This document shows positions 1-36,991 of a stretch of DNA of 36,991 nucleotides, one piece after another. The stretch comes from Flavobacteriales bacterium (GTDB lineage Bacteria > Bacteroidota > Bacteroidia > Flavobacteriales > Flavobacteriaceae), in contig SGZG01000013.1 of the NCBI GenBank assembly GCA_004214185.1, positions 1 through 36,991 of the forward strand, given 5' to 3'. The notes beneath the pieces were generated by a model. It made no database searches. It saw only the letters and a program-made list of their open reading frames with translations, and was not told the origin of the DNA. Position 1 is the stretch's first letter; every line of letters starts with the position of its first letter. The translations under genes and the position numbers were made by a program.

Positions 1-795
1 ACTATACAAAATTATCCCGCTAATTATAATTACCAAAATGAACAACATAGATTTGAAGAGGCAGGTAAATTATGGTCTCAATCCGCTGAACCATTTAGTG
101 AGCACTGGAATAATGTAATGAATGAATTAATTGAACTAGATTTTACTATTGATCCTACCTTTAATATTTATGAAGCAAGTAGAGATTTACACAGAGCAAG
201 AAGAGCAGAATGGCACGAGGATTATACTTTACCATCTTTATGGAAATTTTATGAGCCAAGCAAAATTTCGCATGGTTCATATTGGCACTATTGGGGAACT
301 GAGCAAGAAGTTGAATGGAAAAATAATTATAAACTTTGGATGACATTTATTAATGAATTTAAAAATAGAGGCGGAAGAGTTACCACAGGATCTGACTCAG
401 GTTTTATTTACCAACTTTATGGTTTTGCTTATGTAAGAGAACTGGAATTATTGAGAGAAGCAGGGTTCCACCCGCTGGAAGTAATTAGATCTGCAACATT
501 AAATGGTGCAGAAGCATTAGGATACGATCATAAAATTGGATCCATTGAGGTTGGAAAACTTGCAGATATCATTGTTATTGAAGAAAATCCACTGGAAAAT
601 TTAAAAGTTTTATATGGAACTGGAGCAATAAAATTAAATGATAAAAATGAAGTTGTGAGAGTTGGAGGAGTTAAATATACTATTAAAGATGGTATAATAT
701 ACAACTCTAAACTTTTACTTAAAAAAGTGAAAGACATGGTCGTATTGAAAAAACAAGAAGAAAATTTTAAAATAACTCAACCTGGACTAAATTGA
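1..795 (+). CDS. Amidohydrolase family protein, C-terminal part (5' truncated)
   Basis: The frame is open from the first base, so the gene begins outside the window and 264 C-terminal residues are visible. The stretch TTGSDSG (around base 391) fits the late metal-binding/catalytic aspartate of the amidohydrolase TIM barrel. It is followed by a helix of the type HPLEVIRSATLNGAEALG and then GSIEVGKLADIIVI, the usual return from barrel to the small beta-sandwich in imidazolonepropionase/dihydroorotase-like enzymes. The early HxH metal ligands and any signal peptide would lie upstream and cannot be checked. The substrate is not identifiable; many marine Bacteroidota homologues are large exported amidohydrolases. 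Its stop codon overlaps the TTG start of purU. Confidence 0.85.
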   Translation, partial: TIQNYPANYNYQNEQHRFEEAGKLWSQSAEPFSEHWNNVMNELIELDFTIDPTFNIYEASRDLHRARRAEWHEDYTLPSLWKFYEPSKISHGSYWHYWGTEQEVEWKNNYKLWMTFINEFKNRGGRVTTGSDSGFIYQLYGFAYVRELELLREAGFHPLEVIRSATLNGAEALGYDHKIGSIEVGKLADIIVIEENPLENLKVLYGTGAIKLNDKNEVVRVGGVKYTIKDGIIYNSKLLLKKVKDMVVLKKQEENFKITQPGLN

Positions 796-1643
796 AAATA
801 ACATTATTAATAAGCTGTAAGGATCAAAAGGGAATTATCTCAAAAGTAACTGATTTCATTCATAAGAATGAGGGTAATATAACTTATCTTGATCAATTTG
901 TAGAAAGGGATAAAAGAGAGTTTTTTATGAGATTGGAATCAGAGTTTGCTAACACTGATTTTAATATAGATAGCTTCAAAGATGACTTTATTAATGGTAT
1001 TGGAAATAAGTTAAATTTTTCATTTGAACTTTTTAAAAGTGAATCAAAGAAAAAAATGGCAATTTTCGTTTCCAAATATGAACATTGTATATATGATGTT
1101 TTAAGTAGATATAAAGCTGGTGAATTAAATGTTGAAGTTCCATTAATTATAAGCAATCATAAAAACTTAAGTCATGTTGCAGATATATTTGGAATTCCAT
1201 TTCACCATATCAAACACAACAAAGATTGCAAGGATAAAGCACAAGCTAAACAAATAAAATTATTAGAAAAATATAATATTGATTTTATAGTTTTAGCTAG
1301 ATACATGCAAATTATTGGTGAAGATATTACTGCAAAATACCCCAATAAAATTATTAACATTCATCATTCATTTCTTCCGGCATTTGCAGGCGCAAAGCCC
1401 TATCATTCAGCATTTAATAGAGGTGTAAAAATAATTGGAGCAACAAGTCACTACGTAATTAACGAACTTGATGCTGGACCAATAATCGAGCAATCAACAA
1501 AAAGAGTTTCCCATTTAAATTCAATAGAAGATCTTATTATAAAAGGAAGAGATTTAGAAAAAATTGTTCTTTCAAGAGCTATAACACTTCATATACAAAA
1601 CAAAATTTTAGTGTCAAATAACAAAACAATTATCTTTTCTTAA
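792..1643 (+). CDS. purU: Formyltetrahydrofolate deformylase PurU
   Basis: The 283-residue protein hydrolyses 10-formyl-THF to formate and THF, balancing one-carbon units for purine synthesis. An N-terminal ACT domain (about residues 2-85, starting ITLLISCKDQKGI) precedes a formyltransferase-like domain (about 88-270). The catalytic set of this fold is visible: N189 and H191 in NIHHSFLPAF and D227 in LDAGPII. The start is a TTG that overlaps the upstream stop. It is chosen because the ACT domain begins at the next codon and no ATG occurs in frame until well inside that domain. The 3' end overlaps the convergent alpha/beta hydrolase gene by 14 bases. Confidence 0.95.
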   Translation: MKITLLISCKDQKGIISKVTDFIHKNEGNITYLDQFVERDKREFFMRLESEFANTDFNIDSFKDDFINGIGNKLNFSFELFKSESKKKMAIFVSKYEHCIYDVLSRYKAGELNVEVPLIISNHKNLSHVADIFGIPFHHIKHNKDCKDKAQAKQIKLLEKYNIDFIVLARYMQIIGEDITAKYPNKIINIHHSFLPAFAGAKPYHSAFNRGVKIIGATSHYVINELDAGPIIEQSTKRVSHLNSIEDLIIKGRDLEKIVLSRAITLHIQNKILVSNNKTIIFS

Positions 1644-2421
1644 TAATTTTTTTTAAAAAGGAAATACTTGAACTATTGAAAATTTTGGGCCTATCAACAT
1701 TAACAACGTGACCACAATCAGGAACTATTATAAGTTCAGAACTAGTATGCTCTTTTGTGACATGCTTAACCGACTCCAAAAACATGTAGTCTTGAGATCC
1801 CATTAAATATAAAGTTGGAATTTTAAGTTCTACTTGTCTAAAGAGCTTGAGAAGGGGATTTAACTCAGATGTTAATTTATACCATCTCATAAATTCCTTT
1901 TGGTACAATTTTTTAGCCTCATTAATAAATAGTAATCTAGATTTTTTGTGGTTTTTATAAGGCATTATAATAAAAGCAAAAAGCTTATAAATCCAGATGT
2001 ATGGAACAACAGATTTAAACATAGAGCCAAGTTTAATTAAAAATCTTGATCTAAAGTTTAATCTCATTATAGCTCCTGCCATAATCATACTCTTAACCAT
2101 TTTAGGATAATTTTCAGCTAATTGACGAATAAGTATTGTGCCAAGAGAAATCCCAATAAAATGTGAACTTTTTATTTTTTCTTTATTTAGTACTTCGACG
2201 ATGTCATTTGAAATTGATTTAAAAGTGTATTTCTTTTCAAAAACATTTTTAAAAAAGTTTTTTGATTTTCCATGACCTCTTAAGTCTAAAAGGATAACGT
2301 TAAAATACTTTTTAAACTCTTTAATCTGTCTAAACCAAATAGATGAGCTACCACCTGCACCATGAACAAAAGTTACCCATTCTTTTGAAGAATTATTTTT
2401 ATAAACTGAGTAATTAATCAT
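1630..2421 (-). CDS. Alpha/beta hydrolase
   Basis: A 263-residue alpha/beta-hydrolase-fold protein without signal peptide. The oxyanion motif is FVHGAGG (about 18-24), the nucleophile elbow is GISLG with S92, and the likely acid and base are D211 (GSQD) and H238 (DCGH). The block DLRGHGKS (46-53) is typical of the proline-iminopeptidase/3-oxoadipate enol-lactonase type of fold, but substrate cannot be assigned. The start overlaps the end of pyrF by 8 bases, so the two are probably translationally coupled. Confidence 0.88.
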   Translation of the reverse strand: MINYSVYKNNSSKEWVTFVHGAGGSSSIWFRQIKEFKKYFNVILLDLRGHGKSKNFFKNVFEKKYTFKSISNDIVEVLNKEKIKSSHFIGISLGTILIRQLAENYPKMVKSMIMAGAIMRLNFRSRFLIKLGSMFKSVVPYIWIYKLFAFIIMPYKNHKKSRLLFINEAKKLYQKEFMRWYKLTSELNPLLKLFRQVELKIPTLYLMGSQDYMFLESVKHVTKEHTSSELIIVPDCGHVVNVDRPKIFNSSSISFLKKIIKKR

Positions 2422-3229
2422 TTAAAAGTATTTGCATTTCTTGTTGAAGTCTATGTGCCTCATTATAAGAACATTTTATAAAATCTTCACCGTCACCTGC
2501 ATAAATAATGGAACGTGAGGAGTTTACAAGAAGTCCTATATCTTTGTTTGCTCCATTTTTAAATGTTTCTTTTAAATCTCCACCCTGAGCGCCGATTCCA
2601 GGAATCAATAAGAAACTATTAGGAACTATAGATCTAATATCTTTCAAAAATGAGGCTTTAGTTGCACCTACTACATACATTAAATTATTTGAATTTTTCC
2701 ATTGCTTAGAAATTTTCAAAACTTTTTTAAATAAATTATTCTCTTGATTGCTAGAAATTTGAAAATCATTAGAGCCTTTGTTAGACGTTAAAGCTAGTAA
2801 AATGGTGTGTTTATTATTATATGCAAGAAAAGGTTCAACAGAATCATTTCCCATGTATGGAGAAACAGTAACTGAATCAAAATCCATATTACTAAAAAAA
2901 GCTTTAGCATATTTATCAGAAGTATTACCAATATCACCTCTTTTGGCATCAGCAATAGTAAATAAATCTGGATAATTTTTATTTATATATTTAATAGTTC
3001 TTTCTAATGTTTTCCATCCTTTATGACCATACGCTTCATAAAAAGCAGTATTTATTTTTACGGCCACTATCAGTTTATTCAATGAGTCAAGAAGTATTTT
3101 ATTGAAAGTAAAAATAGGGTCAGACTCATTCAATAAGTGTTTTGGTATTTTATCCAAATCGCTATCCAAACCCAGACATAGGAATGATTTTTTTAAAACA
3201 ATTTGATCTCTTAAAAAACTAGTTTTCAT
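2414..3229 (-). CDS. pyrF: Orotidine 5'-phosphate decarboxylase (type 2)
   Basis: Converts OMP to UMP, the last step of de novo UMP synthesis. The 271-residue length fits the longer type 2 family found in Bacteroidota and Actinobacteria. The active-site signature DAKRGDIGNT (94-103, catalytic K96 flanked by D94 and D99) is intact, and LCLGLDSD near the N terminus and LLIPGIGAQGG near the C terminus are the other conserved loops. It is 3 bases downstream of prfA and overlaps the alpha/beta hydrolase, suggesting a prfA-pyrF-hydrolase transcript. Confidence 0.96.
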   Translation of the reverse strand: MKTSFLRDQIVLKKSFLCLGLDSDLDKIPKHLLNESDPIFTFNKILLDSLNKLIVAVKINTAFYEAYGHKGWKTLERTIKYINKNYPDLFTIADAKRGDIGNTSDKYAKAFFSNMDFDSVTVSPYMGNDSVEPFLAYNNKHTILLALTSNKGSNDFQISSNQENNLFKKVLKISKQWKNSNNLMYVVGATKASFLKDIRSIVPNSFLLIPGIGAQGGDLKETFKNGANKDIGLLVNSSRSIIYAGDGEDFIKCSYNEAHRLQQEMQILLND

Positions 3230-3232
3230 AAA

Positions 3233-4312
3233 TTAAAAAACTTCTTCTGAATTCTTTAATAATTCATTATTCTGAACTATTTTGAGTTCATCAATTATCT
3301 TTTGAATATCTCCATTAACTATATTTTGAAGATCATACAAAGTTAATCCAATCCTATGATCTGTAACTCTTCCTTGGGGATAATTGTATGTCCTAATTTT
3401 TGCTGATCTATCACCGGATGATACCATTGAATTTCTTTTTAAAGAATCTTCTTCTAATTTCTTATTTAGTTCAAGTTCATATAATCTAGACCTCAATACT
3501 TTTAATGCTTTGTCTTTGTTTTTATGTTGTGATTTCTGATCTTGACATTGAGCTACAATTCCAGTCGGGGTGTGTGTAAGTCTAACTGCAGAATAAGTCG
3601 TATTAACTGATTGACCACCTGGACCAGAAGAACAAAAGTAATCGATACGAACATCATTCATATTTATTTCAACATCAAATTCCTCAGCTTCTGGCAAAAC
3701 CATTACAGTAGCAGCAGATGTATGAACCCTACCTTGTGTTTCAGTTTGAGGAACTCTTTGAACTCTATGAACACCTGATTCAAATTTAAGTAGTCCATAA
3801 ACATCATCATTTCCAGATACCTCAAAAATAATTTCCTTATATCCACCAGCAGTTCCTGGGCTTGCATCAACTAAACTAACTTTCCAGTTTCTTCCTTCAC
3901 AATATTTAGTGTACATTCTAAATAAATCTCCTGCAAAAATACTAGCTTCATCACCTCCAGTACCAGCCCTAAGCTCAACTACTACATCTTTAGAATCATC
4001 AGGGTCTTTTGGGATTAATAAAAATTTTATCTCTTCTTCGATAATTTTAATTTTTTCTTTAGACTCTTTTAACTCCTCATTAGCCATTTCAAGCATTTCT
4101 TTGTCGTTTTCAATCTTTATAAGTTCTTCGGCTTCGTTTTTATTTGAAATTAGACTTTCATATTCTTTTTTCTTTTCAACAATTAAACCTAAATCCTTGT
4201 ATTCCTTATTTAACTTGATATACTTTTTTTGATCAGTTATTATATCAGGCTGTATAATAAGATCGGATACCTCATTATATCTTTGTTCAACTATGTTTAA
4301 CTTGTCAATCAT
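3233..4312 (-). CDS. prfA: Peptide chain release factor 1
   Basis: Class I release factor (359 residues) that reads UAA/UAG and triggers peptidyl-tRNA hydrolysis. The stop-codon recognition tripeptide of the PxT type is PQT at 188-190 (in [13 protein letters not shown]). The catalytic GGQ is at 232-234 in [11 protein letters not shown], positions nearly identical to E. coli RF1. PxT rather than SPF marks it as RF1, not RF2. The N-terminal coiled-coil domain is rich in Glu/Lys as usual. It lies between purM and pyrF. Confidence 0.97.
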
Positions 4313-4340
4313 ATAAATAAGTTATTTACAAAATTAAAGA

Positions 4341-4368
4341 ATTCGAATATATATACTAATATTCGAAT
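4341..4368 (-). terminator. Inverted repeat between purM and prfA (possible weak terminator or processing site)
   Basis: Two perfect 10-base arms, ATTCGAATAT at 4341-4350 and its complement at 4359-4368, flank an 8-base loop. The right arm lies within the last codons of purM. On the minus strand the hairpin is followed only by a mixed T-rich stretch, so termination would be weak. It could also be a protein-binding palindrome around TTCGAA or an RNA processing site. Confidence 0.35.
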
Positions 4369-5534
4369 GTACCATGTTCAGATCTAATTGTAAGTTTTTT
4401 AATATCACTAGGTTCAACTCTACCAATTACTTTTGCATTTACACCAAATGATTTTGAGATATTTACTATTTCCTCAGCTACATTGGGATTAACATATAGT
4501 TCCATCCTATGACCCATATTGAAAACTTTGTACATTTCTTTCCATTCTGTACTTGATTCTTTCTGGATTATTGAAAATAATGGTGGTGTTTCAAATAAAT
4601 TATCTTTGATTATGTGTAAATTATCAACAAAGTGTAAGATTTTGGTTTGAGCTCCTCCACTACAATGAATCATTCCATGAATTGATGTTGAATCAAACTT
4701 ATTCAAAATTTTCTTGATCACTGGTGCATATGTTCTAGTAGGTGATAAAACTAATTTACCAGCATCAAGCTCAACTCCTTTAATTTTCTGTAAAAGATCA
4801 TAAGAACCAGAATAAATTAGGTTATCAGGAACTTGTGGGTCGTAACTCTCTGGGTATTTTGAGGCTAATTTTTTACTAAAAACATCATGTCTTGCTGAAG
4901 TCAAACCATTACTACCCATTCCTCCGTTGTATTGAGACTCATAATTAGCTTTACCAAAAGACTCTAAACCTACTATCAAATCACCATTTGAAATATTGGC
5001 ATTATCGATAACATCAGATTTTTTCATTCTAGCAACTACAGTAGAGTCAACTATAATAGTCCTTACTAAATCACCGACATCAGCAGTTTCACCTCCAGTT
5101 GACTTAATATTCACACCATAATTCGACATTTCAGTAATTAATTCTTCAGTTCCCTCTATAATTGCTTTTATAACATCTCCAGAGATAAGATTTTTATTTC
5201 TTCCAATAGTTGATGAAAGCATAATATTGTCAACAGCACCAACACAAAGTAAATCATCAATATTCATTACTAATGCGTCTTGTGCAATACCTTTCCATAC
5301 TGAAAGATCACCTGTTTCTTTCCAATACATATAAGCTAAAGATGATTTAGTACCAGCACCGTCTGCGTGCATCACAAGACAGTAATCAGAATCATTTGAG
5401 AGATAATCAGGAACAATTTTACAAAAAGACTTTGGAAATAATCCCTTATCAACGTTTTTAATAGCATTATGAACATCCTCCTTGTCAGCTGAAACACCTC
5501 TTAAATTGTAACGATCTAATTTTTTCTGACTCAT
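4356..5534 (-). CDS. purM: Phosphoribosylformylglycinamidine cyclo-ligase (AIR synthase), Bacteroidota type
   Basis: Catalyses ATP-dependent closure of FGAM to AIR in purine synthesis. The 392-residue form is longer than E. coli PurM (345) and matches the AIR-synthase-related form typical of Bacteroidota. Conserved blocks include the N-terminal RYNLRGVSADK, the substrate/metal loop HADGAGTKSSLAY (about 55-67), the ATP-grasping STGGETADVGD (about 145-155) and GMGSNGLTSARHD in the C-terminal domain. Together with purU it gives the region a purine/one-carbon flavour. A flavobacterial -7-like element lies just before the start codon. Confidence 0.94.
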   Translation of the reverse strand: MSQKKLDRYNLRGVSADKEDVHNAIKNVDKGLFPKSFCKIVPDYLSNDSDYCLVMHADGAGTKSSLAYMYWKETGDLSVWKGIAQDALVMNIDDLLCVGAVDNIMLSSTIGRNKNLISGDVIKAIIEGTEELITEMSNYGVNIKSTGGETADVGDLVRTIIVDSTVVARMKKSDVIDNANISNGDLIVGLESFGKANYESQYNGGMGSNGLTSARHDVFSKKLASKYPESYDPQVPDNLIYSGSYDLLQKIKGVELDAGKLVLSPTRTYAPVIKKILNKFDSTSIHGMIHCSGGAQTKILHFVDNLHIIKDNLFETPPLFSIIQKESSTEWKEMYKVFNMGHRMELYVNPNVAEEIVNISKSFGVNAKVIGRVEPSDIKKLTIRSEHGTFEY

Positions 5535-5539
5535 ATAAA

Positions 5540-5547
5540 CAAAGATA
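5540..5547 (-). promoter_or_regulatory. Candidate flavobacterial -7 element for purM
   Basis: On the minus strand the octamer TATCTTTG matches the Bacteroidota -7 consensus TAnnTTTG and ends 5 bases before the purM ATG. That would give a leaderless or nearly leaderless mRNA. No TTG -33 element is visible at the usual spacing, so this is a weak call. Confidence 0.3.
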
Positions 5548-5788
5548 CAAGTAATGCTAAGGTTTTAAAATTTTATTACAATTAAAAAAATTATAAAATC
5601 GCTAAAAAAATAAATACGAAAAAATCATTTTAGAGACCAATAATTATGAATTATTAAATTTTAAATATTAAAAAATAAGGTATTAATAATAATTACAGTT
5701 GTTCATATCTTTTAAAAAGTTAAAACGTTAAAAATCAATTATATATTTTAATTTTAATGAACAATTTAATTACAAAAATCTTTACAAA

Positions 5789-6799
5789 ATGAGCAAATCT
5801 AAATTAGAGTATTTATGGTTAGATGGTTACGAGCCAACTGCCAACATTAGAAGCAAAACTAAAATAGTAGATAATTTTAGTGGAAAATTAGATGACTGTC
5901 CATTATGGTCATTTGATGGAAGTTCAACAAGACAAGCTGATGGTGGATCATCTGACTGTTTATTAAAACCTGTTGCAATTTTTCCAGATCCAGGAAGAAC
6001 TGGAGATTCATACTTAGTTATGACTGAAGTATTAAATGCCGACGGAACTCCACACGTTTCAAATGGAAGATCAACAATTGACGACGATGACAATGATTTT
6101 TGGTTTGGATTTGAACAAGAGTACTTTTTATACGATACAGAAACAAACCTACCACTAGGATTTCCAAGAGATCAAACTCCTCAAGGACAATTCTATTGTT
6201 CTGCAGGTGCACAAAATGCATTCGGAAGAGAAATGATTGAAAGACATATTGACTTATGTATTGAGGCTGGTTTAAATATTGAAGGAATTAATGCAGAAGT
6301 TGCTGCTGGGCAGTGGGAATTTCAATTATTTTCTAAAGGAGCCAAAGAAGCAGGTGATCAAATGTGGGTAGCAAGATACATGTTAAACAGACTTGGTGAA
6401 GAATACGGGCTTGCAATAGAATATCATCCAAAACCTTTAGGTGCAACTGACTGGAATGGATCTGGTATGCATGCAAACTTCTCAAACACTACATTAAGAA
6501 CTTGTGGATCTAAAGAAACATATGAAAAAATATGTGAAGCTTTTAGACCTGTAGTCGATGAACATATTGCAGTTTATGGAGCTGATAATGATCAAAGATT
6601 AACTGGTGATCATGAAACACAATCAATAACTGAATTTAGTTTTGGTGTTTCAGATAGAGGAGCATCTATTAGAATCCCTATTATGACAGTTGAAAAAGGA
6701 TGGAAAGGATGGTTAGAAGATAGAAGACCTGCATCAAACGGTGATCCATATAAAATTGCTGGAAGGATTATCAAAACTGTTAAATCAGCTAAGGTTTAA
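5789..6799 (+). CDS. glnA: Glutamine synthetase, type II (eukaryote-like)
   Basis: Condenses glutamate and ammonia to glutamine at the expense of ATP. The 336-residue length, the start LEYLWLDGYEPTANIRSKTK, WSFDGSSTRQADG, the metal-site glutamates in FGFEQEYFLYD and NAEVAAGQWEFQ, and TGDHETQSITEFSFG near the end are diagnostic of GSII rather than bacterial GSI (about 470) or GSIII (about 700). GSII has no adenylylation site. It is monocistronic, with a 254-base AT-rich upstream region and a strong terminator downstream. Bacteroidota often also carry GSIII; none is seen here. Confidence 0.96.
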   Translation: MSKSKLEYLWLDGYEPTANIRSKTKIVDNFSGKLDDCPLWSFDGSSTRQADGGSSDCLLKPVAIFPDPGRTGDSYLVMTEVLNADGTPHVSNGRSTIDDDDNDFWFGFEQEYFLYDTETNLPLGFPRDQTPQGQFYCSAGAQNAFGREMIERHIDLCIEAGLNIEGINAEVAAGQWEFQLFSKGAKEAGDQMWVARYMLNRLGEEYGLAIEYHPKPLGATDWNGSGMHANFSNTTLRTCGSKETYEKICEAFRPVVDEHIAVYGADNDQRLTGDHETQSITEFSFGVSDRGASIRIPIMTVEKGWKGWLEDRRPASNGDPYKIAGRIIKTVKSAKV

Positions 6800-6821
6800 T
6801 TCACCAACTTATTATAAATCT

Positions 6822-6850
6822 AAAAACCCTCTTAATGAGGGTTTTTTTTT
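6822..6850. terminator. Rho-independent terminator after glnA (bidirectional)
   Basis: A 10-bp stem (AAAAACCCTC / GAGGGTTTTT) with a 5-base loop TTAAT is followed by a run of T on the plus strand. The reverse strand also shows the hairpin followed by a short T run, so it can end both glnA and the convergent exchanger gene whose stop is at 6860. Confidence 0.85.
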
Positions 6851-6859
6851 GGACTAATC

Positions 6860-7795
6860 TTAATAAAATAAATTGTAAAGGTAAAATGAATAAAAAAGCA
6901 ATATGATTAACCCCTCTTTTCTACCCAGAACAAGTTTTTTTGGAAAAAATATTAATGGAAGAATTAGTGCAGCAAAAAATAGCATAACATAAATATCAAA
7001 ATCAATAATATTTTGATCTAATACTGACAGTGGAGTTACTAGGGAAGTAATTCCTAAAACTGCAAAAACATTAAAAATATTAGAACCTAACAAATTACCT
7101 AAAGAGATGCTTTTTTCTTTATTAAAAACAGCAACTAATGAAGTAACTAGTTCTGGAATACTAGTACCAACAGAAACCACAGTAATTCCAATAATTCTCT
7201 CGCTAATTCCAAATGAATTAGCTAATTGGATTGCTCCGTCAATAAACCATTCAGATCCATAAAAAAGAAATAACCCTCCAAAAAATAATATTATTATTGA
7301 TTTTATTATTGAATCTTCATTCTCAAGCTGATCCTCTACTTCATTTTTATCCCTAAGTTTTATCAATGATATAATAGTTATTATTAAAAAACAAACTAAA
7401 ATACCACCCTCAATTTTTGTTATTACCCCGTCAAGAATAACAATCAGAAAATAAAGAGCAGAAAACATCATGATTGGCCATTCTTTTTTGTAAACACTTT
7501 TAGAAATATTAATCGGTGAAAACAATATGGTAATTCCCAATACCAGGCCAAGGTTTGCAATATTTGAACCCAATACATTTGAAATTGCAAGATCAGGAGA
7601 TCCTTTTATAGCAGATTTAATACTAACGATAAGCTCTGGGGCTGATGTTGCTAATGAAACGACAGTCATACCTATCAACAGTCTAGGTATTCCAAATTTC
7701 ATTGAAATTGATACCGCAGATTTTAACAATAAATTTCCACCTATTATCAATACAATTAGTCCAAAAATCAACAAAAAAATAGTATTAAAATCCAT
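6860..7795 (-). CDS. Calcium/sodium antiporter (CaCA family, YrbG-like)
   Basis: An inner-membrane cation exchanger of 311 residues with about ten hydrophobic segments. It has the two inverted alpha-repeats of the CaCA superfamily: VSLATSAPELIVS...NVLGSNIANLGLVLGI (about 46-90) and VSVGTSIPELVTS...NLLGSNIFNVFAVLGI (about 206-250). The acidic residues of SAPE and SIPE are the expected ion ligands. A charged cytoplasmic loop (about 149-162, KLRDKNEVEDQLENED) separates the halves. Whether it exports Ca2+ for Na+ or K+/Na+ is not decidable from sequence. Confidence 0.93.
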   Translation of the reverse strand: MDFNTIFLLIFGLIVLIIGGNLLLKSAVSISMKFGIPRLLIGMTVVSLATSAPELIVSIKSAIKGSPDLAISNVLGSNIANLGLVLGITILFSPINISKSVYKKEWPIMMFSALYFLIVILDGVITKIEGGILVCFLIITIISLIKLRDKNEVEDQLENEDSIIKSIIILFFGGLFLFYGSEWFIDGAIQLANSFGISERIIGITVVSVGTSIPELVTSLVAVFNKEKSISLGNLLGSNIFNVFAVLGITSLVTPLSVLDQNIIDFDIYVMLFFAALILPLIFFPKKLVLGRKEGLIILLFYSFYLYNLFY

Positions 7796-7839
7796 ATATT
7801 TATTTTTGTAAAGATAACATATGATATAGATTTTATTTA

Positions 7840-7986
7840 ATGAAAGTTATATTTAAAATATTAGCAAAACTCAACAAAATTTTTCTTCCAAGTTTAACAA
7901 AGAAAAGAATTGATCCTATAAGAGCCTCAAAATTTCAATTATTACTTATTGGTTGGAGATATTATGTAACAAAAAACAGTTTGTAA
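7840..7986 (+). CDS. Small conserved basic protein (48 aa)
   Basis: A complete 48-codon frame, ATG to TAA, in the gap between the exchanger and kbl genes. The product is very basic and hydrophobic, with FKILAKLNKIFLPSLTKKR at the N-terminal half and a C-terminal core containing ASKFQLLLIGWRYYVTKN. I recall short flavobacterial proteins with the same layout (LAKLNK-LPS-TKKR-ASKFQ-IGWRYYVT), often left as hypothetical, which is why I call it a gene. Function is unknown; a membrane- or ribosome-associated role is possible. Its stop is 5 bases from the convergent kbl stop. Confidence 0.7.
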   Translation: MKVIFKILAKLNKIFLPSLTKKRIDPIRASKFQLLLIGWRYYVTKNSL

Positions 7987-7991
7987 TTATT

Positions 7992-9176
7992 TTATATTAC
8001 ACCTAACTTCTTACCTACTTTATAAAATGAATCAAGAGCTTTATCTATATTTTGTTTAGAATGAGCTGCTGATAATTGAACTCTTATTCTAGCTTGACCT
8101 TTGGGAACTACAGGATAAAAGAAACCAATTACGTATATTCCTAATTTTAATAATTCACTTGACATTTTTTGTGCTAAATGGTCATCATAAAGCATAACTG
8201 GAACAATCGGATGGGAACCTGGTTTTATGTCAAACCCAAAATCTGAAATCTTCTCTCTAAAATATCTCGTATTTTCTTTAAGTTTATTGAGATGTGAAGA
8301 ATCTTTTTCTAATTCATCTAACACACCAATTGAGGCACCTACAATTGATGGAGCTAGTGTATTAGAAAATAAATAAGGACGTGACTTTTGCCTCAATAAT
8401 TCAATAATTTCTTTGGGACCACTAGTAAAACCTCCTGATGCTCCACCAAGAGCTTTACCCAATGTTCCAGTGATTATATCAACCTTATCCATAACACCAA
8501 GTTCTTCAGGAACTCCTTTTCCATTAGGACCAATAAAACCAGTAGAATGGCACTCATCAGACATTACAAGTGCATCATACCTAGATGCTAAATCACATAT
8601 TTTATCTAATTGTGCTATTGTGCCATCCATAGAAAAAACTCCATCAGTTACAATTATTCTATTTCTTGCTTCTTTTGAATTTATTAACTGAATCTCTAAA
8701 TCTTCCATATTATTATGCTTGTATCTAAATCTTTGAGCCTTACATAATCTAATTCCATCTATTATAGAAGCATGATTAAGCTCATCGCTTATAATTGCAT
8801 CTTCACTATTAAATAATGGTTCAAACAATCCTCCATTAGCATCAAAAGCAGCAGCATACAAAATAGTATCTTCTTTTTGCAAAAAATTAGAAATTTTCAT
8901 TTCAAGTTCTTTGTGAATATCTTGAGTTCCACATATAAATCTTACGGAAGCCATACCAAAACCGTAGTTGTCTAATGTTTTCTTTGCTTTATTTATAACA
9001 TCTTTATTTGATGCTAATCCTAAATAATTGTTAGCACAAAAGTTTAAAACCTCTTTATTATTAACTGTAATTTCAGACTGTTGTACAGAGCTGATAATTC
9101 TCTCATTTTTAAATCTTCCAGAAATTTTAACTTCATCCAATTCTTTAATAAGTCTTTTTTGTATAGATTCGTACAT
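7992..9176 (-). CDS. kbl: Glycine C-acetyltransferase (2-amino-3-ketobutyrate CoA ligase)
   Basis: PLP enzyme of the alpha-oxoamine synthase family (394 residues) that cleaves 2-amino-3-oxobutyrate with CoA to glycine and acetyl-CoA. The PLP lysine is K241 in [13 protein letters not shown], and [15 protein letters not shown] (about 207-221) holds the PLP-stacking region. [12 protein letters not shown] at the N terminus and length match Kbl closely. The sister enzymes BioF and serine palmitoyltransferase are alternatives by family, but the divergent threonine dehydrogenase 43 bases away strongly favours Kbl. Confidence 0.93.
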
Positions 9177-9219
9177 ATATTACTATTATAATTAATAAAA
9201 GTATAATTTTTATTTAGCA

Positions 9220-10134
9220 ATGGAAAGAATATTAATTACTGGTGCTATGGGGCAACTTGGATTAGAATTCATAAAATTCTTTTCCAAACAGAACGTTTAT
9301 ATTCTTGCAACTGACATAATAAAACCAAAAATTAAATTAAGTTGTGATTTTCTAATTGCTGATGCAACAAATAAAAGTAACATTGATGCCATAGTTAAAC
9401 AAAATAGAATAACTACAATTTACCATTTAGTAGCTGTGCTTTCTGCAAAAGGTGAAAAAAACCCATTTAAAGCCTGGCAAATTAATATGGAAAGTTTTCA
9501 GAACATTATTGAAATTTCAATTAAAAATAATATTAAGAAAATATTCTGGCCTAGTTCAATTGCCGTTTTTGGAACAAAATCAAATCTCAAAAATGTTGAT
9601 CAGGATCCAATTTTAAATCCAGAAACCATATATGGTATTTCAAAACTAGCTGGTGAAAAACTAATAAATTATTATAACAAAAAATTTAATTTAGATATTA
9701 GGTCTCTCAGATATCCTGGTATTGTATCATTCAACTCCAAGCCTGGCGGTGGAACAACTGATTATTTTATGGAAATGATTGAAAAGCTAAAACAAGGTGA
9801 AAATTACACTTGTTTTTTAGAAAAAAACACCAAACTTCCAATGTTGTACATTGATGATGCTATTTTGGGAACAATAAAATACATGTCAATGAATAAAAAT
9901 AAACTAAGCATTAAAGATTCTTACAACATTACAGGATTTAGTATTACTCCATTAGAATTAGAAGACAAATTAATTAAATTGGGATGCAAAGGAAAAGTTA
10001 TCTATAAACCAGATTATAGAGATAAAATTGCAAAAACATGGCCACGAAAAATAAAGGACGAAAAAGCAAAAGAAGATTGGGATTGGAAAGTCGAATTTGG
10101 AATTGATCAAGCACTTAATGAAGCATTTAAGTAG
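9220..10134 (+). CDS. tdh: L-threonine 3-dehydrogenase, SDR (GalE-like) type
   Basis: Extended SDR of 304 residues that oxidises L-threonine to 2-amino-3-oxobutyrate with NAD+. The dinucleotide motif is GAMGQLG (8-14); the catalytic set is S112/S113 and Y138-K142 (YGISK). SLRYPGIVS, the glycine-rich GGGTTDYFMEMI, PMLYIDDAI and the C-terminal WPRKIKDEKAKEDWDWK are hallmarks of the short threonine dehydrogenase known from Flavobacterium and animals, unlike the zinc MDR-type E. coli Tdh. Divergent from kbl, so the two form a complete threonine-to-glycine pathway. Its 3' end overlaps the convergent DUF2452 gene by 8 bases. Confidence 0.93.
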   Translation: MERILITGAMGQLGLEFIKFFSKQNVYILATDIIKPKIKLSCDFLIADATNKSNIDAIVKQNRITTIYHLVAVLSAKGEKNPFKAWQINMESFQNIIEISIKNNIKKIFWPSSIAVFGTKSNLKNVDQDPILNPETIYGISKLAGEKLINYYNKKFNLDIRSLRYPGIVSFNSKPGGGTTDYFMEMIEKLKQGENYTCFLEKNTKLPMLYIDDAILGTIKYMSMNKNKLSIKDSYNITGFSITPLELEDKLIKLGCKGKVIYKPDYRDKIAKTWPRKIKDEKAKEDWDWKVEFGIDQALNEAFK

Positions 10135-10528
10135 ATTTTATCCATTGACCTTCACTATTTAAAATAAATTCTCCAATAAAGTCTTTGTTCCAAGAATCAG
10201 GATGTATAAGAGATAAAAAATATTCTTCAGAACTATCCAAATATAAATAATAAGTTTCTCCTACTATAGGTTCGAAAGAAAATTTAGAATTATAAATTAA
10301 TTCATTCCATTTAAATTCATCAAGTAATTTATTATACTCGTTTTTTAATTCTTGAAATTTCAAGCCTATTTTTTTATTGACTTTAGACACACCTCTTTCC
10401 TTCCAGCTTTTATTGTCCTCAATTTTTATTGAAGGGGCACCAACAGAAGAGGCATAGGGTAATAATGAAGCATTATATCTATCTGATTCTGTATCAAAAA
10501 CAATATTGTCAGGTCTATGTTTTTTCAC
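10127..10528 (-). CDS. DUF2452 protein
   Basis: A 133-residue soluble protein of unknown function. The N-terminal KKHRPDNIVFD and YNASLLPYASSVGAPSI, a central Lys/Glu-rich helix (about 50-80) and the C-terminal FEPIVGETYYLYL...LSLIHPDSW match the DUF2452 family of Bacteroidota and some eukaryotes, including its usual size. No catalytic motif or membrane segment is visible. It stands alone, convergent with tdh. Confidence 0.82.
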   Translation of the reverse strand: MKKHRPDNIVFDTESDRYNASLLPYASSVGAPSIKIEDNKSWKERGVSKVNKKIGLKFQELKNEYNKLLDEFKWNELIYNSKFSFEPIVGETYYLYLDSSEEYFLSLIHPDSWNKDFIGEFILNSEGQWIKST

Positions 10529-10592
10529 TTAATAAATTGAATTATAAAAATATTATTACAAAAATAATGCTAAATTCGCATTTCATAAATCA

Positions 10593-10666
10593 GGCCTCGT
10601 AGCATAACTGAATAGTGCACTTGATTACGGCTCAAGAGGTTGCAGGTTTGAATCCTGCCGAGGTCA
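10593..10666 (+). tRNA. tRNA-Arg (anticodon ACG)
   Basis: A 74-base cloverleaf. The acceptor stem GGCCTCG/CGAGGTC contains one G-U pair. The D arm starts at 10602, and the anticodon stem CTTGA/TCAAG carries loop TTACGGC with anticodon ACG at 10627-10629. The T arm GCAGG-TTTGAAT-CCTGC is followed by discriminator A. CCA is not encoded. The anticodon ACG (expected to be edited to ICG by TadA) reads CGU/CGC/CGA. Confidence 0.96.
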
Positions 10667-10670
10667 CATA

Positions 10671-10706
10671 AGAGGATTGTTAAAATTAGCAATCCTCTGC
10701 TATTTT
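10671..10706 (+). terminator. Terminator hairpin after tRNA-Arg
   Basis: Perfect 9-bp stem AGAGGATTG (10671-10679) / CAATCCTCT (10690-10698) with a 10-base AT-rich loop, followed by a short T-rich tail. It starts 4 bases after the tRNA and could also serve the minus-strand 34-aa gene, whose stop codon lies at 10705-10707. Confidence 0.65.
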
Positions 10707-10809
10707 AATCCCCTCCCCATGAATCTTGGAAAAAGATTCCAACGCCTAGTTCTGCCCAAACATAGAGAAATAATAAAATTAAAATTCCAATAATAATTTT
10801 ATTCTTCAT
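10705..10809 (-). CDS. Small membrane peptide (34 aa)
   Basis: A complete 34-codon frame starting 12 bases after the DUF1080 stop. The product has a short basic start (MKNK), one hydrophobic helix (about residues 5-17, IIIGILILLFLYV), then WAELGVGIFF and an acidic, Gly-rich tail ending WGGD. The single-span layout and position inside the DUF1080/saccharopine-dehydrogenase-like operon support a real gene. I believe similar peptides with the YVWAELGVGIF core exist in flavobacteria but cannot check. Function unknown. Confidence 0.6.
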   Translation of the reverse strand: MKNKIIIGILILLFLYVWAELGVGIFFQDSWGGD

Positions 10810-10821
10810 TAAAAAAGTCAA

Positions 10822-11628
10822 TTAATCAATATTAAATTTTTTAATTCTAATATTTCTAAATTCTACAGGATGACCTTCAGATTGAAGCGATATATATCCA
10901 TCAACAAGAGGCTCACCAATTCTATTTAAATAATTTTCGGGTATTTTATCTCCTCCTACTCTTAAATTTGAATAAGAAATAACGGTATCATTCTCAACTA
11001 TATGTTGAACAATTTTATTGGATTTAACAATTACTTCAACTTTAACCCAATCATCATTATGATATGTTTTGGAATTAGAATTTATACAGTGATATTTTGC
11101 TATCTCAGAGTTGATATCAACATCAATTCCAGGTGAACACATATTTGCTGTGGATCTTTCACCAGTTCCCAATCCTCCTAAAAGTTGGACCTCAGAACTA
11201 ACAGGAAAATCTTGTTCCTTTAGCATTGTAGATGGATGCTGACTATGAAGCATTATTCCACTATTTTTAATTGACCATCCTGGAGCACCTTTCAAATGTT
11301 CACCACTAAACTTATATTCTAAACTAAGATGATAATTTTTAAACTTAGATTTAGTGTAAAAAATATGACCAAATCTATCATCAAAGTTTTCATAATTTTC
11401 ATAAGAAACTTTTAAGGAACCGTCTTTTACCTTAAATGTATTTTTAAAATTATTGCCAAATTCTTCACCTCGAATTTTAATTTCCCATCCATCAAAATCT
11501 TCTCCGTTAAAAATGGTTTCCCATCCATTTGTTTCTTTAAAATCATCATCAATTTCTAAATTGCTGTAAATAATAATTACAAAGAAAATTATCAATATTC
11601 CAACTAAACTAAGATTTCTATTTTTCAT
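10822..11628 (-). CDS. Membrane-anchored DUF1080 (3-keto-disaccharide hydrolase-like) protein
   Basis: 268 residues. An N-terminal hydrophobic segment (about 8-23) serves as signal anchor; the absence of an obvious lipobox cysteine argues against a lipoprotein. The rest is a DUF1080/concanavalin-like beta-sandwich: WETIFNGEDFDGWEI at the start, LSLEYKFSG, NSGIMLHSQ, and a C-terminal GYISLQSEGHPVEFRNIRIKKF, all typical of this family. Some members hydrolyse 3-keto-glycosides, others only bind sugars. Its start overlaps the stop of the preceding saccharopine-dehydrogenase-like gene (ATGA). Confidence 0.87.
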   Translation of the reverse strand: MKNRNLSLVGILIIFFVIIIYSNLEIDDDFKETNGWETIFNGEDFDGWEIKIRGEEFGNNFKNTFKVKDGSLKVSYENYENFDDRFGHIFYTKSKFKNYHLSLEYKFSGEHLKGAPGWSIKNSGIMLHSQHPSTMLKEQDFPVSSEVQLLGGLGTGERSTANMCSPGIDVDINSEIAKYHCINSNSKTYHNDDWVKVEVIVKSNKIVQHIVENDTVISYSNLRVGGDKIPENYLNRIGEPLVDGYISLQSEGHPVEFRNIRIKKFNID

Positions 11629-12848
11629 AAATGCTTGATATTAAAAGTTAATCCAGAGTTGTTTTTTAACCTTTCTAATAAATTTTCTCCCATTGCTATG
11701 GAAGGTGTAATAACCCCATTACTACCATTTAATTGATCCACAGCTAAACAAACAGCAGATTCACTAAGCATTTTTGATGTTGATCCGTATCCAGGATCCA
11801 TATCCCCTGTAACTTTTGCTACTGAGTTTGATCCATCTTTGTATGTAACATAGAATCTTAAATTAAAATACCCATTTTCACGATCTTTTTTGGATGGACC
11901 TTCACCAGCACTGGGTAAAATTTTATCAACAATTTTCTTTATCATTGATCCAGGTTTTGCCAGCATTACAATTGCAATGGGAATAGACATCAAAATCCCT
12001 TTAAGTCTACCATTAAATCCCTTACCACTCAAAGTTGCTTCATCATATTCAAAATCTTTTCCATATAAATAACCGCTTAAAGCATTACTCCTTCTTACTA
12101 TCTTAGTATTGATTGCTGCCATTATAAATGGACTGATCCAATTATTTGAAGTCTTATCAAATTTTACTTTTCTTAGATCGTGTTTGTCCGGACCACTTTG
12201 TTCTCCGTTAGGATTTAATCCATATGGATTAATCACGGTTTTAAAAATTTCCTTGTCTTTAAGAGCTTCTTTATTTACGTTACTTAAACTTTCATAAGTA
12301 CCACCACTAATACCACCTTTTGCACCAGCAACCCTCATTTCAATTTTACATATAGTTTTATTTAATTTTAAAGCATTTTTATAGATAAAATAAACACCCA
12401 TATCTGAGGGAATTGAATCAAACCCACAACAGTTAACAATTTTGACATTATTAGATTTAGCTTTTTGATGATAGTGGTCAATCATTTTTCTAATCCACTG
12501 AACCTCACCAGCCAAATCACAATAATTTGTTTTACTTTCAACACATGCTTTAACCAAATTTGATCCGTATAGCGCATATGGACCAACAGTTGTACAGACA
12601 ACCTTAGTTCTTTTAACCATAGATTGAAGACTAGCTAAATCATCACTATTAGCAGAAATAATAGGAATTGTATCATCAGCAAAATTTAAACGAACTTTAT
12701 TTAATTTTTCAATACTTCTACCAGCTATTGCCCATTTAAGACTTTTATTTTTGTAGTTGTTATAGATATATTCAACAACTAAGGAACCTGTAAATCCTGT
12801 AGCCCCCCAAATTATAACATCAAATTCTCTATTGCTTATCATAATCAC
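11625..12848 (-). CDS. Saccharopine dehydrogenase-like / trans-acting enoyl reductase family oxidoreductase
   Basis: A 407-residue protein with an N-terminal Rossmann motif GATGFTGSLV (about 15-24), then IAGRSIEKL and TTVGPYALYGSNLVKAC...YCDLAGEVQW. These are characteristic of the SCCPDH/mycobacterial trans-enoyl-reductase branch, not of true lysine-pathway saccharopine dehydrogenases. C-terminal blocks such as GEGPSKKDRENGYF and GDMDPGYGSTSKMLSESAV also fit that branch. Substrate is unknown, with lipid-linked reduction a possibility. The start could be the Met at residue 1 or 3. It is coupled by ATGA overlap to the DUF1080 gene. Confidence 0.85.
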   Translation of the reverse strand: MIMISNREFDVIIWGATGFTGSLVVEYIYNNYKNKSLKWAIAGRSIEKLNKVRLNFADDTIPIISANSDDLASLQSMVKRTKVVCTTVGPYALYGSNLVKACVESKTNYCDLAGEVQWIRKMIDHYHQKAKSNNVKIVNCCGFDSIPSDMGVYFIYKNALKLNKTICKIEMRVAGAKGGISGGTYESLSNVNKEALKDKEIFKTVINPYGLNPNGEQSGPDKHDLRKVKFDKTSNNWISPFIMAAINTKIVRRSNALSGYLYGKDFEYDEATLSGKGFNGRLKGILMSIPIAIVMLAKPGSMIKKIVDKILPSAGEGPSKKDRENGYFNLRFYVTYKDGSNSVAKVTGDMDPGYGSTSKMLSESAVCLAVDQLNGSNGVITPSIAMGENLLERLKNNSGLTFNIKHL

Positions 12849-12896
12849 AAGTTTATTTGAACAAGGTACTAAATATAAAATGATGGATTGAAAAAA

Positions 12897-13130
12897 TTAT
12901 TCTACTTTTTGTCCTCTGTTGGGTTTAAGTCTTTGTTTGAAAAAATCCAAATCTTTAACATCTATTGTAACAAAAACTATTGAATGATGATCACTAAATT
13001 TTTCTAAAAAAGTTTTGTATTCGATCATTTTTTCTATTAAAAGAAATTCTTTAAGGTGAGAATTAAAATGATGAGCCGTTTTATTTGAAACAGGACCTTT
13101 AAAATCCCAAATTAACTTAATTAAATTCAT
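12897..13130 (-). CDS. Conserved small protein (77 aa), unknown function
   Basis: A 77-residue soluble protein. The opening LIKLIWDFKGP, the central histidines (TAHHFNSHLKEFL and FSDHHSIVFV) and the terminal RLKPNRGQKVE resemble short flavobacterial proteins of the same length. The two histidine-rich stretches and the ferredoxin-like alternation of helix and strand could suggest a small dimeric alpha/beta domain, but no function can be assigned. It is divergent from the lysine dehydrogenase-like gene and shares its 70-base upstream region. Confidence 0.75.
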   Translation of the reverse strand: MNLIKLIWDFKGPVSNKTAHHFNSHLKEFLLIEKMIEYKTFLEKFSDHHSIVFVTIDVKDLDFFKQRLKPNRGQKVE

Positions 13131-13161
13131 AAATATAAATTCGAAATTTATGATATAAAAA

Positions 13162-13200
13162 TGTTATATTTATAACAAAATACTTAATTATTGTTATAAA
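13162..13200 (+). promoter_or_regulatory. Repeated TGTTATA half-sites before the lysine operon
   Basis: TGTTATA (13162-13168) and its complement TATAACA (13171-13177) form a perfect palindrome with a 2-base spacer. A third copy, in the 10-base arm TTGTTATAAA (13191-13200), is the exact complement of TTTATAACAA (13169-13178) and abuts the ATG at 13201. The regular half-sites suggest binding of a dimeric regulator (Lrp/AsnC or TetR-like) controlling the lysine dehydrogenase-like operon and perhaps the divergent 77-aa gene. Confidence 0.5.
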
Positions 13201-14262
13201 ATGAAAGATATAGTAGTTTTAGGTTTAGGTAAAGTTGGAACTCTAGTAGGTGTTCTACTAAGTAAAAAATTCAATGTTACTGGAATTGATAAGAAAAAAC
13301 CACACTATGATTTCGAGCTACCATTCAGGGTTTTGGAGTGTGATGTTAAAAACGAAAATGATCTTGAAAAAATATTCAAAAAAAATGACACAATAGTTTC
13401 AGCATTACCTTATTTTTTAAACAAAAAAATAGCAAAAATTTGCAGTGATTTAAATATGAATTATTTTGATCTTACTGAGGATATAGAAACAACAAATTAC
13501 ATAAAAGAACTTAGTAAAAACTCCAATAAAGTCATGGCTCCTCAGTGTGGTCTTGCTCCGGGATTAATTGGAATCATTGGAAACAATCTGGCTTGTGAAT
13601 TTGACAAGTTAAGAGATATAGAGCTAAGAGTTGGTGCACTTCCAAGATATCCTAATGGACAGTTAGCATACTCATTTACATGGTCGCCTGAGGGAGTTAT
13701 CAATGAATATATAAATGATGCACAAGTAATTCAAAATGGTGTAAAGAAAATGGTTCCTTCATTAGATGGATTTGAGTATATAAATATTGAAGGGCAAGAA
13801 TTTGAAGCTTTTGCAACATCTGGTGGTTTAGGAACAATGTGTGATACTTACGAAGGTAAAGTTGATACATTGAATTACAAAACAATCAGATATCCAGGTC
13901 ATGGAAAACTGATGAGATTTTTGATGTATGAACTTATCTTAAAAAATGATAAAATTCAGTTAGAAAAAATACTTAGCAATGCAAAACCACCAGTAAAAGA
14001 AGATGTGGTATATGTTTATGCTGTAGTTGAAGGATGGAAAAAAGATAAGATTTCTAGAAGCGAATATTTTAAAGCATTTTATCCAATTGATATTGATGGT
14101 CAAACATGGAGGGCAATTTCTTGGACTACAGCGGCATCACTTGTGTCGGTTATAGAAATGATACACGAAGGTTTATTAGAAAAAGAGGGCTTTATAAAAC
14201 AAGAGGAAATTCCGTTTGATAAATTCTTAAAAACAGAAGCAGGAAAATTATTTTTAGATTAA
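13201..14262 (+). CDS. L-lysine 6-dehydrogenase-like protein (saccharopine dehydrogenase family)
   Basis: 353 residues. The N-terminal Rossmann motif is VLGLGKVGTLVG (6-17). Conserved blocks PQCGLAPGLIGI, LRVGALPRYP, VIQNGVKKMVPSLDGFE, EAFATSGGLGT and LNYKTIRYPGH correspond one by one to those I recall in Geobacillus lysine 6-dehydrogenase (EC 1.4.1.18), which oxidatively deaminates the epsilon-amino group of lysine to 2-aminoadipate semialdehyde. Length also fits LysDH (about 385) better than saccharopine reductase (about 450). It is 9 bases upstream of a DUF1338 gene, supporting a lysine catabolic role. A related saccharopine-linked enzyme is the main alternative. Confidence 0.82.
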   Translation: MKDIVVLGLGKVGTLVGVLLSKKFNVTGIDKKKPHYDFELPFRVLECDVKNENDLEKIFKKNDTIVSALPYFLNKKIAKICSDLNMNYFDLTEDIETTNYIKELSKNSNKVMAPQCGLAPGLIGIIGNNLACEFDKLRDIELRVGALPRYPNGQLAYSFTWSPEGVINEYINDAQVIQNGVKKMVPSLDGFEYINIEGQEFEAFATSGGLGTMCDTYEGKVDTLNYKTIRYPGHGKLMRFLMYELILKNDKIQLEKILSNAKPPVKEDVVYVYAVVEGWKKDKISRSEYFKAFYPIDIDGQTWRAISWTTAASLVSVIEMIHEGLLEKEGFIKQEEIPFDKFLKTEAGKLFLD

Positions 14263-14271
14263 CTTTAAGTA

Positions 14272-15168
14272 ATGAAGTTTCAAAATAAAAATACTATTAA
14301 AATTGTTCTTGAATCTCTTTTTTCTACATATTCTGAAAGAGTTCCTGATGTAAAGAAAATCACCAATGCGATGGTGTTAAAAAAAATTGTTTCTGATCAA
14401 TCTGAAATTATTAATGATCATATTGCATTTAGAACAATGGGCGTTGAAAATTTAGGTATTAAATCTTTTGAAAAAATTTTTCTTCATCATGGCTATAAAA
14501 AAAAAGATTATTACTTTTTTAAAGAAAAGAAATTAAATGCATTCTGGTATTCTCACCCTGGCAAAAACATGCCAAGAATTTTTATTAGTGAATTAATAGT
14601 TGACGATCTTTCACAAGATTCTCAAAAAATTATAAGGAGTTATACAAATCAAGTAAAAAAAGATCCTGTAGATCAAATTAACCTTGATGATGCGAAAGAG
14701 ATAATAAATTTTCTAAGTAACCCCCTTTGGAGTTTACCAACACTTAGTGATTATAATCAACTTTTGAAAGAGACTGAGTATGGATCATGGGTCGTATACA
14801 ATAGATATTATTTAAATCACTACACAATAAGTGTTCATGAACTTAAAGAAAATTATAACTCTCTAGAAAAGTTTAATAATTTTCTTATTAGCATAGGTAT
14901 TAAACTGAACGATTCAGGCGGAATCATAAAAAAAAGTAAAGATGGACTACTTTTACAAAGCAGTTCAGTAGCTAACAAAATAACTGCAAATTTTGAGGAA
15001 GGAAAATCATTAATTTCTGGAAGCTATGTTGAGTTTGCAGAGAGAAAAGTTCTACCAAAATTCAAACACCTAAAAAAAATAAAATCTATACACAGAAGAG
15101 AAGGTTTTGAAACATCAAATGCAGATAAAATATTTGAAAGCACTTATCAAAAACAAGTAAATAAGTAA
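14272..15168 (+). CDS. DUF1338 protein, 2-oxoadipate dioxygenase/decarboxylase-like (HglS family)
   Basis: A 298-residue DUF1338 protein. Members such as Pseudomonas putida HglS are Fe(II) enzymes turning 2-oxoadipate into D-2-hydroxyglutarate in lysine catabolism. The expected pattern is visible: H50 and R54 in DHIAFRT (the His-Arg four-residue spacing known from HglS), H183 in LNHYTIS and E254 in GSYVEFAER, giving a plausible 2-His-1-Glu metal site plus the substrate arginine. At 298 residues it is shorter than the proteobacterial enzymes. Its place next to a lysine dehydrogenase-like gene strengthens the assignment. Confidence 0.85.
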   Translation: MKFQNKNTIKIVLESLFSTYSERVPDVKKITNAMVLKKIVSDQSEIINDHIAFRTMGVENLGIKSFEKIFLHHGYKKKDYYFFKEKKLNAFWYSHPGKNMPRIFISELIVDDLSQDSQKIIRSYTNQVKKDPVDQINLDDAKEIINFLSNPLWSLPTLSDYNQLLKETEYGSWVVYNRYYLNHYTISVHELKENYNSLEKFNNFLISIGIKLNDSGGIIKKSKDGLLLQSSSVANKITANFEEGKSLISGSYVEFAERKVLPKFKHLKKIKSIHRREGFETSNADKIFESTYQKQVNK

Positions 15169-16293
15169 TTAATAATTATTAAATTTTGCTACTCTGTCTA
15201 AATGATAATTTGAATCACCAAAAATTCTTTGTGCAACTCTTGTTTTTTTAAGAAAAAATCCAATATCAGCATCATCAGTTACACCAATTCCTCCATGCAT
15301 TTGCACTGCCTCATTAGTTACTAACTTGGCTGTTAAACCTAGTTTTGATTTTGCTAGGCTAGCAAGCTCAGGTAAATTTTTAGAGTCTGAATCAACCGAT
15401 TGAAGAGCTTTTAAAACAATTGATTTGCACAACTCTATTTCCCCAAACATTATTGCAGACCTATGTTGTAAGGCTTGAAAGGATCCTATTTTAACTCCAA
15501 ATTGTTCTCTTTCCTTTAAATATTGCATCGTCATCTCAAAAGCTTGTTGGATATTTCCCAACATTTCGGCAGCTAATCCAACACAAGCAATATCAAAGGT
15601 CTTTTCTAAAATTTTTTGACCATCCTCCTCAGTTGATAAAAAGTGATCTTTTGATAGCTCCACATTATTAAATGAAATATCAGAATAAATTTTAGAGTCC
15701 ATGTGCACTTTATTGTCAAAGGTGATTCCTTTTGATTTGGATTCTACAATAATTAAATTTAAAATTCCAGTGTATTCAGAATTTGCTGAAACGATCAAAT
15801 AGTCAGAAATTGATCCATCAATTACAAACCTCTTTTTACCATTTAAAATAAATTTTTCTTTATTTTTTGAAACGATTGATAAATCAACATTTCGGTTATG
15901 GTGAGAACTTTCCTCGTGAGCTAGTGTACAAAGCTTATTTCCGCTCATTATCTCATCAAAAAGTTTACTTTTTAAAACTTCATTTTTGGATAAAGAAATT
16001 AATGTTGTTGAAACTAAAACAGTTGAAATCATTGGAGAAACAGTTAGCTTTCTTCCTGTCTCTTCAAGAACTTGTCCCAAACCAACATAACCAAAATTCA
16101 GACCATTATATTTCTCTGGAATTGTTAATGCTGTCCACCCCATTTCAACCATTTCTTTCCATAAATTAGAATCAAACTGATTATAATTTTCATCTCTTAA
16201 TTTTCTCATTAGAGATATTGGAGATTTTAAATCCAATAATTCTTTTGCTGAGGATTTGAGCATATTTTGCTCTTCATTTATTACTAATGACAT
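15169..16293 (-). CDS. Acyl-CoA dehydrogenase family protein, subunit-like (ACAD 1)
   Basis: 374 residues with the N-terminal helical domain, central beta domain and C-terminal four-helix domain of acyl-CoA dehydrogenases. LAHEES (about 123-128), REQFGVKIGSFQALQH and QMHGGIGVT (331-339) are the FAD-binding/dimer motifs. Where MCAD has the catalytic YEGT glutamate this protein has FGDSNYH (358-364), and the isovaleryl-CoA-dehydrogenase position also lacks Glu. This is a pattern seen in the second subunit of heteromeric ACADs such as those of steroid side-chain degradation. Last gene of the seven-gene operon, 5 bases after ACAD 2. Confidence 0.92.
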   Translation of the reverse strand: MSLVINEEQNMLKSSAKELLDLKSPISLMRKLRDENYNQFDSNLWKEMVEMGWTALTIPEKYNGLNFGYVGLGQVLEETGRKLTVSPMISTVLVSTTLISLSKNEVLKSKLFDEIMSGNKLCTLAHEESSHHNRNVDLSIVSKNKEKFILNGKKRFVIDGSISDYLIVSANSEYTGILNLIIVESKSKGITFDNKVHMDSKIYSDISFNNVELSKDHFLSTEEDGQKILEKTFDIACVGLAAEMLGNIQQAFEMTMQYLKEREQFGVKIGSFQALQHRSAIMFGEIELCKSIVLKALQSVDSDSKNLPELASLAKSKLGLTAKLVTNEAVQMHGGIGVTDDADIGFFLKKTRVAQRIFGDSNYHLDRVAKFNNY

Positions 16294-16298
16294 AAACT

Positions 16299-17492
16299 TT
16301 ATTTTGATGGGAGTCCAAGGACTCTTTTTGCTATTATGTTTAATTGAACTTCATGTGTACCTCCTTCAATGGAATGCCCTTTAGAACGACAGAAGTATCT
16401 TGCGTATACTCCGTTATTTGATTCTTCACTAGTCCATTCAGTTGAATTAAATCCATTAACTTCTAATCTTAATTCCTCTTTTTGCATTGCTAGTTCAGTC
16501 CCGTAATATTTAAAAAATGACGATACTGCACCAGAATTATTTCCTGCCTTTTGCTCGTCTAGTGCCCTTTGAATAGTTAACTCAAATATCTTTTCATTCA
16601 TCTCAAGATTAGCAATCTTTGATCTAATAGAATCGTTTGATAACAATCCGTTTGTTATTCCAATTGATTCAATTGCTACTTCACTCAATGCCATTTTCTT
16701 TTCTGTTTCTCCAATACCACCAATCATTTGTCGCTCATGAGTCAATAAATACTTAGCAATGGTCCAACCATCATTTAAAGTACCAACCAAATTCTTTTTT
16801 GGAACTTTAACAGAATCAAAAAATGTTTCTGTAAAAGGAGATTTACCACTTATTAATTTAATAGGTCTTGTTGAAATTCCCTCGGAGCTCATATCGATTA
16901 ACAAAAAACTAATTCCTGTATGTTTAGATTCAGAACTAGTTCTTACTAAACAAAATATAAAATCTCCTTTATCTCCATATGATGTCCAAACTTTAGATCC
17001 TGTTACTAAAAAGTGATCACCCTTATCTTCAGCTTTTGTCTGAAGATTGGCTAAATCACTTCCCGCATTTGGTTCACTGTAACCTTGGACCCATCTGATT
17101 TCACCTCTGCATATTTGATTTAGATAATATATTTTTTGATCTTCAGTTGCAAACTTTAAAAGCGCAGGACCGAGCATTGAAATACCAAAATTAATATGGG
17201 GTTTTCTGCAGCCTAATCTTTGCATCTCTTGATTCAAAATATTGTTTTGAACAGAGCTAAGTCCTCCTCCACCATATTTAGTTTCCCAGTAAGGAACAAT
17301 CCATTTTTTTTCAAGCATTCTTTCAAACCAAACTTTCTGGTCTTCAGAGTTAAATTTTCCTTTTCTTCCTCCCCAATATAATTGCTTAGCATCAGTGACA
17401 GGTCCTCGCATAGACATTGGACAATTTTCCTCTAACCATTTTCTAGTTTCTAATCTAAAATCAGTTAAATCAACTTTAAGTTGTGTTTCCAT
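16299..17492 (-). CDS. Acyl-CoA dehydrogenase family protein (ACAD 2)
   Basis: 397 residues. GYSEPNAGSDLANLQTKA (137-154) and VTGSKVWTSYG are the classic FAD/substrate motifs. The C terminus SIEGGTHEVQLNIIAKRVLG has E376 one place before the usual catalytic position. HERQMIGG places E253 where isovaleryl-CoA dehydrogenase has its base, so this is the more likely catalytic partner of ACAD 1. The insert with YWGGRKGKF (about 40-47) is typical of large-substrate ACADs. Probable role: alpha,beta-desaturation of the pathway acyl-CoA. Spacing to neighbours is 5 and 6 bases. Confidence 0.92.
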   Translation of the reverse strand: METQLKVDLTDFRLETRKWLEENCPMSMRGPVTDAKQLYWGGRKGKFNSEDQKVWFERMLEKKWIVPYWETKYGGGGLSSVQNNILNQEMQRLGCRKPHINFGISMLGPALLKFATEDQKIYYLNQICRGEIRWVQGYSEPNAGSDLANLQTKAEDKGDHFLVTGSKVWTSYGDKGDFIFCLVRTSSESKHTGISFLLIDMSSEGISTRPIKLISGKSPFTETFFDSVKVPKKNLVGTLNDGWTIAKYLLTHERQMIGGIGETEKKMALSEVAIESIGITNGLLSNDSIRSKIANLEMNEKIFELTIQRALDEQKAGNNSGAVSSFFKYYGTELAMQKEELRLEVNGFNSTEWTSEESNNGVYARYFCRSKGHSIEGGTHEVQLNIIAKRVLGLPSK

Positions 17493-17498
17493 ATTGTA

Positions 17499-18281
17499 TT
17501 ATTTTCCTTTAAAATCAGCTTTTCTTTTTTCCAAAAAAGCAGAGACTCCCTCTTTTAAATCTTCACTATGAAATGCTGCAACTTGTTCTTTTGCCTCAAA
17601 CTCAATAGTGTCTAATAAATCATTATTCATGGAAAAAATCATGTCTTGCTTCGTTATACCTAATCCGATTGTTGGTTTTTTTGATAAATCTTGGGCCCAA
17701 TTTTTAGCTACATTTAAAATTTCATTTGTTTCAACAAGTTTGTTTGTCAAACCTAGTTTTAAACATTCCTCACCCATCACTCTTTTACCTCTTGTAGCAA
17801 TTTCTAGAGCCTTGCTGTAACCCACTTGTCTTGAAAGCAACCAACTTGCACCTCCGTCAGGTCCTAAACCAATATTGATAAAAGCATAAAGTAGTGCACT
17901 TTCTTTACTCATAACTCTAAAATCACAAGCTAAAGCAAAAGCTGCACCTACACCAGCAGCAGTTCCATTAATAGCACCTATAATTGGTTTTCTTAGACTT
18001 AAAAAATTATTTAAAATTGGTTTATAGTTATCAATTATATAATCTCTAGAATCTTCAGCAGATAAGGTTCCTATAGTTGTTAAATCTGCTCCAGCGCAAA
18101 ATCCTTTTCCATTTCCTGTCAAGACTACTGCTCTTATTTTATCATTATTTTTAACGACAGAAAAGGCATGGTTTATTCCCTCAATTAAATCATGGTTTAC
18201 TGCATTGTATCTCTCTGGTCTGTTGAAAGTTATAATTGCAGTACTTTCAATAATTTCTACTAAAACAGATTTATTCTCCAT
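17499..18281 (-). CDS. Enoyl-CoA hydratase/isomerase, PaaG-like
   Basis: 260-residue crotonase. The oxyanion motifs are FCAGADLT (61-68) and GTAAGVGAAFALACD (106-120). The two hydratase glutamates (rat E144, E164) are replaced by A114 and F134, while D142 in GLGPDGGASWLL lies where PaaG has its catalytic aspartate. It is therefore more likely a double-bond isomerase (PaaG or dienoyl-CoA isomerase-like) than a hydratase, and hydration would fall to the adjacent MaoC protein. The C-terminal EGVSAFLEKRKADFKGK is family-typical. It lies in the operon between MaoC and ACAD 2. Confidence 0.92.
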   Translation of the reverse strand: MENKSVLVEIIESTAIITFNRPERYNAVNHDLIEGINHAFSVVKNNDKIRAVVLTGNGKGFCAGADLTTIGTLSAEDSRDYIIDNYKPILNNFLSLRKPIIGAINGTAAGVGAAFALACDFRVMSKESALLYAFINIGLGPDGGASWLLSRQVGYSKALEIATRGKRVMGEECLKLGLTNKLVETNEILNVAKNWAQDLSKKPTIGLGITKQDMIFSMNNDLLDTIEFEAKEQVAAFHSEDLKEGVSAFLEKRKADFKGK

Positions 18282-18290
18282 AACTATTAT

Positions 18291-18767
18291 TTATTCATAT
18301 GCTATCGCTAAGGTCTCAGCAACACATACAGGTTTTTCTTGTCCCTTTAATTCCACTGTGATTCCAAGTTTGTATTTTGCACTACCCTCTTTTTTTTCAC
18401 ATTCAATCAAAGATACTCTTCCTCTAACAAAACCTCCAGAGGGAGTTGCACTTGTAAATCTAACTCTATCAACTCCATAATTTACTCCCATCTTTACATT
18501 TTCTATAGTTAGAGTATCATAAGAAAATCTGGAGGCTAATGATAAAATCATAAAACCATGAGCTATTGTTGTTTTGTATGGAGAATACTTTTTAGATTTT
18601 TCTTTATCAATATGAATCCACTGTTCATCTTCTGTGATTTTTGCAAAAACATTTATATTGTCCTGTGTTACTTCAATCCATTTTGAAATCCCTAGTTCTT
18701 TACCAACCAGTTTATTTAATTCATCTAGATTTTTAACTTTTGTACTGTAAGCATTATTATTGTCCAT
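18291..18767 (-). CDS. MaoC-like (R)-specific enoyl-CoA hydratase
   Basis: 158-residue single hot-dog protein. The R-hydratase active site is seen as D47 and H52 in TEDEQWIHID (spacing of five, as in PhaJ) followed by the hydratase-2 motif IAHGFMILSLAS (68-79). It would hydrate the enoyl-CoA made by the ACAD pair to the (R)-3-hydroxyacyl-CoA, which fits the FabG/PhbB-type reductase encoded next to it. Cytoplasmic, no signal peptide. Nine bases separate it from the crotonase gene. Confidence 0.92.
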   Translation of the reverse strand: MDNNNAYSTKVKNLDELNKLVGKELGISKWIEVTQDNINVFAKITEDEQWIHIDKEKSKKYSPYKTTIAHGFMILSLASRFSYDTLTIENVKMGVNYGVDRVRFTSATPSGGFVRGRVSLIECEKKEGSAKYKLGITVELKGQEKPVCVAETLAIAYE

Positions 18768-18784
18768 AATTTTGTTTTTAAAAT

Positions 18785-19525
18785 TTACATTGGCATTGCG
18801 CCACCATTTGCATGTAGAGTTATTCCGCTAACAAATCCGGATTCTTTGGATGCTAAAAACAAATAAGCGTGTCCCATATCTTCAGCTGTTCCTATTCTAC
18901 CCACAGGAATCATTTTTATTCCAGCATTTATCACTTCCTCAGGCATACTATCTGTCATTGCAGATTGAATAAAACCAGGTGCAACAGCATTCGCAGTAAT
19001 TCCAAACCTTCCAACTTCTTTACATAAAGCTCGTGTAAAACCAGAAATCCCTGCTTTAGTAGCACAATAATTGGTTTGTCCAAAGGCACCAGCTGTACCA
19101 TTAATTGAAGAGGCTGAAACAATTCTACCATATCCATTTTCTTTCATGTGAGGAATAACTGCCCTAGTTACAACATATAGAGATTTCAGATTTACATTAA
19201 TAACTGAATCCCATTCTTCCTCTGACATTTTTAAGAAAGATCTATCTCTTATAATTCCAGCATTATTAATTAAAATTTCGATTTTACCATGTTTTTCAAT
19301 AATTTCCTCAATTGCATTATCTACAGAATTTTGATCTGTTACATCTACTTCCTGAAAGAATATTTTTCCACCATTTTGTGTTATTTCGTTTACTGTTTCG
19401 GTTCCATCTAAAACATCCCACAATGCAACTGTTGCTCCTTCTCTGCAAAAAACTTCACAAATTCCCTTACCAATACCACGAGTACCACCAGTAACGATCG
19501 CAACTTGACCTTCTAATCTTTTCAT
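18785..19525 (-). CDS. SDR oxidoreductase, 3-hydroxyacyl-CoA dehydrogenase/FabG-like
   Basis: Classical SDR of 246 residues: TGGTRGIG (12-19), NNAG (87-90), catalytic S140, Y153 and K157 (SSINGTAGAFGQTNYCATK). Overall similarity is to acetoacetyl-CoA reductase PhbB/FabG. In this operon it more likely works in the oxidative direction on the hydroxyacyl-CoA made by MaoC, feeding the thiolase. FabG of fatty acid synthesis is the alternative, but the catabolic neighbours and absence of acpP/fabF argue against it. Confidence 0.9.
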   Translation of the reverse strand: MKRLEGQVAIVTGGTRGIGKGICEVFCREGATVALWDVLDGTETVNEITQNGGKIFFQEVDVTDQNSVDNAIEEIIEKHGKIEILINNAGIIRDRSFLKMSEEEWDSVINVNLKSLYVVTRAVIPHMKENGYGRIVSASSINGTAGAFGQTNYCATKAGISGFTRALCKEVGRFGITANAVAPGFIQSAMTDSMPEEVINAGIKMIPVGRIGTAEDMGHAYLFLASKESGFVSGITLHANGGAMPM

Positions 19526-19565
19526 ATTTATGTATTATTTAATTAAACTTTATTATGTATTTGAT

Positions 19566-20747
19566 TTAAATCACTTCAAATAAACCTGCAGCTCCCATGC
19601 CACCACCAACACACATTGTTGAAACTACGTATTTTGCTCCTCTTCTTTTTCCTTCAATAAGGGCATGACCAACCATTCTAGATCCACTCATTCCATATGG
19701 ATGTCCTATTGAAATAGAACCACCATTAACATTTAATATATCATTTGGAATTCCAAGCACATCTCTACAATAAATCACCTGAACAGCAAATGCTTCATTA
19801 AGTTCCCAAAGTCCAATATCACTCATTTTTAGACCATTTTGTTTTAAGAGTTTTGGAACAGCATAAATTGGTCCAATACCCATTTCGTCTGGTTCACACC
19901 CAGCTACTGCAATTCCTCTGTAAATTCCAAGTGGAGTTACATTATGCTTTGCTACAACACTTGATTCCATTAATACACAAGCAGATGCACCGTCAGAAAG
20001 CTGACTTGCGTTTCCAGCTGTAATTGATCCTCCTTCAATCACTGGCTTAAGTAAACTCAAGCCCTCAATTGTTGTAGTTGGTCTGTTACACTCGTCTTTA
20101 GAGGAAGTCTTTTCAACAAATGAAATTTCCTTAGTTTCCTTGTCCATAACCCCCATAGTTGTAGTAACGGAAATAATTTCATCATCAAATTTTCCTTCTT
20201 TTTGTCCTTTTGCAGTTCTTAATTGGCTCTGAAGAGAATACTCATCCTGAGCTTCTCTTGAAATGTTATATCTATTGGCTACAACTTCAGCAGTTTTAAG
20301 CATCGGCATGTATATATGTTTATGCTTGGCTATTAATTTTTTATCAACCCATCTATCCAGATTCATTTTTTCAGTTTGTACCAAACTTATTGAGTCTAAT
20401 CCACCTCCAACGACAACATCCATTCCATCACTTATAATTTGTTTTGCAGCAGTTGCAATAGCCATCATTCCAGATGAACACTGTCTATCTAATGTCATTC
20501 CACTGACAGTAACTGGAAGTCCAGCTGTTAAAGCAGCATTTCTTGCAACATTACAATGTGTAGTTCCTTGTTGTAAAGCTGCTCCCATAATAACATCATC
20601 AACTTTTTCTGGATCAACTCCTGATCTTTTAACTGCTTCTTGAATTGCCCAACCTGCCATGGTTGGAGCTGTAGTATTGTTAAATGTTCCTCTGTATGAT
20701 TTTGTCAAAGGAGTTCTTGCTGTTGAAACAATTACCGCATCTCTCAT
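19566..20747 (-). CDS. Acetyl-CoA C-acyltransferase (thiolase)
   Basis: 393-residue thiolase that cleaves a 3-oxoacyl-CoA with CoA. All catalytic residues are present: nucleophile C90 (DRQCSSG), H349 (ISIGHPYG) and C379 (TMCVGGG); [10 protein letters not shown] gives the NEAF motif. The sequence ([32 protein letters not shown]) belongs to the FadA-like group common in sphingomonad and marine gammaproteobacterial catabolic clusters rather than to housekeeping AtoB. Only 2 bases separate it from the MDR gene, and 40 bases precede the SDR. Confidence 0.93.
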
Positions 20748-20749
20748 AT

Positions 20750-21745
20750 TTATACTTTTAATATTAGTTTACCTTTTTTATCTCCGTTAAATAATTTTTT
20801 AAAAACATCATAAAAATTTTCTATACCTTCATAAATATCCTCTTTTGATTTTAAATTTCCATCTAAAATCCATTGAGTCATTTCTTTGGTTGCAGTTGGA
20901 TAATTTTTAGCATAATCAAAAACAACCATTCCTTTCATTGATGCTCTATTAACTAACAAAGATAAATAGTTATTAGGTCCTTTAGCTGACATTTCATTGT
21001 ATTGAGAAATAGCTCCACACACTACAATTCTAGCACCCATTCTCAAGAAGACTAGGGCAGCGTCTAAAATTTCTCCCCCAACATTATCAAAATAAACATC
21101 AATACCGTCAGGACACTCTCTTTTTATTCCTCTTTTTACACTTTCATTTTTATAGTCAACACAGCCATCAAAACCAAGTTCATCAATAACATAATTACAC
21201 TTATCCTTACCACCTGCAATACCAACAACCTTGCATCCTTTAATTTTTGCAATTTGTCCTACTATGCTTCCAACTGCACCTGCAGCAGCTGAAACTAGTA
21301 CAGTGTCACCTTCTTTTATTTTACCGACTTCAAGAATACCAAAATATGCTGTCATCCCTGGCATACCCAAGGTTCCAATAAAAGTTGGTAGAGGAATTTT
21401 AGTACTAGGTACCTTAAAATATCCCTTTCCATTAGTAATTGAATATTCTTGAACACCACCCCATCCCGAAAGAATGTCACCTTTATTAAAATTTGGATTG
21501 TTTGATTCTATAACTTCTCCAATTGTTCCTGCTCTCATGACTTCACCTATTTGAACTGGAGGAATGTATGATCTTGTTTCATTTAACCATCCTCTCATAG
21601 CTGGGTCAAGAGAAACGTATAAATTTTTCAAAAGAACTTCACCATCACTAATTTCCCTTACATTTTCAGTTTCGTGAACCCATGTATCTTTGGAGGGAAA
21701 ACCTGAGGGTCGAGATGATAGTTTAACAACTTTATTTTCTAGCAT
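20750..21745 (-). CDS. Zinc-free MDR oxidoreductase (CurA/prostaglandin-reductase-like)
   Basis: Medium-chain reductase of 331 residues related to NADPH-dependent curcumin/double-bond reductase and leukotriene B4 dehydrogenase. The start [43 protein letters not shown], the NADPH motif [17 protein letters not shown] and [14 protein letters not shown] are family hallmarks, and no structural or catalytic zinc cysteines are present. I chose the ATG at 21745: the longer frame from 21826 adds 27 hydrophobic residues foreign to the family and would run through the palindromic operator. It would reduce an enone or 2-enoyl double bond. First gene of the seven-gene operon. Confidence 0.9.
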
Positions 21746-21786
21746 TATGTTTTGTGTTTTGTAATTGAAAATTAAAAATATACATA

Positions 21787-21804
21787 TTAGTATATAAATA
21801 CTAA
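21787..21804 (-). promoter_or_regulatory. Palindromic operator TTAGTA-N6-TACTAA (site 1, MDR operon)
   Basis: Exact inverted repeat TTAGTA-TATAAA-TACTAA, 41 bases upstream of the MDR start and downstream of the terminator of the carboxylase/crotonase unit. The same motif occurs at four other intergenic positions in this window, all before genes of the same catabolic island. Confidence 0.65.
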
Positions 21805-21809
21805 AATAT

Positions 21810-21834
21810 AAAAAAATACTATGCAAGCATAGTA
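21810..21834 (-). terminator. Rho-independent terminator after the carboxylase/crotonase unit
   Basis: On the minus strand, TACTATGC-TT-GCATAGTA (arms at 21817-21824 and 21827-21834, perfect complement) is followed directly by seven T. It lies 20 bases after the crotonase stop, separating that unit from the MDR operon. Confidence 0.8.
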
Positions 21835-21853
21835 AACTTAAAAATAATATTAG

Positions 21854-22666
21854 TTATTTCCAGTTAGGATTTCTTTTTTCTTTAAAAGCAGAAACGCCTT
21901 CTTTTGCATCATCAGAATTTAAAACTAATTCTAACATTTTTAGAAGATATTCATGATTTGATTCACTTGAACTTATTTTATCAAAAGCTTCAAGGCCATA
22001 TTGAATTGCCTTTGGAGAATTATCAGTTACTTCCATGAGCCAATTATTTACGATTAAATCAATATTTTCTTTAGAACATATCTTTGATACTAAACCTAAT
22101 GAGTGGGCCATTTCAGACTTTAAATTATAACCTCTAACACACCAATCAATAACATTTCTTGCAGGCATAATTTTAGAAAGAGACTCCATAACTTGCATTG
22201 GAAAAATTCCTCTTTTTACTTCAGGAAGACCAAATTTTAAATCATCTAAAGAAATAACATAATTACATCCTGCAACTAATAATAATCCACCTGCATAAAC
22301 ATCACCCTCTAGTTGGCAAATTTTTGGCTTATAAAGTTTATTGAATATTTCAGCGATTAAAATTTTTGAGTTTGGCTGTGGAACAGTTGAAATATTATTT
22401 TCTAAATCTCCAGAAACTGCTTTCAAATCTAATCCTGAGCAAAAAACATCTCCATTTGCTTTTAAAAGTAATGCTCTTACATTATCGTTATAAGATGCAT
22501 ACTGAAAAACAAATGCTATTTCATTAATCATCTGAGGATGAAGTGCGTTTTTTTTATTTGCTCGATCTAAAAATACAGTAAGTACATGATTTTTTTCATT
22601 CCATTGAATGAAATGAAATTTTAATGTATTTATTTTTTTTATATCCTCTAATTTAAAATAACCCAT
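21854..22666 (-). CDS. Enoyl-CoA hydratase/isomerase family protein, carboxylase-linked
   Basis: 270-residue crotonase. The oxyanion motifs are FCSGLDLKAV (75-84) and DVYAGGLLLVAGCN (122-135). Of the two hydratase glutamates, the second is present (E149 in FGLPEVKRGIFP) while the first is replaced by L129, as in several methylglutaconyl/isohexenylglutaconyl-CoA hydratase-related or isomerase-like members. It lies 6 bases after the acyl-CoA carboxylase beta gene, so it may act on the carboxylated glutaconyl-type intermediate. The N-terminal 20 residues are an extension beyond the usual crotonase start. Confidence 0.88.
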   Translation of the reverse strand: MGYFKLEDIKKINTLKFHFIQWNEKNHVLTVFLDRANKKNALHPQMINEIAFVFQYASYNDNVRALLLKANGDVFCSGLDLKAVSGDLENNISTVPQPNSKILIAEIFNKLYKPKICQLEGDVYAGGLLLVAGCNYVISLDDLKFGLPEVKRGIFPMQVMESLSKIMPARNVIDWCVRGYNLKSEMAHSLGLVSKICSKENIDLIVNNWLMEVTDNSPKAIQYGLEAFDKISSSESNHEYLLKMLELVLNSDDAKEGVSAFKEKRNPNWK

Positions 22667-22672
22667 ATCAAA

Positions 22673-24271
22673 TTACATTCTAAATATCCCAAAAGAGTCT
22701 GATCCCTTGATTTCAGTACTATAAACTGTTGCTAAAGCTAATGACAAATATTTTCTAGTTTCTGTTGGGTCGATAACTCCATCATCCCAAACTTCAGATG
22801 TTGTATGCCAAACACTAGCTCTTTTGTCGGCATCTTCAGCTAAAGCTTTTTTTTCTTTTTTTAATTTACTTTCATCTATTGCCCTGTTTGATGATGCTGC
22901 AGCATTTCTTTTAATTATTTCCATTACACCAGAAAGCTGGTCTGCTCCCATGACACCTGATTTTACATTTGGGTATGAAAATAAAAACCTTGGGTCAAAT
23001 GATCTACCACACATTGCATAATTTCCAGCTCCATAAGAATTTCCAACTTGTAAACTAATATGAGGAACTGTACTTCCAGAAACTGCATGAATTAGCTGAG
23101 CTCCAGAATTAATCATACCGTTTTGCTCATATCTTTTTCCAACCATAAATCCTGTAGTATTATGAACAAAAAGTAACGGTGTATGGGATTTATTTGCTAA
23201 TTGAATAAAATGAGTTGCCTTTCGGGCAGACTCAATAAAGATTACTCCATTATTAGCTATTATACCCACAGGATATCCATTTATTTTAGTCCAACAACAA
23301 AACATTGTTCTCCCATAATTCTCTTTAAACTCGACAAACTCAGAACTATCAACAAACCTTTTTACAAGATCTCTAACATCAAAAGGTTTTTTCAAATTTG
23401 AGGGAATAATACCTAATATTTCTTTTGCATCAAATTTTGGTGGAACAGAATCTTTTGTAAAGAGATTTTCTGTTGGTTTTTTTATTTTTTTTATTAATTT
23501 TTTTGTTATTGCTAAAGCTTCTTTTTCATCTTTTGCTAAAAAATCTGAGACCCCAGAGATACTACTATGCATTTGTGCTCCACCAAGCTCTTCATCGTTA
23601 GAATCTTCATTAGTGGCCATTTTAACTAATGGTGGACCAGCTAAAAAGACTTTAGCAGCATTTTTTTGAAAAATAGAATAGTCTGACATCCCCGGAACAT
23701 ATGCTCCACCTGCTGTTGCACTTCCAAAAACTACGGAAATTGTTGGGATACCCTCTTTTGATCTTCTTGACATTTCCATAAAAAATTTACCATAATTATT
23801 AAAAACTCTATCTTGATCTGGTAAATTTGCTCCACCGCTTTCTACTAAATTTATAGTCAACAATTTATTTTCTTTTGCAATTTGTGAAAGTCTTAAATTT
23901 TTTAGGCTAGTGGCATAATCAACTGCTCCAGCTTTTCTTGTAGCTACGTTTGCATTAATTAGACAGAGAACATTTGATATATATCCAAGAACTACTACTG
24001 TAGTCCCCCCCGCACCAAAACCTTTCTCGTGCTTTAAGCCAGCCAATGGCATTAGTTCAATATGAGGCTTTCTTTTATCAAGTAATAAATCTATTTTTTC
24101 CCGAGCAAGTAATTTGTTTCTACTTCGAGCTCTTTTAATTTGAGAGTCTGTCCCCTCTTGTTTAGACAACTTATAGTATGACTGAAGCTCTTTTAATAAT
24201 TTTTTCATTGAAATCTCGTTTTCAATAAAATTTGAACTTAAAACGTCAACACTAGGTTTTCTAACTTTCAT
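22673..24271 (-). CDS. Acyl-CoA carboxylase, carboxyltransferase (beta) subunit
   Basis: 532 residues, the size of methylcrotonyl-CoA/geranyl-CoA carboxylase beta subunits. Two crotonase-like halves are seen. The N half has RARSRNKLLAREKIDLLLD, GAGGTTVVVLGYISN and GSATAGGAYVPGMSDY (about 184-199); the C half has GNSYGAGNYAMCGRSFDPRFLFSYPN and GVMGADQLSGV. EELGGAQMHSSISGVSD is close to the MCC-type motif. Biotin would be carried by an alpha subunit, which is not in the window. The likely substrate is a beta-methyl-enoyl-CoA. The promoter would lie in the 197-base region shared with the divergent ligase gene. Confidence 0.92.
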   Translation of the reverse strand: MKVRKPSVDVLSSNFIENEISMKKLLKELQSYYKLSKQEGTDSQIKRARSRNKLLAREKIDLLLDKRKPHIELMPLAGLKHEKGFGAGGTTVVVLGYISNVLCLINANVATRKAGAVDYATSLKNLRLSQIAKENKLLTINLVESGGANLPDQDRVFNNYGKFFMEMSRRSKEGIPTISVVFGSATAGGAYVPGMSDYSIFQKNAAKVFLAGPPLVKMATNEDSNDEELGGAQMHSSISGVSDFLAKDEKEALAITKKLIKKIKKPTENLFTKDSVPPKFDAKEILGIIPSNLKKPFDVRDLVKRFVDSSEFVEFKENYGRTMFCCWTKINGYPVGIIANNGVIFIESARKATHFIQLANKSHTPLLFVHNTTGFMVGKRYEQNGMINSGAQLIHAVSGSTVPHISLQVGNSYGAGNYAMCGRSFDPRFLFSYPNVKSGVMGADQLSGVMEIIKRNAAASSNRAIDESKLKKEKKALAEDADKRASVWHTTSEVWDDGVIDPTETRKYLSLALATVYSTEIKGSDSFGIFRM

Positions 24272-24468
24272 CTCGAATTTTTCTATATTCTAACATAAGT
24301 AAATTTAATGAAAATTATATACCTTTTAAATTGTATACTTAATAGATTATTACTTTAAATAATATAAAATCAAAAAATTTAATTTTAAAACATCATATAT
24401 TTAATTATAAATATGTTTTAAAAAAAAACCTTATTTTCAATAAATTAATACAACAAAACAAAAATAAT

Positions 24469-26133
24469 ATGAACAACGAATTATTTGATTTTCCTTTTTA
24501 CAGATGGGAAAAAGAACTCTCTGACAAGCCTTTTTTAAAGCAACCTTTTGGAGATTTATGGGAAAGTTACACTTGGAATGAGGTAGGATTAATGGCTAGA
24601 AAACTATCCAATGGTTTAAAAAGCTTAGGTCTTGAAAAAAATAGTCATATTGGTCTTGTTTCAAAAAACTGTAGAGAATGGATTATAGCTGATCTGGCAA
24701 TTTCCATGGCAGGATATATTTCAGTCCCTTTTTTTCCAACTCTTAATTCAAAAGAAATAAATAATCTTTTAACTTTTGGTGATGTAAAAGCTCTTTTTGT
24801 AGGTAAACTTGAAAATTGGGAGGAAATGAAAAAAGGAGTTGATTTAGAAATGCCAATTATTGCTTTTCCGAATTATAAAAATCATTCAGTAGTTGACACT
24901 GGTCATCAGTGGTATGATTTCATAAATAAGTTTGAGCCTCAAACTGAAGACTTTAAACCAAAACTAAAAGACATTTGGACTATTATTTTTACATCTGGTA
25001 CAACTGGAGACCCAAAAGGAGTTGTATTAACTTACGAAACACTTTTTAATACCAAAAGAATTACTGAAGACGGCAACCCATTAAAAGTTGATTTAAAAGG
25101 AAACAATAGCTTTATTTCTTATATGCCACTTAATCATATTTTTGAAAGAGTAGTTATAGAACATGTAGCTTTTAGGTATGGTGGAACAATTTCATTTGTT
25201 GAGTCTCTGGAAACATTTGCACAAAATCTTAATGATATTCAGCCAACAGCATTTCAAGGAGTTCCAAGAATTTATGCAAAATTTCAAGAAAAGATTCTCA
25301 TGAAAATGCCTCAAGAAAAGCTTGATAAATTATTAAAAATTCCTGTTATTTCTTGGCTAATAAAAACAAAATTAAAAAAAGCTCTTGGTATGTCTAAAGC
25401 TAAGGCACTTGTAACTGGAGCAGCTGCAATGCCTCTAGAGCTTTTAAATTGGTACAAAAAAATAGGGATTTACATAACCAATGGGTATGGGATGACTGAA
25501 AATTGTGCTACATGTACAAATCTAAACCCATATCAACCACTCGGTGTAGGATCTGTCGGAAAGCCAACACCAGGTGTAGATTTAAAAATTAGTGAACAAG
25601 GAGAAATCTTAATGAGAGGACCATTTATTTTAACTTGTTATTATAAAAATGAAGAAGTTACCAATGAAACAATAAAAGATGGGTGGCTTCATACTGGTGA
25701 TAAAGGTTATATAGATGACGATGGATTTTTATATATAACAGGTAGAATTAAAGATATGTTTAAAACTTCAAAAGGAAAATACATTGAACCTGGTGTGTTA
25801 GAGGCTTATTTTGGAGATGTAACTGAATTTACCCAAATATGTGTGGTTGGTTTAGGATGTGACCAGCCTTTATTATTAGCAGTTCCCTCTGAATCTGCTT
25901 TGAAAGATAAAGATTCAACAAACTCTAAAATTTCTAAAATTTTAGAAAAAGTAAACAGTAGTCTAGACAACTATAAAAGGATGTCTAAAGTTGTTTTTGT
26001 TAAAGAAGATTGGCTTCCAGAAAACGGAATGACAACTCCCACTCTTAAAATTAAAAGATCAAAAATTGATGAAAAATTTTCTAATCAGTATAATAACTGG
26101 TTAAAAATTAAGGAGGATGTCGTTTGGGAATAA
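24469..26133 (+). CDS. AMP-forming acyl-CoA synthetase (long-chain type)
   Basis: 554-residue ANL-superfamily ligase that activates a carboxylic acid to its CoA thioester via the acyl-adenylate. The P-loop-like motif is FTSGTTGDPKGV (174-185). YGMTENCATC, GWLHTGDKGYID and GRIKDMFKTSKGKYIEP carry the ATP-, hinge- and lysine-containing motifs of long-chain acyl-CoA synthetases (the Faa/FadD15 style with KTSKGKY). It lacks a signal peptide. Divergent from the carboxylase unit, it is the probable entry enzyme of the pathway. Confidence 0.93.
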   Translation: MNNELFDFPFYRWEKELSDKPFLKQPFGDLWESYTWNEVGLMARKLSNGLKSLGLEKNSHIGLVSKNCREWIIADLAISMAGYISVPFFPTLNSKEINNLLTFGDVKALFVGKLENWEEMKKGVDLEMPIIAFPNYKNHSVVDTGHQWYDFINKFEPQTEDFKPKLKDIWTIIFTSGTTGDPKGVVLTYETLFNTKRITEDGNPLKVDLKGNNSFISYMPLNHIFERVVIEHVAFRYGGTISFVESLETFAQNLNDIQPTAFQGVPRIYAKFQEKILMKMPQEKLDKLLKIPVISWLIKTKLKKALGMSKAKALVTGAAAMPLELLNWYKKIGIYITNGYGMTENCATCTNLNPYQPLGVGSVGKPTPGVDLKISEQGEILMRGPFILTCYYKNEEVTNETIKDGWLHTGDKGYIDDDGFLYITGRIKDMFKTSKGKYIEPGVLEAYFGDVTEFTQICVVGLGCDQPLLLAVPSESALKDKDSTNSKISKILEKVNSSLDNYKRMSKVVFVKEDWLPENGMTTPTLKIKRSKIDEKFSNQYNNWLKIKEDVVWE

Positions 26134-26443
26134 AACATGGTAATTTTTATATTAATTATCAATCGTTTTTTTCACTGGTTTATATCTCAAATATTTTTCT
26201 GTTTTTCTTTAAAATTTAACCAAAAAATAATTTCACAATCTATTTAACAGATTATTGATAACATAATTTTAAGTGTTATATTTTATTAATTTAATTAAAC
26301 AAAATACCTCTTTTTATGTATTTAGTATTTTTTTACTATTTTTAGTATGATATTGATATTTAAAAAAAACAACAACATTAATATCTAAGATTATTTAAAA
26401 TTAATCTTACAACAAAATTTAATTAAACCAAAACAAAACAATT
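26134..26443. other. 310-base intergenic region before the TonB-dependent receptor
   Basis: Very AT-rich, with no open frame of note. It holds only weak inverted repeats after the ligase stop (for example ATAACA...TGTTAT near 26259-26280, followed by a T-rich stretch), the palindromic operator at 26322-26339 with one extra half-site TTAGTA at 26342-26347, and a roughly 100-base A-rich leader. No convincing -33/-7 pair could be fixed. Confidence 0.6.
26322..26339 (+). promoter_or_regulatory. Palindromic operator (site 2, TonB receptor)
   Basis: TTAGTA-TTTTTT-TACTAT, one mismatch from the TTAGTA-N6-TACTAA palindrome, 104 bases upstream of the receptor start. A third half-site TTAGTA follows 20 bases after the first, on the same helical face. 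Confidence 0.55.
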
Positions 26444-29167
26444 ATGAAATTCAAATTTTATTTATCAAGTTTAATTTTTTTGCTTGCATCATTTATGATG
26501 ATTAATGCACAAACTAATGCAGTAAAAGGAAAAATTACTGATGGAGTTGACCCGCTCTATGGTGTGAACGTTATTATTCAAGGAACGACAAATGGAGTTG
26601 CAACTGATGATAACGGGAATTTTGCTTTATCATCTGATCAAGATCTTCCTTGGACACTTGAGATTAGTTCACTTGGGTTTGAAAGCCAAACAGTTTTAGT
26701 AAACTCATTCAATCAAGTTATTTCTGTTTCACTAGGTACTGGAGAATCTTTGGATGAAGTGATAGTATCTGGATCAAGAAAACCAGAAAAAGCTATTAAC
26801 GCAGCCTCTTCAATACAAACAATTGGAGCAAAAGAAGTTGAAAGAAAATCTTCATTTAATTCTTTAAAATTATTGGATGATTTAGTTGGTGTTCAAATTG
26901 ATCAACATGGTGCTAGTAGAACGAGTATAGCTTTAAGAGATAATGTAGATCTTTTTACAACTTCTACGCTGGTAATGTTAGACTACAGAGCACTTAATCA
27001 AACTGGAATTGATTTCTTTGATGCAGATGCAAGTAACTTAAGTAATCTTGATATTGAAAAAGTGGAAGTTGTGTTGGGACCTGCCTCTGCTCTGTATGGA
27101 CCAGGTGTCGGAGCTGGTGTAGTTCACTATCTAAGTAAAGATCCATTTAAACACCCTGGAACATCAATTAGTCTCCAATCAGGAGGATTCGAAAAAGCAG
27201 GTAGTTTTGACATGAATATGTTTAAGATGAATTTTAGACATGCTGTGAGTAATGATGAAAATACATCAGGATATAAATTTAATTTGAAGTTTGTTGAAAA
27301 TGAAGACTTCGATTATCCTGCCAGCTCAACATCTCAAATTGTAAATGAGGTTAAAGATGCTAACACTGGAAGGTTATTAAGAACAATTGATGGAATTGTT
27401 GATAGAAGTTTTCAAAGAGGAGCTGATGCTACTTATTATTATAGACCATCAAATAATTTTTCTCTAACTACAACCGGAGGAATTTCTGAGATTGGAACGA
27501 ATATTTTAATTAGCTCAACAGGAGAAACAAGAGCTCAACAAATATCATCTTTTTTTCAAACAAGACTTCAAGCTGGAAATTTGTTTATGCAATACAGCAT
27601 TTCAGATGTAAAAAATCCTAAAGAAGATGATAAAAGAGGATTCAATTATAGAACTGGATTAAGCTCGGGTGTTGAAAGTAGACAGTCTAATTTTCAACTA
27701 CAATATGAACTCTCTTTTGATAAAATTAATACCAGTATGTCAGTTGGAGTTGAATCTCAAAATGCTAACTTTGAGTCATACAAACAAACATTTGGGAGAT
27801 ATGAAGATGAAGACAACTATAGAATATATGGAGCTTATTTTTCAACAAAAACTGATATAAGTGATAAACTAAACTTGCAACTAGCTGGAAGATATGACAA
27901 ATACCCAGCAATGGGAGAAAATTCATTTTCACCAAGAATAGCTTTAGTTTACAAACCTTCTCAAAAACATTCTACAAGATTAACTTACAACAAAGTGTTT
28001 ATACCTGTAACTGCTTTAAATATGTTTGTTGATTTACCAGTTTCTCAACTTCCAGGAGGAGTTGCGAATGTATGGATATATGGAAATAAAAATGCACAAA
28101 CATTTTCCAATCCCTCTACAACATGGTTTATACCAGGATTACCATCAAATCCAGGTGTAGGGATGCCTATAGCAACAGCATTTGCAGTTACTACTGCATC
28201 AGTTGCTCCTGCTTTAATAGGAACTCCGTTACAAGGATTTATTCCATTTTTAACTGATCAAATGACACTTGCAGGTGTGGCTGGACTTGGTGCCTTTTCT
28301 CAAGGAGCTATGGTAACTTCATCAGGACAACCATTTGGACCACTTGAAGGTGGGGATTCTGCAAAATTAGGTAAAGAAAGTCACTATGAATTTGGATACA
28401 AAGGAATGTTATCTGATAAAATGACTTTAAATGTAAATGTATACAATACTACTAAAGAAAACTTTGTAGGAATTGAACAATTAAGCCCACTTGTTGCGTT
28501 AACAAATTTAGGAACTGATCTTGGAAACACATTACGTCCATTTTTTACAGCAGCTTTAACTCCACAATATGGACCTATTTTTGGAGCTGCCTATGCTGAT
28601 GCTTTAGCAAATGCCTATGTTGCCGCTGGTAATGGGGTTGCTGCAATGGGACCAATTGGAACAGTTGAAACTGATCAAGCACCAGACAATGGAAAGCCAA
28701 ACGTAATGCTTGGATACAAAAATTTTGGTAAAGTTAAATACTGGGGATTTGAAGGAGCATTAAAATATAGAGCTAATGAAAATTTAGCTTTATTTGCAAA
28801 TTACTCTACAGTAACTCAGACTGAATTTAAGGGTGAAGATATTAGTGCAGATCCCAATTCAACAGATAGCTTTCACCTAAACCATTCAAAGGACAGATTA
28901 AAATTAGGATTTGCTTATGACAACGATAAATGGAATTACGGAGCTACTTTCAAATATGATGGTGGTTTTGAAGCAAGTTCAGGTGCCTTTTACTCTGGAA
29001 CTGTTGACAGCAGAAATATAATTGATGCACAATTAGGATACAGACTAACAACAAAAACAAAGTTAGGAATGAATGTTCTTAATTTAATGGATACTCATTA
29101 TAGCTTATTTCCAAATATGCCTCAGTTAGGAAGACAAGTGATGTTTTCATTAAAACATGACTTTTAA
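26444..29167 (+). CDS. TonB-dependent outer-membrane receptor
   Basis: 907 residues. A signal peptide (about 1-22, ending MINAQ) is followed by a carboxypeptidase-regulatory-like beta-sandwich (about 26-110: VKGKITDGVDPLYGVNVIIQGT), the plug (about 120-225, with VEVVLGPASALYGPGVGAGVVHYLSK) and a 22-strand barrel ending in the terminal aromatic KHDF. No SusD-type lipoprotein follows, so it is not a polysaccharide utilisation pair. Two predicted surface loops (about 560-640 and 697-750) are rich in Ala, Gly, Pro and hydrophobic residues, which is unusual and may mark a hydrophobic ligand. It sits between the acyl-CoA ligase and the flavin oxidoreductase gene and carries operator site 2. Confidence 0.95.
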   Translation: MKFKFYLSSLIFLLASFMMINAQTNAVKGKITDGVDPLYGVNVIIQGTTNGVATDDNGNFALSSDQDLPWTLEISSLGFESQTVLVNSFNQVISVSLGTGESLDEVIVSGSRKPEKAINAASSIQTIGAKEVERKSSFNSLKLLDDLVGVQIDQHGASRTSIALRDNVDLFTTSTLVMLDYRALNQTGIDFFDADASNLSNLDIEKVEVVLGPASALYGPGVGAGVVHYLSKDPFKHPGTSISLQSGGFEKAGSFDMNMFKMNFRHAVSNDENTSGYKFNLKFVENEDFDYPASSTSQIVNEVKDANTGRLLRTIDGIVDRSFQRGADATYYYRPSNNFSLTTTGGISEIGTNILISSTGETRAQQISSFFQTRLQAGNLFMQYSISDVKNPKEDDKRGFNYRTGLSSGVESRQSNFQLQYELSFDKINTSMSVGVESQNANFESYKQTFGRYEDEDNYRIYGAYFSTKTDISDKLNLQLAGRYDKYPAMGENSFSPRIALVYKPSQKHSTRLTYNKVFIPVTALNMFVDLPVSQLPGGVANVWIYGNKNAQTFSNPSTTWFIPGLPSNPGVGMPIATAFAVTTASVAPALIGTPLQGFIPFLTDQMTLAGVAGLGAFSQGAMVTSSGQPFGPLEGGDSAKLGKESHYEFGYKGMLSDKMTLNVNVYNTTKENFVGIEQLSPLVALTNLGTDLGNTLRPFFTAALTPQYGPIFGAAYADALANAYVAAGNGVAAMGPIGTVETDQAPDNGKPNVMLGYKNFGKVKYWGFEGALKYRANENLALFANYSTVTQTEFKGEDISADPNSTDSFHLNHSKDRLKLGFAYDNDKWNYGATFKYDGGFEASSGAFYSGTVDSRNIIDAQLGYRLTTKTKLGMNVLNLMDTHYSLFPNMPQLGRQVMFSLKHDF

Positions 29168-29185
29168 AAAATTAATTTAATTGGT

Positions 29186-29221
29186 AAAAAAAGAGTAATA
29201 GAAATATTGCTCTTTTTTTTT
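29186..29221 (+). terminator. Rho-independent terminator after the TonB receptor
   Basis: Stem AAAAAAAGAGTAAT (29186-29199) pairs with ATTGCTCTTTTTTT from 29206, with one G-U pair and a 6-base loop, and runs into a tract of nine T. It lies 18 bases after the receptor stop. Confidence 0.8.
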
Positions 29222-29290
29222 ACATTCTAAATACATCTGTACTTAATTTCAAAAAATTGAATATAGATGTATCAATTTCAAATAAATTAA

Positions 29291-29308
29291 ATAGTATATT
29301 TATACTAA
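29291..29308 (+). promoter_or_regulatory. Palindromic operator (site 3, nitronate-monooxygenase-like gene)
   Basis: ATAGTA-TATTTA-TACTAA, one mismatch from the shared palindrome, 12 bases before the ATG at 29321. Confidence 0.6.
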
Positions 29309-29320
29309 ATCTTAATTAAA

Positions 29321-30298
29321 ATGAATAAACCAAAATTTATAAATGAACTTAGTATACCAGCTGTTGCAGCTCCAATGTTCTTGATTTCAGGACCTGAACT
29401 TGTTATAGAATGTTGTAAAAATGGGATTGTTGGAACTTTTCCAGCTTTGAATCAAAGAACATCTGAAGGATTTGAAGAATGGTTAATTCAGATTAAAACT
29501 GAACTAGACGAGTTTGAAAAAGAAACTGGGAAAAAAGCGGCTCCATATGGTGTAAATTTGATTGTCCATAATACCAATCCAAGGGTTCAAGCTGACTTGA
29601 TGCTTTGTGTTAAACACAAAGTTCCAATAATTATAACTTCTCTTGGAGCAGTTAGTCAATTGGTTGATGCCGTTCACTCTTATGGAGGTTTAGTCTTTCA
29701 TGATGTCATCAAAAAAAGGCATGCTGAAAAAGCAGCAGAGGCAGGAGTTGATGGTTTGATCTTAGTTGCTGCAGGAGCAGGAGGACATGGAGGAACACTA
29801 AATCCAATTCCTTTTATTGCAGAGGTTAAAAAGTTTTTTAATAAAACAATACTTCTTTCAGGTTGCATTTCCAATGGTCGTGATATAGCTTCAGCAAAAC
29901 AAATGGGTGCTGATTTGGCATACATGGGAACTAGATTTATTAATACAAAAGAAAGTAAAGCTGATGATGCATATAAAGAAATGATCATCAATTCAAAAGC
30001 TGAGGATATTGTATACACTGCTGCAGTTTCTGGAGTTAGTGCTAATTTTTTAAGACCAAGTCTAGAATCTATGGGAATCACCGAAGAAATGTGGGGGAAT
30101 TCTAAAAAAATTGATTTTGGGAGTGAGTTGGACGCAGCAAAAGCTGAAGCTAAGGCATGGAAAACAATTTGGTCTGCAGGACAAGGTGTAACAACAATTG
30201 AAAACGATCTTTCAGTAAAAGATTTAACTGAATCATTAAAAGAAGAATTTATATCTTCAATTAATGAACAAAAAAATCTATTAGATACCTACAATTGA
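29321..30298 (+). CDS. Nitronate monooxygenase / NAD(P)H-dependent flavin oxidoreductase
   Basis: 325-residue FMN TIM-barrel protein of the 2-nitropropane dioxygenase superfamily. PAVAAPMFLISGPELV (13-28), the PIIITSLGAV stretch and the FMN-phosphate motif AGAGGHGG (151-158) are diagnostic. Family members include true nitronate monooxygenases, enoyl reductases (FabK) and the steroid-ring enzyme IpdC; annotation by name alone is unsafe. In a beta-oxidation island with its own copy of the shared operator, a CoA-thioester redox role seems likelier than nitroalkane detoxification. The 3' end overlaps the convergent acetoacetyl-CoA synthetase gene by 10 bases. Confidence 0.9.
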   Translation: MNKPKFINELSIPAVAAPMFLISGPELVIECCKNGIVGTFPALNQRTSEGFEEWLIQIKTELDEFEKETGKKAAPYGVNLIVHNTNPRVQADLMLCVKHKVPIIITSLGAVSQLVDAVHSYGGLVFHDVIKKRHAEKAAEAGVDGLILVAAGAGGHGGTLNPIPFIAEVKKFFNKTILLSGCISNGRDIASAKQMGADLAYMGTRFINTKESKADDAYKEMIINSKAEDIVYTAAVSGVSANFLRPSLESMGITEEMWGNSKKIDFGSELDAAKAEAKAWKTIWSAGQGVTTIENDLSVKDLTESLKEEFISSINEQKNLLDTYN

Positions 30299-32151
30299 TT
30301 TTTGTAAAACTCTCTAAACCAATCTATAGATTCTGGATTTTTTAAAGAATCTTTACTAACAGAATCTTTTTGATCTAAACCAGACAATATCTTTTTAATA
30401 GGAACTTCAACTTTTTTACCACTTATTGTGTAAGGAATGTCTGGTGTTTGAAAAATCAAATCTGGAACGTGCCTTGGAGAGTATTTCTGTCTAATTATAG
30501 CTTTCAATTCATCCTTTTTAATCAACATGTTGGATTTTACAAACAAAATTAAACTGTTTTTGCCTGTGTTATCTAAATGAATAATTAAACTATCTTCAAC
30601 GTAACTTAAGTCTTTAATTGCACTGTAAATTTCAGAGGTACCTATTCTAACTCCAGATCTGTTTAGGGTTGAATCAGATCTTCCGTGAACTATAATACCT
30701 CCACTTGATGTCTCTGTTACCCAATCTCCATGACTCCATACTTTATTAAATTTAGAGAAATAACTCTTTTTATATTTTTCTTGATTTGTATCGTCCCAAA
30801 AACACAACGGCATAGATATAAAAGGTTTTGACAAAACCAATTCACCCATTTTATTTTTAATTTCTTTACCATTATCATCCCACACTTCAATGGATGCCCC
30901 AAGCATCTTACACTGAATTTCTCCAGGAATGACTTTATCGTTTGGATTTCCACCAATAAATGCTGTGCAAACATCAGTACCACCACTTAAAGAAATAATG
31001 TGTGATTTAGGAAAAATTTTACTAAGTCCAATATTGGTTTCTTTAAATAAAGGAGAACCTGTTGAACCAACAGTTTTAATGAATGAAAAATCATCAGATA
31101 TAAGTTCTTTTGGAGGAACAGACAATTGGGTTTGATAAAAAACTGCACCATGTCCAAAATGATTGATTTTTGATTTTTTTGCAAATCTCCATAAAACACC
31201 ACTGTCTGGATAGACTGGTGAACCGTTGTAAATACACAAAGTTGAACCAAGTAAAAGACTACTTAAAGCGTAATTCCACATCATCCAACCTGTTGTAGAA
31301 TACCAGAAATAAGAATCTGTAGAATCGACATTTTGGTGAATAGCTAAAGCTTTATAATGTTCTAAAATCATTCCTCCTGTTCTATGAACAATTGCTTTAG
31401 GTTTACCAGTTGTTCCAGAGGAAAATAATATCCAAATTGGATGATTGAAATCAACCGAAATGAAATTTAAACTATTTTTTTTTGAATCGTTTAAAAAAGT
31501 TGATTTTGAACATAAATCTATAGATGACGAGATAGAATCAATAGAATTTTTAAGTTTTGTGACTTTTGACTTAAGACTGTAATTTCTGCCTCCATAAGAA
31601 TAATCTGAATGATAAAACAAAAATTTTGGTTGGATTTGATTAAACCTATCATATACAGAATCGTATCCAAAATCTGGCGAACAAGAAGACCATACTGCCC
31701 CAATTGAATTTGTAGCAAGAAAAGCAGCAACGGTCTCTGGCGTGTTTGAGCAATATCCAACTACCCTATCTCCTACTCCGACCTTATTTTTGACTAGTAT
31801 ATTTTGAAATTCTAAAGTTTTATTTTTTAAAGAATTCCAAGAAATCTCAATGTAAGTTCCACTTTCATCTTGATACTTTATGGCAGGAGAGGTTAATTTA
31901 TCATTCTTAAAAATATTTTTGGAATAGCTAATTTTTGAATTAGTAAACCAAGAAGAATTAATAAAATTTTCATTGAATTTATAAATTGTCTCTGGTTTTT
32001 TTTCAAATTCAATTTCAAAGAAGTTTACTATTGATTCCCAGAAATCAGACATTTCATTAATGCTCCATTTATGAAGTTCCTTGTAAGAATCAAAAACTAA
32101 ATTATGGTTTAATTTTAAATGGTCTATATATCTATTTAAAATCGTTTTCAA
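30289..32151 (-). CDS. Acetoacetyl-CoA synthetase
   Basis: 620-residue ANL ligase that activates acetoacetate to acetoacetyl-CoA with ATP. LNRYIDHLKLNHN and the N-terminal LHKWSI...FWESIVNFF, together with IGAVWSSCSPDFGYDSVYDRF, distinguish acetoacetate-CoA ligase from acetyl-CoA synthetase. The P-loop ILFSSGTTGKPKAIVHRTGG, YSTTGWMMWNY and the C-terminal SGKKVEVPIKKIL (with the adenylation lysine) are present. It would salvage acetoacetate released by the pathway or by ketone-body/leucine breakdown and feed the thiolase. It follows a small membrane protein gene by 10 bases. Confidence 0.93.
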   Translation of the reverse strand: MKTILNRYIDHLKLNHNLVFDSYKELHKWSINEMSDFWESIVNFFEIEFEKKPETIYKFNENFINSSWFTNSKISYSKNIFKNDKLTSPAIKYQDESGTYIEISWNSLKNKTLEFQNILVKNKVGVGDRVVGYCSNTPETVAAFLATNSIGAVWSSCSPDFGYDSVYDRFNQIQPKFLFYHSDYSYGGRNYSLKSKVTKLKNSIDSISSSIDLCSKSTFLNDSKKNSLNFISVDFNHPIWILFSSGTTGKPKAIVHRTGGMILEHYKALAIHQNVDSTDSYFWYSTTGWMMWNYALSSLLLGSTLCIYNGSPVYPDSGVLWRFAKKSKINHFGHGAVFYQTQLSVPPKELISDDFSFIKTVGSTGSPLFKETNIGLSKIFPKSHIISLSGGTDVCTAFIGGNPNDKVIPGEIQCKMLGASIEVWDDNGKEIKNKMGELVLSKPFISMPLCFWDDTNQEKYKKSYFSKFNKVWSHGDWVTETSSGGIIVHGRSDSTLNRSGVRIGTSEIYSAIKDLSYVEDSLIIHLDNTGKNSLILFVKSNMLIKKDELKAIIRQKYSPRHVPDLIFQTPDIPYTISGKKVEVPIKKILSGLDQKDSVSKDSLKNPESIDWFREFYKNQL

Positions 32152-32161
32152 GCCTTAAAAA

Positions 32162-32515
32162 CTAATAACTGATTAAAAAATAAAGAGTTAAAATAAAAAA
32201 TAAGCTATGAAGAAAGGCTATTTTTAAGTCTCTAGTTTGCTTTGAATAAAATGAAATTACTACAGAAAGTGAAACCAAAAAATGAAACACTCCAAATACA
32301 ATTAAAAAAGGTTTGTGCAAAACTGTGTTATCAAAATCTAAGACAACTAAAAGGGCAAAAACTGCAATGCTAACAGCAGCAGCACCGTACATTCTTGCTG
32401 ATGTGATAAGTGAATTACTAGCGCTTTTATAAGCTTGTATTAGCTTTGGATTAATCAATAAAATTGATCCTACAAGCAGCTCTAAAATCCCAGTTACAAG
32501 TATAAATATTTTCAT
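32162..32515 (-). CDS. Small four-helix membrane protein (117 aa), unknown function
   Basis: 117 residues with four hydrophobic segments (about 3-22, 45-62, 68-88, 98-116). Short polar links include INPKLIQAYKSASNS and YSKQTRDLK. No motif that I recognise; the size and topology recall DoxX/DUF4345-like small membrane proteins. It is transcribed ahead of acetoacetyl-CoA synthetase and diverges from the hydroxylase operon, sharing the operator at 32558. A role in membrane handling of the substrate is only a guess. Confidence 0.75.
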   Translation of the reverse strand: MKIFILVTGILELLVGSILLINPKLIQAYKSASNSLITSARMYGAAAVSIAVFALLVVLDFDNTVLHKPFLIVFGVFHFLVSLSVVISFYSKQTRDLKIAFLHSLFFILTLYFLISY

Positions 32516-32557
32516 AATTATTAAGTTGTTCTCATTTTTAAGTTAATTAAAATCTAA

Positions 32558-32575
32558 TTAGTATTAATTTACTAC
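32558..32575. promoter_or_regulatory. Palindromic operator (site 4, hydroxylase operon and divergent unit)
   Basis: TTAGTA-TTAATT-TACTAC, one mismatch from the shared palindrome. It sits in the 71-base divergent region, 11 bases before the hydroxylase ATG and 42 bases from the start of the 117-aa membrane protein gene. The latter distance almost equals that at the MDR operon (41 bases). Confidence 0.6.
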
Positions 32576-32586
32576 TTTTATAATTA

Positions 32587-33468
32587 ATGGATCAAGAAAC
32601 TATAAGCAAATTAATTCCAGTTGCTGCTCTTTTAATTTTAGGAGGACTTGAAGCCATTGGCGGACTGTATTTTCATGATAAACGTTCTAAAAATGACATT
32701 ACCATAGAACTGGCTTGCTTAACTGTTCTTCCTACATTAATACAACCTGCAATTTTAGCTTTTGTGCTATTTACAATGGACTCTTGGTTTTTTTCTTATG
32801 AAGATTTGTTTATTAATTCTCATTTTCTATGGCATGTGTTGGCTTTTCTAATATTAGATGATTTAACTCAATACCTTTGGCATAGATTCTCACACGAAAA
32901 TCCTTTTATGTGGAAACTCCACAGGCCTCATCATGTGGTTGAAGAAATGGGTGTTTTAGTAACTTACAGAAACGCTTTCATGTATTATGCTTTTATGCCT
33001 GGTTTATGGTTTACAGGTATTCTTATTTTTTTAGGAATGACCGAAGTTTATCTTTACTACTTGCCTATTAAGATGACTGTCATAATAGCTGCTCATAGTG
33101 AAACAAAATGGGATAGATTTTTATATAAATACAAAGTTCTCCACCCTTTAGCTTGGATTATTGAAAGAACCATTTCAACTCCAAGTACTCATTATGCACA
33201 TCATGGTTTGACTTCTGAAGATGGAGTTTCAAATCCTAACGGTAATTATGGAAATCTTCTTTTTTTCTGGGACATTTTGTTTGGAACTGCCAAAATCACT
33301 AGAAAATATCCAACCAAGTTTGGAGCTTGGAATAAGATGAAAGAACCTTGGTATGTTCAATTAATGTTCCCTATTTTAAGATCCAAAGACTCCAGAAGTG
33401 AACTTAGTTCCATAAAAACAAATATGGATTATGATCCTTCTAAGGATTATAAGGACTTTGATAGTTGA
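32587..33468 (+). CDS. Membrane di-iron hydroxylase (sterol desaturase / fatty acid hydroxylase superfamily)
   Basis: 293 residues with four to five membrane spans. The di-iron histidine clusters are complete: HRFSH (99-103), HRPHH (112-116), a lone H170 and HYAHH (202-206). This family hydroxylates or desaturates sterols, fatty acids, carotenoids or alkylglycerol ethers using O2. The substrate is unknown here; the context of CoA-linked catabolism suggests hydroxylation of an unactivated carbon in a lipid-like compound. First gene of a dense operon with 3, 2, 0 and -4 base spacings. Confidence 0.92.
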   Translation: MDQETISKLIPVAALLILGGLEAIGGLYFHDKRSKNDITIELACLTVLPTLIQPAILAFVLFTMDSWFFSYEDLFINSHFLWHVLAFLILDDLTQYLWHRFSHENPFMWKLHRPHHVVEEMGVLVTYRNAFMYYAFMPGLWFTGILIFLGMTEVYLYYLPIKMTVIIAAHSETKWDRFLYKYKVLHPLAWIIERTISTPSTHYAHHGLTSEDGVSNPNGNYGNLLFFWDILFGTAKITRKYPTKFGAWNKMKEPWYVQLMFPILRSKDSRSELSSIKTNMDYDPSKDYKDFDS

Positions 33469-33471
33469 TTT

Positions 33472-34287
33472 ATGAAAAACTTAAATGATAAAGTTGTAGT
33501 CATTACAGGTGCTGGTTCAGGAATTGGGAGATCTTTAGCTTTAAAAATGTACAAACTTGGAGCAAAACTAGCTTTAAACGATCTCAAAAAAAATGCTTTG
33601 GATAAAACTTTATCAATGATCGATAATCCTGAAAATATATACACCGAAACCTTTGATGTTTCTGTCAAAAAAGATTTTGATCTATTTGCAAAAAATGTGA
33701 TCAACCATTTCAAAAAAGTGGATGTATTAATTAACAATGCTGGTATTACTGTAGGAAGTTATTCTGTGTCTGAAACATCAATTGAAAAGTATGAGAAAGT
33801 CATAGGTATTAATTTATGGGGAATGATTTACGGAACACTATGTTTTCTTCCAGAGTTAAGAAAACAAACTGAATCAAGTGTAGTAAACATTTCTAGTGTA
33901 TGGGGATTACTTGGTTCACCCTACCAATCTGCCTACAGTGTTTCTAAGTTTGGGATTAGAGGTTTCAGTGAAGCATTGGCAGCAGAAGAATTTTGCATTA
34001 ATTCTGGAGTTGTTGTCACAAGTGTTCATCCTGGTGGTGTCAAAACTAATATTGTTAGAAATATAGAGGGTCAAAATCTTAGTGAAAAACAATTAAAAAA
34101 ATTAGATGCTCATTTTCCAACCACAGCTGATAAAACCGCAAATAAAATAATTGAAGGTATCACTAAAAAGAAAACAAGAATTGTAATAGGTCCTGATGCT
34201 AAACTAATGTATAGATTAACCAGGTTTTCTAATAGAATCACCATGAAATTCATAGTCAACTGGGCAAAAAAAATGATGAAAATATAG
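33472..34287 (+). CDS. SDR family oxidoreductase
   Basis: 271-residue classical SDR: TGAGSGIG (12-19), NNAG (88-91), S142 and Y155-K159 (YSVSK). The tail beyond residue 230 carries basic residues and MYRLTRFSNRITMKFIVNW, like the longer membrane-associated SDRs acting on retinoids or steroids and those seen next to flavin monooxygenase genes. Placed directly after the hydroxylase, it would oxidise the new alcohol to a ketone or aldehyde. Confidence 0.92.
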   Translation: MKNLNDKVVVITGAGSGIGRSLALKMYKLGAKLALNDLKKNALDKTLSMIDNPENIYTETFDVSVKKDFDLFAKNVINHFKKVDVLINNAGITVGSYSVSETSIEKYEKVIGINLWGMIYGTLCFLPELRKQTESSVVNISSVWGLLGSPYQSAYSVSKFGIRGFSEALAAEEFCINSGVVVTSVHPGGVKTNIVRNIEGQNLSEKQLKKLDAHFPTTADKTANKIIEGITKKKTRIVIGPDAKLMYRLTRFSNRITMKFIVNWAKKMMKI

Positions 34288-34289
34288 CA

Positions 34290-35318
34290 ATGAAATCTTT
34301 GATAAAATATACATTTTCTTTGCTTGTATTTGTAATATTTATGTCATTGTCATTTATTAATTTTTTTCCTGAAAAACTTTCAAAATCTTTGACAAGTTTC
34401 ACTATTGAAAGGAATCAAACTAGTTTTTCAATTAATGAAGATGAAATTACAGTATTTACTATCGGAACAGGTTCTCCTTTAAATACCAGTAGAGTTCAAT
34501 CTGGAACAGCTGTGTTTATAAAAGACAAATTTTTCATCTTTGATGTTGGTGACGGAGTTGTAACAAAAGCAGAAGAAATGAATCTTCCTTTGAATGAGTT
34601 AGATGCAGTATTTATAACTCATTTTCACTCTGATCATTACATAGATCTCCCTTATTTAATTAATAGATCTTGGGTTCTTGGAAGAAATAAAGACTTAAAT
34701 GTTTATGGACCTGAAGGATTGAAAAATATCCTCGATAGCAATTACGACTTTTTAAAACTAGAAAACAAATACCGAGTTGATCATCACGGCTCTGATTTAA
34801 TGAACACTAAATATGCATATGGTGTATCTAATGAATTTAAAATAGAGGACAATAAAAAAATTATATACGACTCTGACGAAATTAAAATTACTGCCTTCAA
34901 TGTTGATCATTACCCAATTGAACCATCTGTTGGATATTCTATTGAATACAATAATAAAAAAGTAGTGATAAGCGGAGACACAAAAGCAAATGAATTAGTG
35001 TTTAAAATGGCTACAAATGCTGATTTATTAATACACGAGGCAATATTAAATTCTTTATTAAAAAATACAGTTAAAATCCTAGAAAATAAAGAAATGCACA
35101 GAAATTCACATATTGTTCATGATATTCAGGATTATCATACCCCACCTAATGAAATTGTTAAATTAGCCAATATAGCCAATGTTAAAAATTTAGTATTACA
35201 TCATTTAACTCCATCACCTGATAATATTATTATTAATAAACTCTATGAAAAGCAAATCAAAGATTTTAATGGAAAGGTATATTTGGCAAAAGATGGTGAC
35301 AAATTTATTGTTAAATAA
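34290..35318 (+). CDS. Exported metallo-beta-lactamase-fold hydrolase
   Basis: 342 residues. A hydrophobic N-terminal segment (about 7-24) acts as signal peptide or anchor. The MBL metal motif HFHSDH (111-116) is complete, FDVGDGV precedes it and SGDTK and LHHLTPSP supply the later Asp and His ligands. Sequence type is the RNase Z/arylsulfatase-AtsA-like group, probably a periplasmic ester, lactone or sulfate-ester hydrolase. It starts 2 bases after the SDR stop. Confidence 0.9.
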   Translation: MKSLIKYTFSLLVFVIFMSLSFINFFPEKLSKSLTSFTIERNQTSFSINEDEITVFTIGTGSPLNTSRVQSGTAVFIKDKFFIFDVGDGVVTKAEEMNLPLNELDAVFITHFHSDHYIDLPYLINRSWVLGRNKDLNVYGPEGLKNILDSNYDFLKLENKYRVDHHGSDLMNTKYAYGVSNEFKIEDNKKIIYDSDEIKITAFNVDHYPIEPSVGYSIEYNNKKVVISGDTKANELVFKMATNADLLIHEAILNSLLKNTVKILENKEMHRNSHIVHDIQDYHTPPNEIVKLANIANVKNLVLHHLTPSPDNIIINKLYEKQIKDFNGKVYLAKDGDKFIVK

Positions 35319-35891
35319 ATGAAGAACTTAAGTCAAAATAAAATATTAATTCCTGTAGTTACATTGCTATCAATTTTACTGGGTATTTACATAGCTGTAA
35401 CAAAAATAAATTCTTCTACACAAAACAGCGAATTATCAATTAAAAATGGTAACTGGACAGTTAATCCAAACATGGATTTAAAAGACAATTATCAAAGAGC
35501 TTATATAGCTAGAATTGGAGTTTTTGCTCTTGACGAGAAAGAGGCACTTTATTTTTTGGCTAGCAAAGACTCAGATGGTCAAATTTTAAGTTCAGATTTT
35601 GATTATCAAATAATTGGTAAACCACCAAAAGGTAGGTATTGGAGCTACACCTTGTATGGTAAAGATTATTTTTTGGTTAAAAACGATCATAATATTCATG
35701 CAATAAATAAAGAAAACTTTGATATAAATAAACCCATTATAATTTCCTCAAAAAGAACAGAAGTTAATTGGCTTCCATCTGGAAATGAAAAAGAATTTCA
35801 TATTACTCTAAGGATTTATAATCCTGAAAAAGATGTTTACGAAAACTTAGAGTCTATAAAACTTCCTGAAATAAAAAGAATTGAGCTATGA
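35319..35891 (+). CDS. DUF1214-like membrane-anchored protein
   Basis: 190 residues with an N-terminal membrane anchor (about 9-26). The body, NPNMDLKDNYQRAYIARIGVFALDEKEALYF, RYWSYTLYGKDYFLV and the C-terminal NWLPSG...FHITLRIYNPEKDVYENL, matches the DUF1214 beta-rich domain (NWLP...RLY.P). Function unknown. In many bacteria DUF1254 and DUF1214 are fused in one 400-500-residue secreted protein; here they are separate genes. It begins on the base after the MBL stop and overlaps the next gene by 4 bases. Confidence 0.82.
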   Translation: MKNLSQNKILIPVVTLLSILLGIYIAVTKINSSTQNSELSIKNGNWTVNPNMDLKDNYQRAYIARIGVFALDEKEALYFLASKDSDGQILSSDFDYQIIGKPPKGRYWSYTLYGKDYFLVKNDHNIHAINKENFDINKPIIISSKRTEVNWLPSGNEKEFHITLRIYNPEKDVYENLESIKLPEIKRIEL

Positions 35892-36403
35892 GAAAGTTAA
35901 TTCTTTATCTTTTATTATCATTTATATTAAGTTATGGATCTTACAGCGTCACTATTTTAATGATTCCGAACATAATTTATAAAGTATTTCATTATAAAAT
36001 TGTAAATAATCAAAATGTAAAGGATAATGAATTAAAACATTTTGATATACCCAACGACCAATCACGAGATGTTGTCATGCCTAATCCAGATTTTTTATAT
36101 TCAACAAGTTTTTATGACTTATCTAATGGAGATCTTAATTTAAAAGGTAAAATGCCTGACTCTACATACTGGTCTGTTTCATTTTATAAGCCTAATACTG
36201 TTAATTGGTTTGTAAAAAACGACAATGAATTTATTGACAACAACCTTGATATGAAAATTACTCTTTCTAATTCTGACCAAGAAAATAGTATAGTTTCACC
36301 TTTAAAAAAAGGATTTATGATCATACGAATATTAGTTGAAAAGAAAGATAGCAAATCAATAGATTATTATAAAGCTCTACAAAAAAGCATAACTTTAAAT
36401 TAG
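35888..36403 (+). CDS. DUF1254-like membrane-anchored protein
   Basis: 171 residues with an N-terminal hydrophobic segment (about 4-28). The block VVMPNPDFLYSTSFYDLSNG (about 58-77) and MPDSTYWSVSFYKPNT match the DUF1254 core, which normally reads R..NPDTLYS..W.DL..gP. Function unknown; it probably forms a complex with the DUF1214-like partner at the membrane, coupled to it by an ATGA overlap. Last gene before the dehalogenase-like gene. Confidence 0.78.
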   Translation: MRKLILYLLLSFILSYGSYSVTILMIPNIIYKVFHYKIVNNQNVKDNELKHFDIPNDQSRDVVMPNPDFLYSTSFYDLSNGDLNLKGKMPDSTYWSVSFYKPNTVNWFVKNDNEFIDNNLDMKITLSNSDQENSIVSPLKKGFMIIRILVEKKDSKSIDYYKALQKSITLN

Positions 36404-36417
36404 TTTTTTTTATTAAA

Positions 36418-36435
36418 TTAGTATTTAAATACTAA
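36418..36435 (+). promoter_or_regulatory. Palindromic operator (site 5, dehalogenase-like gene)
   Basis: TTAGTATTTAAATACTAA is an exact copy of the shared palindrome. With flanking bases it forms a perfect 24-base palindrome (36415-36438). It ends 5 bases before the ATG at 36441, so bound protein would occlude the start region. Confidence 0.65.
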
Positions 36436-36440
36436 TTTTC

Positions 36441-36991
36441 ATGGATAAATTAAAAAGGCAAATTCAAAAACTAATTGTTAATTTGATGGGGTCTCCCATT
36501 AAAATTGACCCTAGTATAAATAACAGAAAGGTCAAAACAATTGCTCCAATACCGAAAGAAGTTTTCTGGGATGCTAGTGTTAAAATTCACAAAACAAAAG
36601 CTGGAATTGAATATGTAAAAACTCCGGGGGAATGTTTTTCAGAAATTCCTGGCTATAATTTTAATGAAAATTATTGCGATATAAATGGACTTAAAATGCA
36701 CTATGTTGATGCTGGTCCAAGCGATGGAAAAATTCTTTTATTACTTCATGGTCAACCGGTTTGGTCATATTTGTACCGCACAATGATTCACGAACTTGTT
36801 GCAAAAGGATATAGATGTATTGCGCCAGATTTAATAGGGATGGGAAAGTCAGATAAACCAATTTCAATTAAATATCATGTTTATGACACTCATTGTGATA
36901 ATGTTTTAAGTTTTATTAAAAAATTGAAACTCAAAAAAATTACTCTTTTTTGTCAGGACTGGGGAAGTTTAATAGGTCTTAGAATTGCTGG
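36441..36991 (+). CDS. Haloalkane dehalogenase-like alpha/beta hydrolase (3' truncated by window)
   Basis: 183 residues are visible before the window ends. After an unusual N-terminal extension of about 45 residues the sequence follows the haloalkane dehalogenase HLD-I pattern. It has the oxyanion loop LLHGQPVWSYLYRTM (102-116), APDLIGMGKSDKP (128-140), and the nucleophile elbow CQDWGS with D173 followed by halide-binding W174. An aspartate nucleophile fits dehalogenases and also epoxide hydrolases; the DW pair favours dehalogenase. Position 105 is Gln where DhlA has Glu and HLD-II enzymes Asn. The catalytic His and acid lie beyond the window. Confirmation of halide specificity is not possible from this part. 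Confidence 0.87.
   Translation, partial: MDKLKRQIQKLIVNLMGSPIKIDPSINNRKVKTIAPIPKEVFWDASVKIHKTKAGIEYVKTPGECFSEIPGYNFNENYCDINGLKMHYVDAGPSDGKILLLLHGQPVWSYLYRTMIHELVAKGYRCIAPDLIGMGKSDKPISIKYHVYDTHCDNVLSFIKKLKLKKITLFCQDWGSLIGLRIA

Follow-up and report, generated by a model that had tools for sequence, protein, structure and literature searches.

A lysine dehydrogenase-like gene paired with an HglS-type 2-oxoadipate dioxygenase/decarboxylase gene in Bacteroidota: a probable lysine-degrading module

Introduction

The stretch of DNA analysed here (the window) is contig C5, 36,991 nucleotides in length, of a Flavobacteriales bacterium assembly (G000) of 1.38 Mb in 60 contigs, which is 83% complete. 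On its plus strand a gene for a lysine 6-dehydrogenase-like protein (LysDH) is followed by one for a DUF1338 (PF07063) protein of the HglS/FLO7 type, and the locus raises the question of whether the two proteins act in one pathway of lysine degradation and whether such a pathway stands in for the saccharopine/glutaryl-CoA route of most sampled genomes of the family. An initial annotation had placed the two genes 9 bases apart and had grouped them as a two-gene module leading from lysine via aminoadipate semialdehyde and 2-oxoadipate to 2-hydroxyglutarate. Both open reading frames are intact, and 9 bases (14263-14271) do separate the LysDH stop codon from the HglS ATG (Table 1). The NCBIfam profiles gave no name to either protein. 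On the evidence of sequence comparison, a structural model and gene neighbourhoods, we propose that the pair probably catalyses the first step and one of the last steps in a pathway of lysine degradation, which may take over from the saccharopine/glutaryl-CoA route.

Table 1. Features of the LysDH-HglS locus, numbered along the window
Feature	Position	Strand	Remarks
LysDH (lysine 6-dehydrogenase-like gene)	13201..14262	+	353 aa; ORF intact
LysDH Y226-K-T-I-R230	13876..13890	+	Y-x-T-x-R spacing as in Geobacillus Y238/T240/R242; matched by spacing alone
HglS/FLO7-type 2-oxoadipate dioxygenase/decarboxylase gene, PF07063	14272..15168	+	298 aa; ORF intact
HglS predicted metal ligand H50 and 2-oxoadipate-binding R54	codons 14419-14421, 14431-14433	+	aligned to FLO7; 49/49 sequences
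HglS predicted metal ligand H183	14818..14820	+	aligned to FLO7; 49/49
HglS predicted metal ligand E254	15031..15033	+	aligned to FLO7; 49/49

Results

The DUF1338 protein is of the FLO7 type

The product of the second gene matched the PF07063 profile with 208.3 bits against a cut-off of 25, and its best solved relative was 6w1k (E 3.2e-58), which is FLO7 in complex with substrate according to its authors (PMC7286885). A VOC fold is predicted for the window protein from this 200-bit match to 6w1k. The His-Arg/His/Glu residues that the initial annotation had read in the protein are indeed retained, both as the His/His/Glu metal triad and as the Arg for the distal carboxylate of 2-oxoadipate, and they were found throughout an alignment of the window protein with 48 HglS neighbours of LysDH. 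Activity on 2-oxoadipate is reported for HglS, FLO7, AT1G07040 and YdcJ in section 7 of PMC7286885, whose authors predict the same activity for every family member carrying the Arg. The HglS protein of the window, judged on its residues, is very likely to be active on 2-oxoadipate. PF07063 is uncommon among the relatives, being found in 25 of 199 sampled genomes of the family and in 23 of 345 from the phylum.

Co-absence of LKR and GCDH in genomes with the pair

The sample of 199 genomes drawn from the family contained seven with the LysDH-HglS pair (G000, G004, G043, G064, G137, G143 and G192), G064 being counted as a pair genome with its HglS gene broken by a contig end. Lysine-ketoglutarate reductase (LKR), here a protein with human AASS chain 8e8u as its closest match among solved structures, was found at E 1e-15 in 162 of the 199 genomes. 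A sequence motif that we take to be that of glutaryl-CoA dehydrogenase (GCDH), and which occurs in a protein best matching solved glutaryl-CoA dehydrogenases, was present in 174. By Fisher tests that ignore relatedness, the pair genomes being related and mostly small, LKR was absent from all seven pair genomes against 30 of the 192 others (one-sided p 5e-6), and the GCDH motif was missing in six of the seven against 19 of the 192 (p 1e-5). A direct GCDH protein search of 22 genomes was in agreement with the motif counts and returned proteins of 78-94% identity in 13 and no match above 38% in G000, G004, G043, G064, G137, G192, G035, G099 and G185; the pair genome G143 was found by this search to retain GCDH. 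An indirect search with LysDH as query detected no Lys9-type enzyme in the seven pair genomes.

Proteins of the alanine dehydrogenase family from four pair genomes (G000, G064, G137 and G143) were considered as candidate LKRs and set aside. G000 has one AlaDh_PNT_N protein, which is alanine dehydrogenase and not LKR, and the 398-aa family member of G143, to which the G064 counterpart is 46% identical, matched solved alanine dehydrogenases. In G137 the reading frame of this family is split; its 151-aa frame had no match among solved structures and, taken together with the following frame, resembled LKR no more than alanine dehydrogenase. This split frame is to be weighed against the proposed pathway.

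LKR and GCDH are often lost in small genomes regardless of the pair, and their loss could simply accompany genome reduction and common descent, with the pair an extra and not a replacement. We regard this explanation as unlikely, while granting it some weight. A hand-listed subset of 44 genomes of 2.4 Mb or less, six with the pair and 38 without, contained 19 pairless genomes that also lacked LKR, and the association of the pair with LKR loss fell there to p = 0.025. Loss of GCDH was still commoner in the same subset with the pair (6/6) than without it (12/38; p 0.003). In G143, moreover, a genome of 4.4 Mb, 100% complete and in one contig, the pair is present and LKR gave no match. On the other side, seven of the 17 genomes with FLO7-type HglS (at least 55% identical to that of the window) retain both LKR and GCDH and have no LysDH. 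Replacement of the usual saccharopine/glutaryl-CoA genes by the pair in some small-genome relatives is thus suggested, not proven, since the pair genomes are related and mostly small and the p values are weaker within the small genomes.

A further three of the 17 FLO7-type HglS genomes (G035, G099 and G185) were without LysDH, LKR and GCDH alike, and the FLO7-type genomes without LysDH show that HglS also occurs apart from LysDH. Lysine 6-aminotransferase was tried as an entry enzyme and set aside, its profile TIGR03251 being found in none of the 199 family genomes at a strict E 1e-60, so that it does not explain these three genomes. Three others (G022, G041 and G089) encode a LysDH-like protein (53-56%) and have LKR and no HglS.

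HglS and AASADH are recurring neighbours of LysDH

The initial annotation had called for a survey of such gene pairs. A scan of species genomes yielded at least 545 LysDH relatives, and neighbourhoods were counted for the best 80 of these. HglS was directly adjacent to LysDH and on the same strand in 48 of the best 80 loci, 40 times downstream and eight times upstream, while the genes beyond the module varied, with up to 28 kinds on each side when unclassified ones are included; the adjacency is thus beyond chance. An alpha-aminoadipate semialdehyde dehydrogenase (AASADH) was present at 37 of the best 80 loci and both HglS and AASADH at 27, with neither at 22, a few of which lie on short contigs. 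The record titles of loci with adjacent HglS name Flavobacteriaceae, Saprospiraceae, Jiulongibacter, Xanthocytophaga, Flavihumibacter and Pedobacter steynii, and these taxa span several orders of Bacteroidota.

In a genome of the same genus as that of the window (G004; 93% complete) LysDH, HglS and AASADH followed one another in that order, 9 and 2 bases apart. The third protein scored 794 bits on NF050084 (cut-off 730) and matched solved alpha-aminoadipic semialdehyde dehydrogenases/antiquitins. The semialdehyde dehydrogenase had been expected elsewhere in the genome of the window, and it was found on contig C58, with 808 bits on NF050084, above the cut-off, and 76% identity to the G004 protein. 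An AASADH match at E 1e-60 was obtained in 22 of 24 genomes checked, at identities of at least 61%, and none in the pair genome G192 (78% complete). The pair as first described is therefore real; its description as a two-gene module was too narrow, as in several Bacteroidota groups it is part of a module of three to four genes, with AASADH after the pair in relatives.

The fullest row was that of Pedobacter steynii, with LysDH, HglS, AASADH and a 979-aa YdiJ-like protein, and a divergent LysR regulator alongside. The best NCBIfam match of the 979-aa protein was D-2-hydroxyglutarate dehydrogenase YdiJ, at 646 bits and below the cut-off of 1350. Relatives of this protein occurred in the fetched stretch at nine of the best 80 loci, all nine of them with HglS. 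No aminotransferase was found among the annotated neighbours of the LysDH loci. A 2-oxoacid dehydrogenase E2 (D45) and a histidine kinase with a LytTR regulator (D34/D35) also lay near some LysDH loci.

These neighbourhoods bear on the possibility that LysDH and AASADH chiefly supply osmolytes in sea water (aminoadipate, or pipecolate via a reductase) while HglS drains the excess. When salt is high, Ruegeria pomeroyi is reported to favour the lysine dehydrogenase route, which yields aminoadipate as an osmolyte (PMC4334477). Sea sites are named in several of the record titles; the fact that LysDH lies directly beside a degradative oxygenase at 48 of these 80 loci, with a YdiJ-type dehydrogenase nearby in nine, nevertheless renders a mainly osmolytic role improbable. 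The pair is also found in genera such as Pedobacter and Flavihumibacter, which are largely non-marine.

LysDH resembles lysine dehydrogenase

LysDH carries the Pfam domains Sacchrp_dh_NADP (45 bits) and Sacchrp_dh_C (70 bits), both above cut-off, and its best solved relative by sequence was Pyrococcus horikoshii PH1688 (3abi; E 8.5e-24), titled L-lysine dehydrogenase in the fold search. With 353 residues, against 365 for 3abi and 368 for a Ruegeria plasmid relative, it has the two-domain short chain expected of L-lysine 6-dehydrogenase (EC 1.4.1.18; about 350-370 aa). An AlphaFold2 model was built from an alignment of 35 sequences, the window protein included (mean pLDDT 88), and was compared with the PDB. 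The top fold was 3abi_A (Z 37.3, rmsd 2.4 over 337 residues; rank 1 also in Foldseek), with carboxyspermidine dehydrogenase (Z 32.1) and saccharopine reductase (Z 30.4) next. Identity to 3abi was 23% in the structural alignment, and LysDH is accordingly distant from enzymes of tested function. Y238, T240 and R242 of the Geobacillus lysine dehydrogenase are modelled lysine-binding residues, as described in PMC6697735. In the stretch of LysDH with the same spacing, Y226, K227 and R230 were invariant in the 35 sequences; T228 was invariant in ten sequences and is Ser in the Ruegeria relative.

LysDH might instead be a short, glutamate-forming saccharopine dehydrogenase, fed by a separate LKR that makes saccharopine, with the later steps the same. 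The shared superfamily and the two Pfam domains would agree with such a role, as would the saccharopine dehydrogenases among its fold neighbours (Z 26-30) and the pairing of LKR/SDH with HglS in plants (PMC7286885; for LKR/SDH, PMC7253579). We nevertheless judge it distinctly improbable: an LKR match at E 1e-15 was found in none of the seven pair genomes, that of the window being 83% complete, against the 162 of 199 sampled genomes that have one, and none of the alanine dehydrogenase-family proteins examined in four pair genomes is LKR. The nearest fold to LysDH, as mentioned above, is that of a lysine dehydrogenase. The Lys9-type protein sampled from family genomes had yeast and human saccharopine dehydrogenase as its best solved matches, and two such proteins (456 and 457 aa) were 25-28% identical to LysDH in local alignments, both with a 67-residue insertion that LysDH lacks; LysDH is thus distinct by sequence from the Lys9-type saccharopine dehydrogenase that other genomes of the family encode.

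That LysDH acts on another amine, such as carboxynorspermidine or another omega-amino acid, with its adjacency to HglS merely historical, is very unlikely, for although the superfamily is broad and carboxyspermidine dehydrogenases rank second by fold, their identity to LysDH was 13-16% against 23% for lysine dehydrogenase in structural alignments, LysDH relatives of about 380 aa and about 30% identity are encoded by genes of their own (in one case in the pair genome G137), and the recurring neighbours of LysDH were AASADH, HglS and YdiJ, with no polyamine gene among the annotated ones.

Discussion

The two conversions assigned at the outset to the pair, lysine to aminoadipate semialdehyde and 2-oxoadipate to 2-hydroxyglutarate, find support in fold, sequence, neighbourhood and the absence of the usual enzymes, and we propose the following pathway. 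LysDH would remove the epsilon-amino group oxidatively, converting L-lysine and NAD(P)+ to alpha-aminoadipate semialdehyde, in equilibrium with piperideine-6-carboxylate. AASADH, encoded on another contig in the genome of the window and downstream of HglS in relatives, would oxidise the semialdehyde to alpha-aminoadipate, from which some aminotransferase would form 2-oxoadipate. HglS, dependent on Fe(II) and O2, would then decarboxylate and hydroxylate 2-oxoadipate to 2-hydroxyglutarate, and a dehydrogenase, of the YdiJ type where present, would yield 2-oxoglutarate. The substrates and the degradative direction are those predicted for enzymes of these kinds, and for the genome of the window we infer the steps that form 2-oxoadipate from aminoadipate and consume 2-hydroxyglutarate. 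The module would, in this lineage, substitute both for LKR with saccharopine dehydrogenase and for GCDH.

As regards the last step, an FAD-oxidase_C-type dehydrogenase was present in four of the seven pair genomes (G043, G064, G137 and G143) and in G099. The L-2-hydroxyglutarate oxidase LhgO was tried as the sink and set aside, being found at E 1e-60 in 14 of the 199 genomes and in none of the seven with the pair. Neither FAD-oxidase_C-type nor LhgO-type 2-hydroxyglutarate dehydrogenases were detected in G000 (83% complete), G004 (93%) or G192 (78%). A bolder reading, tentative and in our estimation somewhat more apt to fail than to hold, is that a compact route of LysDH, AASADH, aminotransferase, HglS and 2-hydroxyglutarate dehydrogenase has taken over from the saccharopine half and the glutaryl-CoA half of the standard route in several lineages of Bacteroidota, the clearest case being the genome-reduced Flavobacteriaceae. 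Lysine would then be glucogenic and 2-hydroxyglutarate an obligate intermediate, removed in the genus of the window by an enzyme of a yet-unrecognised kind.

The single enzymes are of known kinds, and it is the LysDH-HglS combination in Bacteroidota that is apparently new: among the matches listed in a literature search of titles and abstracts none described such a pairing, and an earlier mention is possible. The genomes of many Bacteroidota may conceal a route for degrading lysine, as NCBIfam names neither protein and plasmid relatives of LysDH are vaguely labelled, for example as 'saccharopine dehydrogenase family protein'. If the pathway proposed here is correct, lysine in these bacteria would be predicted to end up as 2-oxoglutarate and not as acetyl-CoA/CO2, HglS would have an evident physiological partner beyond plants and Proteobacteria, and Pedobacter steynii DSM 19110 is a named strain in which the pathway can be tested. 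In the same genus, transposon-fitness data have been published for Pedobacter sp. GW460-11-11-14-LB5, a strain named in PMC9007349.

Among the closest known systems is that of R. pomeroyi, where SPO0234 and SPO0235 were re-annotated on function as lysdh and aasadh and where direct epsilon-deamination of lysine likewise feeds AASADH (PMC4334477). The Ruegeria plasmid relative, 38% identical to the LysDH of the window, is directly followed by a dehydrogenase above the NF050084 cut-off, which reproduces the lysdh-aasadh layout. Unlike at the window locus, no HglS match was found within the 13-kb Ruegeria plasmid stretch; the AASADH of the window's genome, in contrast to that of Ruegeria, sits on a separate contig, and R. 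pomeroyi, unlike the pair genomes, also has LKR (PMC4334477). Pseudomonas putida HglS is similarly a PF07063 enzyme that converts 2-oxoadipate to D-2-hydroxyglutarate inside lysine degradation, in its case D-lysine catabolism; it shares only about 15% identity with FLO7 (PMC7286885), which is the protein that the window HglS matches. Plant catabolism, with LKR/SDH, AASADH and FLO7/AT1G07040 (PMC7253579, PMC7286885), shares a FLO7-type HglS and an antiquitin-type AASADH with the proposed pathway, so that the intermediates from aminoadipate semialdehyde onward would be the same, while a lysine dehydrogenase would take the place of LKR/SDH, for which the pair genomes gave no LKR match. Most of the sampled genomes of the family have the saccharopine/glutaryl-CoA route, with LKR, a Lys9-type dehydrogenase, AASADH and GCDH; the proposed pathway differs from it in the entry and exit enzymes, neither LKR nor the GCDH motif having a match in the window's assembly, and shares with it an AASADH of the same kind.

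Genes surrounding the LysDH-HglS pair

The pair is convergent with an acyl-CoA gene run containing two acyl-CoA dehydrogenases, enoyl-CoA hydratases, MaoC, an SDR and a carboxyltransferase, among others. Both acyl-CoA dehydrogenases were matched by pimeloyl-CoA dehydrogenase models, with scores below the cut-off. In 8 of the 80 best loci, drawn from at least 545 LysDH relatives, LysDH again has several genes of this run as neighbours. On the other side of the pair, a second Sacchrp_dh_NADP protein lacking the C-terminal domain adjoins a 3-keto-disaccharide hydrolase, and relatives of both were present upstream of LysDH in 8/80 best loci. The glycine C-acetyltransferase exceeded the NCBIfam cut-offs and, with its divergent neighbour, probably forms a threonine-degradation couple.

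Features around the pair and in related genomes
Feature	Position	Strand	Genome or basis
Glycine C-acetyltransferase and SDR epimerase-like protein	window 7992-10134	divergent	NCBIfam matches
Second Sacchrp_dh_NADP protein and 3-keto-disaccharide hydrolase (PF06439)	window 10822-12848	-	profile matches
Acyl-CoA gene run	window 15169-24271	-	profile matches
FLO7-type HglS loci	L067, L072, L074		G099, G035, G185
Rieske ring-hydroxylating oxygenase	L146:4394-5530	-	window's genome, contig C58
Alanine-dehydrogenase-family protein over two reading frames	L140:2766-3907		G137

Related loci in other genomes

The three sampled family genomes with FLO7-type HglS listed in the table gave no matches for LysDH, LKR, GCDH or lysine 6-aminotransferase. 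In G137, the two reading frames appear to be one split alanine-dehydrogenase-family protein, and the adjoining genes, named from sequence, are presumably agmatinase-like and deoxyhypusine-synthase-like. The AASADH gene of the window's genome lies 35 bases from the divergent Rieske oxygenase gene. On a Ruegeria plasmid (L233), genes for cyanophycinase and cyanophycin synthetase adjoin LysDH-AASADH, neighbours that hint at a connection of lysine with cyanophycin-like storage.
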